Source of the DNA: an alpha proteobacterium U9-1i
GTDB lineage: Bacteria; Pseudomonadota; Alphaproteobacteria; Caulobacterales; Aquidulcibacteraceae
Direction: 5' to 3'
NCBI GenBank assembly: GCA_000974665.1
Contig: BBSY01000002.1
Coordinates: 1,488,001 to 1,552,000 of the forward strand
DNA: 64,000 nt
The notes under the pieces are model-generated. The model saw only the letters and a program-made list of their open reading frames with translations, searched no databases and had not been told where the DNA came from. Position 1 is the stretch's first letter. Each line of letters opens with the position of its first letter. Positions 1 through 64,000 of this stretch are shown here, one piece after another. A program made the translations under genes and the position numbers.

Positions 1-159
1 GTTCCGCTCATGCGAGAGCCGACGACCGGCGCATATCTCGCAATCAACTGCGGGGTTCCGAGCTTTCGGCTGCGGCCTGGTGAGCTGGAAAATGAGATGG
101 GGCCGCGGCTCGCTGCACTTGCCGCAAGCATTCGCGCCTTGTGCGCGCGCTATTCGTGA
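1..159 (+). CDS. IclR-family regulator, C-terminal end (partial)
   Basis: The frame is open from the window edge and stops with TGA at 157-159, giving 52 residues. The visible part (GAYLAINCGVPSFRL, then a helix rich in L, A and R) resembles the end of the effector-binding domain of IclR-type regulators, where a beta strand of the 'aalnvs.p..rl' kind is followed by a final amphipathic helix. The DNA-binding part lies outside the window. The gene ends 23 bp before the Rieske oxygenase start on the same strand, so it may be the local regulator of that operon. The assignment rests on a short tail and is only moderately sure. Confidence 0.6.
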   Translation, partial: VPLMREPTTGAYLAINCGVPSFRLRPGELENEMGPRLAALAASIRALCARYS

Positions 160-182
160 TCAGCGATAAACGGGAGAGCCGG

Positions 183-1211
183 ATGAGCATCCACAATGAC
201 GTGCCGACGCTCGACGAAATTCCAGATGCGATCGGCTTCCCGCACACCGTGATGCCGACAGGTTGGTTTCAGGTGGGGTGGTCGCACGAACTGAAGGTTG
301 GCGACGTGCGCCCACTCAAATATTTCAAGCAACAGCAGGTGATGTATCGCGGCGAAGACGGCGGCGTGATCGTGATGTCAGCGTTCTGTGCGCATTTCGG
401 GGCGCATCTTGGTCACGGCGGAAGGGTAGATGGCTGCAATATTGTTTGCCCGTACCATGGTTGGGTGTGGGGCCCGGATGGGCGCAACGTGTTCGCACCG
501 CACGAAGGCAAGGCATCGTCCGCGAACCGACGCATGAAGCGCTATCCGGCCACTGAATCGAGCGGCATCATTTGGGTGTGGCATGACGCGCAGGATCGCG
601 ATCCGCTGTGGCCGGCGCCGCCGGAACGTCGGGGCGAGCGAAATTTTCTCCCGATCGGCCCAGCAACATCATACGGCTGGCAGGATGTGACCGCGCATCC
701 GCAATACGTCGTCGAGAACGTGGTCGACATAGATCACTTCATCTACGTCCATAAGAACACCTACATTCCGGAGCTGCGCAGTCCGGATGACTATCCAACG
801 CTCGATCTGCGCGAACCGATTGGGCATGTGATCGCCAAGCCGCCGCGGGGCTCGTCGCAATGCCATGGTGTCGGCGTCATCGTGGTGGACTTTCCCGTGG
901 ACAAAGACCGGCCGTGGCGCTCGCCGGCTGTCGTTTATTCGTGCACGACGCCAATCGACAACGAGACGAGCGACATGTTCGGTTGCGTGCTGGTTGAACA
1001 AGACGCTTCGGTGGAAGGCGCGGACAACGAGACGCCGGTGGGGCGCGCGCTGAAGCGCGTGAGCGAGCAGCGATTCCAGCAACAGGCGGATTTCACGATT
1101 TGGAAGAACATGGTCTACATGCGCAGGCCCGCTTACTCGCGCTATGAAGGCAAGTTGTTCCTGCAGGTTCGGCAATGGGCCGAGCAATTCTATCCTGAAG
1201 ACGCGGCGTAG
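183..1211 (+). CDS. Rieske [2Fe-2S] oxygenase, KshA-like terminal oxygenase
   Basis: A 342-residue terminal oxygenase of the Rieske non-heme iron type. The N-terminal Rieske domain has the cluster ligands C69-x-H71 and C89-x-x-H92 (CPYHGW). The catalytic domain has ENVVDIDHFIYVH, giving probable iron ligands H185 and H190 with the bridging acid D182. The C-terminal W-x(n)-RxWxxQFYP pattern is like 3-ketosteroid 9-alpha-hydroxylase KshA. ATG at 183 is preferred over an upstream in-frame GTG at 141 because GGGAGAG lies just before it. No reductase gene is adjacent; the partner may be elsewhere. It leads a probable operon with the CoA-transferase and MFS genes downstream. The substrate is inferred to be steroid- or terpenoid-like. 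Confidence 0.87.
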   Translation: MSIHNDVPTLDEIPDAIGFPHTVMPTGWFQVGWSHELKVGDVRPLKYFKQQQVMYRGEDGGVIVMSAFCAHFGAHLGHGGRVDGCNIVCPYHGWVWGPDGRNVFAPHEGKASSANRRMKRYPATESSGIIWVWHDAQDRDPLWPAPPERRGERNFLPIGPATSYGWQDVTAHPQYVVENVVDIDHFIYVHKNTYIPELRSPDDYPTLDLREPIGHVIAKPPRGSSQCHGVGVIVVDFPVDKDRPWRSPAVVYSCTTPIDNETSDMFGCVLVEQDASVEGADNETPVGRALKRVSEQRFQQQADFTIWKNMVYMRRPAYSRYEGKLFLQVRQWAEQFYPEDAA

Positions 1212-1258
1212 CCTCCGCAAACAAGCCGTACGTGAGAAGCGGCGCGAAGGGAGATATC

Positions 1259-3613
1259 ATGGCAGGTCCGCTCGATGGACTGGTCGTGCTTGACATCGCG
1301 ACGGTGATGCCGGCGTCGATCGCGGGCATGCTGCTGGCTGACCACGGCGCGGAAGTGATCAAGGTCGAGCCGCCGGGCGGCGCGTTTTATGCGGGCGATC
1401 TCACACGAAAATCTTGGGATCGTGGGAAACTCAGCGTCACGCTTGATCTTCGCGATGAAGGCGATTGCCGCAAAGCACGCGCGTTGGCGGCGCGCGCTGA
1501 CATTCTGATCCATTCGCTTTCGCGAGAGGACGCGCGCGCGCGTGGGTTTGATCGTGACGCGCTCAAGGCGGACAATCCGGGGTTGATCGTGTGCGCGTTG
1601 TCCGCCTACGGCTTCGATACGCCGCTCAGCGATCGGCCATATGGGGAATCGCTGGCGGCCGCGCGGCTGGGTTTGATGAACACGCTGAGCTCGCCGCGTC
1701 GCGTTGGGCCGGTCTATCCCGGACACCCCGCTTTGCACTATGGCCACGCGTTTGTGATCGCGATTGGCGCTTTGGCGGCGCTACGCGCCAGGCGCATCAA
1801 TGGCCAAGGCCAGACAGTGGATGCGTCGATGCTCGATGGCGCCGCAGCGCTTTCGGTTATGCACTGGTGGCAAGAGGGTGGGCAGTCTTTCATGGCCGGA
1901 GGCGATCGCAGCTCGCCGCTGCGCTTTGGCCGCACGCGCATCATCAGCGCGATGTTGCAGGGGAGCGACGGGGAATATTTCTACCTCAACACAACGGGTG
2001 GCAGCGGCTTTAAGCGTGTGATGGATATGTTCGGTTTCGGCGATCGCGTGAAAGCAGTCGCGGGGCCGGAATTCGCGGTGCCATTGGACGACGATGAATA
2101 TCAGGCGGCGCGGTTTGAGATCAATGACGCGGCATTGACGCGGACGCGCGACGAATGGGTTCGGATGCTGCACGCCGCGGACGTCGCCGCTCTGCCCGTG
2201 CTTGCGCCGGCGAAGGTGCTGCGCGACGAACAGATCGCGGCGACGGGCCATGCCATCGCACTCAGTGACCCCGATTACGGGACGATCACACAAGGCGCGC
2301 CGGCCTTCCGCTTTCGCGACAACGCGGCGCCCGTCCCGAAGCCCGCGCCTGGCATAGGCGCGCACAATTCAGCGTTGGCTGGTTTGCTGGCGCGCGCGCC
2401 GCGCCCGCCGTCGCTGCCGCGCGAACCGATCACTGCGCCATTGCAGGGCGTGAAGATCATCGATGTTGGCGTGTTTTTCGCGTGCTCGTTTGCGGCGCGC
2501 CTTTTGTCTGACCTCGGCGCGGACGTGATCAAGGTGGAGGCTCTCGAGGGCGATCAGATGCGCCCGTTGGCTGATCTGTACGATGGCGCCCAGCGCGGGA
2601 AGCGCAACATCGCACTCAACCTAAAAACGGCCGAAGGGCAGGAGGTTTTGCGCAAGCTCATTGGCGACGCCGATATCGTTTTGCACAATCTGCGCCCAGG
2701 CAACGCCGAGAAGCTCGGCTTTGGCGCAACCGAGATGATGGCGGCGAACCCGCGGCTCATCTACGCGTACATGCCGGGCTACGGCGCTACGGGTCCGAAG
2801 GCGATGTTAAAAAGCTTCGCGCCGTTGCTTAGCTGCTGGACAGGCGTGATGCACGAAGGCGCGGGCGCGGGCAATCCGCCGATGACGGCCGCATTGGGCA
2901 ACGAGGATGTTTACAACGGCTTGCTTGGCGCGGTTGGCTTGTTGACGGCGCTCGAAGCGCGCGAGCGCACTGGCAAAGGCGATTATTTCGAGTGCCCGCA
3001 GCTGCATTCAAGCGTCTTCACAGCTGCCGCGCATTTTCTGGATGCGCGCGGTGAAAGCGTCTACGGGCTGCGCCTCGACGCGGAGCAATGTGGTTTCAGT
3101 GCGTTAGATCGCATCTATCAAACGAAAGACGGCTGGATCTGCATCGCCTGCCGCGAGGAGGTCGCGTTTCGTGCGCTGGCCGATGCAATCGGCGCGCCCC
3201 ACCTTAAGGTGGACACGCGTTTTGCAGACGGTGCGGCGCGCACACGTCACGATGAGGCCCTCATCAGCCTCCTAAAGCCGATCTTCGCTGGTCTCAGCAA
3301 CGCGGAAGCGCAAGCGGCGCTGGATGCGGCTGGCGCGCCAGCGGAGATCGTGCGCGAGCAGAACGGCATGAGCGCGCTGCTGCACGAGGCATGGGCGCAG
3401 GAGAGCGATCGCGTGTTCGAGGATCGCGAGTCGATCAAGGGCCATATCAAGGTGATCGGCCTGGTGACGCGCCTGGATGGAACGCCCGGCGTGCGCAAAG
3501 GCCCGGCTGCACGCTTGGGAGAACACACTGAGCAGATACTGGCGGAGCTAGGCTACGGCGCCGACGGGATCGCGCGTCTAACGGCGCTGCGCGCGGTAGG
3601 GGTGGCGTCATGA
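1259..3613 (+). CDS. Tandem-fused class III (CaiB/BaiF) CoA-transferase
   Basis: A 784-residue protein made of two complete CaiB/BaiF domains (about residues 1-385 and 395-784), each beginning with the family signature (GPLDGLVVLDIA...GAEVIKVE and PLQGVKIIDVG...GADVIKVE). Family members usually have one domain of about 400 residues and work as interlocked dimers, so this is a dimer in one chain. By eye, the nucleophilic aspartate position keeps D550 in the second half (GNEDVYNG) but is H160 in the first (LHYGHAF), so the first half may be structural. ATG at 1259 has GAAGGGAG before it; an in-frame start at 1232 lacks this. The stop overlaps the next gene (ATGA). Confidence 0.9.
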   Translation: MAGPLDGLVVLDIATVMPASIAGMLLADHGAEVIKVEPPGGAFYAGDLTRKSWDRGKLSVTLDLRDEGDCRKARALAARADILIHSLSREDARARGFDRDALKADNPGLIVCALSAYGFDTPLSDRPYGESLAAARLGLMNTLSSPRRVGPVYPGHPALHYGHAFVIAIGALAALRARRINGQGQTVDASMLDGAAALSVMHWWQEGGQSFMAGGDRSSPLRFGRTRIISAMLQGSDGEYFYLNTTGGSGFKRVMDMFGFGDRVKAVAGPEFAVPLDDDEYQAARFEINDAALTRTRDEWVRMLHAADVAALPVLAPAKVLRDEQIAATGHAIALSDPDYGTITQGAPAFRFRDNAAPVPKPAPGIGAHNSALAGLLARAPRPPSLPREPITAPLQGVKIIDVGVFFACSFAARLLSDLGADVIKVEALEGDQMRPLADLYDGAQRGKRNIALNLKTAEGQEVLRKLIGDADIVLHNLRPGNAEKLGFGATEMMAANPRLIYAYMPGYGATGPKAMLKSFAPLLSCWTGVMHEGAGAGNPPMTAALGNEDVYNGLLGAVGLLTALEARERTGKGDYFECPQLHSSVFTAAAHFLDARGESVYGLRLDAEQCGFSALDRIYQTKDGWICIACREEVAFRALADAIGAPHLKVDTRFADGAARTRHDEALISLLKPIFAGLSNAEAQAALDAAGAPAEIVREQNGMSALLHEAWAQESDRVFEDRESIKGHIKVIGLVTRLDGTPGVRKGPAARLGEHTEQILAELGYGADGIARLTALRAVGVAS

Positions 3614-4968
3614 CCGGCGATACGCAAACGGGGGGCGCCTCGCGCGTGGGATTCGGCGCCTGGTGGATGGTCGGCGTTCTCTTTCTGCTGAACGTGCTCT
3701 CCATGCTCGACCGGTTGATCCTGACCATGCTGGTCGGGCCGATCAAATCGGAACTGCTCATCGGCGATTTCCAGATGAGCCTCGTGCTCGGGCCGGCGTT
3801 TGCCGTGTTCTACGCGTTGTTCGGCGTGCCGATTGGGTGGGCGGTGGATCGCTTCGCACGCCGCTGGATCATTTTCTTTGGCGTGACGTTGTGGGCGCTG
3901 GCGACGACCGCCAGCGGCTTTGCGCGTTCTTATGAGGCGTTGCTCTTCTTCCGCATCTGCGTGGGCGTTGGCGAGGCGGCCTTGGCGCCTGCGGCGGTGT
4001 CGCTCATTGCCGATGCGTTTCCGAAGGAGCGTGTGACGACGGCTCTCTCCGTGTTTCAGTCTGCTGCGAAGATTGGCGCGGCGATCGCGATGGCCGCGGG
4101 CGGCGTCGCCATTGTGTTCGCTGCAGGCTTGCTCGCAGAGCACGGCGCATTGTTCGCGGGCGTCACGCAGCCGTGGCATCTTGTAATGGCGATGGTTGGC
4201 GCGCCGGGGATTGTGCTCGCGTTGCTCGTTTTCACCTTCAAGGAACCGCCGCGACGGCAGAGCGGGGCCGGCAAGGCGCGCGTGACGACGGGTGAATTGT
4301 TTACGTTCGTTGGCCGGCGCTGGCCGCTCTGGCTCGGTATGTTCATTGCCTTCAACGCGATTTCGATCGCCGGTTTTGCGTTGAGCGCGTGGATGCCGAG
4401 TTATTTCGACCGGCAGTTTGGGTGGACGCCCGTGCAGTACGGGCCGGGGCTCAGCCTCACGAATATCTTGTCGGCGATATCGCTGATCGCAAATGGGTGG
4501 CTGATCGACCTGCTCTATCGGCGCGGTATACGCGACGTCCATCTACGCTTCTATCGTTGGCTGATTGTCGGCTTTTCGCCGGCGTTCTTACTGCTGTTTT
4601 ACGTCTCAAATCCGGTGCTCGTACTGATCTTGTATGCGTTGGTGCAGTTCGTGACCGTGCCGTTCTTCGTCTACGTCGCGGCAGTTATCGTGATGGTTGC
4701 GCCGAACGCGACGCGCGGACAATTGGCGGCGCTCTACTTCGCGTCGTTCACTGTCATCGGGCAGGGCGTTGGGCCGACGCTTGTCGGCGCCATCACCGAC
4801 TACGTGTACGACGACGAGCTCAAACTCGGCGCATCGCTCGCGATCGTGGTGATCGCCGGTATGGGAATCGCCTTGCTGGCGTTGCAATGGGCGCTGCCGC
4901 ACTTGGGGCGGGCGATAAGCGACGCCGACCCGGCGGCGGAAACGGGGTCAACAACGGCCTCGGCTTAG
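3610..4968 (+). CDS. MFS transporter, Spinster-like
   Basis: A 452-residue inner-membrane protein with about twelve hydrophobic segments. The first helix region carries the FLLNVLSMLDRLIL pattern and the cytoplasmic loop GVPIGWAVDRFARRW fits motif A of the major facilitator superfamily; VGVGEAAL is typical of the Spinster-like/hexuronate branch common in sphingomonads and caulobacters. It overlaps the CoA-transferase stop by 4 bp (ATGA), indicating translational coupling, and so probably imports the substrate of this operon. The true substrate cannot be read from sequence. A second homologous MFS gene lies at 12582-13919. Confidence 0.88.
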   Translation: MTGDTQTGGASRVGFGAWWMVGVLFLLNVLSMLDRLILTMLVGPIKSELLIGDFQMSLVLGPAFAVFYALFGVPIGWAVDRFARRWIIFFGVTLWALATTASGFARSYEALLFFRICVGVGEAALAPAAVSLIADAFPKERVTTALSVFQSAAKIGAAIAMAAGGVAIVFAAGLLAEHGALFAGVTQPWHLVMAMVGAPGIVLALLVFTFKEPPRRQSGAGKARVTTGELFTFVGRRWPLWLGMFIAFNAISIAGFALSAWMPSYFDRQFGWTPVQYGPGLSLTNILSAISLIANGWLIDLLYRRGIRDVHLRFYRWLIVGFSPAFLLLFYVSNPVLVLILYALVQFVTVPFFVYVAAVIVMVAPNATRGQLAALYFASFTVIGQGVGPTLVGAITDYVYDDELKLGASLAIVVIAGMGIALLALQWALPHLGRAISDADPAAETGSTTASA

Positions 4969-5017
4969 ATTCGCTTCGCTTGCCGCGCGTGCGTGCGGTT
5001 GGACCTCGCCCATTCTG

Positions 5018-5045
5018 TTGCCTCGCCTTCAAAATCACGTATAGC
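5018..5045 (+). promoter_or_regulatory. Probable promoter of tRNA-Gly
   Basis: TTGCCT at 5018-5023 and TATAGC at 5040-5045 are separated by 16 bp, and the tRNA begins 10 bp after the second box. This fits a housekeeping-sigma promoter placed for a stable RNA gene. It was found by eye and not tested. Confidence 0.4.
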
Positions 5046-5055
5046 TCGCCGGCGC

Positions 5056-5130
5056 GCGGGCGTAGTTCAGAGGTAGAACGTCAGCTTCCCAAGCTGAATG
5101 TCGGGGGTTCGATTCCCCCCGCCCGCTCCA
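5056..5130 (+). tRNA. tRNA-Gly (anticodon CCC)
   Basis: A full cloverleaf can be drawn: acceptor GCGGGCG (5056-5062) with CGCCCGC (5120-5126), D stem GTTC/GAAC, anticodon stem TCAGC/GCTGA around loop TTCCCAA with anticodon CCC at 5088-5090, and T stem GGGGG/CCCCC around TTCGATT. The discriminator base is T at 5127 and CCA (5128-5130) is encoded. The anticodon reads GGG glycine codons. It lies between the MFS gene and a damaged aldehyde dehydrogenase gene on the other strand. Confidence 0.95.
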
Positions 5131-5173
5131 GGCGTTTCGAGGCGCGTCGCCGAATCCCGGTCGGGGCGGCGTC

Positions 5174-5581
5174 TTAGAGGGCCTGAACGATGGCGCGCAT
5201 CTCGAGAAATTCGGTCAGGCCATAGCGTGAGCCTTCGCGGCCAAGGCCTGACTCTTTACATCCTGCGAACGGCGCGAGTTCAGTGGAAACAAGGCGGGTA
5301 TTGAGGCCGACCAATCCGTATTCGAGGCCTTCGGTCATGCGACGGGCGCGATTGAGGTCGCGGGTGTAGACATAGGCGGCAAGTCCCGCGCGCGACGCAT
5401 TGGCGATTGCGAGGGCGGCTTCATCATGCGCGAATGCCTGCCCCGTAGCTGGATTGGAGACGGCGATTTGGCGCTCGCTCTTGATCCATGCGCCGCCGAC
5501 GAAGGCGTTCTCCCGAAGAAGATCCGGGCGCGCAAGGCCGACGCGCGCACGCTCGGAAGCGAAAGCCGGTGTCGTGGTCAA
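5174..5581 (-). pseudogene. Succinate-semialdehyde dehydrogenase-like remnant with internal deletion
   Basis: The reading frame joins the first about 40 residues of a GabD-type aldehyde dehydrogenase (RPDLLRENAFVGGAW...SNPATGQ) directly to its last about 85 residues (AIANASRAGLAAYVYTRDL, GLVGLN, APFAGCKESGLGREGS). The family is normally about 480 residues, so roughly 300 residues are missing, including the NAD-binding fold, the general-base glutamate and the catalytic cysteine. The frame stays open across the junction (about 5440). The likely start is TTG at 5579-5581 with GGAG upstream; the frame is open further, to 5668, but would then overlap the nitronate monooxygenase gene. The product cannot be an active dehydrogenase. 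Confidence 0.8.
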
Positions 5582-5597
5582 AGTTAGCTCCGAACGG

Positions 5598-6554
5598 TCA
5601 GAGTCTCGCGCGCGCCGCCTCGTATTGCGCGCCGAGTTCGGCAACGAATTCCGCGACAGGGCGAACACTTTTTATGGCGCCGATGCCTTGCCCGCAGCCC
5701 CAGATGTCTTTCCAGGCTTTGGCGTCTGTGTTGCCGCCGGACCCGAAGTTCATCTTGGATGGATCGGATGCCGGAAGATTGTTTGGGTCGAGGCCAGACG
5801 CTTCGATGGAGCCACGCAGATAATTGCCGTGGATGCCAGTGAAGAGGTTTGAATAGACAATATCCGCGGCCGACCCGTCGACGATGGCTTGCTTGTAGCG
5901 TGCGTCCGCGTTCGCTTCCGCGGTGGCGATAAAGGCGGAGCCCAGATAGGCGAAGTCGGCGCCCATCGCGCGCGCGGCCAATACGCCGGCGCCGTGGGCG
6001 ATCGCGCCGGAAAGCGCCAACGGACCATCGAACCATTGGCGAATCTCTTGGATCAGCGCCATCGGCGAGAGCGTGCCTGCGTGACCGCCCGCGCCCGCCG
6101 CGACGGCGATGACGCCGTCTGCACCTTTCTCCACTGCTTTGCGCGCGAAGCGGTCGTCGATGACATCGTGCAGAGTCAACCCGCCATACGAGTGCACGGC
6201 TTCGTTGAGCTCAGGGCGCGCGCCGAGCGAAGTGATGATGATCGGCACTTTGTGCTTGGTCGTGAGCTCAAGGTCCTGTTCAAGGCGATTGTTGCTCTTG
6301 TGCACGATGTGGTTGACCGCGAAGGGCGCCGCCGGCTTGTCCGGATTATTCGCATTGTAGTCGGCCAATTCCTCTGTGACGCGCGCGAGCCATTCGTCGA
6401 GCATCGCGATCGGGCGTGCGTTGAGAGCGGGGAAGGAGCCGACGATACCGGCTTTGCATTGCGCAATGACCAAGTCGGGGTTGGAGATAATGAAGAGCGG
6501 CGCGCCGATCACCGGCAAGCGCATTTTCTTCAGCAATTCAGCTGCCTGCCCCAT
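5598..6554 (-). CDS. Nitronate monooxygenase (NMO/2-nitropropane dioxygenase family)
   Basis: A 318-residue TIM-barrel flavoprotein. The N-terminus LPVIGAPLFIISNPDLV, the central GADGVIAVAAGAGGHAG (phosphate/FMN loop) and ALSGAIAHGAGVLAARAMGADFAYLGSAF are hallmark segments of FMN-dependent nitronate monooxygenases and related enoyl-reductase-like proteins. Many proteobacterial catabolic clusters carry such paralogues with unknown substrates, so the nitronate activity is not certain. It is divergent from nothing close by; upstream (6555-6641) is a short gap with a GGTATCC sequence, then the end of a tetR gene on the same strand. Confidence 0.85.
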   Translation of the reverse strand: MGQAAELLKKMRLPVIGAPLFIISNPDLVIAQCKAGIVGSFPALNARPIAMLDEWLARVTEELADYNANNPDKPAAPFAVNHIVHKSNNRLEQDLELTTKHKVPIIITSLGARPELNEAVHSYGGLTLHDVIDDRFARKAVEKGADGVIAVAAGAGGHAGTLSPMALIQEIRQWFDGPLALSGAIAHGAGVLAARAMGADFAYLGSAFIATAEANADARYKQAIVDGSAADIVYSNLFTGIHGNYLRGSIEASGLDPNNLPASDPSKMNFGSGGNTDAKAWKDIWGCGQGIGAIKSVRPVAEFVAELGAQYEAARARL

Positions 6555-6641
6555 ACGCTTGCGTCATCCTCATTAAATGGTATCCTAATTGCACTAGTTC
6601 TAGATTGGGATGTCAAGCCGATGCGAAAGCGCGGATTGAAC

Positions 6642-7238
6642 TCATCGCAACAAGCGCGTGAGCGCGTCACGGAAGATTTCCGCGTTGACGCGCGAGGGAT
6701 CGCTCAATCTTTCAAGCGTCAATCCGTTGGCCAGCGCGACGAACACCATCGACGCCGAATCCAGACGCGCGTCGCTCGCACGCCCCCCATCGACCAGCGG
6801 GCGCAGCAATTCCACGATCTCAGCGCGCAGCTTGGAACGCATCGTCGCCAACGCCTTCGCAATGCGCGGCCGGCGCGACGCATGCATCGCGAACTCAGCA
6901 AAGCAGGTCGACCACGGCGCGTCTTCGATCGCGCGCTCGGCGAGAAACGTCGAGATCGAGTCGATCGTCACTTTGCCGTCGCGACTCGTCGCCTCGTTGC
7001 GATAGCGCGTGATGTTCCGCATCACGTGGCCCTCCATCACCGCGAGCATCAATTCGTCCTTACCCTTGAAGCTCGAATAGACGGCGCCTTTCGTGAGATG
7101 CGCGGATTTTGCGATGGCGTCGAGCGACGCGGCCTGGAATCCGCTTTTTCGGAAATGGCTCTCGGCCGCCTTCAAGACGGCTTCGCGTGTGACCTCGCGA
7201 GGCGGCCGCATTTTCGCTGGTTTAGCTGGCTTTCGCAT
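6642..7238 (-). CDS. TetR-family transcriptional regulator
   Basis: A 198-residue regulator. Residues about 12-60 form a TetR helix-turn-helix (TREAVLKAAESHFRKSGF, SLDAIAKSAHLTKGAVYSSF, then KDELMLAVME). The C-terminal ligand domain is variable. ATG at 7238 is chosen because the homologous region starts just after it; upstream in-frame codons add an unrelated arginine-rich stretch. The gene is divergent from the aldolase/dioxygenase pair at 7310, and a small palindrome (7243-7255) lies 5 bp before its start, suggesting autoregulation and control of the divergent genes or of the nitronate monooxygenase downstream. Confidence 0.87.
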   Translation of the reverse strand: MRKPAKPAKMRPPREVTREAVLKAAESHFRKSGFQAASLDAIAKSAHLTKGAVYSSFKGKDELMLAVMEGHVMRNITRYRNEATSRDGKVTIDSISTFLAERAIEDAPWSTCFAEFAMHASRRPRIAKALATMRSKLRAEIVELLRPLVDGGRASDARLDSASMVFVALANGLTLERLSDPSRVNAEIFRDALTRLLR

Positions 7239-7242
7239 TACG

Positions 7243-7255
7243 ATACCGATGGTAT
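7243..7255. promoter_or_regulatory. Candidate operator palindrome in divergent promoter
   Basis: ATACC-GAT-GGTAT is a perfect 5-bp inverted repeat with a 3-bp spacer, lying between the divergent tetR gene and the aldolase gene. TetR proteins commonly bind such sites near their own start. The 10-mer ATACCGATGG recurs in reverse orientation at 12570-12579 in front of the gntR gene. Confidence 0.45.
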
Positions 7256-7309
7256 TGACTCTGTAGGGGTGGCGCCGCAGGTTTCTCCTCGGGAGAAGAG
7301 CAAACTGAT

Positions 7310-8074
7310 ATGACGGCTGACACTGCTGCGTGCAAAGTAGCGCCCAATCCAGTCGAGGCACGGCTGCGCCGCGATCTGGCGGCGGCCTATCGCCTTGTGG
7401 CGATGTATGGCTGGGATGATCTTCTGTTCACGCATCTCTCGGTCCGCATTCCAGGGCCGGAGCATCATTTTTTGCTCAATCCTTTCGGGCTGATGTTCGA
7501 AGAGGTGACTGCGTCGTCTCTGGTGAAGGTCGATTTGGATGGCAATATCGTCGAGCCGACCGAATTCCTCGTAAACAGCGCCGGCTTCACAATCCATTCC
7601 GCGGTTCACGCCGGGCGCGAGGACGCGCATTGCGTCATCCACATTCATACGGTCGCGGGGACGGGCGTCTCCTGCCAAGAGCATGGGCTGTTGCCGATCC
7701 ATCAAGAGGCGATGTTGATCCAGTCGCAGCTCGCCTATCACGATTATGAGGGCGTGGCCTTCAATCACGAGGAGCGCCCGCGTCTTGTCGCCGATTTGGC
7801 GGATAAGAACTACATGATCCTGCGCAATCACGGGACGCTGACTGTCGGCCGCTCGGTCGCGGAGGCGTTCTCGCGCATGTATCACCTTGAACGCGCCTGT
7901 CAGATGCAAATCGCGGCGCTCGCCGGGCCTGGCCGCGTGATTGCGCCCGGCGAGGACGTGCAGGCGGTGACGCGTGCGCAGGGCGAGGGCAACCAGCAAA
8001 TGGCGGCCGACAATTACATTTGGCCGGCGCTTTTGCGCAAACTGGATCGGCTCGGCGCTGACTACGCGCGCTGA
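7310..8074 (+). CDS. Class II aldolase/adducin-family protein
   Basis: A 254-residue protein of the class II (zinc-dependent) aldolase/adducin fold. It has YGWDDLLFTHLSVRIPG at the N-terminus, HAGREDAHCVIHIHT with the H-x-H zinc ligands, and NHGTLTVGRSVAEAFSRMYHLERACQ with the later histidine, all typical of the family that includes fuculose-phosphate aldolase and HpaH-like decarboxylases. The actual reaction (retro-aldol or decarboxylation) cannot be told. GGGAGAAG lies upstream of the ATG. The next gene, a TauD-like dioxygenase, follows 46 bp later, and the pair ends at a strong terminator at 9193. Confidence 0.87.
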   Translation: MTADTAACKVAPNPVEARLRRDLAAAYRLVAMYGWDDLLFTHLSVRIPGPEHHFLLNPFGLMFEEVTASSLVKVDLDGNIVEPTEFLVNSAGFTIHSAVHAGREDAHCVIHIHTVAGTGVSCQEHGLLPIHQEAMLIQSQLAYHDYEGVAFNHEERPRLVADLADKNYMILRNHGTLTVGRSVAEAFSRMYHLERACQMQIAALAGPGRVIAPGEDVQAVTRAQGEGNQQMAADNYIWPALLRKLDRLGADYAR

Positions 8075-8120
8075 CACAATATGCGCGCGGCAACGCACCG
8101 CGCGCGCTTGGGAGGTTGAA

Positions 8121-9164
8121 ATGGCGGACAGTGCGACACGCACGGAAGCAGCGAATTATGGCTTGCCAGCCGATGTCACTGCCGCGCCCTACGACGAGCA
8201 CGGATTGCCGCTGATGGTGTATCCGCTGACGGACGCATTGAAAACGGACCCAAAAGCGGCGATCGATTGGTATCTAACGCATCGCGAAAAAGTCGAAGCC
8301 CAGTTGCCGCACTTCGGCGGCGTCGTCTTGCGCGGCTTCGCCATTCCGAACACCGACACCTTCAACGCGATGATCGATTGTTACCAAACCGATCCGCACG
8401 GCTACGCCGGCGGATTGACGCCGCGCAGCAACGTCTCGGGCAAAGTGTTCGAAGCTTCACGCGTGCCGGCTGACCAGAAAATCATCCTTCACCAAGAGAT
8501 GGGCTATTTGCCGGCCTTTCCGCGGATGCTGGCGTTCTATTGTTTGCTGGCGTCGGAAACCGGCGGCTGCACAACCATTGGCGATATGCGTCGCTATCAG
8601 AAGCAGATCCCACAAAAGTTGCTGGATTCCGTGCGTGAGCGCGGCGTTCTCTATCGGCGCAATTATCGCGCGCCGGGACCGGTGGCCGATCCGCTGATCG
8701 CGCTGTTCCGCCGCGAATGGACGGAGGTGCTGCAAGTCCAAACCAAAGAGGAGGCCGAAGCGGCCTGCCGTGGCGTGGGCTGCACGCCGGTGTGGGAAGA
8801 AGATGGCTCGCTCTCGATGCATTATCGCGCGCCGGGCTTCGTGCGCCATTCGATCACCGGCGAAGAGGTATGGTTCGCACAAGTGCAAGGCATGCATTTC
8901 AATGCGGCGCGCCTTGCTGAAAATTACGACAAGATCGTCACGGCGTTCCCGGCTGGACGTCCGCGCCCGATCGAAATCTTGTATGGCGACGGCGGCGATA
9001 TTCCGGAAGATTTGGTGACGCCGCTCTACGAGATTCTCGACAATCTCGCAGTCAACATTCCTTACGAGCATGGCGACTTCATGCTGCTCGACAACATTTA
9101 CACCGCTCATGGGCGTCAGCCCTACACCGGCAATCGCAACGTGCAGGTCGGGCTGATGTTCTAG
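8121..9164 (+). CDS. TauD/TfdA-family 2-oxoglutarate Fe(II) dioxygenase
   Basis: A 347-residue dioxygenase. The core HQEMGYLPAFPRMLAFYC supplies the H-x-E iron-binding pair and FPR, ETGGCTTIGDMR matches the TauD family 'GGET.i.D.r' segment, and DNIYTAHGRQPYTGNR carries the distal histidine and the arginine that holds 2-oxoglutarate. The iron acid is Glu rather than Asp, as in SyrP-like members. The start at 8121 has GGAGG at 8111-8115; an overlapping longer frame from 7974 would run into the aldolase gene. It probably hydroxylates an intermediate of the surrounding catabolic pathway. Confidence 0.87.
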   Translation: MADSATRTEAANYGLPADVTAAPYDEHGLPLMVYPLTDALKTDPKAAIDWYLTHREKVEAQLPHFGGVVLRGFAIPNTDTFNAMIDCYQTDPHGYAGGLTPRSNVSGKVFEASRVPADQKIILHQEMGYLPAFPRMLAFYCLLASETGGCTTIGDMRRYQKQIPQKLLDSVRERGVLYRRNYRAPGPVADPLIALFRREWTEVLQVQTKEEAEAACRGVGCTPVWEEDGSLSMHYRAPGFVRHSITGEEVWFAQVQGMHFNAARLAENYDKIVTAFPAGRPRPIEILYGDGGDIPEDLVTPLYEILDNLAVNIPYEHGDFMLLDNIYTAHGRQPYTGNRNVQVGLMF

Positions 9165-9192
9165 CTAACTGGGGCTCCTCCACCCCTCTTGA

Positions 9193-9228
9193 CGCGCACG
9201 CTTCCCCGAAGCGTGCGCGTTTCCTTTA
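9193..9228 (+). terminator. Rho-independent terminator
   Basis: A perfect 12-bp stem (9193-9204 with 9208-9219, core GCACGCTTC/GAAGCGTGC) with loop CCC is followed by TTTCCTTT. It ends the aldolase/dioxygenase transcript and may also serve the convergent oxidoreductase gene that ends at 9226. Confidence 0.85.
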
Positions 9229-10221
9229 TACGCCGCGCGGACGAAGGCCGGCCGCGCGATACACGGCGTCAATAATTTCCATGTTGATGATGCCGGAATG
9301 GACGTCGGTCTCCACGATACGTTCGCGGGCGGCGTGCTCGATAAAGGCGCGTGCCTGAAACATGTAGGTCGTCATGGCGTCCGCGTGTTCGAGCAATTCC
9401 ATCTTCGCGGTTTGCAGGCGCAATTCGCCGCTATTGTGGGGAAGATACGGCCGCGTCGCATGGATCGCACCTTCTGAGCCGACGATGCTGATGGCGGACT
9501 CGGTCTCGGGGTGAGGCGAGATGTGCGAGACGTGGAAGTCAGCCGTCACACCGTTTGGAAATGCGAGCTCGGCATGCATGGCGCCGTCGATTTCGGGCAA
9601 TGAAAGTTCGGCCTTCGCGGACACCACGCGTGGCGTTTCGCCGACGAGGTACCGCATGGCGTCGATAGCGTAGACGCCCAAATCCATCGTGACACCGCCG
9701 CCAAGTGCGGCGTTGCGGCGAATGTTGTCGGCCTTCATTCGCGCGCCTGGCACGTGGCCAATGATCGAAAGGCTTTTTAGGTCACCAATGGCGCCGGCGT
9801 CGATCAGCTGCTTTATGCGCCGAATGAATGTGTGATAGCGATAATGGAAGGCCTCAACGAAGACGCCGCCGGTGCGATCGACGGTGTCGCGCAATGTGCG
9901 CGCTTCGTCCGCGTTCATAGCCAACGGCTTTTCGCAGAGCACCGGTTTACCCGCCTCAAGGGCGGCGATCGACCATTCGACGTGCTGCGAGTTCGGCAGC
10001 GGGATGTAGATTGCGTCGACATCGTGAGAGGCGATCGCCGCGTGATAATCGCCGAACGCGTGCGCGATGCCATGCTCCGCGGCGTAGGCCTGAGCTTTGT
10101 CGAGTGAGCGTGAGGCGATTGCAGTTGGGACAAAGCCAGGCGCGCCAGCTGCTGCGTCGAGGATCGCGACTTTATTGATGTGCGCGGCGCCAAGAATGCC
10201 CACTCTCAAACGCTTGTTCAT
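9226..10221 (-). CDS. Gfo/Idh/MocA-family NAD(P)-dependent oxidoreductase
   Basis: A 331-residue protein. The N-terminal Rossmann segment RVGILGAAHINKVAI is followed by the family-typical VDAIYIPLPNSQHVEW and GKPVLCEKPLAMNADEA, with the EKP catalytic lysine, and the C-terminal beta-sheet domain with NIRRNAALGGGVTMDLGVYAI. Such enzymes act on sugars, inositols or trans-dihydrodiols. The ATG at 10221 has GGGAG eight bases before it; longer upstream frames run into a tandem repeat (PSL repeats) and are not credible. It is divergent from the esterase/beta-lactamase gene. Confidence 0.9.
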   Translation of the reverse strand: MNKRLRVGILGAAHINKVAILDAAAGAPGFVPTAIASRSLDKAQAYAAEHGIAHAFGDYHAAIASHDVDAIYIPLPNSQHVEWSIAALEAGKPVLCEKPLAMNADEARTLRDTVDRTGGVFVEAFHYRYHTFIRRIKQLIDAGAIGDLKSLSIIGHVPGARMKADNIRRNAALGGGVTMDLGVYAIDAMRYLVGETPRVVSAKAELSLPEIDGAMHAELAFPNGVTADFHVSHISPHPETESAISIVGSEGAIHATRPYLPHNSGELRLQTAKMELLEHADAMTTYMFQARAFIEHAARERIVETDVHSGIINMEIIDAVYRAAGLRPRGV

Positions 10222-10267
10222 CCGCATCGCTCCCTCGACGGCCGCTTTGACCAGCGCTAAATTATAA

Positions 10268-10293
10268 GGTGTAATATATAGAATAATTGAATG
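10268..10293 (+). promoter_or_regulatory. AT-rich promoter with motif shared by the paralogous gene
   Basis: This stretch contains GGTGTAATATAT (10268-10279) and ATAATTGAATG (10283-10293). The 11-mer GTGTAATATAT recurs upstream of the paralogous lipoprotein gene (complement of 37366-37376), GGTGTAAT recurs upstream of the TonB receptor (14033-14040), and ATAATTGAATG recurs upstream of the KstD-like gene (24742-24752). It is a candidate common promoter or operator element of the cluster. Confidence 0.45.
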
Positions 10294-10391
10294 CGAAGGA
10301 AGCGAAGGAAGCGAAGGAAGCGAAGGAAGCGAAGGAAGCGAAGGAAGCGAAGGAAGCGAAGGAAGCGAAGGAAGCGAAGGAAGCGATGGAA
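10293..10391 (+). repeat. 9-bp tandem repeat GCGAAGGAA, ten perfect copies plus one variant
   Basis: Ten exact copies of GCGAAGGAA fill 10293-10382, followed by the variant GCGATGGAA that holds the ATG of the next gene. Every unit contains AAGGAAG, a Shine-Dalgarno-like sequence. If read from the TTG at 10287 the array encodes Ala-Lys-Glu repeats in frame with the downstream protein; on the other strand it reads Pro-Ser-Leu. The unit length keeps the frame whatever the copy number. Confidence 0.95.
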
Positions 10392-11687
10392 GTTCGCCGC
10401 GTCGATGTTTTGCGTGCATTCGTCGGGACGGCGCTGTTCGGCGGCGCGAGTGCATGCGCAACGCGCGACGACGCCGAGCATTCTGCTGGATTCGCCGCCG
10501 ACGGCTTGCACGCGCTCGATGCGGAGATGGCCGCGGTGGTGGCGCGGGGCGAGGTGAGAGGCATCACGACACTGCTGCTTCACAATGGTCGCGAGGTAGC
10601 GTCGCAATGTGTCGGTGAGCGGAACGCAGTCACGCGTGCGCCAATGACGCGTGACACGATTTTCCGCATCTATTCGATGTCCAAGCCAATCACCGCAGTT
10701 GCGATGATGATGCTTTATGAGCAGGGCAGGTGGCGGCTTGACGACCCGATCACGGATTATCTGCCCGAGATGCACGCCCTGCGCGTCGCCAGAACTGCAG
10801 ATGCCGATGGCGCACCGATGTTTGAAGGCGTGAACCGCACGCCCACTATGCGGGAATTGATGACGCACACGGCTGGTTTTGCTTACGGCATGCCTGATGG
10901 CCGGATCGCCAATACGCTTTTCCGCCGGGCGAACATACCGGGGTCGGCGGACATGGATGATTTCGTGCGCAGGGTTGCGGCGTTGCCTTTGCTGGAGCAG
11001 CCCGGCGTCGAGTGGGTGTATTCGGTGGCGGTCGATCTGCAAGGCGCGATCATTCAGCGCCTGTCGGGGCAAGCACTTGGCGCGTACATGCGTGACCGCA
11101 TTTTTGCGCCGCTCGGCATGCGCGACACCGGCTTTGTTGTGCCGGCGCAAGATCTCGATCGTGTGGCGGATATCTACGACACCGATCACCAAACCGGCGC
11201 GCTCATTCGCACCTCGCCGCAAGCAAATGGCTTCGGTTCCAGTCAAGATTATAGCCAACAGCCACACGTGGAATCTGGCGGCGGCGGCCTTGTGTCGACC
11301 ATCGACGATTACGCGCGCTTCGCGCAGATGATCTTGAACGGAGGCGTGTTCGATGGCGTTCGCATTCTGCGCGCGGAAACCGTCGCGCTGATGAGCGTCA
11401 ATCACCTCGATGCTGCGGTGCTCAACAATTCCGACGCTGCGGGTCGCGGCTTTGGCCCTTCGCGCGGCTTTGGCTTGGGCTTTATGGTCGAGACTTATCC
11501 GCAAAGCGCGGGCAGGCCGGAGGGGCGCGGGACGCTAAGTTGGACCGGCGCGGCCGGCACTTGGTTCTGGGCCGATCCCGCGAACAAGATTGTGTTCGTT
11601 GGCATGGTGCAGCGTATGGATGATCCCACGCGGCACGCGCGCTATCTCGCTTCGAGGCGTTTGGTGTATGCTGCGCTGGCTCAATAG
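10386..11687 (+). CDS. Beta-lactamase-fold serine hydrolase, probable lipoprotein (EstB-like)
   Basis: A 433-residue serine hydrolase of the class C beta-lactamase/penicillin-binding fold. The nucleophile motif S-x-x-K is YSMSKPITAV, the second motif is YSVAVDL, and WTGAAGT lies near the third motif region. The N-terminus VRRVDVLRAFVGTALFGGASAC looks like a signal peptide ending in a lipoprotein cysteine, so the protein is likely in the cell envelope. ATG 10386 is the last repeat unit of a tandem array; a TTG start at 10287 would add eleven AKE units before the signal peptide and is less likely. It is paralogous to the gene at 36086-37342. Probable role: ester hydrolysis of the imported substrate. 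Confidence 0.85.
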   Translation: MEVRRVDVLRAFVGTALFGGASACATRDDAEHSAGFAADGLHALDAEMAAVVARGEVRGITTLLLHNGREVASQCVGERNAVTRAPMTRDTIFRIYSMSKPITAVAMMMLYEQGRWRLDDPITDYLPEMHALRVARTADADGAPMFEGVNRTPTMRELMTHTAGFAYGMPDGRIANTLFRRANIPGSADMDDFVRRVAALPLLEQPGVEWVYSVAVDLQGAIIQRLSGQALGAYMRDRIFAPLGMRDTGFVVPAQDLDRVADIYDTDHQTGALIRTSPQANGFGSSQDYSQQPHVESGGGGLVSTIDDYARFAQMILNGGVFDGVRILRAETVALMSVNHLDAAVLNNSDAAGRGFGPSRGFGLGFMVETYPQSAGRPEGRGTLSWTGAAGTWFWADPANKIVFVGMVQRMDDPTRHARYLASRRLVYAALAQ

Positions 11688-12463
11688 AGCGAAAGCGGGG
11701 AGCTTTCGCCGAGTTCCTCGAGAATGATCTTGCGGGCGTTTTGCATGTGATAGCGCCAGATCACCTCCGCGCCCGGGCCATCGCGCGCAACCAGCGCGTC
11801 CAGCAATTGCGAGTGATTTGTGTAAGAATGGTTGTTCAGTGTCGGCAAATCGCGACGGCCGCTGGAAATGAACTGATTGAGATGGCGCAAATAAAGTTCA
11901 TCGAGCATGCCGACAATGATGGCGAGCGCGATGTTGCCTGCACGACTGACCAAAATGCGGTGAAACTCGGCCGCCGCCGGCGCGAACAGCTTCGAGTTAT
12001 CGACGATTTTGCGTTCGCGTTCCAAATGCGCGCGGATAACGGCGAGATCATCTTCCGTGCGATTCTGCGCGAGCTGATTCATCAGCGGCGGCTCGAGTAT
12101 GAGGCGCGCGTCGAACATGTCTTTCAGTGTGGCGCCGCGGACCTGCAGCAATAGGCCGAGAGATTTCGCGGCGTTATCTTCTCGCGGCAATCGGATGCGG
12201 GCGCCGCCTTGTGCGCCACGCTTAACCTCGATCAGCCCTTCCGTTTCGAGAATGCGCAACGCCTCACGCAATGACGCGCGCGACACACTGAAATCGACGA
12301 TCAGATCGGCTTCCGACGGTAACGCGTCGCCCTCCTGCAAATCGCCTTGTGCAATGCGCTGACGAAGCGCGTCGGCGATCAATTCGGCGGCTTTCGGCAC
12401 ACGTACGCTGTGCGGTGAGCCCGCTGGCGGTTGCAGTCGCACGATTTTTGCGGATCGCTTCAC
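11681..12463 (-). CDS. GntR/FadR-family transcriptional regulator (FCD domain)
   Basis: A 260-residue regulator. Residues about 23-90 form a winged helix (GDALPSEADLIVDFSVSRAS, LREALRILETEGLIEVKRG) and residues about 105-240 an all-helical FCD ligand domain with DMFDARLILEPPLMNQLA and the AAAEFHRILVSRAGN metal/ligand region. Its 3' end overlaps the convergent hydrolase gene by 7 bp. The 118-bp leader holds a perfect 9-bp inverted repeat (12534-12558), the likely operator. FCD regulators usually sense acids, so the ligand may be a carboxylic acid or CoA ester of the pathway. Confidence 0.9.
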   Translation of the reverse strand: MKRSAKIVRLQPPAGSPHSVRVPKAAELIADALRQRIAQGDLQEGDALPSEADLIVDFSVSRASLREALRILETEGLIEVKRGAQGGARIRLPREDNAAKSLGLLLQVRGATLKDMFDARLILEPPLMNQLAQNRTEDDLAVIRAHLERERKIVDNSKLFAPAAAEFHRILVSRAGNIALAIIVGMLDELYLRHLNQFISSGRRDLPTLNNHSYTNHSQLLDALVARDGPGAEVIWRYHMQNARKIILEELGESSPLSLY

Positions 12464-12533
12464 GTTGCTCTCAATTCAACTTTACCGGTTCGCGCCCCGG
12501 TTTTGCTACTTGGGTCTTAGCGCAAGCCTAATC

Positions 12534-12558
12534 GTATGAATAGTATCATTATTCATAC
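12534..12558. promoter_or_regulatory. Candidate GntR operator, perfect 9-bp inverted repeat
   Basis: GTATGAATA (12534-12542) and TATTCATAC (12550-12558) are exact reverse complements around a 7-bp spacer GTATCAT. The site lies 71 bp upstream of the gntR start and just downstream of the MFS stop. The size and AT-rich character fit a FadR/VanR-type operator, and autoregulation is the simplest reading. Confidence 0.6.
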
Positions 12559-12581
12559 AATAGGTCTCGCCATCGGTATGC

Positions 12582-13919
12582 CTAATCCGCGGAGGCCGGT
12601 GACGCTGCATGCGGCGGCACGGCGGACTTGGAACCCATCGTCATCAACCCCGGGCGCGCCATCAACGCGAAGATGCAGCCCAATGGTCCAGCGATCGCGG
12701 CGACTGCAAAGCCAAGGTTCAGCGGCGCCTCTTCGCCGCCGATGAGTCCGGCCGCGACGGGTACAACGCTGGGGCCAATGCCGTCGGCGATGAGTGCTGT
12801 CAGGAGCAAACACACGGCCATGAACTCACCGCGCGTCTGTGCCGGCGCGTAGAGTTGAATGGACACCATGATCAACACGCCCGTGCCCATGGTCACAAAC
12901 ATTGTCGCGCCAAGTGCTGTGAGAAAAAGGTCTGCCGTTGGAGCGAATGCAGCGATCAAGGTGAAAACCGCGCCGCTCGCCATGCCGGCGGTGAGAACTA
13001 GAGGCGGCGCATCTGCTTTGCCCGAACGCAACCAGGCTTCGGTTAGCGCCGGTACGATTACCATGCCGCCTACGCCGCATATCATGGTGATGAGGCCCAT
13101 GGAAATGCCGGCGTCGCTGATCGCCCAATCGAACTCGCGGTGTAGATAAGATGGCGTCCAGGCAACGAGACCGCGAACGATGATTTGGCCGATCGCGCCA
13201 GCGAGAAAAAGCAACAGGAGCGGGCGCCATTGGCGGTGCAGCCATGCGCCAGAAATGGCGTGGGAATCCTCGGAACTATGCTGAATCCGCTTCGGCTCTT
13301 CGAGCGTGAGTACGATAAGAAGCGTGAGCACGGCGGCAGGTGCGGCGGCGGCAAAGAACACGGCCTGCCAAGGCTGCACACTGCCAACGACTGGCAGCAT
13401 TAGCGATTCAACATCGCCGATTGCGCCGACCATTTGCCCGCCGAGCATGTAGCCGCCCGTCGCGCCTAGCGCGCCCAGCGCCATGTAAATGCTTGTCGCC
13501 CGGCCGCGCTGTGATTGCGGGAAGAGGTCGCCAATCATGGAAATAACGCTTGGGCTCAATGCGGCTTCGCCGATGGCGACGCCGATGCGCAGCAGACATA
13601 GAACCCAGAACGCCGACGCCATGCCGGAGAAGAACGTGCATGAGGCCCAAACGATCGACGTCAGGATGATCAGATTGCGGCGGTTTACACGGTCCGCGAG
13701 GCGGCCCATCGGGATACCAACCAACGCGTAGAAGAGCGCGAAATTGAATCCGATGAGCAAACTGATTTGCGTGTCGGAGACGTTGAATTGCTCGCGAATG
13801 GGCTCGACGAGCAGTGCGAGAATTACGCGGTCGAGAAACGCTACGATATAAAGTGCGCCAAGTAGGCCCACGGCGTACCAGGCGCGCGGGCCCGCCTTAT
13901 CGATTGTGCTCGACTGCAT
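12582..13919 (-). CDS. MFS transporter, Spinster-like
   Basis: A 445-residue inner-membrane carrier with about twelve hydrophobic segments, YIVAFLDRVILALLVEPIR in helix 1 and GIPMGRLADRVNRRNLI as the motif A loop. It is homologous to the carrier at 3610-4968. ATG 13919 has GGGAGGGAG before it. The gene is divergent from the TonB receptor (195-bp shared upstream region) and precedes gntR on the same strand, so TonB receptor plus this carrier make a plausible outer plus inner membrane uptake route for the substrate. Confidence 0.88.
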   Translation of the reverse strand: MQSSTIDKAGPRAWYAVGLLGALYIVAFLDRVILALLVEPIREQFNVSDTQISLLIGFNFALFYALVGIPMGRLADRVNRRNLIILTSIVWASCTFFSGMASAFWVLCLLRIGVAIGEAALSPSVISMIGDLFPQSQRGRATSIYMALGALGATGGYMLGGQMVGAIGDVESLMLPVVGSVQPWQAVFFAAAAPAAVLTLLIVLTLEEPKRIQHSSEDSHAISGAWLHRQWRPLLLLFLAGAIGQIIVRGLVAWTPSYLHREFDWAISDAGISMGLITMICGVGGMVIVPALTEAWLRSGKADAPPLVLTAGMASGAVFTLIAAFAPTADLFLTALGATMFVTMGTGVLIMVSIQLYAPAQTRGEFMAVCLLLTALIADGIGPSVVPVAAGLIGGEEAPLNLGFAVAAIAGPLGCIFALMARPGLMTMGSKSAVPPHAASPASAD

Positions 13920-14032
13920 GCACTCCCTCCCTCAGCGCCCTCTGCGTGGCGTCTCGCGGTGTGGATTTTTAGCCGCATTCGACGACTGACAGCGCCGAGT
14001 TCCAAAGAAACGCAAATCCACCGTTGCCATAT

Positions 14033-14040
14033 GGTGTAAT
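14033..14040 (+). promoter_or_regulatory. GGTGTAAT motif upstream of TonB receptor
   Basis: GGTGTAAT here matches the element found in front of both beta-lactamase-fold lipoprotein genes (10268 and complement of 37366-37376). It lies 74 bp before the receptor start in the 195-bp divergent region between the MFS and TonB genes; no clear sigma-70 boxes were recognised there. Confidence 0.3.
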
Positions 14041-14114
14041 CTTTGCAATATCTGGCGGCAAGCGGTGGCCTGGGTCTAAACCCAAAAAAGCGTCAACCGC
14101 AGGGGAGGAAAGTA

Positions 14115-16319
14115 ATGGAGAATGGGCGTCATCGCGGCCTATTGGCCGCGGCTTTGCTGGGCAGCGCTGCTGCTTTTCTGGGACCGGCGCCGCTTGCCAT
14201 GGCTCAAGACGCCGAGGAGCAAGCGGCCAATACAGACGATATCGTCGTCACCGCGCAACGGCGCGAACAGAGCATTCAAGATGTCCCGATTTCGATCGCC
14301 GCCATGTCGGCTGAGCGGATCGAGGATTCTGGTCTCACAAACTTCGCCAATCTCGAGCAGTCGATCTCCGGCCTTACCACAGTTGCAAATGGCGACGCCC
14401 GCGCGGCGCGTATTGGTATTCGCGGCGTCACAACTGCGCAGGAGAACGGTAAGCAATCGTCGGTTGGCGTCTATGTCGACGGCGTGTTCATGTCGCGCGT
14501 CGGCATGTCGTTCGCCGATCTGCCCGATGTTGAGCGCATCGAAGTGCTGCGCGGCCCGCAAGGCACGCTGTTCGGCATGAATACGGCCGCGGGCTTGATC
14601 CACATGATCACAGCGCGTCCTGACCTCGACGAATTCGGCGGCCACGTTGAAACGGTGATCGGCAATTACGATCGCATCGAGGCCCGCGGCTCTATAACAG
14701 GGCCGATCGTGCCTGGTAGGCTGGGCTTCAGCCTAGGGGCGACGTCCACGAACCGTGGCGGCATTATCTACAACAGCACGCTGGGCAGGGACGTTGACGA
14801 TCTTGATCGCTGGGGCATCCGCGGCAAGCTTTTGTACGATGGCGACGATGTCAGCGCGCTTTTCATTGCTGATTATCAAGAAGAAGATTCCAATTGCTGC
14901 GTGAAGGTGCTTTCGCACCTGCGCCCGCCCGCGACTTTCTCTGGCTTCGGTAGCGTCACCGCCTTGGCGCCTCCGGGCTTCCCATTCGCGCGCGTCGCCG
15001 TCACCAACGTGCCGAACTACAACCGCCCAGAAGGCGGCGGGTTGTCGGCCGAGGTGACGTGGGATCTGGACGGAGGCTACACGCTGACCTCGCTTTCGGC
15101 TTGGCGCACGTGGAGCATCTTCCACCAAGACGATCCAGACGGCCTGCCGATCGACGGCATCACCGGCTTCCGCATTTGGCAAGATCACGACCAGATCAGC
15201 CAGGAAGTGCGCTTGGCGTCGCCAGTTGACGGCATGTTCTCCTGGCAAGTCGGCCTTTTCTATTTCGATCGCAATTCGACCTCGGACGATTACATCACCT
15301 ATCCGAGCACGCTTCGTGGGCTCGGTCAGGACGGCACCAACATCAACAATTTCGAGATCGAGGCGCAGACGCTCGCCGCGTTCGGCCACGTGACCTGGAA
15401 TCTGACCGACCGGCTCTCGGCGACCGGCGGCGTGCGCTACACAAACGAAACGCAAGACGCGCACGCGGTGCAGGTCTCCAACAATTTGGCGAACCCGAGC
15501 TTCAACCGCACGGCCTCGCTGGACGAAGGCGCCACCACCTGGAACGTGAGCGCGGAGTACGACATCTCCGACGACATCATGATCTACGCTGCGGCGGGGC
15601 ACGGCTTTAAGCCGGGCGGATTTGACATGAACCGCACCGCGGCGTTCACGACGTTCACCTTCGAAGAGGAAACCAACACCAACATCGAAGCCGGCGTCCG
15701 CTCGGTGTTGTTCGACAATCGGTTGTTGCTAAACGCGACGGTTTTCAACACGAACTTTGAGAACTTTCAGACCCTCGCTTTCGACGGCCTGCGCTTCTTC
15801 AACACCAACGCGCCGGAATTCGAAACACGGGGCCTTGAAATCGAAACCACGTTGCATCCGACCGACAATCTGACGCTGCGCGGTTCGGCCACGTTCATCA
15901 ACACCGAGTACATCTCGTTCCCGAACGGGCCGTGCCCGCAAGGCGTGGCTGGTTCGTGCAACCTGACTGGGCGCAAGCTCTATCAAGCGCCGGACACCAC
16001 ATGGGCGGTCTCTGCGCAGTACGAACACGAACTCACCGAAGCATGGAATTGGTTCGCTCTCGGCGAATACAATTATCGTTCAGGCGCGTATTCAGGCGCC
16101 TCGCTCGATCCCTATCTTCACCAAAACGGCTTCGGCCTCGCCAACTTCCGCCTAGGCGTGGAGAGCGACGAGGGATTGAGGCTCGAAGCTTGGGTCCGCA
16201 ATGCCTTCAACGAAGACTACATGAACTTCGAATTCAACTCGCCGCTGCTGACGGGTGGCTACGCCGGTTTCGTTGGCGAGCCTCAGATGTATGGCGTGCG
16301 CATCCGCAAGGAGTTTTGA
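14115..16319 (+). CDS. TonB-dependent receptor
   Basis: A 734-residue outer-membrane receptor. A signal peptide ends after AMA at residue 30. DDIVVTAQRREQ is the usual TonB-box/plug start of the alphaproteobacterial family, the plug continues with YVDGVFMSR and VEVLRGPQGTLFGMNTAAG-like sequence, and the barrel ends in an aromatic residue (RIRKEF). ATG 14115 has GGGGAGGAA directly upstream; an in-frame TTG at 14043 adds residues before the signal peptide. It probably imports a large hydrophobic compound used by the catabolic cluster. A terminator follows, so it is a single-gene unit. Confidence 0.93.
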   Translation: MENGRHRGLLAAALLGSAAAFLGPAPLAMAQDAEEQAANTDDIVVTAQRREQSIQDVPISIAAMSAERIEDSGLTNFANLEQSISGLTTVANGDARAARIGIRGVTTAQENGKQSSVGVYVDGVFMSRVGMSFADLPDVERIEVLRGPQGTLFGMNTAAGLIHMITARPDLDEFGGHVETVIGNYDRIEARGSITGPIVPGRLGFSLGATSTNRGGIIYNSTLGRDVDDLDRWGIRGKLLYDGDDVSALFIADYQEEDSNCCVKVLSHLRPPATFSGFGSVTALAPPGFPFARVAVTNVPNYNRPEGGGLSAEVTWDLDGGYTLTSLSAWRTWSIFHQDDPDGLPIDGITGFRIWQDHDQISQEVRLASPVDGMFSWQVGLFYFDRNSTSDDYITYPSTLRGLGQDGTNINNFEIEAQTLAAFGHVTWNLTDRLSATGGVRYTNETQDAHAVQVSNNLANPSFNRTASLDEGATTWNVSAEYDISDDIMIYAAAGHGFKPGGFDMNRTAAFTTFTFEEETNTNIEAGVRSVLFDNRLLLNATVFNTNFENFQTLAFDGLRFFNTNAPEFETRGLEIETTLHPTDNLTLRGSATFINTEYISFPNGPCPQGVAGSCNLTGRKLYQAPDTTWAVSAQYEHELTEAWNWFALGEYNYRSGAYSGASLDPYLHQNGFGLANFRLGVESDEGLRLEAWVRNAFNEDYMNFEFNSPLLTGGYAGFVGEPQMYGVRIRKEF

Positions 16320-16348
16320 GCGCGGATCCTCCGGTTCCCATTCGACTT

Positions 16349-16381
16349 GTGACGCGGGCCTCGTGCCCGCGTCACTTTCTT
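16349..16381 (+). terminator. Rho-independent terminator after TonB receptor
   Basis: A perfect 11-bp stem (GTGACGCGGGC at 16349-16359 with GCCCGCGTCAC at 16365-16375) and a 5-base loop are followed by TTTCTT. Confidence 0.88.
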
Positions 16382-16429
16382 GGCTTTGTGAATGCTGCGG
16401 GAGGCTGAGAGTATAGTGCGGAAGCAGAT

Positions 16430-17464
16430 ATGCGAGCAGTGATAACAGAAGAGCAGGAGATGCTCCGGACCACGGCGCGACGGCTTGCAGATCGTATGCG
16501 CGTAAATACCCCCGCCGACATCGCAAGCATAGATTTGGATAAGGCTTGGCGAACGCTGGCGGAGGCCGGATTGTTGGCCATGCGCGCGCGGGACGGCGGC
16601 GCGCCGATGAGTTCCGGCGTCGACGTTATGTTCGCGGTGGAAGAACTGGGTGCGGCCCTCGCGCCGGCGCCTCTCGTCGGCGCCCTCTTGGCGACTGAAC
16701 TTTTTACGTTGGCGGATGCGCCGGCTGCTTTGATCGACACCTTGACCAATGGTGAGGCGCGCTACGCCATTGCGTTGTCGCGACAACTGGATGGCCTGGC
16801 CGACGCAAGCGCGTTGGCGGGTGTAGTGTGTTTCGGTGCTGAAGGCGCGAATGCGGCGCTTGCGCTCAAGCGCGATGGTGAAGCGCGATATCTGGTTGTC
16901 CTGCCGCTGGCGAACGCGCGCGTTCTAGACGGCGCCGACCCAACGCGCCGTTTGAGCGCGTTCACTGAAGCCCCGGTCGGTGAGGTTGTCGGTACGGCGT
17001 TGTCGCAGGACGCGCTCGATCGTTGGACGGCGCTCGCCTTGGCGCTGGTGTGTGCCGACATGGTCGGGGCGATGCGGCAGGGCCTTAAAGAAGCCGTCGA
17101 ATACGCGAAGACGCGCATTCAGTATGACGTGCCGATTGGCTCGTTCCAGGCAGTGCAGCACATGCTGGCTGAAATGCTGGTGCAAACGGAGGCCGCGGCG
17201 AGCGTAACACGCTACGCCGCTTGGAGTGTCGATGCGTTGGGGGTGGCCGAGAGCCTTCTCGCGGCGCGCACCGCGAAAGCCTATTGCGGCGCCGCTACGC
17301 AGGTCTTGAGCGAAACGCTCATGCAATCCTATGGCGGCATTGGCCAAACGTGGGAGCATGTCGCGCATCTGCGCGCGCGCCGCGCTTTGTTCGATCGCGC
17401 GCTGTTTGGCGATGAATCGCATCAATTGCTGCGGATCGCAGATGCGCGCATGGGGCGCGCCTGA
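16430..17464 (+). CDS. Acyl-CoA dehydrogenase, small subunit-like member of pair 1
   Basis: A 344-residue acyl-CoA dehydrogenase homologue, shorter than the usual 380-400. It keeps the N-terminal helical part (EEQEMLRTTARRLADRMR) and the C-terminal helical bundle with YAKTRIQYDVPIGSFQAVQH and MQSYGGIGQTWEHVAHLRARR, while the middle beta domain is reduced. It overlaps the next acyl-CoA dehydrogenase by 1 bp (TGATG). Such side-by-side unequal pairs form alpha2-beta2 heterotetramers in steroid degradation, so a heteromeric enzyme is inferred here. Confidence 0.87.
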   Translation: MRAVITEEQEMLRTTARRLADRMRVNTPADIASIDLDKAWRTLAEAGLLAMRARDGGAPMSSGVDVMFAVEELGAALAPAPLVGALLATELFTLADAPAALIDTLTNGEARYAIALSRQLDGLADASALAGVVCFGAEGANAALALKRDGEARYLVVLPLANARVLDGADPTRRLSAFTEAPVGEVVGTALSQDALDRWTALALALVCADMVGAMRQGLKEAVEYAKTRIQYDVPIGSFQAVQHMLAEMLVQTEAAASVTRYAAWSVDALGVAESLLAARTAKAYCGAATQVLSETLMQSYGGIGQTWEHVAHLRARRALFDRALFGDESHQLLRIADARMGRA

Positions 17465-18603
17465 TGGACTACCGCGAGAACACAGACGAGCTTGCCTTCC
17501 GCCAACGTGTGCGTGCGTGGGTCACCGACAACGCGCCTAGAAATTGGCGCGCGGAGACCAAAACAGAAGAGCAGATGGGCGCATTGCTGCGGGCCTGGCA
17601 CCGCAAACTGTTCGAGGGCGGCTTGGTCGGTCTCTCGTGGCCGACGGAGTTTGGCGGCCAAGGGCTCACGCCAACTTACGAGGCGATCTTGAACGACGAA
17701 CTCGGCGCCGCTGATACGCCGCGCGTGTCGTTTCACGCTTATCTCGGTCGCGCGATCTTCACGTACGGCACGCAAGCGCAAAAGCAGCATTTTCTGCCGG
17801 CGATGCTGCGCGGCGACATGCAATGGTGCCAAGGGTTCTCCGAACCTGGTGCTGGTTCGGACTTGGCCGGACTGCGAACCTACGCAGAGCTGCGTGGCGA
17901 CAAATATGTCGTGAACGGTCAGAAGATGTGGACCAGCGGCGCGCAGCACGCGGACTGGTGCGTGATGCTGGTGCGCACCAATCGCGACGTGCCCAAGCAC
18001 AAGGGCATCTCGTGTCTGCTCACGCCCACGAATGTACCTGGCATCACCATTCGTCCGATCAAGATCTCCGACGGCTCACCTGAGACCTGCGAGATGTTCT
18101 TCGACGACGTGGAAATTCCAGTCGAGAATCGCATCGGCGATGAGGGCGCGGGCTGGCGCATCGCTATGACCGTGCTTTCTTATGAGCGCGGGCCGGCGGA
18201 CATCGGCTTCATCGCAACGCTGAAGTCGACGTTGCGTCGCCTTGAAGGGCTCGCGGAAGAAACGGGTCGCGCGAACGACCCGGAGATCCGTAAGGCAATT
18301 GCGCGCGCGTATGTCGTCGGTGAAGCACTGCGACTCAACGTGATGGAGCAATTGTCACAGCGCGTCGCCGGCAAACCGCCAGGGCCGGACGGCTCGGTTG
18401 CGCGCCTGTTGTTGACGCAAGCAGAGCAAACCGTTCGCCGCCTTGAACTCGAGCTGACCGGCGCCGACGCCTTGACGGGGCGCGATGAGAGCGACGCGTT
18501 CGGCGCATATTTGCGCTCGCGTACGATCAGCATTTTCGGCGGCACGTCTGAGATTCAGAAAAACATCCTGGCCAACCAAGTGCTCGGTTTGCCAAAGGCC
18601 TGA
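17464..18603 (+). CDS. Acyl-CoA dehydrogenase, large member of pair 1
   Basis: A 379-residue flavoprotein with the standard layout: N-terminal helices (GLSWPTEFGGQGLTPTYEAI), the FAD-contacting WCQGFSEPGAGSDLAGLRT and KMWTSGAQHADW, and C-terminal ISIFGGTSEIQKNILANQVL. The residue before GTSEIQ is G where short/medium-chain enzymes carry the catalytic E, a pattern seen in sterol-type dehydrogenases. It starts on the last base of its partner's stop codon, so equal synthesis of both subunits is expected. Confidence 0.92.
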   Translation: MDYRENTDELAFRQRVRAWVTDNAPRNWRAETKTEEQMGALLRAWHRKLFEGGLVGLSWPTEFGGQGLTPTYEAILNDELGAADTPRVSFHAYLGRAIFTYGTQAQKQHFLPAMLRGDMQWCQGFSEPGAGSDLAGLRTYAELRGDKYVVNGQKMWTSGAQHADWCVMLVRTNRDVPKHKGISCLLTPTNVPGITIRPIKISDGSPETCEMFFDDVEIPVENRIGDEGAGWRIAMTVLSYERGPADIGFIATLKSTLRRLEGLAEETGRANDPEIRKAIARAYVVGEALRLNVMEQLSQRVAGKPPGPDGSVARLLLTQAEQTVRRLELELTGADALTGRDESDAFGAYLRSRTISIFGGTSEIQKNILANQVLGLPKA

Positions 18604-18621
18604 CGGCCCAAGGAGGAAGGT

Positions 18622-19758
18622 ATGCATTTCGACTGGGCGCCCGAAGAAGCGGAATTCCGCCGCGACCTCAGAGCATTCCTTGAGGCCGAGCTGCCGGCGG
18701 ATTTTGACGGCTTCGCCATGGAGCCGGAAGAGCAGAAGGAATTCTCGAAGCACTTCGCCAAGAAGCTTGCCGAGAAGCGTTGGCTGACGCCGGCTTGGCC
18801 GCGAGAGTATGGCGGTCTTGCACAAGGGCCATGGGAGCAATTGATCCTCAGCGAGGAAATGGTCGAGCATGGCGAACCCCGCACGGCGCAATATATGTGC
18901 GTCAATTGGGTTGGGCCCGCCTTGATCCTCGCCGGCGCCGAAGAGCAAAAGGCCTATCACCTCAACCGCATTAGCCGTGGTGACGTGGTGTGGTGCCAAG
19001 GCTTCTCCGAGCCGGGCGCTGGTTCCGATCTCGCGTCGCTGCGAACGCGCGCGGTGCGGGACGGTGACGACTACATCATCAACGGCGAAAAGATTTGGAC
19101 GTCTTACGCCGACACCGCGGATTATTGTTTCCTGCTCGCGCGCACGGACACCGAGGGCGGCAAGCATGGCGGCATCTCGATCTTCTTGGTCCCGACCGAT
19201 GCGCCAGGCGTAACGATCACCGAGATTCCGTCGATCTTCTCGAAGGGCGCGTTCAATCAATGCGTATTCAAGGACCTCCGCGCGCCGGCGGAATGGCGCC
19301 TGGGACCCGAGAATGGCGGCTGGCCCATCATCCGGCAATTACTTGTGAACGAGCGGGTGGGCGTCGCCCGTTTTCGCCGTGCGAACACCTTTCTCGCCAA
19401 GATCGGCGAAGCCGCGCGCGAAGCTGGACTATTGGACGATCCCATCGTTATCGACGCCCTCGCCAAGGGCCAAGCCGCGTGTGACGCGGCGCGGGTGTTG
19501 ATCTATCGCGTTGTTGATGAGCGCGCCAAAGGCAAAGCGCCGGACGTGACCGCCTACACCTATCGCGTGGCGACCATTCGCAGCGAGCGTGCCGTGTACG
19601 AGGCGGCAATGGCCGTGGAAGGCGCCGGCGGCGTACTCAAAGGCAGCCTCGGCGCAATGCAGTTCGGCCATGCGCTGGCGGCGGGCGTCGCGACGGGCAC
19701 GCTTGAGATGCAGCTCAATCTGATCGCGCGCGCCGTGATCGGCAGAAAGGCGCAATAG
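18622..19758 (+). CDS. Acyl-CoA dehydrogenase, large member of pair 2
   Basis: A 378-residue acyl-CoA dehydrogenase with a strong AGGAGGAAGG ribosome site. It carries TPAWPREYGGLAQGPWEQLI, WCQGFSEPGAGSDLASLRT and KIWTSYADTADYCFLLAR, the FAD and substrate contacts of the middle domain. The C-terminus (ATGTLEMQLNLIARAVIG) lacks the usual GT(S/P)EI glutamate region, again like steroid-type enzymes. The next gene, 3 bp on, is a shorter homologue, so this is the second heteromeric pair of the operon. Confidence 0.92.
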   Translation: MHFDWAPEEAEFRRDLRAFLEAELPADFDGFAMEPEEQKEFSKHFAKKLAEKRWLTPAWPREYGGLAQGPWEQLILSEEMVEHGEPRTAQYMCVNWVGPALILAGAEEQKAYHLNRISRGDVVWCQGFSEPGAGSDLASLRTRAVRDGDDYIINGEKIWTSYADTADYCFLLARTDTEGGKHGGISIFLVPTDAPGVTITEIPSIFSKGAFNQCVFKDLRAPAEWRLGPENGGWPIIRQLLVNERVGVARFRRANTFLAKIGEAAREAGLLDDPIVIDALAKGQAACDAARVLIYRVVDERAKGKAPDVTAYTYRVATIRSERAVYEAAMAVEGAGGVLKGSLGAMQFGHALAAGVATGTLEMQLNLIARAVIGRKAQ

Positions 19759-19761
19759 GCC

Positions 19762-20685
19762 ATGGACCTCGAACTCGACGGTACGCAGCGGGCCATTCAC
19801 GACGCGTGCACACGTTTGTTTGAACGCAGCGCCGGCGCCGGACGGGCGCGCGCGCTGCGCAAGACCGATAGCTTCGACCGCGATCTGCTTGAGGACATGC
19901 AGAAAGCGGGCTTTCTCGATCTGTTTGCAGATGCCGAGACCGGACCGCTCGCGGCGACACTGATTACCGGGTGGGCGTCGCAGGCAGCCGTGCTCGCACC
20001 GATTGGCGACCGTACACTGACCGCGCCTTCTGTGATCGAGGGCGAAATTCCGCTCGTCGTTGCGGTGGCGGACGCGGCGTCGGCGAACATGGTGCGCTAT
20101 GCGGCCGAAGCGGACTTGCTTGTCTTCCTTGATGGCAAGGACGCGTACGCCGCCAAGCGCGGCGAATTCGATGTAACGCCGGCAAGGACGAAGTTCGGTT
20201 ATCCGGTGGGCGGCGTTTCGAACGTGAAGGGTGTAAGATTAGCCGCGGGCGCGGCGGATATCGCGCGCAACTGGCGGCGGACTTCAACCGCGGCCGAGAT
20301 CGCGGGCGCTGCGCTCGCGGCAATCGAACTCACGATCAAGTATCTGGGCGATCGGGTGCAGTTTGGGCAACCCATCGCGTCGTTCCAGGCCGTTCAACAT
20401 CGCCTGGTTGAATGCTACGTATGGGCCGAGTCCGCGCAATGGCAGGTGCGGGAGGCCGCCGCGCGGGGGGCGCCGGCTGAGCTCGCAACCTCGGCGGCGA
20501 TGACCGCCAGTGAAACCGCGCATCGCGTGTTCTACGAAGCGCACCAGCTCACCGGCGCGATGGGCTTTACGATCGAGTATGATCTGCATCTGTGGACGAT
20601 GCGCCTTCAGACACTGCGCCAGGAGATGGGCGGTGCGCGCGCGCATGCGCGCGATCTGGTCGCGGCGCGCTGGGGCAAGAAATAG
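19762..20685 (+). CDS. Acyl-CoA dehydrogenase, small member of pair 2
   Basis: A 307-residue acyl-CoA dehydrogenase homologue with a shrunken middle domain. The C-terminal bundle has YLGDRVQFGQPIASFQAVQH and a helix ending MGFTIEYDLHLWTMRLQTLR. Like the first small member it is well below the family's usual length and sits 3 bp after a full-length homologue. It probably acts as the partner subunit rather than alone. Confidence 0.87.
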   Translation: MDLELDGTQRAIHDACTRLFERSAGAGRARALRKTDSFDRDLLEDMQKAGFLDLFADAETGPLAATLITGWASQAAVLAPIGDRTLTAPSVIEGEIPLVVAVADAASANMVRYAAEADLLVFLDGKDAYAAKRGEFDVTPARTKFGYPVGGVSNVKGVRLAAGAADIARNWRRTSTAAEIAGAALAAIELTIKYLGDRVQFGQPIASFQAVQHRLVECYVWAESAQWQVREAAARGAPAELATSAAMTASETAHRVFYEAHQLTGAMGFTIEYDLHLWTMRLQTLRQEMGGARAHARDLVAARWGKK

Positions 20686-20696
20686 GGAGAGCCGCC

Positions 20697-21503
20697 ATGG
20701 GCTATGATAAATTCAAAACCGTGCTCGCGCGACGCGACGGCCATGTGCTCACCGTGTCCTTCAACCGACCGGAACGGCGCAATGCAATCAATGCCGATGT
20801 GCACAATGATCTGCGGGATATTCTGGCGCTCGCGGGGAACGACGCGGACGTGCGCGCCATCGTGTTGCGTGGCGAGGGTAAGTCGTTCTGCGCCGGCGGC
20901 GATGTGAACACGATGGCCGGCGCGGCCGAGGGGCCGGGGCCGAGTGCGGCGGAAACGGTGCGCGAGACGCTGCACGCTGCCGAGATGCTCGACATGATCC
21001 TTGCCGTTCCGCAGCCGATTGTGTGCGCGGTGCAGGGCTTCGCCATGGGGCTCGGCGCAACGATTGCGCTTCTGTGTGACGTGGTGGTGATGGCCGAGGA
21101 CGCCAGCATCGCCGACACGCACGTCAATATCGGCGTTGTGCCGGGCGATGGCGGCGCCGTGCTGTGGCCGTTGCTCGCCTCACTCGGCGCCGTGAAATGG
21201 TACCTGATGACGGGTGAGCGCATTTCCGGCGTCGAAGCGGCGCGCATGGGCTTGGTGCTCAAGGCCGTGCCCGCCGCGGACTTGGACGCCGAAGCCACGC
21301 GCCTCGCCGGCAAGCTCGCCGAAATGGCGCCGCTCGCGGTGCGCGGAACGAAGACGACGTTGAACAAGATCATCCGCGAACGCATCAACCTCGTGCTCGA
21401 CACGGGATTATTGCTCGAAGGTGCGACGTTCGTCAGCGACGATCACAAGGAAGCTGTCGCGGCGTTCATGGAAAAGCGCGACGCAGTGTTCAAAGGGCGA
21501 TAA
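20697..21503 (+). CDS. Enoyl-CoA hydratase/isomerase (crotonase family)
   Basis: A 268-residue crotonase. VSFNRPERRNAINADVHNDL begins the fold, GKSFCAGGDVNTMAG and FAMGLGATIALLCDVVVMAE form the two oxyanion-hole segments, and ADTHVNIGVVPGDGGAVLWP is the active-site loop; the position that is often Glu in hydratases reads D/G here, so the exact reaction (hydration, isomerisation or retro-Claisen ring opening) is open. ATG 20697 follows GGGAGAG; a longer frame from 20592 overlaps the previous gene and is rejected. Confidence 0.9.
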   Translation: MGYDKFKTVLARRDGHVLTVSFNRPERRNAINADVHNDLRDILALAGNDADVRAIVLRGEGKSFCAGGDVNTMAGAAEGPGPSAAETVRETLHAAEMLDMILAVPQPIVCAVQGFAMGLGATIALLCDVVVMAEDASIADTHVNIGVVPGDGGAVLWPLLASLGAVKWYLMTGERISGVEAARMGLVLKAVPAADLDAEATRLAGKLAEMAPLAVRGTKTTLNKIIRERINLVLDTGLLLEGATFVSDDHKEAVAAFMEKRDAVFKGR

Positions 21504-21504
21504 G

Positions 21505-23625
21505 ATGGCCGACGCTGCGACACACACCACGGATTCGGCGCGCCTCCAGCGGTTGCTCAGCCCAAAATCGATTGCCGTCATCGGCGCATCGAACAAGATG
21601 CCAAGCATTGGCGGCTTCGTGATGGCCAATATCGCCCGGGCGTTTACGGGTGCAATCTATCCGGTCAATCCGCGCGAGAAGGAGGTGCAGGGGTATCCCG
21701 CCTTCGCGAGCATTGACGCGCTACCGCGCGACATCGACCTTGCGATGGTGGTGGTGCCTGCCGAAATGGTCCCCGCAACGCTTGAAGCATGCGCCGCGCA
21801 TGGCGTGGCTGGCGTCGTGATCATCACGTCAGGCTTTGCCGAGGTTGGCGGCGCCGGCATTCCGCTGCAGGAGAAGATCACAGAGATCATCAAGCGCACC
21901 GGCATTCGCGCCACCGGGCCGAACTGCATCGGCTTTATGAACATCGCCGATCGCGTGATGGCGAATTTTGTTGTCGATCCCAAGGACGATTTGCCAAAGG
22001 GCGGGCCGGTCGCGCTCGTCTCGCAGAGCGGCGGCTTTGGCGGCTACATGGTGCGCAAGGCGCTATTCTCGGGTCTCAATGTCGGTTGGTTCTTCTCAAC
22101 CGGCAATGAGGTCGACATCAACATCGCGCAAGTGATGCGCGCGCTGGTCGAGCGCGAAGAAGTGAAGGTGCTGCTCGCGTTCGCGGAGACATTGCGCGAC
22201 CCCGATATCTTCGTCGATACGGCGTTGCGCGCTGCGCAGCTCGACAAGCCGTTGATTGTGTTAAAGGCAGGGCGCTCAAACGCCGCTGCGCGCGCTGCCC
22301 AGGCGCACACCGGTTCTCTTGTCGGCTCCGCCGAAGCGTTCGACGCATTGTGTCGCCAATATGGTGTGTTCTCAGTCTCGACGCTTGAAGAGATTCTCGA
22401 CCTCGGTCTCATCTTTCAAGGTGGGCGCCGCGCGAAGGGGCGGCGCGCGGGCTTGATCACGGGGTCGGGCGGGGCCGGCGTGTTGTTGACCGATTCATGC
22501 GTCCTCGAAGGTCTCTCTGTGCCTGAGCTGCCGCAGGCCGAGCAGGATGCGCTGTTGCCGTTTATGCCGAAGCCGTTTCTCGGATCTGTCGCCAATCCCA
22601 TTGATGTGACGGCGCAGGCGCTGCGCAGCCCTGAATCGATGCGCAAGGTCATGCTGGCAATCGCTGCGAGCCCCAGTGTCGATCTTGTTGCGCCGATCAT
22701 CATCGGTGATCCGAGCGGCCCAGAAATGTATATCGAGATGGCGTATTCCACCGATAAGCCGGTGGCGTTCACCTCCACGATCCTGCCGATGAGCCTGCTT
22801 GATGCAGGCGTGCCGGCCTATACCGATCCGCGCCGTGCAGCGCACGCGCTGGCGGTGAACGCCGAATTTTCGTTGCGCACCGCGCGGAAGGAGCGCGCCG
22901 CACCGCTCAAGCGCGATGAGAAACGGATCGGCGCCGCGCGCGCCATCCTTTCAGCGCCGCGCCCTGGCGGCGTTCTGATGGAATCGGAAGCCAAACGCGT
23001 GCTTGCGCTCTATGGGGCGCCCATCACGCGCGAAGCGTTCGTTCGAAGTGCTGATGCAGCCGTCGAGGCGGCTGGCAAGATCGGCGGCAAGGTTGCGCTG
23101 AAAGCGATGTCCTACACGTTAGCGCACAAGTCCGATGCTGGGGGGGTGCGCCTCAATCTGGCGACGGCGGAGGACATCAAGCAAGCTTACGCCGGCATGC
23201 ACGCCGATGTCGCCAAGAACGCGCCGGACGCCAAGATCGAAGGCGTGTTGGTGCAAGAGATGGCGCCGGCGCGGCTTGAGGTGCTGGCTGGCATGAAGCG
23301 TGATCCCGCGCTTGGCCCGATCGTAGCGCTCGGCTTGGGCGGCATTCTCGTTGAGGCGTTGAACGAAGCGGCGCTGTTGCAAGCGCCATTCGACAAAACG
23401 GATTTGGAGAAGGCGCTTGGCGGTCTGCTCGGCGGTCGCTTGCTCCAGGGCAAACGTGGCTTGTCGCGCGAGGAGGTCGACGCGCTTGCGCAGCTCGCTG
23501 TCGCGCTCGGCGCTATCGCGCTAGAATTGCCGGAGATTGCCGAGATCGATGTGAACCCCGTCTGCGTCGCCAATGGCAAAGTGCTGGCGGCCGATGCTCT
23601 CATCGTTGTTGGTGACGCTTCGTGA
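21505..23625 (+). CDS. NDP-forming acyl-CoA synthetase (acetate-CoA ligase family, fused subunits)
   Basis: A 706-residue enzyme with the fused alpha and beta domains of ADP-forming acyl-CoA synthetases. Residues about 15-290 are the CoA-binding and ligase domains (SPKSIAVIGASN, GATGPNCIGF-like ATGPNCIGFMN, VALVSQSGGFGGYM, AHTGSLVGSAEAF with the probable phosphorylated histidine region). Residues about 490-706 are an ATP-grasp (LMESEAKRVLALYG, ALKAMSYTLAHKSDAGGV, EIAEIDVNPVCV). It would activate a carboxylic acid to its CoA ester. Start 21505 lies 1 bp after the hydratase stop, with AAGGG inside the previous gene. Confidence 0.92.
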   Translation: MADAATHTTDSARLQRLLSPKSIAVIGASNKMPSIGGFVMANIARAFTGAIYPVNPREKEVQGYPAFASIDALPRDIDLAMVVVPAEMVPATLEACAAHGVAGVVIITSGFAEVGGAGIPLQEKITEIIKRTGIRATGPNCIGFMNIADRVMANFVVDPKDDLPKGGPVALVSQSGGFGGYMVRKALFSGLNVGWFFSTGNEVDINIAQVMRALVEREEVKVLLAFAETLRDPDIFVDTALRAAQLDKPLIVLKAGRSNAAARAAQAHTGSLVGSAEAFDALCRQYGVFSVSTLEEILDLGLIFQGGRRAKGRRAGLITGSGGAGVLLTDSCVLEGLSVPELPQAEQDALLPFMPKPFLGSVANPIDVTAQALRSPESMRKVMLAIAASPSVDLVAPIIIGDPSGPEMYIEMAYSTDKPVAFTSTILPMSLLDAGVPAYTDPRRAAHALAVNAEFSLRTARKERAAPLKRDEKRIGAARAILSAPRPGGVLMESEAKRVLALYGAPITREAFVRSADAAVEAAGKIGGKVALKAMSYTLAHKSDAGGVRLNLATAEDIKQAYAGMHADVAKNAPDAKIEGVLVQEMAPARLEVLAGMKRDPALGPIVALGLGGILVEALNEAALLQAPFDKTDLEKALGGLLGGRLLQGKRGLSREEVDALAQLAVALGAIALELPEIAEIDVNPVCVANGKVLAADALIVVGDAS

Positions 23626-24683
23626 AAAAGTATCGGATCGCTGTCATTGCTGGAGACGGCATTGGCCGTGAGGTGATGCCAGAGGGGCTGCGCGTGCTGG
23701 CGTCGGCTGGTGCGGTGTTTGGGTTCGAGATCGAAGCGCGCGCGTTTGATTGGTCGTGCGAGACGTTCAAAGCGACCGGAAAAATGATGCCGGACGACGG
23801 ACTCGACCGGCTGCGCGAGCACGACGCAGTGCTTTTGGGCGCGGTGGGCTTCCCAGGCGTGCCAGACCATATCTCGCTCTGGGGACTTTTGATTCCGATC
23901 CGGCGCGGGTTCGATCAGTACGTCAATCTGCGCCCGGTGCGTTTGCTGCGTGGCGTGCAATCTCCGCTGCGCGACGTGAACCCCGGCGACATCGACATGT
24001 GGATCGTCCGCGAAAACAGCGAGGGCGAGTACTCGCAAATCGGGGGCAGGTTGTTTGAGGGCACGCCGCAGGAAACCGTCACCCAAGTCTCCACTTTCAC
24101 GCGACGCGGCACCGATCGGATCATCACCTACGCCTTCGAACTCGCGAGGCGTTTGAACCGCACTCGCGTAAGCTCCGCCACCAAATCCAACGGGCTGTTT
24201 CATTCGATGCCGTTCTGGGATGAGCGTTTTACGGAGATTGCGGCGCGCTATCCGGAAATCGCCTCCGACCTGCAGCACGTGGATATCATGGCCGCGCGCA
24301 TGGTGATGCAGCCGAAGAAGTTCGACGTCGTCGTCGCCAGCAATTTGTTTGGCGACATCCTTTCCGATTTGGGGCCGGGCGTGACGGGAACGATCGCCAT
24401 GGCGCCGTCCGCCAACATCAATCCCGAGCGGATTTATCCGTCGCTGTTCGAACCCGTGCACGGTTCGGCGCCCGACATTTCCGGCAGGGGCCTCGCCAAC
24501 CCGATTGGCATGATCTGGTCGGTGGCGATGATGCTCGATCATCTCGGCGCACCCGAGGCCGGCGCCGCAATCGTGCGCGCCATCGAGGAATTGCTTGCCG
24601 ATGAGGCCGCGCCGCGAACCCCCGACCTTGGCGGCACGGCTGCCACCGCTGATGTTGGCGCCGCGATCGCGGCGAGGATTTAA
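23622..24683 (+). CDS. Isocitrate/isopropylmalate dehydrogenase family, tartrate/D-malate dehydrogenase-like
   Basis: A 353-residue beta-decarboxylating dehydrogenase. It has the opening IAVIAGDGIGREVMPEG, RPVRLLRG for substrate carboxylate binding, VRENSEGEYSQIGGR, and the metal-binding aspartates in VVVASNLFGDILSDLG, then FEPVHGSAPDISGRG. The NSEGEY pattern points to the tartrate dehydrogenase/D-malate dehydrogenase branch rather than LeuB or Icd. The GTG start overlaps the synthetase stop (GTGA), so it belongs to the same operon and may decarboxylate a 2-hydroxy acid released from the substrate. Confidence 0.88.
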   Translation: MKKYRIAVIAGDGIGREVMPEGLRVLASAGAVFGFEIEARAFDWSCETFKATGKMMPDDGLDRLREHDAVLLGAVGFPGVPDHISLWGLLIPIRRGFDQYVNLRPVRLLRGVQSPLRDVNPGDIDMWIVRENSEGEYSQIGGRLFEGTPQETVTQVSTFTRRGTDRIITYAFELARRLNRTRVSSATKSNGLFHSMPFWDERFTEIAARYPEIASDLQHVDIMAARMVMQPKKFDVVVASNLFGDILSDLGPGVTGTIAMAPSANINPERIYPSLFEPVHGSAPDISGRGLANPIGMIWSVAMMLDHLGAPEAGAAIVRAIEELLADEAAPRTPDLGGTAATADVGAAIAARI

Positions 24684-24705
24684 GCTTACGCGCCCCTGCG
24701 CTTTT

Positions 24706-24734
24706 TTGATGACCCGCAACATTTATAGTATAAT
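24706..24734 (+). promoter_or_regulatory. Strong sigma-70-like promoter with palindromic -10 region
   Basis: TTGATG (24706-24711) and a perfect TATAAT (24729-24734) are 17 bp apart. The -10 box overlaps the palindrome TTATAGTATAA (24723-24733), and direct repeats of ATAATT follow at 24733 and 24742. A weak stem GCGC-CCCT-GCGC with a T run (24690-24707) just upstream could end the previous operon. This begins the KstD-like/P450 operon. Confidence 0.6.
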
Positions 24735-24772
24735 AATTCGGATAATTGAATGGCGACCTGAGAGACCCTCTG

Positions 24773-26461
24773 ATGTCCAAAGCGGCCGCAGTCTGGGATC
24801 ATGAGACTGACGTCGTCGTCGTCGGCGCCGGCGGCGGCCTGGCAGGCGCACTCATGGCGCGCGATGCGGGGCTTGAGACGCTCGTCGTCGAAAAATCTCC
24901 GTGGGTTGGCGGTGCAGCAGCCTATTCCGGCGGCACGCTCTGGATTTTCGACAACCCGTTTCTGCGCCGGGCAGGTCACATCGATTCTAAAGCGCAAGCG
25001 CTCCGCCACCTCGACGCCGTTGTCGGCGATGCCGGGCCGGCAGCATCGCCGGCGCGCCGCGAGGCGTACATCGATGGCGGCTTGGATCTTGTTGATCTGC
25101 TGACCCGATACGGTGTGCCGTTGGTGCATTCCGGTTGGGCGGATTATTACGCCGATCGTGAGGGCGGCGTTGCAGCGGGCCGCACTTTGCACGCCCAGCC
25201 GTTCGACTTCCGCGAATTGGGTGAGGCGCGTGGCCATGTGCGTCCCTCGCCTTTGGTCGTCGCGGCGAACTCCGTTGAAATCGCCCAACTGGCGCTCGGT
25301 CCGCGAACGCCGAAGGCGGCGCTGACTTGGCTGCGCGTAGGCGCTCGCCAGATTGGCGCTAAACTACGCGGTGCGGATCTGCGCACGCGTGGACAGGCCC
25401 TCATGGGGCGCGTCTATGGCGCGGCGCTGAAGGCGGGTGTGGTCGTTTGGCGCGAAACGCCGCTTCAGTCGCTGATCGTTGAGAACGGCCGCGTTGTCGG
25501 TGCGGAGGTGCTGCGCGAGGGCAAGACGCTGCGTATCCGCGCGCGCCGCGGTGTGTTGCTTGCGGCCGGAGGTTTCGCGCGCAACCGCGAACTCCGCGCC
25601 AAGCACCAAGCGCCAGCCATCGGCGATTGGACCTTGTCCACGCCGGAAGACACTGGCGACGCCATCGTCGCCGGACAAAAAGTAGGCGCCGCGACAGATT
25701 TAATGGACGAAGCTTGGTGGGTGCCCGGCACGCAGCCGCCCGGATCGATGATGTTGCACGTGTGGGATCGGTGCTTCCCGCATTTGATCTTCGTCGATGC
25801 AAAGGGCGAGCGGTTCGTCAATGAGGCCGACCCTTACATGGAAGTCGGTCAGATCATGCTGAAGCGTCAGCGCGAGCTTGGCGCACCGGGCTGGATGATC
25901 ATCGAAAGCCGTCATCGCGATAGCTATGCGTTTGGCATGACGCCGCCGCGCCTTACCCCGCAAGCGTGGTTCGACAGCGGCTATATGCGCAAAGCCAAGA
26001 CGCTCGAGGAATTGGCCGCACAGTGCGATTTCGACCCCCAAATTTTCCGCGCAAACATCGAACGCTACAACGCGATGGTTCGTGACGGCGTAGATCGAGA
26101 CTTTCACCGTGGGGACAGCACGTACAACCGCTTCTACGGCGACGCCTGGGTAAAGCCCAACCCCAATCTCGGCGCGATCGAGAAGGCGCCCTTCTACGCC
26201 GTAGCGTGCGTTCCCGGCGATGTCGGGACCGCCGGCGGCTTGCTGGCGGACGAACATGCGCGCGTGGTGACGCCGTCCGGCGACGTGATTGAAGGGCTCT
26301 ACGCCGCCGGCAATTGCTCTGCCTCTGTGTTTGGCCGCGCTTATCCTGGCGCCGGGTCTTCGATCGCGGCGTCCATGGTGTTTTCGCTCCGCGCGACGCA
26401 GAACATGGCTGGCAAGTCGGCCGACGTTGTCGCATCACAACTGGTGGCAAGCGTCGCATGA
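24773..26461 (+). CDS. FAD-dependent 3-ketosteroid delta-1-dehydrogenase-like protein (KstD family)
   Basis: A 562-residue flavoprotein. DVVVVGAGGGLAGALMA is the FAD Rossmann motif, LVVEKSPWVGGAAAYSGGTLWI the KstD/fumarate reductase family continuation, and the C-terminal AAGNCSASVFGRAYPGAGSSI matches the KstD C-terminal FAD segment. KstD enzymes put a double bond next to a ring ketone. ATG 24773 is preferred over an in-frame TTG at 24746 because the fold begins just after it. It is the first gene of a tightly packed operon with hydrolase, SDR, ferredoxin, P450 and alcohol dehydrogenase. Confidence 0.87.
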   Translation: MSKAAAVWDHETDVVVVGAGGGLAGALMARDAGLETLVVEKSPWVGGAAAYSGGTLWIFDNPFLRRAGHIDSKAQALRHLDAVVGDAGPAASPARREAYIDGGLDLVDLLTRYGVPLVHSGWADYYADREGGVAAGRTLHAQPFDFRELGEARGHVRPSPLVVAANSVEIAQLALGPRTPKAALTWLRVGARQIGAKLRGADLRTRGQALMGRVYGAALKAGVVVWRETPLQSLIVENGRVVGAEVLREGKTLRIRARRGVLLAAGGFARNRELRAKHQAPAIGDWTLSTPEDTGDAIVAGQKVGAATDLMDEAWWVPGTQPPGSMMLHVWDRCFPHLIFVDAKGERFVNEADPYMEVGQIMLKRQRELGAPGWMIIESRHRDSYAFGMTPPRLTPQAWFDSGYMRKAKTLEELAAQCDFDPQIFRANIERYNAMVRDGVDRDFHRGDSTYNRFYGDAWVKPNPNLGAIEKAPFYAVACVPGDVGTAGGLLADEHARVVTPSGDVIEGLYAAGNCSASVFGRAYPGAGSSIAASMVFSLRATQNMAGKSADVVASQLVASVA

Positions 26462-27249
26462 GCGAAAAACTGCAACAAACCAGCGTTCGTACCCGCCTCG
26501 GCGCCGTGCACGTCACGCGCGCCGGAGCTGGTGCGCCATTGATGCTGCTTCACGGCAACGGTCATTCGTGGCGCGAGTTTGAGGCTACATTCGAGGCGCT
26601 CGCGAATTCGTTCGACGTCATCGCTTGGGATATGCCAGGGCAGGGCAAGTCTGACGATGTCAGTGCGGACACAAGCATCGCAGACTATGCCGGGGCGTTC
26701 GCGGACGTCGTGAGCGCCCTCGATCTCAAATGGCCAGCGATTCTGGGCAGTTCGGTTGGCGCGTTCATTGCCGCGGAATACGCACTGACACACGATAATG
26801 TCAGCGCGCTGATCCTTGATGAAATGCAGTTCCGGGGGCCAGAATTTTGGTCTGCTGCTTGGCCGGTTGTCGAAAAAATGTTTGGCAACACCAACCAGGC
26901 TGGCGAACAGGTGCAGGCGCGGTTTACGCGCGCGCTGGACGCGGAATTTATCGCGCATTGGAACGCCAGTTTGCAATGTGTCGGTGCGGAACGCCTGATC
27001 GGCGTGATGCGCACACTGGCGGCGTTCGACGTGCGCGCCAATCTGCCACGCATCACGCAACCTACTCTGCTTCTGTTCGGCGCGAACGGGCCGACGGTGG
27101 AGATGGCGTCGGCCATGCATGCGGCGATGCCCAACGCAGATCTTCGCGTCATCGAAAACGCCGGCCATTTCATCTCGATTGATCAGCCCGCGCAATTCGC
27201 GGACGCGGTGACGGCTTTTGTTCGAGCATCGCCGCAAAGGCGGGCTTAG
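26458..27249 (+). CDS. Alpha/beta hydrolase
   Basis: A 263-residue alpha/beta-fold hydrolase. LMLLHGNGHSWREF contains the HG oxyanion loop, AILGSSVGAFIAAEYAL the nucleophile elbow G-S-S-V-G, and ENAGHFISIDQP the catalytic histidine. The family includes ring-cleaving C-C hydrolases and esterases; the size fits both. The ATG overlaps the KstD-like gene's stop by 4 bp (ATGA). Confidence 0.9.
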   Translation: MSEKLQQTSVRTRLGAVHVTRAGAGAPLMLLHGNGHSWREFEATFEALANSFDVIAWDMPGQGKSDDVSADTSIADYAGAFADVVSALDLKWPAILGSSVGAFIAAEYALTHDNVSALILDEMQFRGPEFWSAAWPVVEKMFGNTNQAGEQVQARFTRALDAEFIAHWNASLQCVGAERLIGVMRTLAAFDVRANLPRITQPTLLLFGANGPTVEMASAMHAAMPNADLRVIENAGHFISIDQPAQFADAVTAFVRASPQRRA

Positions 27250-27258
27250 GGGAAAGAC

Positions 27259-28035
27259 ATGAGTTTGAAACAGAGCTTCCTTGGCTTTCCGCAAGGCGCC
27301 GTGGCGATCGTATCGGGTGTCGCGAGCGGCATCGGCCGCGAGACGGCGAAGCTCCTCTTGGCCGAGGGTGTGACCGTGATCGGCCTCGACATCAACGAGA
27401 AGGGGCTCGCAGAACTCGACCTCGGCAAGAATTTCTACGGTTATGTGCTGAACACCGCCGACCAGGCAGCCGTCGAAGCGGCGATGCCGCGCTTTGCTAA
27501 AGAGCATGGACCGATCGCTTACCTTGCGAACAATGCGGGTCCGCCGAGCGCGCTCGATCTTTCCGTCAATGAAGGCCTGGCGCAAACTGCGGGCAGCATG
27601 CAGATGATGACGGCGGCTTGGGCGGCGCTCGGCCTGCCGAAAGGCGCCGCGGTGGTGAACGTCGCGTCGGTCGCAGGTGTGGTCGCGGGAGGGCCGCCGC
27701 CGGCGATTGTCTCAAGCCGTCGCAAGGGCGCGGCCTACAATGGCTGGTATGCGATTGGGAAGTCGGCCGTCGGCGGTCTCACGCGCTACCAGGCCGTGTT
27801 CGCAGCCGGCGCCTATCGCTCGAACGCGATCGCCCCAGGCATAATCGACACGCCGCGCATCGGCGATCTCACCAGCGGCGCCTACGGGAAGATGGCGATT
27901 GAGCGCACGCCGCTTGGCCGTTTGGGGCGTCCGGAGGAGGTCGCGCGCGCGCTCGTATTTCTGTTGAGCCCGGCGGCGTCCTTCATCAATGGCGTCACGC
28001 TCGTTATCGATGGCGGCGGGACGATCGTTTACTGA
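27259..28035 (+). CDS. Short-chain dehydrogenase/reductase
   Basis: A 258-residue SDR. The cofactor loop is VSGVASGIGRETAKLL (the usual TGxxxGIG has V-S-G here), DINEKGL follows strand beta-2, LANNAGPPS is the NNAG motif, VVNVASVAGV supplies the catalytic serine region and YNGWYAIGKSAV the Y-x-x-x-K pair. The acid after beta-2 suggests NAD preference. GGGGAAAG precedes the ATG. It likely oxidises a ring or side-chain hydroxyl; 3-alpha- or 17-beta-hydroxysteroid dehydrogenases belong to this family. Confidence 0.9.
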   Translation: MSLKQSFLGFPQGAVAIVSGVASGIGRETAKLLLAEGVTVIGLDINEKGLAELDLGKNFYGYVLNTADQAAVEAAMPRFAKEHGPIAYLANNAGPPSALDLSVNEGLAQTAGSMQMMTAAWAALGLPKGAAVVNVASVAGVVAGGPPPAIVSSRRKGAAYNGWYAIGKSAVGGLTRYQAVFAAGAYRSNAIAPGIIDTPRIGDLTSGAYGKMAIERTPLGRLGRPEEVARALVFLLSPAASFINGVTLVIDGGGTIVY

Positions 28036-28253
28036 TGCCGAGCGGGTTGGTCATTCGCGTTGATCGCGCACGCTGCGTCTGCAGCGAATATTGCGCGCGC
28101 CTGGCGCCGACGACGTTTGAGACGGACGACGAAGGCCTCGTGCATCTGCTCGAGGACGGACAAGACAGCGAACAAGCCATTCGCGCGGCCGCGGCCTCGT
28201 GCCCGGTGAGCGCGATCACCATCGAAACAGCAACAACGGGGCAAGCGTCATGA
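28035..28253 (+). CDS. [3Fe-4S]-type ferredoxin partner of P450
   Basis: A 72-residue ferredoxin. Cysteines appear as C-V-C-S-E-Y-C near residue 14-20 and in SCPVSAITIE near the end; this is the three-cysteine pattern of small ferredoxins coded next to bacterial P450s. It starts on the last base of the SDR stop (TGATG) and its stop overlaps the P450 start (ATGA), so it is the likely electron donor of that P450. No ferredoxin reductase gene is in the window. Confidence 0.9.
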   Translation: MPSGLVIRVDRARCVCSEYCARLAPTTFETDDEGLVHLLEDGQDSEQAIRAAAASCPVSAITIETATTGQAS

Positions 28254-29515
28254 GCGCAGACGCGCAAACCACCGGCGGGGTCGGCCGCTACGATTGGGAG
28301 CGGGCGACGACACAGCGCACGGGCGCCGGCGCCGTGGATGACCCGTACCCGATGTTTGCCGAGCTACGCGCGAAGTGCGGTGTGCATCCGTCATCGTTCT
28401 TTGCAATGTTCGGCCTTCCCGATCCGACCGCGGAAGCTTGGCCGGACGCGCCACGCTTCGCCACGCTGACTTACGCGGCCACAGAGCAGGTGCTGCGCGA
28501 CAACGTCACCTTCTCGAATGCCGGCATCCGCCGCATGACGCAGCACGTGTTTGGCCCGGTTTCACTAATGGGCGCCGACGATCCGGACCACCGCAAGTTT
28601 CGCCTTCTGGTGCAGCCCGCTTTCGGCAAGCGCGCGATGGGCATGTGGACGTCATGGGTGAAGCCGCGCGTGAACGAACTGATCGATGGCTTTGTCGATC
28701 GGGGCAAAGCCGATCTTTATTTCGACTATTGCGCCCGTTTTCCGGTTTTCGTGATCGCCATGACGCTGGGTGTCGCCGAAAAAGACCTCGACAATTTTCA
28801 CGAATGGGCGGCGAAACTTCAGATCGCCGCCGCACCCCCTGATGTCGCCCGCGCCGCGCGCGAGAAGGTCGAGGCCTATATGCGCGAGGTAATCTCTGAG
28901 CGCCGCGCGCATCCCCGTGACGATCTCATCAGTCTGCTGATTGAGAGCGAGATCACCGAGAACGGTGAAAAGCAGAAGATCACGGAGGAGCAAATCCTTG
29001 GCCTGGTTTGCAATCTGTTGCCCGCGGGCGCGGGCACGACGTATCGCAGCCTGGGCATCACGCTGGTGACGCTGTTGGAGCGGCCGGAATTGCTCGCGAA
29101 GCTTTACGCCGACCGGTCTTTGGCGCCTGCGGTGATTGAAGAAATACTGCGTTGGAATGCGCCGGTGCTCACCTCGCCATTTCGTTTGGCGACGGCGGAC
29201 ACGGAGGTGGCTGGCGTGAAAATTCCGAAGGGGGCCATCGTCGAGCCCGGCATCGCGGCGGCCAATCGGGACCCGGCGCAATTCGACCATCCGGAAGAGT
29301 TCGATCCTTTCCGTCCGATCAAGCCGACGCTGGCGTTCAGCCACGGCCCGCACTTCTGCGTCGGCGGTCAGGTTGCGCGGATGGAATTGCGCGAAGCGTT
29401 GAACGCATTGCTCGATCGTTTGCCAAATCTGCGCTTCGATCCCGATCAACCGCCGCCGAAACTTACAGGCCTTTTGTATCGGATGCCGAGCGGCGTGACG
29501 GCGGCCTGGGGCTGA
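28250..29515 (+). CDS. Cytochrome P450
   Basis: A 421-residue soluble bacterial P450. The heme loop is FSHGPHFCVGGQVARMEL with the thiolate cysteine, the K-helix has EEILRW (E-x-x-R), and the I-helix has LLPAGAGTTYRSL, the oxygen-activating A-G-x-x-T. The layout fits CYP families that hydroxylate terpenoids and steroids in actinobacteria and alphaproteobacteria. It overlaps the ferredoxin gene and starts 4 bp inside it; the next gene begins on the last base of its stop. Confidence 0.95.
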   Translation: MSADAQTTGGVGRYDWERATTQRTGAGAVDDPYPMFAELRAKCGVHPSSFFAMFGLPDPTAEAWPDAPRFATLTYAATEQVLRDNVTFSNAGIRRMTQHVFGPVSLMGADDPDHRKFRLLVQPAFGKRAMGMWTSWVKPRVNELIDGFVDRGKADLYFDYCARFPVFVIAMTLGVAEKDLDNFHEWAAKLQIAAAPPDVARAAREKVEAYMREVISERRAHPRDDLISLLIESEITENGEKQKITEEQILGLVCNLLPAGAGTTYRSLGITLVTLLERPELLAKLYADRSLAPAVIEEILRWNAPVLTSPFRLATADTEVAGVKIPKGAIVEPGIAAANRDPAQFDHPEEFDPFRPIKPTLAFSHGPHFCVGGQVARMELREALNALLDRLPNLRFDPDQPPPKLTGLLYRMPSGVTAAWG

Positions 29516-30594
29516 TGCGCGCCGCACTCTTTCTGAGGCCAAACGCGCCGCTTGAGATCGAAGAGGTCGAGCTGCTGGCGCCGGGGCCGCAGGACGTGCT
29601 TGTGCGCGTAACGGCGACGGCGCTTTGTCAGACAGACGTTTCCGTTCGCGACGGCAAGTACGATTACGGCCGCCCGATGATCATGGGGCATGAGGCTTGC
29701 GGCGTGGTGGAGGCCATCGGCGCTGAGGTTTCGCACGTGAAGGTGGGCGAACGCGTCATCAGCACAACGGCGCCGACATGCGGTGTGTGCGCCACGTGCG
29801 CGCGCGGCCTTTCGGGTTGTCTCAAGGCGCTGGACGTGCGCACGACGAAACGTGCGCGCCGGGCAGACGGCTCTATGGCGGCGGCGCTTTATGGTTTGGG
29901 CTCATTCGCCGACAAGATGGTGGTAGATCAGGCGTCCGTTGTCGCGGTGGATTCTAGGGCGCCTGATTCACATCTGGCGCTGATCGGCTGCGGAGTTACG
30001 ACAGGCTTGGGCGCGGTGCTCAATCGCCTGTCGCTGTCGGCCGGATCGTCCATGGCGGTGATCGGCTGCGGTGGTGTTGGCCTGGCGGCGATCCAAGGAG
30101 CGCGCATGTGCGGCGCGACGACGATCGTCGGTATCGACCCGCGCGCGGCGCGGCGCGAAGACGCAATGGCGCTAGGTGCAACGGCGGTCATTGATCCCGA
30201 CAGCGAAGACGTCGTCGCGCGGGTGCGCGAATTGACCGAGGGACTTGGCGTTGATGCATGCATTGATGGTGTGGGTTCGCCCACGACGACGACGCAGGCT
30301 TACGATGCCGTGCGACGCTCCGGGAGCGTGATTATCGTGGGCTTGCCGGCGCAGGGGACGAGGCTTGAGTTCGACGCTTGGCAGTTTTTCCTCTCGGAGA
30401 AGCGCATATCGTCGTCGCTGTTTGGTTCCGCCGTGAACCGGCGTGATCTGCCGCTCTATGCGCGGTTTGCCGATGAGGGAAAGGTCGACTTGGGGGGGCT
30501 GGTTTCCAAGCTGATCAAGCTGGAGGACGTTAACGCTGGCCTCGACGCGTTGGCGGCGGGCGAGGTGGTTCGCGTGGTGGTCGTTCAGGATTGA
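29515..30594 (+). CDS. Zinc-dependent alcohol dehydrogenase (MDR family)
   Basis: A 359-residue medium-chain alcohol dehydrogenase. ATALCQTDVSV has the catalytic-zinc cysteine, IMGHEACGVVEAIG the histidine and glutamate, and CGVCATCARGLSGC the four structural-zinc cysteines. MAVIGCGGVGLAAIQGA is the NAD-binding fold. It resembles the class III/NDMA-type long branch used on primary alcohols. It starts at TGATG on the P450 stop, so a hydroxyl made by the P450 is the obvious substrate. Confidence 0.92.
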   Translation: MRAALFLRPNAPLEIEEVELLAPGPQDVLVRVTATALCQTDVSVRDGKYDYGRPMIMGHEACGVVEAIGAEVSHVKVGERVISTTAPTCGVCATCARGLSGCLKALDVRTTKRARRADGSMAAALYGLGSFADKMVVDQASVVAVDSRAPDSHLALIGCGVTTGLGAVLNRLSLSAGSSMAVIGCGGVGLAAIQGARMCGATTIVGIDPRAARREDAMALGATAVIDPDSEDVVARVRELTEGLGVDACIDGVGSPTTTTQAYDAVRRSGSVIIVGLPAQGTRLEFDAWQFFLSEKRISSSLFGSAVNRRDLPLYARFADEGKVDLGGLVSKLIKLEDVNAGLDALAAGEVVRVVVVQD

Positions 30595-30624
30595 GCGCAC
30601 AGACGGGGCGGGTTAGGCAAGGCC

Positions 30625-31305
30625 ATGCCCCGTTCGCCGTCCAAGACCACACAAGGCCCAGGCCGTCCGCGCGATCCTGAAATCGATCGCCTGCTGACGG
30701 CGGCCGCGCTGCGCGAATTGTCGAACTACGGTTACAGCGCAATGTCGATTGATCGCATTGCGCAAGAGACCGGTATCGGCAAGCCCAGCATCTATCGCCG
30801 CTTTGCGGGCAAAGCCGAGCTAACGATTGCCGCGCTTGAGCAAGTCACGATGAGCGAAGGGCTCGAGGCGACCGGCGATCTCGTGGAAGATCTGGCGCGT
30901 CAAATCCTGTTTGCGAACGGCAATCTCAAGAAGAACGGCAGTGTTCCGCTGCTTGGAACGCTGTTGGCCGAACGCGATCGCCAGCCGGAGCTGATCGAGC
31001 TCTATCGTGAGCGCCTCTTTGAGCCGCGCCGTCGCAAGATCGTGGCGCTGTTGCGGAGCGCGCAGGAGAGGGGCGAAGTCCGCGGCGACGCCGATGTCGA
31101 AAGCGCCAGTCTGCTGGTGCTGGGTTTTATCACGGCGAGCTATGTTGCTGGCCGCGATATCACGCCAGCGAGCATCCGCAGCGCCATCGTTGCTATCGTC
31201 GACGGCCTGCGTGAGCCTAAGCTGCGGCCGTCTGCTTCCGGAAAGCAGGCATCACCTCGCGCGCGAACAGGCGCAGGCGTTCGACGCCGCCCCACGGATC
31301 GCTGA
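30625..31305 (+). CDS. TetR-family transcriptional regulator
   Basis: A 226-residue regulator with a TetR DNA-binding domain at about residues 18-66 (RLLTAAALRELSNYGYSAMS, IDRIAQETGIGKPSIYRRF) and a C-terminal helical ligand domain. It follows the alcohol dehydrogenase by 30 bp and closes the operon. The last about 30 residues (RPSASGKQASPRARTGAGVR and following) are low-complexity and basic and are coded opposite the end of the LLM monooxygenase gene, an 89-bp antisense overlap. Confidence 0.88.
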   Translation: MPRSPSKTTQGPGRPRDPEIDRLLTAAALRELSNYGYSAMSIDRIAQETGIGKPSIYRRFAGKAELTIAALEQVTMSEGLEATGDLVEDLARQILFANGNLKKNGSVPLLGTLLAERDRQPELIELYRERLFEPRRRKIVALLRSAQERGEVRGDADVESASLLVLGFITASYVAGRDITPASIRSAIVAIVDGLREPKLRPSASGKQASPRARTGAGVRRRPTDR

Positions 31306-32236
31306 ACAGCACATAATCGACGCCAGCGACTTCCAATTCCTTCAACCGAGCGATGCACTCGTCGGGCGTGCCCACGATCGTGGCTTGGCGCGTGTCTTGC
31401 GCGTTCTTATCCAACGCGAAGGGGCCAGCGGCTTTCTCAGTGACTTCCCTGCCTGGGATTTCCGCGGACTTGGCTAGCATCTGAATCACTTGGAGGCGGC
31501 GCTGCACCTCCGCCTCCGTTTTCGAAGCGTTGTCGACCAGCAGCAGGCCGCGCGTCAGCGCAATTTGGCCTGCTCCCGATTGATGACCGCTCTTGGCTTG
31601 CTGGTCGCGATACCATTGCACGCGCTGCTTGGTGATGTCGGTCGAGCTGAATTGATCGAGCAGAACGCGGCGGCCTTGCGCTGCGGCTTGGCGCACGGAG
31701 CCTTCGCTACCGGCAGCAACCCAAAGCGGCGGGATCGGCGCTTGAAGAGGGTGCGGCTCGACGATCACATCACGGAATTTCCAGTATTTGCCGTCATGGC
31801 TCCAGCGCTCCTTCGTGGTCCACGCCTTGAGCACGAGTCCAACGGCTTCCTCGAAGCGCTCCTGCGCCTCATTTGGATCGACCTGGAAGCCGTGAAACTC
31901 GTTTGGCCGGTAGCCGCGGCCGACGCCGAAATCGAGGCGCCCTTTTGAGAGTATATCCACCAACGCCGCCTGCTCGGCGAGCAGGAGCGGGTGGTGCCAA
32001 GGCATGACTGTGACAGCCGTGCCAAGACGCATTGTCGAGGTGAGCGCCGCCACGTGCGACAACAGGCTGAGCGAAGCGCCGGTTTGGCCGCCGCCGGTGA
32101 AGTGGTGTTCGACCAGGAAGATCGATTCAAAGCCGAGCTGTTCGGCTTCGACGATGTAGTCGACATATTGACGATACGCTTCGGCATCCGTGCCGCCGGG
32201 CGCGCGCGCGGCGCCGCCGAAAAGTCCGAACCGCAT
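31217..32236 (-). CDS. LLM-class flavin-dependent monooxygenase (luciferase-like)
   Basis: A 339-residue bacterial-luciferase-like TIM barrel. MRFGLFGG opens the fold, FESIFLVEHHFTGG and LGTAVTVMPWHHPLLLAEQ are typical, and GRLDFGVGRGYRPNEF is the flavin-phosphate loop. Such enzymes use reduced FMN supplied by a separate reductase, and an FMN reductase gene lies 57 bp upstream in the same operon. AAGGAG precedes the ATG. Substrate unknown; Baeyer-Villiger oxidation of terpenoid ketones is one known role in the family. Confidence 0.9.
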   Translation of the reverse strand: MRFGLFGGAARAPGGTDAEAYRQYVDYIVEAEQLGFESIFLVEHHFTGGGQTGASLSLLSHVAALTSTMRLGTAVTVMPWHHPLLLAEQAALVDILSKGRLDFGVGRGYRPNEFHGFQVDPNEAQERFEEAVGLVLKAWTTKERWSHDGKYWKFRDVIVEPHPLQAPIPPLWVAAGSEGSVRQAAAQGRRVLLDQFSSTDITKQRVQWYRDQQAKSGHQSGAGQIALTRGLLLVDNASKTEAEVQRRLQVIQMLAKSAEIPGREVTEKAAGPFALDKNAQDTRQATIVGTPDECIARLKELEVAGVDYVLFSDPWGGVERLRLFAREVMPAFRKQTAAA

Positions 32237-32293
32237 TGTCTCACTCCTTAAATAGGAACGGTTGTGTAACGAAAATAGGCGGCATGACGTGCC

Positions 32294-32854
32294 TCACGCG
32301 ACGATGCGGCGCTCCACATTGGCGAACGTGGCGACCTGGCGGCCGACGAGCCGCAGATTGCGTTCAATGCCGGGGTCTGTGCACGCGCCGTCGGCGAAGA
32401 GGCCGGGTTTGACGCAGATCGCGGCGGCGAACGGCGTTGGAAAGCCCCGCAATGCGTGCGTGACGGCGCGGAGCGCGTCTATCGTCGTCATCGCGCCTTG
32501 CGGGCCGTTGCCGGTCGCGATGCAGCCAACGGGGATGCCGTCGAAATAGACGCGAGCATCGTTGACCATGTCCTCGGTGTAGTCGAGGGCGTTTTTGATC
32601 AAGCCGGAGATGCTGCCGTGATAGCCGGGGCTTGCGACGATAACGCCGTCGGCGCGACGCAAGGCATCGACAAGGCGAAGCGCCGACTCGGGCCGCGTCG
32701 GCTCGATGGGGTTGTACATTGGCAGATCGAGCTGCGGACCGCAGAAACATTGCGTCTCTGCGCCGAACTTCGCGGCTTCATCCAGCGCGATGCGCAGAGC
32801 CGCTTCACATGACGAACCGCCGCGCAGCGTGCCGCCTAAACCCACAACGAGCAT
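32294..32854 (-). CDS. NAD(P)H-dependent FMN reductase
   Basis: A 186-residue flavodoxin-like reductase. It opens VVGLGGTLRGGSSCEAAL and carries SPGYHGSISGLIKNALDY, the FMN-binding loop of the NADPH-dependent FMN reductase family. It starts 2 bp after the ligase stop and precedes the LLM monooxygenase, to which it would supply reduced flavin. Confidence 0.9.
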   Translation of the reverse strand: MLVVGLGGTLRGGSSCEAALRIALDEAAKFGAETQCFCGPQLDLPMYNPIEPTRPESALRLVDALRRADGVIVASPGYHGSISGLIKNALDYTEDMVNDARVYFDGIPVGCIATGNGPQGAMTTIDALRAVTHALRGFPTPFAAAICVKPGLFADGACTDPGIERNLRLVGRQVATFANVERRIVA

Positions 32855-32856
32855 GT

Positions 32857-34323
32857 CTACACCTCGTTTCTTAGCAGCGCACGAAGCGCCGGCTTGTCGA
32901 TTTTTCCAACGGGATTCTTTGGGAGTGTGGCCAGCACCCGAATTTCGCGCGGATGCTTGTACTTTGCCAAATTTAGAGCGGCGGTGCGGCCCAGCTCAGT
33001 GGCGTCAGCCGTCACGCTCGGCTTCAGCGCAACGAAAGCGATTACCTCTTCGCCCATCACCGCGTCAGCGCGACCGACGACGGCGCATTCGGCGACAGCA
33101 TCATGCGTATAGAGCGCGGTCTCAATCTCTTTCGGATAAATGTTCTCGCCGCCGCGGATGATCATATCCTTCTTGCGGTCAACCAGCGTGAGAAAGCCGT
33201 CCGCATCAATGAAGCCGACGTCACCCGTGCGCAGCCAGCCATCAATGACGGTCTTTGCGCTCGCTTCCGGCTGATTGAGGTAGCCGCGCATAATGTTCGG
33301 CCCCTTGAGCGCCACTTCGCCAATCTCGCCAAGCGCGCGCGCGTCGCCGTTATCATCTAGAATGCGCATCTCCATTTCCGGTAGCGCGACCCCAGTCGTT
33401 CCAGCTTTGCGCGGTCCAGCTAAAGGATTGCACGTGGCGCCGACCGTGGATTCAGTGAGTCCGTAGCCTTCCAGCAGCGGTGTGCCGTAGCGCGATTCAA
33501 AGGCGGAGATCGCCGCCGCCGGCATGGGCGCTGCGCCGCAGATCACGAAGCGCAGGCGCGAGAGGTCGGGCTTGTCCTCGGCGGGCGCTTGGTTCAGCAG
33601 GATGAAGATGGCCGGCACAGCGGAGAAGAACGTCGCCTCATGCGAGACGATTGCGCTCCAGAACGTGTGGCGGTCGAATTTTTCAAGGATCACGCTGGAG
33701 CCGCCGGCCGCCAGCGGCGTCAGCAGCGAAACCAGCAGCGCGTTCACGTGGAAAAGTGGCAGCACAAGCAGCGCGCGATCGGTCGGCAAGAATTCGAGAT
33801 TCTTGCGCATGATGCGGATCATGGCGGCGACATTCGCGTGATCGAGAATCACGCCCTTCGGCCGGCCGGTGGACCCACTCGTATAGATCAGCAGCGCTGT
33901 ATCTGAGTCCAATGCTTCGCAGGGCGCTGGCGTCGACTGGGTTTCGAACGGCAAGCTCGCGGCATCGACTTTCTCGACGGGCTCGTCCGCCAAGATCGCA
34001 GCAGAGGCGGCGTCCACGACGACCAATTTCGCGCTGCAATCGCGCAACTGATAGCCCGCTTCAACGACCGTCAGCGCTGGATTGACCGGCGTGAACGCCG
34101 CGCCCAATCGCCACGCGGCGAACATGGTCAGCACCAGCTCAAGTCTATTGGGCAGCATCGCGCCAACAACATCGCCGCGCCGAACGCCGCGTTCGCGCAA
34201 GAACTCAGTGAGCGCCGTTACGGCGTTGGCAAACGCCGCATTGTCAAGCGAACGCCGTTCGTCGCGCAGTGCGGGCGCGTTCGGCAAACCACGCAGGAAC
34301 GGGATCTCAGCCGGCGCACTCAT
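32857..34323 (-). CDS. AMP-dependent acyl-CoA synthetase/ligase
   Basis: A 488-residue adenylate-forming enzyme. LLIYTSGSTGRPKGVIL is the P-loop-like motif, LEGYGLTESTVGA the A5 motif, GWLRTGDVGFIDADGFLTL the A7 motif with the ribose aspartate, and PKNPVGKIDKPALR the A10 catalytic lysine. The ATG at 34323 lies 1 bp downstream of the TGA of the TPP enzyme; an upstream start at 34380 overlaps that gene and is less likely. It would load a carboxylic acid onto CoA. Confidence 0.92.
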   Translation of the reverse strand: MSAPAEIPFLRGLPNAPALRDERRSLDNAAFANAVTALTEFLRERGVRRGDVVGAMLPNRLELVLTMFAAWRLGAAFTPVNPALTVVEAGYQLRDCSAKLVVVDAASAAILADEPVEKVDAASLPFETQSTPAPCEALDSDTALLIYTSGSTGRPKGVILDHANVAAMIRIMRKNLEFLPTDRALLVLPLFHVNALLVSLLTPLAAGGSSVILEKFDRHTFWSAIVSHEATFFSAVPAIFILLNQAPAEDKPDLSRLRFVICGAAPMPAAAISAFESRYGTPLLEGYGLTESTVGATCNPLAGPRKAGTTGVALPEMEMRILDDNGDARALGEIGEVALKGPNIMRGYLNQPEASAKTVIDGWLRTGDVGFIDADGFLTLVDRKKDMIIRGGENIYPKEIETALYTHDAVAECAVVGRADAVMGEEVIAFVALKPSVTADATELGRTAALNLAKYKHPREIRVLATLPKNPVGKIDKPALRALLRNEV

Positions 34324-34324
34324 T

Positions 34325-36022
34325 TCAGCCCATCCCGTACGCGCCGAACTTTGACGCGGCTTCGGGGTTGAGGAGGGCATAGTCGACGCTCGGCGACGAG
34401 AGATCGGAGCTCAACACGTCGAGCACGAATGGGCCGTTGCGCTCCGCGGCTTCGCGAATGCCGGCTTGCACTTCGTTGATCGAATGCGCGCGCGCGCCGC
34501 CGGCGCCCATGGCCACGCCAATGGCGGCGAAGTCTACAGGAGCGAAGTTCGATTCTGGCGTGATGCCTAGGCCACGTTCGCCCTGCACAACCCAACCGAA
34601 GCCGGCATTGTTGAGCATGATGAAGGTGATTGGCAGCTTGAACCGCGCCGCGGTCTCCATCTCGCCGATCCAATACGCGGCTGCGCCGTCGCCGGCGATG
34701 GCGTAAATGCGTTGGCCAGGCTTGGCCGCGAACGCTGCGCCAATGGCCGCGCCGCCGGCCCAGCCGATACCTGCAAGGCCGCGCGGTGCAAGGAAACCCC
34801 GGCCTGCGACGCGTTGCTGATAGCGGGACGAGGTCCATCCAGACGCCAGACTGGCGTCCGTGACGAGAATATCGCCATCGTTCACCAGATCGTTCAGCGA
34901 TGTGATGATGCGTTCAGGCGCTACGGCCGGATCGTCGGCTTTGGTGCCCGGCTGTTCGGGCGGCTCACCCTTCGGCGACCAATCGAAGCGCGCCTTCTTT
35001 GCGCTGAGCCCGGCAATGATCTGACGCGCCGCTTCGCGCACGTCCGCGACGATTTCCATCGCTGCAGGTAGGGCGCGGCCAAGCTCTTCGCCGTCGATGT
35101 CGACGTGGATCAATTGCTGCGTCTTGCTCGGCAGGCGCCACATGAAGGAATTGAATTGCGCGAACTTGCTGCCGAGCACGAGCACGACGTCGGCTTGGGC
35201 CAGCGTGTGGCTCGCGCCGACGTCGCCGAACACGCCGATGACGCCGAGCGCACGCGGGTTGCGCTCATCAATCAAGCCCTTGCCGTTGATGCTGGTGACG
35301 ATCGGCAGGCCGAATTCGTCCGCGAGCGTCGCGATCTCAGCGAAGGCGCCGCTGGACATGGCGCCGCCGCCGGCCAGTACGATCGGGCGCTTGGCCTTCA
35401 TGAGCCGCTCGACGGCTTCGGCGACCTGATCTGCTGGCGCCGCTGAGCGATGGCGTGGCCAAGTCGACGAAGCGAGGCTGAAGCGCGACAGCGCCGGTGT
35501 CTCCAGCGGCATTTGCATAACGTCTTCAGGCACTTCGACGATCACGGGGCCGGGGCGTCCGGTCGTCGCAACGCGAAGCGCGTGGTCAATAACGTCGGCC
35601 AGCATCGCGGGCGTATGCACGCGGCCCATCCACTTGCTCACAGAGCCAAGCACGGCGTGTTGATCGAGCGCCTGAGAGGCGACGCCGCGGCGGCGCAGAT
35701 GCTCGCGGTTGGTCTTGATGTCCGCCACCAAGGCAAGCACGGGAACGGATGAGGCGTAGGCTTCCGCAAGCCCAGACACGAGATTTGTGGCGCCTGGGCC
35801 AACCGTCGCGTCGCACATGCCGACGCGGCCGGAAACGCGTGCGTAAGCGTCAGCCGCGCACGCAGCGTTGCGCTCGTCGCGCATCAGCACATGCCGAAAG
35901 CCGCGCGCGCGTGCAGAACCGTAGAACGGCACGGTTTGCCCGCCGGGAACGCCGAAGCAAGTGTCGATACCTGCTGCCTCAAGCACCGAGACAATGGCCT
36001 CGGCCACGCCAAACTGCGTCAT
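34325..36022 (-). CDS. Thiamine diphosphate-dependent enzyme (acetolactate synthase/oxalyl-CoA decarboxylase-like)
   Basis: A 565-residue three-domain ThDP enzyme. The N-terminal domain has GIDTCFGVPGGQTVPF and DERNAACAADAYARVSGRVG with the conserved catalytic glutamate position occupied by the E of DERN; the middle domain follows; the C-terminal domain has AIAGDGAAAYWIGEMETAAR ending in MLNNAGFG, the GDG...NN motif for the diphosphate and magnesium. It could be an acyloin-forming or a 2-hydroxyacyl-CoA lyase-type enzyme. ATG 36022 has GAGAGG just upstream. First gene of a four-gene operon with ligase, FMN reductase and LLM monooxygenase. Confidence 0.9.
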   Translation of the reverse strand: MTQFGVAEAIVSVLEAAGIDTCFGVPGGQTVPFYGSARARGFRHVLMRDERNAACAADAYARVSGRVGMCDATVGPGATNLVSGLAEAYASSVPVLALVADIKTNREHLRRRGVASQALDQHAVLGSVSKWMGRVHTPAMLADVIDHALRVATTGRPGPVIVEVPEDVMQMPLETPALSRFSLASSTWPRHRSAAPADQVAEAVERLMKAKRPIVLAGGGAMSSGAFAEIATLADEFGLPIVTSINGKGLIDERNPRALGVIGVFGDVGASHTLAQADVVLVLGSKFAQFNSFMWRLPSKTQQLIHVDIDGEELGRALPAAMEIVADVREAARQIIAGLSAKKARFDWSPKGEPPEQPGTKADDPAVAPERIITSLNDLVNDGDILVTDASLASGWTSSRYQQRVAGRGFLAPRGLAGIGWAGGAAIGAAFAAKPGQRIYAIAGDGAAAYWIGEMETAARFKLPITFIMLNNAGFGWVVQGERGLGITPESNFAPVDFAAIGVAMGAGGARAHSINEVQAGIREAAERNGPFVLDVLSSDLSSPSVDYALLNPEAASKFGAYGMG

Positions 36023-36058
36023 GCGCGCCTCTCTCAATTCGTGGGCAGCTTACGCACT

Positions 36059-36088
36059 TAATTACGTAACGCAAGCGTAATGTAATTA
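36059..36088. promoter_or_regulatory. Large imperfect palindrome between lipoprotein and TPP genes
   Basis: Two 14-bp arms (TAATTACGTAACGC and GCGTAATGTAATTA) around AA pair at 12 of 14 positions. The site covers the stop codon of the upstream hydrolase gene and lies 37 bp before the TPP-enzyme start on the same strand. It has no T run after it, so an operator is more likely than a terminator. Confidence 0.45.
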
Positions 36089-37342
36089 GCTGGCCGCCAG
36101 ATCCGCGTAAGCCGCAGCGCGGACCTCTTCGCGGAGGGGATAGGCGTCCTGCGGCATGTATTGCGTGAGGAAAGCGCCCGCGAATCGATTGGCGCGGTCG
36201 ACCCACATTGTGGTGCCCGCAGCGCCGCCCCAGCTCACCTGGCCAGCTGGCATGCCGGCCTGTGTGCTTTCCGGCAAAACAACGCGCATCGCCGCCGCGA
36301 TGCCATGACCGTCCGGCGGAATGCGCAGATTGTTCGGTGCGATGTTGGATCGCGCGAGCGTCGCGGCCTCCGGCGTCATCACGCGGACGCCATTGTACGC
36401 GCCATCGTCTAGCAGCATGCTGCAGAAGCGAATGTAGTCGTGCGCCGTCGAGATAACTCCCGCGCCGCCGGAGGGGACGCCTTCAATGCGCGCGTACGGC
36501 GTGTTGGGCGGCGCATCTTCAAGGCGCAATCCCTCTGGCGTGACGCGATAGTTCGTCGCGAACCGCTCAAGCTTGTCCTGTGGCACGTAGAAGCCCGTGT
36601 CGCTCATGCCGAGCGGGCCAAACAGGCGCTGCTGCAAGAAGACGTCGAAGGGCGTTCCTGTGACGCGCTGGATGACGAGCCCAAGCAAATCCAGGCTGAC
36701 GCTATATTCGATGCTTGCGCCAGGATCGAAGCTCAGCGGCAGCGCGGCCAGGCGTGTGCCGAAATCTTCAAGCGAGCGCAGCGGATTCGGCGACAGATCG
36801 CCCGGCCGGCCAAATGGCGTAACACCTTGCGCGCGATAGATCGGCGGCAAAGCGCCGGTGGTGTTGATCCCATAGGAAAGGCCCGACGTGTGCGTGAGGC
36901 AATGGCGAACAAGGATCGGTCCCGCCGCGGGGCGCGTCTCCATCGTCTCAGCGTTCACCAGCACGCGCGGATTGGCGAATTCCGGGAGAATGTCTGAGAT
37001 CGGTTGATCGAGGCCGAGCCGGCCTTCACCTATCAGCATCATTGTCGCAATGCCGGTGATCGGCTTCGACATTGAATAGACGCGATAGAGCGTGTCTGGC
37101 TCAGCAGGTTGCGCGCTGTTCAGCGCAATCGTTCCCGATCGCAGGAAAACGGGCGCTGTCGCGCCGCCGCGTGTAAGCGCCAAGACCGCGCCGGAAATTT
37201 TTCGGTCGCGCACATAAGCGTCGATGATCGATTGCGCGCGGGGAAATGGGGCTGATGTAATCTCTGTCGCGCAGCCCGCCAGACTGGCGGCGCCGCTCAA
37301 TCCCAAAGCCAGAACGGAGCGCCGCGACAGTTCACTCGCCAT
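36086..37342 (-). CDS. Beta-lactamase-fold serine hydrolase, Tat lipoprotein
   Basis: A 418-residue paralogue of the gene at 10386. The N-terminus SRRSVLALGLSGAASLAGC is a twin-arginine signal with a clear lipobox, so the protein is exported folded and lipid-anchored. The nucleophile motif is VYSMSKPITGI (S-x-x-K), then EYSVSLDLLG and SWGGAAGT. ATG 37342 has GGAGGAAG upstream. It is divergent from the CoA-transferase gene at 37510. Together the two hydrolases probably de-esterify the substrate in the envelope; a beta-lactam target is less likely in this context. Confidence 0.88.
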   Translation of the reverse strand: MASELSRRSVLALGLSGAASLAGCATEITSAPFPRAQSIIDAYVRDRKISGAVLALTRGGATAPVFLRSGTIALNSAQPAEPDTLYRVYSMSKPITGIATMMLIGEGRLGLDQPISDILPEFANPRVLVNAETMETRPAAGPILVRHCLTHTSGLSYGINTTGALPPIYRAQGVTPFGRPGDLSPNPLRSLEDFGTRLAALPLSFDPGASIEYSVSLDLLGLVIQRVTGTPFDVFLQQRLFGPLGMSDTGFYVPQDKLERFATNYRVTPEGLRLEDAPPNTPYARIEGVPSGGAGVISTAHDYIRFCSMLLDDGAYNGVRVMTPEAATLARSNIAPNNLRIPPDGHGIAAAMRVVLPESTQAGMPAGQVSWGGAAGTTMWVDRANRFAGAFLTQYMPQDAYPLREEVRAAAYADLAAS

Positions 37343-37365
37343 GACTTCCTCCGCCGCCGTTTCCA

Positions 37366-37376
37366 ATATATTACAC
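37366..37376 (-). promoter_or_regulatory. GTGTAATATAT motif upstream of Tat lipoprotein gene
   Basis: Read on the minus strand this is GTGTAATATAT, identical to the 11-mer at 10269-10279 in front of the paralogous hydrolase gene. It lies 24 bp before the start codon, in the divergent region shared with the gene at 37510. Confidence 0.45.
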
Positions 37377-37509
37377 TAAATATACCGTATGCCAACGGCT
37401 GAAGTCGGTGGGGGCGGGGCCGCGACGCCCTCTCGATTCCAGAGCGCTGTGACTGGCTGCTCCAAGAGCAAGCTTGCGCCCGGTGCAGCCGCGGGCTTGA
37501 TGCCCGAGC

Positions 37510-38742
37510 ATGCCGAAAACGATTCAACCGCACCAGCTTGCCGATGTGCTGCCGCGCGAGGGGGTGACGCTCGTCCATGGCGTCGCGGCGGAATCACAAA
37601 TCCTGGCAGACGCTGCTGAGGCGTTGGGCGCAGGCAATTATCTTGGCGCGGTGTTCTTGCCGGGCTTCAACACCCGGACCTATGGCGCGGGCGCGGGCGC
37701 CACCGTGACGACATTCTTCATGACGCCGGAGCTAAAGGCCGCGTCCGCCGGCGTGCGCTTTTTGCCGTTCAGCTACACCGAGATCCTCGCGCACCTCTCC
37801 ACAACGCGCATTGATGCGGCGTTGTTTTCGGTTTCGCCGCCGGATGTCGGCGGCCGGTGCAGTTTTGGCGTCAGCGTCGACTTTCTCGCCGAGCTTTGGC
37901 CACGCATTCCGATCCGCATAGCCCACGTCAATCCGTTGATGCCGCGCACCCAAGGTCACCCAGGCATTTCTTACGCGGACCTGACGGCTGTGATCGAAAC
38001 GCCGACGCCGATGCCGGTCTTCGCCGACGCCGAGGATGACGTCTCGCGCGCGATCGCCGCGCACACGGCGGCTATGGTGCCGGATGGCGCGACGATCGAA
38101 GTCGGCATCGGCAAAGCGCCAAGCGCTTGCATGCGCGCGCTGTCGGGGAAGCGCGATCTGCGCATCCACACCGGCATCATCGGTGATTGGCTGATCGATC
38201 TCGAAGCCGTCGGGGCGCTCAACAAAAATGCACCGATTGTCACCGGACTCGCCGCAGGCTCGGAGCGTTTGTACGCGGAAATCGCCTCACCACGCTTTGA
38301 ATTCCGGCCTGTTTCCTACACGCATTCGGCGTTGGTCATGAGCAAGCTCGAACGCTTCGTGACCATCAATTCTGCACTCGAAATCGACCTGCTTGGGCAA
38401 GCGTACTCGGAATGTGCTCCTTCGGGATTGATGTCCGGTCCAGGTGGCGCGGCGGACTTTGCGCGTGGCGCAAAGCTCGCGGGCGGCCTGCGAGTGATCG
38501 TGTTGCCATCAGATGCGCAGCGCGGACAAACGAGCCGCATCGTTGGCGCGGGCGCGGGGCGGGGGCCAGTGTCGCTCGGGCGGCTCGAAACTGACGTGGT
38601 GGTCACCGAGCACGGCGCGGCGGACCTGCGCGAACTCAGTCATGACGCGCGTGCAGAGGCGTTGATCGCCATCGCTGCGCCCGCACATCGCGCGGCGCTC
38701 TGCGAAACCTGGGCGCGTTATCGGGTAGAGGTGCTGCGTTAG
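37510..38742 (+). CDS. Acetyl-CoA hydrolase/transferase family protein
   Basis: A 410-residue class I CoA-transferase of the acetyl-CoA hydrolase/4-hydroxybutyrate CoA-transferase group. VEVGIGKAP-like IEVGIGKAPSACMRAL lies at the domain junction, VTINSALEIDLLGQAYSE carries the catalytic glutamate region, and SGPGGAADFARGAKLAGGLR is the glycine-rich CoA loop. It would swap CoA between acids in the pathway. The region upstream (37343-37509) is a divergent promoter space. Confidence 0.88.
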   Translation: MPKTIQPHQLADVLPREGVTLVHGVAAESQILADAAEALGAGNYLGAVFLPGFNTRTYGAGAGATVTTFFMTPELKAASAGVRFLPFSYTEILAHLSTTRIDAALFSVSPPDVGGRCSFGVSVDFLAELWPRIPIRIAHVNPLMPRTQGHPGISYADLTAVIETPTPMPVFADAEDDVSRAIAAHTAAMVPDGATIEVGIGKAPSACMRALSGKRDLRIHTGIIGDWLIDLEAVGALNKNAPIVTGLAAGSERLYAEIASPRFEFRPVSYTHSALVMSKLERFVTINSALEIDLLGQAYSECAPSGLMSGPGGAADFARGAKLAGGLRVIVLPSDAQRGQTSRIVGAGAGRGPVSLGRLETDVVVTEHGAADLRELSHDARAEALIAIAAPAHRAALCETWARYRVEVLR

Positions 38743-38768
38743 CGCGCTGCGTGCGAGCTTTTGGCCCT

Positions 38769-38795
38769 TTGACCTCGCGGGAGCGCGCGTATAGC
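38769..38795 (+). promoter_or_regulatory. Possible promoter
   Basis: TTGACC (38769-38774) and TATAGC (38790-38795) are separated by 15 bp, 37 bp before the acyl-CoA dehydrogenase start. The -10 box is the same TATAGC seen before the tRNA. The spacer is short, so confidence is limited. Confidence 0.35.
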
Positions 38796-38832
38796 TGTCG
38801 AAGCTCTCTCCCCGTTGCAAGCGATCGACACG

Positions 38833-40002
38833 ATGAGTCAGTCCACAGAATTCGCGCACGCCTTTCCTGAAATCCGCGAGTCCGTGCGCAGGCTGTGCGC
38901 TGAATTTCCGGGCTCGTACTGGCAGGCGTTGGATCGTGAGCGCGCGTACCCGAAGGAATTCGTGCAGGCGCTGACGGACGCGGGCTTTTTGTCGGTCCTG
39001 ATTCCGGAAGAATATGGTGGGTCTGGTCTCGGCGTCGCGGCCGCGGCGGCCGTGCTGGAGGAAATTCACCGCTCCGGATGCAATGGCGGCGCTTGCCATG
39101 CGCAGATGTATACGATGGGCGTGATCCTGCGGCACGGAAGCGAAGAGCAGAAGCGCAAGTACTTGCCGGGTATCGCCTCGGGCAAATTGCGCCTGCAGGC
39201 GTTTGGCGTCACCGAACCGACCAGCGGCACCGACACGACACGCTTGCGCACCTTCGCCAAGCGCGACGGCGATCATTATGTCGTCAATGGGCAAAAAATC
39301 TGGATCAGCCGCGCTGAGCATTCCGATTTGATGGTGTTGCTCTGCCGCACAACCGCGCGCGAGGACGCAAAGAAGCCGAGCGACGGCATGAGTGTGTTGA
39401 TCGTGGACATGCGTGAAGCGGTCGGCAACGGGCTGACCATTCGCCCGATCCGCACCATGCTCAACCACGCGACAACAGAGCTCTTCTTGGACAACGTGCG
39501 CGTGCCGGCTGAGAATTTGATCGGCAAGGAGGGTAGCGGCTTTAAATACGTGCTTGACGGCATGAATGCCGAGCGCGTGTTGATCGCTGCGGAATGCATC
39601 GGCGACGGGCGCTTTTTCATCGATCGCGCCAGCGCCTACGCTAAGGATCGCGAAGTGTTCGGCCGGCCGATCGGCGAAAACCAGGCGGTGCAGTTTCCGA
39701 TTGCGCGCGCGCATGTGCAGATCACGGCCGCCAACATGATGGTGCAACACGCGGCGCATCTGTTCGACGCGGGGCTGCCGTGTGGGACCGAGGCGAACAT
39801 GGCGAAAATGGTGGCTTCTGAGGCGTCGTGGTACGCCGCCGACATGTGCGTGCAAACGCATGGCGGCTTCGGCTTTGCCGAAGAGTTCGATATTGAACGT
39901 AAGTTCCGCGAGACGAGGCTTTATCAAGTAGCGCCGATCTCCACCAATCTCATTCTCAGCCATGTGGCGACGCACGTGCTGGGCTTGCCGAAGTCGTTCT
40001 GA
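38833..40002 (+). CDS. Acyl-CoA dehydrogenase
   Basis: A 389-residue enzyme, the fifth acyl-CoA dehydrogenase of the window and the only unpaired one. It has VLIPEEYGGSGLGVAAAAAV, FGVTEPTSGTDTTRLRT and KIWISRAEHSDLMVLLCR, the C-terminal CVQTHGGFGFAEEFDIERKF and RLYQVAPISTNLIL. The QVAPIS pattern replaces the usual E-G-T-x-E-I. ATG 38833 is taken; an in-frame TTG at 38815 is also possible, neither having a strong ribosome site. It overlaps the hydratase gene by 1 bp. Confidence 0.9.
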   Translation: MSQSTEFAHAFPEIRESVRRLCAEFPGSYWQALDRERAYPKEFVQALTDAGFLSVLIPEEYGGSGLGVAAAAAVLEEIHRSGCNGGACHAQMYTMGVILRHGSEEQKRKYLPGIASGKLRLQAFGVTEPTSGTDTTRLRTFAKRDGDHYVVNGQKIWISRAEHSDLMVLLCRTTAREDAKKPSDGMSVLIVDMREAVGNGLTIRPIRTMLNHATTELFLDNVRVPAENLIGKEGSGFKYVLDGMNAERVLIAAECIGDGRFFIDRASAYAKDREVFGRPIGENQAVQFPIARAHVQITAANMMVQHAAHLFDAGLPCGTEANMAKMVASEASWYAADMCVQTHGGFGFAEEFDIERKFRETRLYQVAPISTNLILSHVATHVLGLPKSF

Positions 40003-40823
40003 TGAGCGCGCCGGACTATCGCGCGTGGATTGGCCGCAGCGAAACGCTCACGGATGAGCTGAACGCCGCGCCGTTGCGCGGCCTCGCGGCGTTGCTTGAT
40101 TATGACGCGCCGCCTTGGCGCGCGGGGTTCGCGCCGCCGCTGGCGCATTGGCTTTATTTTTTGCCGACAGCGGCGCAACACGCGATCGACGTGGACGGTC
40201 ACCCAAAGCGCGGCGGTTTTCTGCCGCCGGTGGAGTTGCCGCGACGTATGTGGGCGGGTGGTCGGTTGACGTTTCACGCGCCGCTGGCGATTGGCGCGCG
40301 CATGGAGCGCCACTCCACCATTGCCGATGTCGTCGCCAAGAGCGGCGCAAGCGGCGATATGGTGTTCGTCACCGTTCGCCACGTCGTGCGGGTCAATGGC
40401 GCCGACGTCGTGACGGAAGAGCAAGACATCGTCTATCGCGGCGCGGCGATCGCGCCCGCGAAAGCTGCGCCGCCGGAGGCGCGGATCGCTGAACGCGAGC
40501 GCGGTTTTTCGCCCGATCCGACGATGTTGTTTCGCTTTTCGGCGCTGACGTTCAACGCCCATCGCATCCACTATGATCGCGAGTACGCCACCGGCGAGGA
40601 AGGCTACGAGGGCCTGGTCGTGCATGGCCCCTACATCGCCACGGCATTGATGGATCACGCGATCCGCACGTCGCCCGACGTGGCCTTCGCGTCGTTCCAG
40701 TTCCGCGCCCAGCGGCCGCTGTTTGATGGCGACGCCGCCACGCTCTGCCGGGCCGGGGAAGATCTCTGGTGCCGAAACAGCGCCGGCGAGATCACAATGA
40801 CCGCGCGGATCAATGTAGCCTGA
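40002..40823 (+). CDS. MaoC-type hydratase (mesaconyl-/itaconyl-CoA hydratase-like)
   Basis: A 273-residue double hot-dog protein. The N-terminal half is a FAS1-like dehydratase region (HWLYFLPTAAQHAIDVDGHP, WAGGRLTF) and the C-terminal half has FRFSALTFNAHRIHYD, the MaoC hydratase motif with the catalytic Asp/His pair, followed by EGLVVHGPYIATALMDH. This layout is that of mesaconyl-C4-CoA and itaconyl-CoA hydratases. It starts at TGATG on the dehydrogenase stop, so the two enzymes probably act in sequence. Confidence 0.88.
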   Translation: MSAPDYRAWIGRSETLTDELNAAPLRGLAALLDYDAPPWRAGFAPPLAHWLYFLPTAAQHAIDVDGHPKRGGFLPPVELPRRMWAGGRLTFHAPLAIGARMERHSTIADVVAKSGASGDMVFVTVRHVVRVNGADVVTEEQDIVYRGAAIAPAKAAPPEARIAERERGFSPDPTMLFRFSALTFNAHRIHYDREYATGEEGYEGLVVHGPYIATALMDHAIRTSPDVAFASFQFRAQRPLFDGDAATLCRAGEDLWCRNSAGEITMTARINVA

Positions 40824-40851
40824 CGGCGCACCAAAAATGGTCAAAAAATGC

Positions 40852-40910
40852 GCTCGCTGACTCGTTTTGAGGCCTTGCCGGAACGGTCCGTCAGTGGCGT
40901 GTCAGCGAGC
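40852..40910. repeat. 10-bp inverted repeat with 39-bp spacer
   Basis: GCTCGCTGAC (40852-40861) and GTCAGCGAGC (40901-40910) are perfect reverse complements. The arms flank most of the gap between the hydratase and PepSY genes. It could form a large stem-loop in the leader or serve as two regulator half-sites for the two-component system coded downstream. Confidence 0.6.
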
Positions 40911-40936
40911 CGGTGGCACGTGGACGGCGCCAGCAA

Positions 40937-41317
40937 ATGAACGTGTCCCGTCGTCTCTTCGCGCTTTCGCTCGCGGCGCTTGCCTTGGCGCCGGGGGAGG
41001 CGGACGCGCGCCGTGGGCGCGGGCGTGGCGGCGACCATGACGACGCGCGCGACGCCTATGAGCGCGGAGAAGCGCTGTCTTTGTCGCGGGTGCTGCCTCG
41101 GGCCTTGCGCGCGGTGCCGGGGGAGGTGCTTGACGTTGAGCTTGCGCGCGAGCACGGGCGGCTGGTGTATGAGGTGGATATTCTGGCGCGTACGGGCCAA
41201 GTGCGCACGGTGGTGCTCGACGCCCGCAACGGCGCCGTGCTGACGCTGAGGCACGATCACCGTGGCCGCCATCGCGGCGGCGATGACGACGACGACAATT
41301 GGGGCGACGACGACTAA
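40937..41317 (+). CDS. PepSY-domain periplasmic protein
   Basis: A 126-residue exported protein. A signal peptide (VSRRLFALSLAALALAPGEADA) is followed by an R/G/D/H-rich linker and a PepSY-like domain (LPRALRAVPGEVLDVELA, YEVDILARTGQVRTVVLDAR, NGAVL), ending in an acidic, histidine- and aspartate-rich tail that may bind metal. Its stop overlaps the response regulator start (TAATG). PepSY proteins are often coded with OmpR/PhoQ-type systems and may modulate the kinase. Confidence 0.82.
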   Translation: MNVSRRLFALSLAALALAPGEADARRGRGRGGDHDDARDAYERGEALSLSRVLPRALRAVPGEVLDVELAREHGRLVYEVDILARTGQVRTVVLDARNGAVLTLRHDHRGRHRGGDDDDDNWGDDD

Positions 41318-41976
41318 TGCGCGCGCTGCTGGTGGAGGACGATGCGGACATCGCCGCTGACGTAAAGCTCGCGCTTGAGAGCGCCGGCTATCTGGTTGAG
41401 CGCGCAGGCGATGGCGAGAGCGCGTGGTTCCTAGGCGATACCGAGGACTTCGATGTCGTCGTTCTCGACCTTGGGCTGCCAAGGCTCGACGGCCTTTCGG
41501 TCCTGAAGCGATGGCGCGACGCCGGGCGTGCGTTTCCGGTACTGATCCTCTCAGCGCGAGGTGCATGGACCGAGAAGGTAGACGGCATCGAGGCGGGTGC
41601 GGATGACTATCTCGGCAAACCGTTTGAGGTGGGTGAACTGGTTGCGCGCGTGAAAGCCTTGGTGCGCCGCGCGGGCGGGCACGCAAGCGCGGTGCTCACC
41701 ATAGGACGCTTGACGTTGGACACCCGCCGCATGGCCGTGGCGGTGGATGGCGCGCCGCAACGTGTATCGCCCCTCGAGTACCGGCTGCTGGACTACCTTG
41801 CGCACCAGGGCGGCCGGACGGTCTCCGCGGGAGAGTTGGCTGAGCATTTGCACGGCACGGACAACGCCGTTGAGGCAAACGCGATTGAAGCATTGGTGGC
41901 GCGGCTGCGCCGCAAAGTCGGCGCTGATATCATCGAAACGCGGCGCGGCTTTGGTTACGTCTTGAGCCAAGCATGA
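41317..41976 (+). CDS. OmpR-family response regulator
   Basis: A 219-residue response regulator. The receiver has acidic residues in LLVEDDADI, phospho-acceptor D51 in VVVLDLGLPRLDG, and KPFE with the conserved lysine; residues about 125-219 form the OmpR winged helix (SPLEYRLLDYLAHQGGRTVS, VEALVARLRRKVG-type helix, RGFGYVL). It is translationally coupled to both the PepSY gene and the kinase (ATGA overlap). Confidence 0.93.
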   Translation: MRALLVEDDADIAADVKLALESAGYLVERAGDGESAWFLGDTEDFDVVVLDLGLPRLDGLSVLKRWRDAGRAFPVLILSARGAWTEKVDGIEAGADDYLGKPFEVGELVARVKALVRRAGGHASAVLTIGRLTLDTRRMAVAVDGAPQRVSPLEYRLLDYLAHQGGRTVSAGELAEHLHGTDNAVEANAIEALVARLRRKVGADIIETRRGFGYVLSQA

Positions 41977-43295
41977 TCGCGCGCTCGTTGCGTTTGCGTT
42001 TGTTGGCGGGCGCCGCGGCGGCGATTTTCGCAGCGCTCACGGTCGCCTGGTTGGCGATGGGTTATTTGTTTGAGCGCCATATCGAGCGCAATTTGCAGGA
42101 TACCTTGATCCGCCACGGCCGCGATCTCGTCGCTGGCATGAGCCGCGATGCGGCAGGGGCGTTGCTGATCGATCCGCAACCCTCTGATCCACGCTTCGCG
42201 CTGCCGGCGAGCGGTCTGTATTGGCAGGCGGGTGAGGGCGCCGCGGCGATCCGCTCGCGCTCGCTGTGGGATGAAACGCTTGCGTCATCGGCGCCAGTGG
42301 CGACGCGAGACTGGAGCGCGCGCGACATCGCCGGTCCGTTCGAGTCGAAATTGCTTCTGGTGGCGCGTGACGTGCGGTTGGGCGAGGCGGATGCGCCGGT
42401 GCGCGTGATGGTGGGCGCAGATCACTCCGCGATCAGCGCGGCACGCACTGAGTTCTCGCGCGACCTGGCTATGTTCTTGCTGCTGTTGTGGGCCGTCCTC
42501 TCGGCGGCCGCGTGGGCGCAAGTGCGTCTGGGTTTGAAGCCGCTCGATGATGTTCGCGCCGCGCTTGACGCCATGCGACGTTCGCCATCGGAGCGGCTGG
42601 AGCAGAACGAGTACCCAACGGAGGCGGCGCCCCTAGCGTTGGCGATCAATGAACTGGCCGCGGCGCGTGAGCGAGACTTGGAACAGGCCCGCCGACGGGC
42701 CGGTGATTTGGCGCATTCCTTGAAAACGCCGTTGGCTGCGCTGGCGGCGCAAAGCCGGAGGGCGAGAGAGGCCGGCGCCATCGACGCCGCAGACGGCTTG
42801 GACCGCGCCATTGAAGCCGCGCGGGGCGCGGTGGAGCGGGAACTGGCGCGCGCGCGCGCCGCTGCGGCGGTGGTGGGGCCGCCGGCGGTCGCGCGAACGG
42901 TGGTCACGCGGCTGATTGCGGTGATTGAACGAACCGAGGGCGGCCAGCGCGTGGCGTTCGAAAACGCGGCGTCGCCGATGACGATGCCGGTGTCAGAGGC
43001 GCTGTTGATGGAGATCGCTGGTCCCTTGCTTGAAAACGCCGCGCGCTTTGCGCGCACACGCGTCCGGATCGGCGGTGACGCATCCACTCTGACGATCGAG
43101 GACGACGGTGAAGGCCTCGACGAGGCCGCGGCGAAGGCGGCGTTGGTGCGCGGCCGCCGGTTGGACGAAGGCGGTCCGGGGGATGGGCTTGGCCTCGCGA
43201 TTGCAAACGATTTGGTAACCACGTCGGGCGGGACGCTGGCGCTTGGCCGGTCCGATCTTGGTGGATTGCGCGTTGAGGCGCGCTGGCGCCCATAG
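41973..43295 (+). CDS. Sensor histidine kinase (PhoQ-like)
   Basis: A 440-residue inner-membrane kinase. Transmembrane segments are at about residues 9-31 and 165-185, with a periplasmic sensor of about 130 residues between them. The phospho-acceptor is H248 in LAHSLKTPLAAL, and the ATPase part has LLENAARFARTRV (N box), IEDDGEGLDE (G1) and GDGLGLAIANDLV (G2). It pairs with the preceding regulator. Confidence 0.92.
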   Translation: MIARSLRLRLLAGAAAAIFAALTVAWLAMGYLFERHIERNLQDTLIRHGRDLVAGMSRDAAGALLIDPQPSDPRFALPASGLYWQAGEGAAAIRSRSLWDETLASSAPVATRDWSARDIAGPFESKLLLVARDVRLGEADAPVRVMVGADHSAISAARTEFSRDLAMFLLLLWAVLSAAAWAQVRLGLKPLDDVRAALDAMRRSPSERLEQNEYPTEAAPLALAINELAAARERDLEQARRRAGDLAHSLKTPLAALAAQSRRAREAGAIDAADGLDRAIEAARGAVERELARARAAAAVVGPPAVARTVVTRLIAVIERTEGGQRVAFENAASPMTMPVSEALLMEIAGPLLENAARFARTRVRIGGDASTLTIEDDGEGLDEAAAKAALVRGRRLDEGGPGDGLGLAIANDLVTTSGGTLALGRSDLGGLRVEARWRP

Positions 43296-43326
43296 GCGCG
43301 CCGTTTATCTCGCGCTAACCATTAGT

Positions 43327-43346
43327 AGCCGGCTGCGGGGCCGGCT
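43327..43346 (+). other. GC-rich hairpin between the two two-component operons
   Basis: AGCCGGC (43327-43333) and GCCGGCT (43340-43346) form a 7-bp stem with a 6-base loop, 31 bp after the first kinase stop. There is no T run, so it may be only a weak or factor-dependent terminator. Confidence 0.4.
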
Positions 43347-43402
43347 TCGAGCGTGGCGCGTTTTACGCATGGCGTCTCCGATGGGCGGTCGGATCGGGCG
43401 TG

Positions 43403-44068
43403 ATGAAGCTCTTGGTGGTGGAAGACGACCCAAAAGCGGCCAGTTTCCTTAAGAAGGGGCTGGGCGAAGAGGGGTTTGTCGTGGACGTGTGCCACGACGG
43501 GCAGGACGGGCTGCATTCAGCCCTGTCCGGCCAATACACGCTCATGGTCCTCGACGTGATGCTGCCAATCATGGACGGCTGGAGCGTCCTTAAGGAAATG
43601 CGCGAGCAGGGGTGCAACATCCCCGTGCTCATGCTGACGGCGCAGGATTCCGTCGCTCACCGCATTCGTGGCCTTTCACACGGCGCGGACGATTATTTGG
43701 TTAAGCCGTTCGCTTTCGGAGAACTCGCGGCGCGGATTCGCGCTGTGTTGCGCCGCAATGGCGCGGCGCAGACCGCCACCTTGAAGATCGAAGACCTGAC
43801 GCTTGACCCGAAAAGCAGCCTGGTGGAGCGCGCCGGCGTGAAGCTCGAACTCACGGCGAAGGAGGCGCAGCTCCTTGAGTTGTTGCTGCGTCATCAAGGA
43901 GAGGTTCTGTCGCGGACATACATCGCCGAAGCCGTTTGGGAAATGACGTTCGATAGCGATAGCAACGTCATCGACGTGAACATCCGCCGTTTGCGCGCCA
44001 AGGTGGACGATCCGCACGAGCGCAAGCTGATCCATACTGTGCGGGGGCGCGGCTATGTCATCCGTTGA
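43403..44068 (+). CDS. OmpR-family response regulator (CusR/heavy-metal type)
   Basis: A 221-residue regulator. D51 in LMVLDVMLPIMDGW is the phospho-acceptor and VKPFAFGELAARIRAVLRR ends the receiver; the winged helix has LELTAKEAQLLELLLRHQGE and VIDVNIRRLRAKVDD. The segments DVMLPIMDGW and SDSNVIDVNIRRLR are typical of the CusR/CopR/IrlR branch that controls metal efflux. The ATG at 43403 directly follows an in-frame GTG at 43400. It overlaps the kinase gene by 14 bp. Confidence 0.93.
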   Translation: MKLLVVEDDPKAASFLKKGLGEEGFVVDVCHDGQDGLHSALSGQYTLMVLDVMLPIMDGWSVLKEMREQGCNIPVLMLTAQDSVAHRIRGLSHGADDYLVKPFAFGELAARIRAVLRRNGAAQTATLKIEDLTLDPKSSLVERAGVKLELTAKEAQLLELLLRHQGEVLSRTYIAEAVWEMTFDSDSNVIDVNIRRLRAKVDDPHERKLIHTVRGRGYVIR

Positions 44069-45497
44069 CGCGGCAATCGCACCAAGTCCTTCAAGCTCCG
44101 CACAGGTAAAGCACGAACCGGCGCGCCGCCGCCGCCTCGACCTGATCTACTTTGCGCTCGCGGGCTTTGACCTGCTGACCATCGGCTTCACGCTGATGCT
44201 GAGCAACTACATCATGGATCTCTACCAGCAATCAGTGACCCGCAGCGCCGTTTGGTCGGCGCGGATCGGCGAATTGGTAGAGCTTGCTCAATACGCCCAA
44301 ACCGCCAACGCGCCGGGCAATGATGTGTTCGACAGTCAGAATGTCACGGTGGAGCGTGCGCGCCGGGATGCCGGTTTGTTGCTCTACGGGCAGCAGCGCG
44401 ACGCCGTTTTGCAGGAGTTGGCGGCAAACGTGCCGGGTGAAGGCGCGGCCTTGATCGCCGATCAAATCCGCGCCGCCGACGCAAGCATGCATGAGATGAT
44501 GCGCGAAGCTGACAACATCTTCGCGGAGATCGATCGCGGCGACGATGAAGCGGCGGGCCGGCGCATGGCGACGATGGATCGCGTCTATGCCCGGCTCACC
44601 AACAGCTTGATGCAGGCGATCGTTCAAGTGCAGCAGGTTGAAGACGCAAACTTGCGACGGCAGGTCGCGCTTGCCAGCCAACTGCGCCAACTTGAGTTCC
44701 TGGTGATGGGGCTCATCTTTTTCATCGTCGTTGGCGTCGCGTTTTACGGCCGACGCATTGGACAGGTGATGCGCGCGACCGAGGATGCGCACAATGCGAT
44801 GCTGCTTGAGTTGGAGGCGGCCAACGAAGGACTGCAGCAATACGCAGACAACGTGGCCCACGAACTGCGAAATCCTGTCAACAAGATGCTTGTTGGCTCC
44901 GAGGTTGCGTTGTCGCGGTTGCGCTCGCCGGAGGAGTACCAGGAAGCACTGGTGTCCAACATCGAGGAGTGCCAGCGCCTTTCCAGCATTGTCGGCAGCT
45001 TGCTGTTCTTGGCGCGCGCGCGGCGTACAAAAGTTGACCTGGAGCGGCAAACCATTGACGTCCGCACTGAGCTCGAACTGATCCGCTCCTACTTTGAAGC
45101 GTCGGCGCAGGAAGCGGGCGTGCGGCTCTGGCTCAGCGCGCCGGCCGGCCTCGCCCTAGACACGGATCGGACGTTGTTTCAGCGCGCGATCAGCAACCTC
45201 GTATCAAACGCGATCTCGCACACCGGCGCGGGCGGGGAGATCCGTATGACCGCGGATGCAAGCGAAGGCGCCGTCAGCATCGAGGTGGCCGACACTGGCG
45301 AGGGGATATCTGAAGAAGCGCAAGCGCGCGTATTTGATCGCTTCTACCGTGTCGATGAGGTGCGCACCGCAACCAGTGGCCGGATGGGCCTCGGTTTGCC
45401 GATCGCCAAGAGCATCATGGACCTGCATGGCGGTTCAATCGCACTGGTCAGCCAGGTGGGACAGGGCACGAGCATCGTTTTGACTTTCCCCCGATAG
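44055..45497 (+). CDS. Sensor histidine kinase (CusS-like)
   Basis: A 480-residue kinase with transmembrane segments at about residues 31-52 and 214-231 and a periplasmic, mostly helical sensor of about 160 residues. Unlike HAMP-rich relatives the linker is short. H269 in NVAHELRNPVNKM is the phospho-acceptor; the ATPase has LVSNAISHTGAGG, VADTGEGIS, FDRFYRVDE and GLGLPIAKSIMDLHGG. It is the partner of the preceding CusR-like regulator. Confidence 0.93.
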   Translation: MSSVDAAIAPSPSSSAQVKHEPARRRRLDLIYFALAGFDLLTIGFTLMLSNYIMDLYQQSVTRSAVWSARIGELVELAQYAQTANAPGNDVFDSQNVTVERARRDAGLLLYGQQRDAVLQELAANVPGEGAALIADQIRAADASMHEMMREADNIFAEIDRGDDEAAGRRMATMDRVYARLTNSLMQAIVQVQQVEDANLRRQVALASQLRQLEFLVMGLIFFIVVGVAFYGRRIGQVMRATEDAHNAMLLELEAANEGLQQYADNVAHELRNPVNKMLVGSEVALSRLRSPEEYQEALVSNIEECQRLSSIVGSLLFLARARRTKVDLERQTIDVRTELELIRSYFEASAQEAGVRLWLSAPAGLALDTDRTLFQRAISNLVSNAISHTGAGGEIRMTADASEGAVSIEVADTGEGISEEAQARVFDRFYRVDEVRTATSGRMGLGLPIAKSIMDLHGGSIALVSQVGQGTSIVLTFPR

Positions 45498-45667
45498 GCG
45501 AAAAACGCTGATATCATTGCGAAAATGACAAGCTTCGTAAGGGCGGCGTCATGCTCTCGTAATGTCCCCTTGAGTACCGTTCGGATAGTGGCGCGGGCTT
45601 CCCGTCCGCGCTCATCCGGGGGGACGTCCTGGACGCCAGACCATCGGCGCCCCAGGCGGGGAGCAAA

Positions 45668-45928
45668 ATGTCGAAGCGGCATACCGCTGATGAGATCGCC
45701 AGCAAATTAGAACGGGCCCGTGCGCTTCGCGCTCAAGGCAAGCCTGTCAGTGTGCTGAGCAACGATCTCGGCGTAACGACCACGACCTACCGTCGCTGGC
45801 GGCGCTCATTCGAAGGTCTCGAAGGCCTCGAAATTCAGTTGGTACAGAAGCTCGAGCGCGAGAACGCGCAGCTCCGCAGACGCCTCGCCGATCTCGGTGC
45901 GCGTCGTGCTCTTTCAGTCTACCACTAG
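45668..45928 (+). CDS. Solo IS3-OrfA-like helix-turn-helix protein
   Basis: An 86-residue protein with the layout of an IS3-family OrfA: a helix-turn-helix (HTADEIASKLERARALRAQG, LSNDLGVTTTTYRRWRR) and a C-terminal leucine-zipper-like helix (LVQKLERENAQLRRRLADLG). GGGGAG lies before the ATG. No OrfB integrase frame and no terminal inverted repeats are seen around it, so it is either a transposon remnant or a domesticated DNA-binding protein. It sits between the two-component genes and the giant peroxidase gene. Confidence 0.7.
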   Translation: MSKRHTADEIASKLERARALRAQGKPVSVLSNDLGVTTTTYRRWRRSFEGLEGLEIQLVQKLERENAQLRRRLADLGARRALSVYH

Positions 45929-46372
45929 ACGCCAGCTCAAAGCGCGGATTGCTCCGTGGGCGGTGCGACCTGACCGCGCGCCGCGTGTCGCGCGCAGCGT
46001 GGCCATGCACGCGGTTGTTCTTTATTGCGCGCTGGTGTGGGCGAGCATTTTTTGGCTCGTTGGAACGCTCTAATCGCGATTGCGAGTTGTTCGCGAGCGA
46101 TCACTTTCTGCGTTCGAAAAATTCGCCGTCTGTGTCCGTCACGCGACGAACACGCCCACCACGCGATTAACACCCACGTCATCCTGTTTCAAATTCTCCG
46201 CTTTGGGGAAAAGAATTCAACAACGTCCAAATATTCCATGAGGGTAATCGTGCGGAGGCTCGACCGAAGAAGAGCGCTCCGCGGTTGCCGCGGGCGTGGG
46301 GTGAAATAGCCAGCATTCCTGAACCCGTGGCCAACGGCGGCGCGTACGCGCGCGCCGCTTTAGGGGGTTCTT
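45929..46372 (+). other. 444-bp gene-free leader of the giant peroxidase gene
   Basis: No credible coding frame is seen on either strand; the short frames here lack ribosome sites and family features. The stretch becomes AT-richer around 46030-46240 and probably holds the promoter of the 10.9-kb gene, but no convincing -35/-10 pair was identified. It ends with a strong stem-loop just before the ribosome site. Confidence 0.6.
46337..46358 (+). promoter_or_regulatory. Stem-loop next to the ribosome binding site of the giant gene
   Basis: GCGGCGCG (46337-46344) and CGCGCCGC (46351-46358) form a perfect 8-bp GC stem with a 6-base loop. The ribosome site AGGGGG follows 3 bases later (46362-46367) and ATG is at 46373. 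A stem this close could shield or expose the ribosome site. Confidence 0.5.
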
Positions 46373-49300
46373 ATGGTCAAGCTCATCCGCACGGATTTGG
46401 ATTTTATCCTGCAGCAGATTTTGTTCGCCGAAGCTCATGCCGGCGGCGCCGATTTGCGGAGCTTGTTTCCTAACCCCGAGGTGGCTTGGGGACTGCGGAC
46501 GATCGACGGATCGTTCAACAACCTTGTTCCAGGGCGCAGCGAATGGGGCGCGGCCGATAACGCATTTCCCCGCCTGCTGACCCCGCAATGGCGCGATGAT
46601 CAGGACGGTGACAGCTTTGACACCAACGGCCCGGCGCCGGGCGGCCTCGTGACCAACACAAACTACAATACCTCTGGCAATGTCGTTGACCTCGACCCTC
46701 GCCTGATTTCGAACCTCATCGTTGACCAGACCGCGAACAATCCCGCTGCCGTCGCCGCCAATGGTGGCGCGCCCGTCGTAATGAGCCCCGGTCTCGACGG
46801 CATCTTCGGCACCGCGGACGACCGCGAAGTCTTCTTCATTCCAAACGTGTCGCCGGATGAAGGCCTGTCCGCGTCGTTCAACTCCTGGATGACGTTCTTC
46901 GGTCAATTCTTCGATCACGGTCTGGATCTCGTCACCAAGGGCGGCAACGGCACCATCTTCATTCCGCTGCAAGCAGACGATCCGCTGATCGCTGGCGCCG
47001 ACGGCGCTTTCGGAACCGCCGACGACCTGCCTGCCGAGCAACGTTTCATGGTGGTCACGCGCGCCACACAAGTGATGACGCCCGGCGCCGACGGCATCCT
47101 CGGCACCGCCGACGATCAGCGTGACTCAGTCAACACCACGTCGCCGTTCGTCGACCAGAACCAAACCTATTCCTCGCATCCGTCACACCAGGTTTTCCTG
47201 CGCGCGTACGAATTGGACGCCAATGGCGATCCGCGAGCGACTGGCAAACTCATCGAAAACCGCGACCTCGGCGCTGACGGCATCTTCGGCACCGCCGACG
47301 ACGTTGAAATCGGCGGCATGGCCACGTGGGGCGTGTTGAAAGCGCAAGCGCGCGACATCCTCGGCATCACGCTTACCGATTCCGACATTTTTGACGTGCC
47401 GCTGCTCGCGACCGATCAGTACGGCAACTTCATTCGTGGTGCGAACGGCTTCCCGCAAGTCGTGTTCCCAGGGAACGTGCTCGTTGAAGGCAATCCGCTG
47501 GCGCCGATCAGCGTCGTCGGGTCGGTAAAAACCGGCCACGCCTTCTTGGACGACATCAACAATTTCGCGAATCCGATTGGCGACCACGACGGAAACCCGG
47601 CGACGCCGCGTCAATTGATGTTGGCCGATGACGACACCGTCGCTGGCGGACCCCCGCAAGCGGGCCGGTACGACGACGAATTGCTCGACGCGCACTATGT
47701 GGCCGGCGACGGGCGCGTGAACGAGAATATCGGCCTCACCGCCGTGCACGCGATCTTCCACGCTGAGCACAATCGTCTCGTCGAACACGTTAAGTCGCAA
47801 ATTCTCGCTGATGGCGACCTGGCGTTCTTGACGCAATGGCTGATGCCCGGCACCGCGCCGGCCGTGTTCCCGACAACGCCAGCTCAGCTCGCAGCGTTGC
47901 AATGGAACGGTGAACGCATCTTCCAAGCAGCGAAGTTCGGCACCGAGATGCAATACCAGCACCTCGTGTTCGAAGAATTCGCGCGTACGATCCAGCCGAA
48001 CGTCGATGCGTTCTTGGATTTCAACGACGAGATCAATCCGAGCATCCTGGCTGAGTTCGCTCACGTCGTTTATCGTTTCGGCCACTCGATGTTGACCGAA
48101 ACGGTCGATCGCCTCGACGAAAATTTCGCGAGCAGCGAGATGGGCCTCATCGAGGCCTTCCTCAATCCGCTTGCATATGCCGCGAGCGGCGCGACACCGG
48201 AAGAGGCGACTGCCGCGATCATCCGCGGCGTTCAACGCCAAGTCGGCAACGAAATCGACGAATTCGTCACCGAAGCGTTGCGCAACAATCTGCTCGGCCT
48301 GCCGCTCGACCTGCCGGCGATCAACATCGCCCGTGGCCGCGACACCGGGATTCCGTCTCTGAACGAAGCACGCCGGCAATTCTATAACGGCACCGGCGAC
48401 GGGCAGCTGAAGCCTTATACGAGCTGGGCGGACTTCGTCCTGCACATGAAGAACCCCGCGTCGCTGATCAACTTCATCGCCGCCTACGGCACGCACCAAA
48501 CCATTGTCGACGCTGTGTCGTTGGCAGACAAACGCGCAGCCGCGCTGTTGCTCGTGCTCGGCGGCGCTGGCGAGCCAGCCGATCGCTTGGACTTCTTGAA
48601 TTCTCAAGGCGCCTGGGCGAACGGCCCGAATGGCGTAACGACGACCGGTCTCGACGACGTCGATCTGTGGATCGGCGGCTTGGCCGAGGCGAAAATGCCG
48701 TTCGGCGGCATGCTTGGGTCGACCTTCAACTTCGTGTTCGAAACGCAGCTGGAAGCACTTCAAGACGGCGACCGGCTCTACTATCTGCACCGCCTGGTCG
48801 GGCTCAACTTCTTCGCCGAGCTCGAGAACAACTCGTTCGCCGATATCATCATGCGCAACACGAACATCCGGCACTTGCCGGCGCTCGTGTTCTCGACGCC
48901 TGGTCTGACGCTCGAGGTGGACGGCAATCAGTTCAACCCGAACGTCGTCAACAATCCGGGCGCCGACGGCATCCTCGGCGATGACCCGAACACAGTCGTG
49001 GACGAAAGCGCCGACGACATCGCCACGCCGACCGAAGATCCGCTCGGTGAAAGCGCGCTGTTGACGCCATTGGTGATCCGAGACAACCCTGACACAGTTG
49101 GCCCGGATACCAATTATCTTCGTTACACCGGCGACGAGCACGTGGTGCTGGGTGGGCGCAATCCGAGCACGCCAGGAAACCCGGACGGCAACGATATCCT
49201 CATTTCCAGCATCGGTGATGACACCGTCTATGGCGACGGCGGCAACGACCGTCTCGAAGGCGGGCACGGCAATGACGATATTCAAGGCGGTGCGGGCGAC

Positions 49301-52300
49301 GACATCATCACCGACATGGGTGGCGACGACGTTCTGAAGGGTGGCGACGGCAACGACGTCATCCAAGGCGGCGCGGGCCTCAATCTTATCATCGCCGGCC
49401 GCGGCAACGACTTCATCATCACGGGTGAAGATTCCAGCGAAGTGTTCGCCGGCGAAGGCAACGATTTCATCCTCGGCTCCAAGCTGAACATTCAGCAGAT
49501 GGGCGCGGAGGGCGACGACTGGATCGAACTGGGTACGCAAGACGGCGCGCCCGGCGACAACTTCGATCCGTTTGGCAACGACACGATCTGGGGCAACGAC
49601 GTTTTCCTGGGCGATCCGAGCTTCGACGAAGTGATCGGCGAGGGTGGTGACGACATCGCCGTCGGCAGCGGCGGGCCGGACAAGTTCAAGGGCATGTCCG
49701 GCTTCGACTGGGTGACGTTCAAGGACGACAAATTTGGCGTGAACGTCGAAATGACCGGTGACGCCTTCAATGAAGCGCCAGTGCCTGCATCAAGCGCTGC
49801 GGTCATGAACCGCTTCGCGATGATTGAAGGCCTGTCCGGCTCGCGTTTTGGCGACATCATTCGCGGCGACAACGCCGATGCGGCCGAGATCGCCACGGCT
49901 GGCGCCCAAGGCAGCCACATGCGCGATGTGTCGCTCATCAACGGCATGCAAGTGTTTCTCGACAGCATGCTCGGCACTGGGCAGACGCAATTCGGCTCGG
50001 GCAACATCTTGCTCGGCGGCGCCGGCGGCGATTGGCTTGAAGGCCGCGGCGGCGACGACCTCATCGACGGCGACGCGTGGCTCAACGTGCGCATCAGCGT
50101 GCGCGCGAATGTCGACGGCAGCGGCCCTGAGATTGCGACGTTCAATCGCATTCAGGACATGGTCTCGCTGATGGTGAACGGGACCTACAATCCCGGCCAG
50201 CTCATCATTGTGCGCGAACTGATTGACGACAATAGCGGCTTCGACACCGCCGTGTTCACGGGCACGCTGGCAGAGTACCAAATCACCGATCTCGGCAACG
50301 GCATTTTCCGCGTGACCGACACGGTGGTCGGCCGGGACGGCAGCGATACGCTGAAGAGCATCGAGCGCCTGCAGTTCGCCGATCAGCAGGTCGTGATTGT
50401 GCCAGGCCTCAACGCCCAACCGGTTGGTACGCCGACAATCACCGACACCAATGGCGGCCTCATGCAAGTGGGCGACGTCGTGCGCGCCTCGCTCGCCGGG
50501 GTCACCGATGCGGACGGCGTCGGCAACGCCGTGGCATTCTACTGGGAGGTCGAAACCATCGCCGGTTCCGGCGTGTTTGATCCGATCCTCGATGCGGAAG
50601 GCTTGTTGCCGCTCGCGTCGCCGACTCTCACGCTTACTGCTGACCTTGAAGGCCTCGTGATCCGTGTACGCGCGGTCTACAAAGACGGTCACGACGTCAT
50701 CGAAGCCGTTACTTCGGCCGCCACAGCGCCGATCGCGGCCGGTACGCCGGAAGCAGCGCCGGCGCCGTTCGACGGCCAAGTCACCACTGGTGACGACAGC
50801 GGCGTCCATTACATCCGCTCCGACCTGCAATTCATCCTTGAGCAAATCAAGATCGCGGAGGCGCACGCTTCGGGCGCCGACCTGCGTGATTTGCTGCCGA
50901 ACATCCGCGTACCACTTGGCCTGCGGACGGTTGATGGATCGGGCAACCACTTGACGCCCGGCAATGGCGCCTTCGGCGTCGCCGACAATCCGTTCCCGCG
51001 CTTGCTCGATCCGCAATGGAACAACGAGCAAGACGGCGACACATTTGATGCAAACGGCCCGGCGCCTGGCGGCTTGGTGACCAACACCAACTACAACAGC
51101 AATGGGAACGTCGCGGATGCAGATCCGCGCATCATCTCAAACCTGATTTCGGATCAGACGGCGAACAACCCGGCGGCTGTTGATGCAAACGGTGGAAATC
51201 CATTCGTCACCAGCCCGGGGCTCGACGGCATCTTCGGCACTGCGGATGATCGCGATGTGTTCTTCATCGCCAACCAGTCACCGGACGAAGGCCTGTCGGC
51301 GCCATTCAACTCCTGGATGACGTTCTTCGGCCAGTTCTTCGATCACGGCCTCGATCTCGTGACCAAGGGCGGTTCGGGTACGGTGTTCATTCCGTTGCAA
51401 GCGGATGACCCGCTGGTGGCGGGCGCCGATGGCGTGTTTGGCACCGCGGACGATCTGCCGGCCCAGCAGCGTTTCATGGTGGTGACGCGCGCTTCGCAAG
51501 TCATGACGCCTGGCGCGGATGGCATACTTGGCACCGCCGACGATCAACGCGATTCGATCAACACGACCTCGCCGTTCGTCGACCAAAACCAAACGTACTC
51601 CTCGCACGCGTCGCACCAGGTGTTCCTGCGCGCTTACGCGTTCGACGCCAATGGCGACCCACGTGCGACCGGTGAGCTGATCGAGAACCGCGATCTGGGC
51701 GCTGATGGCCGCTACGGCACTGCGGACGACGTGATGATTGGCGGCATGGCGACTTGGGCCGTGGTGAAAGCGCAAGCGCGCGACATCCTCGGCATCAACC
51801 TGACCGACCTCGATGTCTTTAACGTGCCGCTGCTGGCGACGGACCAATACGGCAACTTCATTCGTGGCGCGAACGGCTTCCCGCAGGTCGTCTTCCCTGG
51901 CAACGTTCTAGTGGAAGGCAATCCGCTCGCGCCGATCAGCCTTGTCGGTTCGATCAAGACAGGCCACGCGTTCCTCGACGACATCGCACACTTCGCCAAC
52001 CCGATTGGCGATCACGATGGCAATCCGGCCACGCCGAGCGCGCCGATGTTGGGTGACGACAACACTGTCATCGGCGGTCCGCCGCAGGTGGGTCGTTACG
52101 ACAACGAGCTGCTCGACGCGCACTACATTGCCGGCGACGGCCGCGTGAACGAGAACATCGGCCTCACGGCCGTGCACCACATCTTCCACAACGAGCACAA
52201 TCGTTTGGTGCAGCACACCAAGGATGTGGCGCTGGCAACCGGCGATCTGGCGTTCCTGACGGAATGGCTGATGCCCGGAACCGCGCCGGCCGTGTTCCCG

Positions 52301-55300
52301 GTTGGCGCAGCGGCCATCGCGGCGCTGCAATGGAACGGCGAGCGTTTGTTCCAAGCCGCGAAGTTCGGCACCGAGATGCAATATCAGCATCTTGCGTTCG
52401 AAGAGTTCGCGCGCATGGTGCAGCCGAACATTGATATCTTCACCGGCCCAACGCAGGTGTTCGACGTCAATCTCGACCCGTCGATCGTCGCCGAATTTGC
52501 GCATACGGTTTATCGCTTCGGCCACTCGATGCTGACCGAGACGATCGATCGCCTCGATCCGAATTTCACGAACAGTGAAATCGGTCTCGTCGCTGCGTTC
52601 TTGAACCCGCTTGCCTTCGCCAACAGCGGCGCGACGCCGGAAGAGGCGGCAGGCGCCATTGTTCGGGGCGTGACCCGTCAGTCCGGTAACGAGATCGACG
52701 AGTTCGTCACCGAAGCCTTGCGCAACAACCTGCTTGGCCTGCCGCTCGATCTGCCGGCGATCAACATCGCCCGCGGCCGCGACACCGGCATCCCGACGCT
52801 GAACGAAGCGCGCCGGCAATTCCATGCGCTGACCGGCGACAGTTTGCTGAGGCCGTATACGAGCTGGGCGGACTTCGTATCCTATCTCAAGCACCCGGCC
52901 TCGGTGATCAACTTCATTGCGGCCTACGGTTCGCACTCGACGATCACAACGGCGGCCACTCTGGCTGATAAGCGCGCAGCGGCGACGCTGCTCGTACTGG
53001 GCGGCGTCGGCGAACCGGCCGATCGGCTGGACTTCTTGAACTCGACGGGTGCGTGGGCCAGCGGCGCAAACGGCGTCACCACCACAGGCCTTGATGCGAT
53101 CGACTTCTGGATCGGCGGCTTGGCCGAAGCCAAGACGCCGTTTGGCGGCATGTTGGGTTCGACGTTCAACTTCGTGTTCGAAACCCAGATGGAAGCGCTC
53201 CAAAACTCGGATCGCTTCTATTACCTGGACCGTTTGGCGGGCCTCAATCTGCTGGCGCAGATGGAGAACAACTCGTTCGCCAAAATGATCATGAACGCGA
53301 CGAACGCGAAGCACCTGCCGGCATTGGTGTTCACCACGCCGGCCTACACGCTGGAAGTTGACCCGTCCCAACAATATACGGGCGAAGGCCTCGACGGCCG
53401 CGCCGATCCGGACAGCGGCGATCCGCTGCTGCCGCTCGTCATTCGCGACAACCCGAACACGGTTGGCCCGGACAGCAACTACCTCCACTACACGGGCGGC
53501 GACCACGTCGTTCTTGGTGGCACCGACAACAACGACATCATGATCGCTGGCATCGGTGATGACACGTTGTGGGGCGATGCGGGCAATGACCGCATGGAAG
53601 GCGGCCACGGCAACGATAGCCATCGCGGCGGCGCCGGCGATGACATCATGACCGACATGGGCGGCGACGATAACATGCAGGGCGACGCCGGGAACGACGT
53701 CATCCATGGCGGCAACGGCCTCAACCTGATCATGGGCGGCTTCGGCAAGGACTTCATCGTCACTGGTGAAGACAGCAACGAATCCTTCGGTGGTCCGGGC
53801 GACGACTTCATCCTCGGCAACATCCCCGACGAACAGAACATGGGCGGCGAGGGCAACGACTGGATCGAAAGCGGCTCAAGCGACGGTTCGCCTGGCGACA
53901 ACTTCGATCCAAACGGCCTCGACGATGTGCCGGGCCACGACGTCTATCTCGGCGACGGCTCGGGCAACATCATGAACGGCGAAGGCGGCGACGACATCAT
54001 GGTCGGCTCGACCGGTCCTGGTGATAAGTATCTCGGCGCTTCCGGCTACGACTGGGCGACCTACAAGGACGATCAGTTTGGCGTGAACATCGACCTGCGC
54101 TTGCGTGCGTTTGACGCGCTGCCGATCCCGGCGTCCGCGGCGAACGTGATGGCGCGGTTCGAAGGCGTCGAAGGGCTCTCCGGCTCGCGGTTCTCCGATA
54201 TTCTGACGGGTGACGACGAAGATGCGGCGTCATTGCCGGGCGTCGGAACGCGCGGCAGCGTGTTGACGAACATTGCGCTGATCGACGGCCTGCAGACGTT
54301 GCTGAACCAAGCCCTGGGTGGCGTTGTCACATCGTTCGATGACGGCAACATTATCCTTGGCGGCGACGGTAGCGATCTCATCACCGGTAATGGCGGCGAC
54401 GACATTATCGACGGCGATCGCTGGCTGAACGTCCGCATCTCGGTGCGTGACCCGAACAACCACGCTATCGAGATCGCGAGCTATGACAGCATGCGGCCGC
54501 TGGTGCCGCTGATGTTGAACGGCACGTACAATCCTGGCCAGCTTGAGATCGTTCGTGAGATCAAGCTTGCCACTGGGCCCGACTTCGACACGGCGATCTT
54601 CCGTGGCGTGCGCGCCGATTATACGGTGACCATCGACAATCGTGGCACTGCCAGCACGCTGGATGATTTGGTCACCGTGACTGACTCGGTCGCCGGGCGC
54701 GATGGCGTTGATCGCTTGCTGCACATCGAACGGCTCCAGTTCGCCGATCAATCGCTCATCGTCGTGCCGGGCCTCAACAACGGCCCAGTTGGCCTCGTGC
54801 AGATCAGCGACGCGACGCCCGCGGAAGACCAATTGCTGACGGCGTCTATCGCCAGCGTTACCGATGCGGACAACGCCCCTCCCGGCACGATCACCGGAAC
54901 CGTCGTCTACTTCTGGCAAGTCGAGTTGGATCCGGGTTCGGGCGAGTTCGAGGATCTCCTGCAATTGGCAGGCGGCGAAGAAACCCGCGTGACCGGGACG
55001 ACCTTCCGGCCGGGTGATGCGGAAGTCGGGCTACGGCTGCGCGTGCGTGCTGTCTATCAGGACGCCAATGGCGTCCTGGAAGAAGTGTTCTCGGCGCCAA
55101 CCGCCGCGGTCACCAACGTCAACGATGCGCCGGTTGGCCTGCCAACCTTGAGCGACACCACGCCAACCGAGGATATCGCCGTCACAGCGATCACCGCCGG
55201 CATCGTCGATGCCGATGGGCTGACGACGCCGAACTTCTCGTTCCAGTGGCAGCAATCCGCCAACGGCACGACTTGGACGAACATCCCGGGTGCGACCGGG

Positions 55301-57268
55301 CCGAGCTTCTCACCTGGTCAAGCCCAAGTCGGCCTGCGGTTGCGCGCGATCGTTCAATACACGGACGACGGCGGGACACTCGAAACGCTGATCACGGCGG
55401 GCAGCGGTCCAACCGGCGACCACCAGGTCGGCGGCGCGGGCATCAACACCTTCAACGGCACCGCGTTTGACGATTGGCAAGAAGGCGGCGGCGGCGCCGA
55501 CAATCTCAACGGCAACGCAGGCGACGACATCCTTGATGGCGGCGCGGCTGGCGACACCCTCAACGGCGGCATCGGCTTGGATACGCTGCTTGGCGGCGCC
55601 GGAAACGACAACATGAATGGAGGCGCCGGCGCCGACAATATGTCGGGCAACGACGGCAACGACACCTACAGCGTTGATGATGTCGGCGATGTCGTGAACG
55701 AACTCGCGGGGCAGGGTACCGACACCGTCGAAACCGACCTCGCTGCTTACACGCTCACTGACAACGTCGAGAACCTCACCTACACCGGCGCCGGCGCCTT
55801 TGCGGGCGCCGGCAACGGCCTCGCCAACACCATCAATGGCGGCGGCGCTGGCGACACGCTCAATGGCTTGGACGGCAATGACACGCTGAACGGCAATGGC
55901 GGCGCCGACACGCTCAACGGCGGCGCTGGCGTTGACACGCTGAACGGCGGCGCTGGCGATGACACGCTGAATGGCGGTCTCGGCAACGACTCGCTGCAAG
56001 GCGGCGCGGGAACCGACACGGCGTCCTACGTCGGCGAAATCGCGGACATGTTCGTCAACCTCACCGCCAACAACACGCGGCGCGGGGCGGCGGCCAACCC
56101 GGTTGAAGACACGCTCAACTCGATCGAGAACGCCACCGGCGGCTCTGGCAATGACACGTTGACCGGCAACGCGGCCGTGAACGTGCTCAATGGCGGCGCT
56201 GGCGATGACACGATCATCGGTCAAGGCGGCGCGGACGCTCTGCTTGGCGGTGCGGGGAACGATACGTTCGTCTACGCCATGGGCGACGGCGCGGACTCCG
56301 TTGACGGCGGCGCCGACACCGACACGCTCAACATTACGGGCGGGGCCGGCGCGGATACGCTGGACGTGGTCTGGAATGGCGCGGCGATCACTTCGGTCGA
56401 AGGCGGCGCAGTCACGGGTGTGGAGGCCATCAACGCCAATCTCGGCGGCGGGGCCAACGTGATCACCTATGCCGGTTCAAACGCGGCGGTTGTCGTCGAC
56501 CTCGCCACCAACACCGCGAGCGGCTTTGCCTCTATCGCTGGTGTTGCGAGTGTCACCGGCGGCAACGCCGGCGACACGCTCACGGGCGGCGCGGGCGTGC
56601 AAACGCTGAATGGCGGCGGCGGATCGGATACGCTTGATGGCGGCGCAGGCAACGACAACCTGAACGGCGGCGCCGGTGATGACACCTATATCGCCAACCA
56701 AGGCGACATCATCACCGAAGCCGCGGGCGCGGCGGGCGGTACGGATATCGTGTTCACTGCGAGCAACACTTTCACGCTCGCGGCCAACGTCGAAAATCTG
56801 ACGTTCACCGGCGTCGGCAACTTCAACGCTACCGGCAACGGCTCCAACAACGTCATCACGGCCGGCAACGGCACCAACGTGCTGAACGGTGGCGGCGGCT
56901 CGGATACTCTGATCGGCGGCACCGGTGTCGACGCGCTCAATGGCGGTGGCGACAACGATATCCTGATCGGCGGCCTCGGCAACGACGTGATGAACGGCGA
57001 TGGCGGCAGCGACACCTTTGTGATGGGCGTTGGCTTCGGCAACGACACCATCAACGGTTTCGACGCCAACCCGAACCCGGATCAGGACTTCGTTGATCTG
57101 ACCGCGCTCGGCATCAACGCCGGGAATTTCGCGGCCCGCGTGGTGATCCAAGATCTCGGCACAAACATGCTGGTGACGATCGACGGTGTGAACACCATCC
57201 TCTTCAACGGCGTCACCGGCGTCGGCGCCAACACGATCACCCAGCAGGACTTCATCCTGGCGCCGTGA
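46373..57268 (+). CDS. Giant secreted RTX protein with two animal-type heme peroxidase domains
   Basis: A 3631-residue protein without a signal peptide. Module 1: heme peroxidase about residues 105-850, RTX repeats 922-1110, a conserved 'LNVRISVR...ERLQFADQ' domain 1237-1345, Ig-like domain 1346-1456. Module 2 repeats this: peroxidase 1581-2326, RTX 2375-2546, the same domain 2684-2800, two Ig-like domains to 3015. Then comes a C-terminal RTX block (3018-3553) and a 75-residue end suited to type I secretion. Distal Q178/H182 and H1658 lie in [11 protein letters not shown], proximal H571 and H2051 in [11 protein letters not shown]. The position of the distal arginine (REHN in myeloperoxidase) is A464 and N1940. 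Related bacterial peroxidase-RTX proteins are known, normally with fewer modules. Type I secretion genes lie just downstream on the other strand. Confidence 0.92.
46379..54770 (+). repeat. Intragenic tandem duplication of the peroxidase module
   Basis: The segment beginning at about 46376 ([12 protein letters not shown]) is repeated from about 50804 ([12 protein letters not shown]), an offset of exactly 1476 codons through the distal histidine and asparagine positions, widening to 1480 by the proximal histidine. Similarity runs through the peroxidase, RTX and following domain of both copies up to about 54770. Long runs are identical at protein level (for example the stretch with [20 protein letters not shown]), so the duplication is not ancient or is kept alike. 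Confidence 0.9.
55426..57030 (+). repeat. C-terminal RTX (GGxGxDxLx) calcium-binding repeat block
   Basis: Dozens of nonapeptides of the GGAGNDTLN type ([34 protein letters not shown] and others) interrupted by [12 protein letters not shown]- and [12 protein letters not shown]-type strands. These bind calcium outside the cell and form beta rolls that help folding after type I secretion. Confidence 0.93.
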
Positions 57269-57306
57269 TCTGGAAGGCTTTTGCGCAGACGTAGTGCGCA
57301 TTCTTT

Positions 57307-57341
57307 GGCCCACTGTCCCTCGACAGTGGGCCATTCTTTTT
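57307..57341 (+). terminator. Rho-independent terminator of the giant gene
   Basis: A perfect 11-bp stem (GGCCCACTGTC at 57307-57317 with GACAGTGGGCC at 57322-57332) with loop CCTC is followed by ATTCTTTTT. It lies 38 bp after the stop codon. Confidence 0.93.
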
Positions 57342-57422
57342 GCTGGCGCTGGAGCGGGGAATGCCCTTCACATCCGCGGCGGCGCTGCGCGAAGGTGCGC
57401 AGGGCGCATTTGGGGAGGCGGT

Positions 57423-58052
57423 ATGAAGCGGGCGGTCGCGGCGGCGATTTGGTTGGCGTTGGCGCTTGGAGGGTGCCAGCAGGAGCAGGCTGCGCGAGGC
57501 GCGACGGCGGCGGGCGCGGGCGAAAATGCCTTCGCTGAGCTTGGCCAAGGCATCAACGATGTGTCCGTGACGCTTGTGTCGAGCGATGCGCCGACCCGGT
57601 GGGACGCCCTAAACGGCAAGCCGCGCGCGGTGTTCTTCGGCTTCACCCATTGCCCCATGATCTGCCCGGTGACGATCTGGGAACTGAGCCACGCGATGCA
57701 GCAATTAGGCGTGGCGCCTGACGCGATCGCGCTGGACTTCGTAACTGTTGACCCTGAGCGCGATACGCCGGCGCGGATGCGCGAATATCTCGCAAGCTTC
57801 GATGGCCCGGTCCGCGGCCTCTATGCCGAGGGCGAGACGCTTGCGGCGATCACCCAATCGTTCGACGTCGTGGCGCGCCGAACGCCCACCGATGATGGCG
57901 GCTACACTATAGATCACACCGCAACAGTGTTTCTGCTCGATAGCTCAGGACGTGTCGTGGACGGGATTGTGTACGGCTCGCCGCCAGAACTAATTCAGGA
58001 GCGGCTGCGAGCTCTCTTGGGGTTGCCGCCCCCGGCGCCGGCCGCGGGCTGA
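57423..58052 (+). CDS. SCO1/SenC-family lipoprotein
   Basis: A 209-residue thioredoxin-fold protein. The signal peptide ends in a lipobox (LALGGC, Cys18). C77 and C81 in HCPMICP and H165 in YTIDHTATVFLLD are the copper ligands of SCO proteins, which deliver copper to cytochrome oxidase or act as thiol reductases. GGGGAGG precedes the ATG; a longer frame from 57294 would start inside the terminator region. The last 146 bp are also coded on the opposite strand by the TolC-like gene. A copper or redox role near the peroxidase is possible but unproven. Confidence 0.92.
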   Translation: MKRAVAAAIWLALALGGCQQEQAARGATAAGAGENAFAELGQGINDVSVTLVSSDAPTRWDALNGKPRAVFFGFTHCPMICPVTIWELSHAMQQLGVAPDAIALDFVTVDPERDTPARMREYLASFDGPVRGLYAEGETLAAITQSFDVVARRTPTDDGGYTIDHTATVFLLDSSGRVVDGIVYGSPPELIQERLRALLGLPPPAPAAG

Positions 58053-59532
58053 GCTCAGCGCCGTTGATGATCCGCGTGCGACGCGGATCGACACGCGGCG
58101 CTGGAAGCGATGGGCGAACCTGGCGCCGTGGATCGATGATCGCGGGCTCGGTGCGCGGTTCGGGAGCGCCGTCACCGATAATGCGTACGCGCCGCGGATC
58201 GCTGCGCGGCGCCAAGCGGCGCTCATTGCCGGCGCGAGGGTCGACCTCTAGGGACGACAAAGCCGCAAGTCTGCCCACCGAAGCGGCGAGTTCGCGCTGA
58301 GCGACCAGATAGTCGCGTTCGGCGCCCGCCAGATCTACACGTGCGCGCAGCAATTCCTCTTCCTGGTTCAGCACGTCGATGACAGAGCGGAGGCCCGCTT
58401 GCTGTTCGCGCTGCATGCCGCGTTGCGCCAGCTCTGCCGCCTCAACGCGGACCTGAAGCGCGTCGCGCGACGCACGAGAGGCGGCGACGCCCGACCAAGC
58501 AACGCTGACGCGTTCATGCACTTCGCGCTGCGTGTTGGTGAGGTCGAACTCTGCTGCGGCGCGATTGGCGCGTTGCTGGCGGGTGCGGGCTGAAATCGAC
58601 CCACCGCTGAAGATCGGCAACGTGAAGCGCACGGAAACTGCGTCTTCGCCGGCTTCGCGGACGTTGCGTTGGTTGATGGTTTCGAAGAACGAATTGGTGG
58701 TGTCGATGGTCAGGCGCGGCCGACCCTGGGCGGCGGCGGCCGAGACGGCGGCGTCGGCGGATTCCGCTGCGCCAATAGCCGCGAGGATGCTCGGGCTGTT
58801 GTCCGCGGCCGTGTCGAGCGCGGTCTGCAAATCTCCTGGCAAGCCTTCGAGCAATGGTGTTTGGGCCAGCTCACCCGGCGCGATGCCGACGAGACGGCGA
58901 TAGGCTTCCGTGGCTTGGACAACCTGTAGATCAGATTGCGCCAACCCGGCGCGCGCCTGTTCGACGCGCGCGCGCGCTTGAGCGAGGTCGGTCTGCGTCA
59001 GGAAGCCTTGGCGCACGTTGGCCTGCACGTAGCGCAATTGCTCCTCAAGGTTCGCCAAGGATTGCTCCTGAGCGGCCTTTCCTTCACGTGACGCAATGAC
59101 GTCGCCATACGCGCGCGTTACATCGATTAACAGGCGCTGAGCAACGTCCTGGTATGACGCCAGTGCGGTCGCGATTTGAGCGCGCGCTTGTCGGGTCGAT
59201 GCCATCACGCGGCCCGATCCAAACAGCAAAGTGGACGTGTTTAATGAGGCGATCCAGTATTCCGGTTGTTCGCGAATGCTGATGGCCGGTTGATTCTCCT
59301 CGCGTAGGATTTGCGTCGCCGTCGCCGATCCAGAAATCTGCGGCAGCGCTTCTGACCAGGCCAGCGGCAGCGCCTCGCGCACGGCCCGCACCTGCGCGCG
59401 TGACGAGGCGAGGGATGGGTTGGTTTCGAGCGCCATGCGCATCGCTTCCGGCAGCGTTTCTCCTGACGCGGGAAGCGCGAAGGTCAGCACAGCCATCATG
59501 ACTGCACCAAACCTGGAGCCATACCGTTTCAT
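57907..59532 (-). CDS. TolC-family outer membrane protein of type I secretion
   Basis: A 541-residue TolC-like channel. A signal peptide (VMMAVLTFALPASG) precedes the helical repeats: TLPEAMRMALETNPSLASSRAQ, a mid-protein TQTDLAQARARVEQARAGLA, and the second half with VAWSGVAASRASRDALQVRV and LRSVIDVLNQEEELLRARVDL. After the normal end of the fold (about residue 430) comes a proline/arginine-rich tail with two copies of a DPRR-x-RII motif; the last about 48 residues are coded antisense to the SCO gene. ATG 59532 has GAGGA upstream. It starts 8 bp after the HlyD-like stop. Confidence 0.9.
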   Translation of the reverse strand: MKRYGSRFGAVMMAVLTFALPASGETLPEAMRMALETNPSLASSRAQVRAVREALPLAWSEALPQISGSATATQILREENQPAISIREQPEYWIASLNTSTLLFGSGRVMASTRQARAQIATALASYQDVAQRLLIDVTRAYGDVIASREGKAAQEQSLANLEEQLRYVQANVRQGFLTQTDLAQARARVEQARAGLAQSDLQVVQATEAYRRLVGIAPGELAQTPLLEGLPGDLQTALDTAADNSPSILAAIGAAESADAAVSAAAAQGRPRLTIDTTNSFFETINQRNVREAGEDAVSVRFTLPIFSGGSISARTRQQRANRAAAEFDLTNTQREVHERVSVAWSGVAASRASRDALQVRVEAAELAQRGMQREQQAGLRSVIDVLNQEEELLRARVDLAGAERDYLVAQRELAASVGRLAALSSLEVDPRAGNERRLAPRSDPRRVRIIGDGAPEPRTEPAIIDPRRQVRPSLPAPRVDPRRTRIINGAELSPRPAPGAATPRELAAAPELVLAASRTQSRPRHVLSYRAETLLRCDL

Positions 59533-59540
59533 TTTGATCC

Positions 59541-60881
59541 TCAATTCTGCCTGAAGGAGCGCCACAGCGATTGTGTGAGAGGCTCCAGCAAGTATTGGAG
59601 CGCTGTGCGCTTGCGCAGCGGGATAATGACTTCGACGGGCAGGCCGGGCTGCAAGGCCAGGGTCGCCACGCCGGCGCTGCGCGCCAGAAGGGCCATCTCG
59701 TCGGGGCCGACGCGCACGTCCGCCAGGAAGTAGGGCGCGCCCGTGCGGTTGTCCTCGAACCGGTCGGCCGAGATGCGCTCTACAGCGCCGTGCGCGAAGG
59801 GAATGCTGCGTCCCTCGAAGGCGCTGAAGCGCACGATCGTCGGCTGCCCTGGCGCGACGTTGTCAGCGTCGGTTGGGCTAACGCGAACTTCTAGAATCAA
59901 GCCTTGCTCGTCGGGCACGAGCTCAAGAATGCTGTCGCCGGGCCGCACGACGGCGCCGGCGTTAAACACGCTGAGGCCGACGATACGACCTGCGGCCGGT
60001 GCGCGGACGCGGGTCGATTCCAGCTGCAGCCGGGTCGCCTGAAGCTGCGGCAGCACCTCAGCCAGACGCGCATCGGTCATGCGGAGTTCTTCAGCGATTT
60101 GCCCGGCGCGATCGCGGCGCAGCGAGATCGACTGCAATTGCGTTTCCGACACGGACTCGCGCGATTGCTCGATCTGCCCAATCAGTGACGCGCGCCGCCC
60201 GATCAGTTCGACTTGCGCGCGCTCAACGGCACGCACCCGCGAGGTTGCGGCGAAGCCTTCGGCTTCCAGCGCTTGCAGGCTGGTCAATTCCTGCTCAACA
60301 AGCACCAATTGCCGGTCAACCGCTTCGATTTCCTGCTGGAAGCCATCCACGCGTGCGGTCGTGCCGCGCTGGCGCTGACCGAGCACAGACACAGATGCGT
60401 TGGTGGCGGCCAAGCTGGTTGCGAGTTCGCGTTGCTGGCGCTCAAACACGGCGTCCGCAAGCGAAAGATGCTCTTCCGGCAAGGTAGCCCACGCCGCCGG
60501 GCGCGCGAGCGTCGAGCGGCCGGCGCCTTCGGCAAGTAGGCGTTCGCGCGACGCTTGCAGCTCAATCGCTTGGCCCGTGAGCGCGTTCTCGCGCGCGACG
60601 ATCTCGACGTCCGAGAGTTCAACCAACAACTGGCCGGCGGTCACGTGATCGCCTTCGCGCACCGCGACCGTCGACACCGTTCCACCGTCGCGATGTTGAA
60701 CGACTTGACGGTTGCCTGAAACCTTTACCTCGCCGGTTGCGACGACGCCTGAGTCCAAGGGCGCGAATGCGGCCCAGAGGCCGAACACGCCGAAGAAGAC
60801 GCCGATCACCAACAGGCCCGATTTGCCCTCGCGCCAAGCGTCATCGGCGCGGCGCGGCGCGGGTGCTTCTTGCAGGCTCAT
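59541..60881 (-). CDS. HlyD-family membrane fusion protein of type I secretion
   Basis: A 446-residue periplasmic adaptor. One transmembrane helix (LLVIGVFFGVFGLWAAFAPL, about residues 21-41) is followed by a lipoyl-like half (VVQHRDGGTVSTVAVREGDH), a long coiled-coil hairpin (about residues 90-280), the second lipoyl half (VRAPAAGRIVGLSVFNAG) and the beta-barrel end. PrtE/HlyD-type adaptors of RTX exporters have this layout. It overlaps the ABC gene's stop by 4 bp. Confidence 0.93.
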   Translation of the reverse strand: MSLQEAPAPRRADDAWREGKSGLLVIGVFFGVFGLWAAFAPLDSGVVATGEVKVSGNRQVVQHRDGGTVSTVAVREGDHVTAGQLLVELSDVEIVARENALTGQAIELQASRERLLAEGAGRSTLARPAAWATLPEEHLSLADAVFERQQRELATSLAATNASVSVLGQRQRGTTARVDGFQQEIEAVDRQLVLVEQELTSLQALEAEGFAATSRVRAVERAQVELIGRRASLIGQIEQSRESVSETQLQSISLRRDRAGQIAEELRMTDARLAEVLPQLQATRLQLESTRVRAPAAGRIVGLSVFNAGAVVRPGDSILELVPDEQGLILEVRVSPTDADNVAPGQPTIVRFSAFEGRSIPFAHGAVERISADRFEDNRTGAPYFLADVRVGPDEMALLARSAGVATLALQPGLPVEVIIPLRKRTALQYLLEPLTQSLWRSFRQN

Positions 60882-62860
60882 TGGTGCGCACCCTCGGGCT
60901 TGGCCGGTTGCTTGGTTGCGTTGTTGCGTTGTTGGAGCGCGGCGAGCACGTTGTCGCGCGGCCCATACTCGACGACCATGCCCTTGTTCAGCACCATGAC
61001 CTTGTCGACGATGCCAAGCACCCCGGCGCGGTGAGCAATCACGAAACAGACTGCGCCGCGGGCGCGGCTTGATTGCAACGCCACGAGCAAAGCCGCTTCG
61101 CCATCGCTATCGAGGTGGGCGTTCGGCTCGTCGAGTACAATCAATGTCGGTGAATTGTAGAGTGCGCGGGCGAGTGCGATGCGTTGGGCTTGGCCTGGCG
61201 AAATGCCGCTGCCGTTCTGCCCGAGCATCGTCTCGTAGCCATTTGGCAGCGCGAGGATCAGGTCGTGCGCGCCAGCGAGTTGGGCGGCCTCCACGACCTT
61301 GGCGCCAACGTCCTCCATCGATTGTCCCTCTTCGCGCGCGAAGCAGGCGATGTTTTCAGCGACCGTACCGTCGAACAGATCCACGCGCTGGGGCAGGTAG
61401 CCGATGTAGCGAGACAACGCTTTGGAATCCCAATCGACAAAGCGTGCGCCGTCGATACGCACGGCGCCGGAGCGCGGGGTCGCCGCGTTCGCCAGCACAC
61501 GCGCTAGAGTGGTTTTTCCCGCGCCCGATGGCCCGACGATGCCAATGATCTCGCCGGGCTGTGCGCTGAAGCTCACATTCGAGAGCGTGATCAATTGCGC
61601 GCCAGGCGGACCGGCGCTGACGGCCTCGAGTTGAATGCGGCCGGCGGGCGCCGGCAATGGCGTTCGCGGTTGGCGCGGTTCGGCGCCTTCGAACATCGTG
61701 CGCAGGGATTTGTACGCTGTGAAACCCATCGCGACTTGCCGCCAGCCGCCCACGATTTGCTCAACGGGTGCGAAAGCGCGTGCGGTGAGGATCGACGCGG
61801 CGATGATGGCGCCGGGTGAGATCTGGCGCTCAATCGCGAGCCAGGCGCCAAGCCCCAGCGCCGCCGATTGCAGGCCGAGGCGGACAACCTTGGTGAGCGC
61901 CGAGAAATCGGCGCCGACGAAGCCCGCGTCGGCTTGGCTGTCGGTCAACGTGTCCCGCAAGCGCAGGCGCCGCGACAGCACCGCATTTTCAGCACCCAGG
62001 GCGCGCAGCGATTCCGCCGATTGAAGGTCCGTGTCGTGGGCAATGTAAAATTGCGCTGTCTTGCCGCCGAGCGAGGACAGGGCTTTGCGCGATGCGCGTT
62101 CGTTCAGCATCGCGATAGTAAAGATGATCGCGGCGCCTGCGACCGCCATCACGCCAATCCAGAAGTGCAGCACAAAGCAGATAAAGATAAAGAGCGGCGT
62201 CCACGGCAGATCGAGTAGGCCAATCGTGGCGGGGCTCGAGATCGCTTGGCGCACCAAATCAAGTTCCCGCATGCCGGCCGGAGGGGCGCCCGACGGCGCG
62301 CGGCGGCGCGCCGCGAGCGCTTCCTCCATGATCGCGCGGCCAGCCAAACGTTCAACCCGCAACGACGCCCGCGCGAGCAGGCGCGCGCGCAGGGAATCCA
62401 ACTGCGCCATGACAGCGAGCGCCGCGATCATGACAACGCTGATCAATACCAATGTGAGTGTGGCGCCCGTTGGCAGCACGCGGTCATACACCTGCAGCAT
62501 GAAGAGCGACGGCGCCAAGTAGAGGATATTGATGCCGGCGCTGAACGCGATGATCAGCGCGATATGGCGCTTGATGCCGCGTCGGGCGGCGCCAATAACA
62601 TCGGACGGCGCGACAGGCTCGGAGACGCCGTTCTCCTCATCGCCCCCAAAGGGAGGCCAACGCCAAAGCTTCTCACGCAGCCACTGCCCCGCGCGCGCGA
62701 CGCTCCGGCCGGCATCGCGCACCGGCGCTGGAAGGCGCGGCCTCAAGCGATCGAGCAGCTTGGGCTCCGGTTGAGCTGCGGTGTCAGGCTCCGCGTCTTC
62801 CGCGGGTCGATCGCGGCGGTTCGCCGTCAACCAAGAAAAAAACTCGTTGGTGCTACCCAT
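60878..62860 (-). CDS. Type I secretion ABC transporter, permease/ATPase (PrtD-like)
   Basis: A 660-residue fused transporter. An arginine-rich N-terminal extension of about 90 residues precedes the six-helix membrane domain (IAFSAGINILYLAPSLFML, DRVLPTGATLTLVLISV). The ATPase has Walker A GPSGAGKTTLARVL near residue 440, signature GSGISPGQAQRIALARAL near 555 and Walker B LIVLDEPNAHLD near 577. There is no N-terminal C39 peptidase domain, as in protease/RTX exporters of the PrtD/HasD/AprD type. It heads the three-gene secretion operon next to the giant RTX gene. Confidence 0.95.
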   Translation of the reverse strand: MGSTNEFFSWLTANRRDRPAEDAEPDTAAQPEPKLLDRLRPRLPAPVRDAGRSVARAGQWLREKLWRWPPFGGDEENGVSEPVAPSDVIGAARRGIKRHIALIIAFSAGINILYLAPSLFMLQVYDRVLPTGATLTLVLISVVMIAALAVMAQLDSLRARLLARASLRVERLAGRAIMEEALAARRRAPSGAPPAGMRELDLVRQAISSPATIGLLDLPWTPLFIFICFVLHFWIGVMAVAGAAIIFTIAMLNERASRKALSSLGGKTAQFYIAHDTDLQSAESLRALGAENAVLSRRLRLRDTLTDSQADAGFVGADFSALTKVVRLGLQSAALGLGAWLAIERQISPGAIIAASILTARAFAPVEQIVGGWRQVAMGFTAYKSLRTMFEGAEPRQPRTPLPAPAGRIQLEAVSAGPPGAQLITLSNVSFSAQPGEIIGIVGPSGAGKTTLARVLANAATPRSGAVRIDGARFVDWDSKALSRYIGYLPQRVDLFDGTVAENIACFAREEGQSMEDVGAKVVEAAQLAGAHDLILALPNGYETMLGQNGSGISPGQAQRIALARALYNSPTLIVLDEPNAHLDSDGEAALLVALQSSRARGAVCFVIAHRAGVLGIVDKVMVLNKGMVVEYGPRDNVLAALQQRNNATKQPAKPEGAHQ

Positions 62861-62919
62861 GCGCTACTCATAAGCGAGCGTGGGCCTTGCTTGGAGGCGT
62901 TGCAAACGGCTGGGGAAAA

Positions 62920-63102
62920 TCAACCTAGTTTGGTGAGCGCCACCGCGACGGCCGCCCACACGATGGCGCAAAACGAGACAACCGCAACGACGCTCGCGAA
63001 TTTTGGCCAGGAAAAATGCGCGACGCCGAGAGCGCCTTGGGTGGGCGCAAAGCGCGCCTGAATGAGACGGAGGTTAGGTCGAGATCTGGCCGCGCGCGTC
63101 AT
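62920..63102 (-). CDS. Small single-pass membrane protein (hypothetical)
   Basis: A possible 60-residue protein starting at ATG 63102 with GGGGGG upstream: a basic N-terminus (TRAARSRPNLRLIQARFA) and one hydrophobic helix near the C-terminus (VVAVVSFCAIVWAAVAVAL). No family is recognised. It stops 60 bp before the ABC transporter start. A longer frame to 63150 exists. Coding status is uncertain. Confidence 0.45.
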   Translation of the reverse strand: MTRAARSRPNLRLIQARFAPTQGALGVAHFSWPKFASVVAVVSFCAIVWAAVAVALTKLG

Positions 63103-63200
63103 GAACGCCCCCCGGAGCGCGAGCTGCTCCATGACGACTACGTCGCCCACGGGAACTTATTCCGGCCGCGTTAACCACCTTGCGACGAGCGCAGTGTTTT

Positions 63201-63228
63201 CATTTAAAATTCCCCTAAAAAGGGAAAT
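63201..63228 (-). terminator. Possible terminator of the pseudopilin operon
   Basis: On the minus strand TTCCC and GGGAA form a short 5-bp stem with a 7-base AT loop, followed by TTTTAAATG. It lies shortly after the GspI-like stop. The stem is short, so this is tentative. Confidence 0.35.
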
Positions 63229-63244
63229 ATCTGGGGGATGACCG

Positions 63245-63661
63245 CTATTCCGGGGTCCGCCGCCGCCAGCCAAGCTTATCTAGGCTGACCGCGGCGATCA
63301 CCCCGTCCGTTCCGAGCACCTCAGCTTCGACCCGCCACAACGTAACGTCAAAATTGCCGTCGCCACGCGGGAACGCGGTGCTGCGGACAGTGGAGGAAAG
63401 GGGGGTGGCGCGCCACGAGAGCGTGCGGCCTTCGCCGAGCCGGATTTGCCCGTTCGGCGTGTCGCTAAAATTGAGGTCGCGCAGAACCGCCAGAGCGCTT
63501 CGCTCGGCCTGTAACGCCGCCACTTGATGGCGCTGCTGGATCAGATTGCGCTGAATCTGGATCTCGAGCCCCAGTATCGGAATTAAAGCGATGGCGACAA
63601 TCGCGACGGCCGCCAGCGTCTCGATCAAGCTGAAGCCGCGTTCGCGGTGGCGTTCGATCAT
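63245..63661 (-). CDS. gspI: Type II secretion minor pseudopilin GspI-like
   Basis: A 138-residue prepilin-like protein. After a short basic leader, RGFSLIETLAAVAIVAIALI gives the type III signal: cleavage between G and F, the E at +5, and the hydrophobic helix. The length and the globular C-terminus with WRATPL...VTLWRVEAEV fit GspI/PulI better than type IV pilins. Its start overlaps the prepilin peptidase stop (ATGA), so both belong to one type II secretion operon that continues beyond the window. Confidence 0.75.
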   Translation of the reverse strand: MIERHRERGFSLIETLAAVAIVAIALIPILGLEIQIQRNLIQQRHQVAALQAERSALAVLRDLNFSDTPNGQIRLGEGRTLSWRATPLSSTVRSTAFPRGDGNFDVTLWRVEAEVLGTDGVIAAVSLDKLGWRRRTPE

Positions 63662-64000
63662 GCCCAGCCTCCGGCGCGCATGATCAGTGCTATGGCCGCG
63701 GCGCTTGCGAGGCCAATCCCAAGCGGAACCGCGGAGGTGCGGGGTTGGGTCGGTCGCGCAAAAAGGATCGCTGTGGCGATGGCGGCAATGGCGACGACAA
63801 CAAGCGCCGTCTGCGCGCCCAAGAGCGCGCCGATCGCGGCGGCGAGTTTCACGTCGCCTAAACCCAGGCCATGGGCGCCTCGCAACATCTTGTACGCTTC
63901 GCGCACGAGCAGCAGCAATCCGCCAGCTATCGCCGCCCCGAGAAGCGGACTTTGCCAGTCGCCGGGTAACAAGAACGCCAACGCCGCGAGCGTGAGCGTG
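63658..64000 (-). CDS. Prepilin peptidase (A24 family), C-terminal part
   Basis: The frame is open to the window edge and its 5' end is missing. The visible 113 codons hold several membrane segments and GLGLGDVKLAAAIGALLG, the G-x-G-D motif with the second catalytic aspartate of type IV prepilin peptidases (GspO/PilD/TadV type). It would cut the leader of the GspI-like pseudopilin coded next to it. Whether it is a full GspO or a short TadV-like form cannot be seen. Confidence 0.82.
   Translation of the reverse strand, partial: TLTLAALAFLLPGDWQSPLLGAAIAGGLLLLVREAYKMLRGAHGLGLGDVKLAAAIGALLGAQTALVVVAIAAIATAILFARPTQPRTSAVPLGIGLASAAAIALIMRAGGWA

Follow-up and report, generated by a model that had tools for sequence, protein, structure and literature searches.

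Ten head-to-tail copies of a purine-rich 9-mer run directly into the start codon of a serine hydrolase gene in the alphaproteobacterium U9-1i, and the question is whether this array controls the gene, encodes part of its product or is a by-product of copying. The locus lies in a 64,000-nucleotide stretch of the genome (the window; Table 1). An earlier note had described ten exact copies ending at the hydrolase ATG, as confirmed here by the sequence and by TRF (period 9, 11.1 copies, 98% matches, score 193, 10293-10392), and an eleventh unit that supplies the start codon; a single A to T change in that unit indeed makes ATG 10386. The range that it gave, 10287-10391, contains the array, but the first six bases, TTGAAT, are not repeat. 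Ten exact 9-mers in a row are far beyond chance, and as a head-to-tail series of perfect copies the array is a long simple sequence repeat, or minisatellite. Its unit of 9 nt bears out the expectation that whole-unit changes in copy number would keep the reading frame.

The array between two divergent genes

The array is situated between the serine hydrolase gene, at whose start codon it ends, and a divergent gene for a Gfo/Idh/MocA oxidoreductase. The hydrolase matches PF00144 with an E value of 7e-69, and its best solved relatives, 7u1b/7uda from Caulobacter, align over residues 5-431 (379 bits), nearly the full length; it thus combines the Pfam domain, the SxxK motif and the full-length similarity to a solved member by which we recognized EstG-like serine hydrolases. 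Where compared by eye, the 7u1b/7uda sequence agrees with the Caulobacter vibrioides gene, and we take the protein to be EstG. In Caulobacter, the substrate of EstG is a cyclic glucose hexamer, and the enzyme is known both for activity on cyclic glucan and for a role in envelope integrity (PMC11389396). The signal-peptide-like N-terminus and the closest solved relative, a Caulobacter protein, make the earlier label of envelope hydrolase a reasonable putative one.

Relatives at ~50% identity occur in Phenylobacterium and Caulobacter. Despite this likeness to the EstG-like proteins of Caulobacter, the U9-1i gene differs in that it adjoins unrelated metabolic genes, is preceded by an array that its relatives lack and is not conserved in its own genus. 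No close ortholog of either the hydrolase or the oxidoreductase gene was found in 30 genomes of the genus, so the locus is lineage-specific there. The interval 5598-16319 of the window may be a catabolic neighbourhood, with genes for a class II aldolase, a TauD-like dioxygenase, the Gfo/Idh/MocA oxidoreductase, the serine hydrolase, a GntR/FCD regulator, an MFS transporter and a TonB receptor.

Between the divergent genes, the 35-base AT-rich patch that precedes the array is plausible as a promoter region, judging from its composition. A search near the array returned neither a sigma-70 consensus promoter nor a terminator, and a Caulobacter-type promoter, looked for by eye, was rejected because the spacing does not fit.

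Table 1. Coordinates of the array, its surroundings and the other arrays discussed in the text (window positions unless a contig is named).
Feature	Position	Strand	Description
Oxidoreductase gene	9226..10221	-	Gfo/Idh/MocA family; divergent, upstream of the hydrolase gene
AT-rich patch	10258..10292	.	14% GC; 35 bases leading up to the array, within the divergent intergenic region; putative promoter region
Alternative starts	10284..10292	+	Ahead of the array: TAA stop, TTG 10287, ATG 10291 (out of frame); not favoured
Array	10293..10382	+	GCGAAGGAA x10, exact tandem copies (sequence, TRF)
Last array unit	10374..10382	+	AAGGA ends 4 nt before ATG; AAGGA of the preceding unit ends 13 nt before
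Eleventh unit	10383..10391	+	GCGATGGAA, one-base variant (A to T); contains start codon ATG 10386
Serine hydrolase gene	10386..11687	+	PF00144, SMSK motif, signal-peptide-like N-terminus MEVRRVDVLRAFVGTALFGGASAC; probable start ATG 10386
Truncated metK copy	C2, about 1200151-1200537	-	128 aa; contains the TTGGCT x11.5 array
GAGCCA x12 array	C3, about 809958-810056		Pro-Glu repeat, N-terminal part of PBP1-like 1019-aa frame
AGGAARCGC array	Genome G209 (same order), C17, about 23775-23833	-	~Seven units; comF on one side, a methyltransferase gene on the other

Leader or coding sequence

The frame that begins at TTG 10287 is open through the array and into the hydrolase (466 aa), with the in-frame TAA at 10284-10286 in front of it. 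A start at this codon would place 33 extra residues, mostly AKE, ahead of the signal peptide. The relatives are organized differently: one ordinary G-rich Shine-Dalgarno (SD) sequence, for example GGGAGGGGAAG, precedes the start codon, and only a short signal peptide separates that codon from the conserved domain. From ATG 10386 the hydrophobic stretch begins ~6 residues in by hydropathy, in the layout of the relatives, whereas the sole SD-like match for TTG 10287, AAGGTG, is ~15 nt upstream. Because ATG 10386 reproduces the relatives' arrangement and TTG 10287 is poorly placed, we read the array, with moderate confidence, as most likely a 5′ leader and not protein, and ATG 10386 as the most likely translation start.

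The competing proposal, an AKE repeat peptide that begins at TTG 10287 and would form an (AKE)10 N-terminal helix before the signal peptide, draws on the open frame and on a unit length that is a multiple of three. It also gains from the other arrays of the genome. In 1.664 Mb (41% of the genome, window included), three perfect arrays reach 20 bp and three copies or more; their units are 6, 6 and 9 nt, and both arrays other than the one under study lie in reading frames, neither of them in front of a gene. Since all three unit lengths are divisible by three and the other two arrays are in frame, translated arrays fit slightly better, a point against an origin in a leader. We nevertheless judge the translated reading distinctly unlikely. 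TTG is a weak start codon, here without a well-spaced SD; the relatives begin directly before their signal peptides and carry no comparable extension; and an n-region of ~40 residues would be unusual.

Shine-Dalgarno likeness and copy number

The claim that every unit carries AAGGAAG is correct as to the letters; of these, only the 5 nt of AAGGA match the SD core. The units are SD-like, so that the description of the array as a string of possible ribosome sites is half right; the likeness is mostly a matter of composition, and the AAGGA copies near SD range are those of the last two units only, the others being out of range. Against an anti-SD assumed to be the alphaproteobacterial one (the 16S 3′ tail was likewise assumed and is not this genome's own), the unit's letters can be rearranged in 70 circular orders, of which 63% pair at least as well as the unit itself; for random 9-mers at the GC content of the window the share is 9%. 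SD likeness is therefore to be expected of a purine-rich repeat. It is largely a by-product of the purine-rich letters and weak evidence of function, a reminder that may serve for other repeats of this kind.

The effect of copy number on translation was explored with a rough, hand-made initiation model that is not fitted to the organism. In this rough model the SD term changes strongly from one copy to two and is flat from 2 to 20, while the opening energy remains at 12.2-14.8 kcal/mol throughout the copy-number series. The first copy alone is, in the same rough model, too close to the ATG, so going from one copy to two could have had an effect; above two, the model predicts that copy number should hardly affect translation. 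The array leader folds less than its own shuffles (z +1.86), and a hairpin in the leader was rejected on that account.

These results bear on the earlier suggestion of a contingency-like switch, according to which slippage would alter the number of copies, and each SD-like unit or 9-nt step would change transcription or translation of the hydrolase in a manner graded within the population. Contingency loci usually come in sets, and the array is the sole one of its kind in the genome; neither a related locus nor a copy-number variant turned up in the sampled genomes. Within the 41% of the genome surveyed, similar arrays before other surface or envelope genes, the usual sign of such a set, were absent; the other two arrays sit in a PBP-like coding region and in a metK remnant. 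The position directly before the start codon and the perfection of the units speak for the switch, as do uspA1 and uspA2, whose expression is tuned by arrays located between promoter and start (PMC4679880, PMC7302503). In the rough model the SD term no longer changes once two copies are present; tuning by copy number finds no support here, and we regard a switch as unlikely. More improbable still is the specific form in which the array of SD units would act as a graded translational tuner, with several ribosome landing sites and one start, for an envelope esterase outside the well-studied host-adapted pathogens. Were copy number to tune expression, the repeated unit would itself be the ribosome-binding sequence, and the locus would offer an easy test of extra upstream SDs.

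Origin of the array and comparison with known repeats

The 4.05 Mb genome has no second array of the GCGAAGGAA unit; elsewhere in it just two-mismatch scraps of the unit were seen. Three exact units had no match in any other of 60 family genomes or of 398 genomes sampled across the phylum; five AAGGA at nine-nt spacing were absent from all others of 398 genomes of the order, and relaxed units (AGGAARCGN) from all others of 385 genomes of the class. Among the fetched loci of hydrolase orthologs (~50% identity), none had an array before the gene. A dispersed repeat family is ruled out by the lack of a second copy in the genome and of any match in the sampled relatives. A phage or mobile origin was also rejected, since a stretch of three units has two matches in IMG/VR, both within unrelated phage ORFs that encode SEG-type repeats. 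An assembly artefact, which an odd metK copy had brought to mind, is argued against, if short of formal exclusion, by an intact metK elsewhere and by an array that at 100 bp is shorter than ordinary reads.

The same distribution weighs on the idea that the units serve as binding sites, whether for 30S standby, for ribosomal protein S1 or for some other regulator that binds RNA or DNA, much as proposed for the TAACTGA repeats of Beggiatoaceae. The leader is purine-rich and poorly structured, as such a role would favour, and a binding role has been proposed for repeats that lie immediately ahead of start codons (PMC4679880). Unlike dispersed regulatory repeats, the U9-1i array is confined to one locus and is found in no sampled relative, and a binding function seems to us very unlikely.

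The metK remnant provides a local example of how an array can grow where the product is broken, and we counted it in favour of slippage. It consists of the N-terminus, (AK)11 and the C-terminus, with the middle missing and the AK units specified by a perfect array of 6-nt repeats; the intact metK (PF02773 match at C2:447685-448116) reads GDGRDKAKNKAFTKEIIASLQPK and has just KAKNKA at the array position. From the two sequences, KAK evidently grew to ~eleven AK units from a short seed by slippage in the broken gene. The window also contains imperfect repeats of 27/54 nt at 55484-57012 that encode GGxGxDxLx-like nonapeptides, as in RTX proteins.

On balance we think it fairly probable that the U9-1i array arose by slippage as a minisatellite within the 5′ leader of the EstG-like gene, was seeded in the ribosome-binding region and is neutral or nearly so; it is probably a rare and recent product of copying slippage. 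The one-base difference of the eleventh unit and the perfect identity of the other ten suggest a seed made up of the ribosome-binding and start region, in which two near-identical 9-mers, GCGAAGGAA-GCGATGGAA, lay side by side, and an expansion of this seed to ten identical units in the U9-1i lineage. Translation from ATG 10386 would rely on the SD-like AAGGA in the final unit or the final two, and the other units would add length to a leader that is open and weakly structured. Copy number would then probably shift over time in 9-bp steps that leave the frame undisturbed and have little effect on expression. The array is more likely to be a clean example of a purine-rich ribosome-binding region seeding a tandem array than a tuner.

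A parallel case is the AGGAARCGC array of genome G209. It is likewise a purine-rich 9-nt array, close to the start of a gene and flanked by divergent genes, but the genes are others and the unit differs by one base, and the two arrays are not homologous. Long simple sequence repeats with units of 5-11 nt are, to our knowledge, mostly without known function. As far as the work of Mrazek et al. is represented in PMC4679880, the U9-1i array resembles this class in its unit of 9 nt, a multiple of three, and in being longer than chance, and differs in that the class is defined by genome-wide statistics.

Two better characterized systems place repeats at gene starts. In marine Beggiatoaceae, 169 sets of TAACTGA direct repeats are distributed genome-wide, and no more than a few nt separate their ends from start codons (PMC4679880). 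Both these and the U9-1i array are forward direct repeats that overlap the expected ribosome-binding site near a start codon (PMC4679880); theirs precede many genes and have little SD character, whereas the U9-1i array is single and its unit is SD-like. In Moraxella catarrhalis, the AGAT repeats of uspA2 and the poly-G tract of uspA1 lie between promoter and start and have measured effects (PMC4679880, PMC7302503). Here too a perfect short array precedes the start codon, and slippage can change its copies without altering the protein. The Moraxella arrays have 4-nt or 1-nt units, strain-variable copy numbers and measured effects on mRNA, whereas that of U9-1i, known from its sequence, has a 9-nt unit overlapping the ribosome-binding site and the start codon at one locus. 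The array belongs neither to a dispersed family nor, in the 41% of the genome sampled, to a set of contingency loci; by analogy it could in principle work like the uspA1/uspA2 or the TAACTGA repeats.
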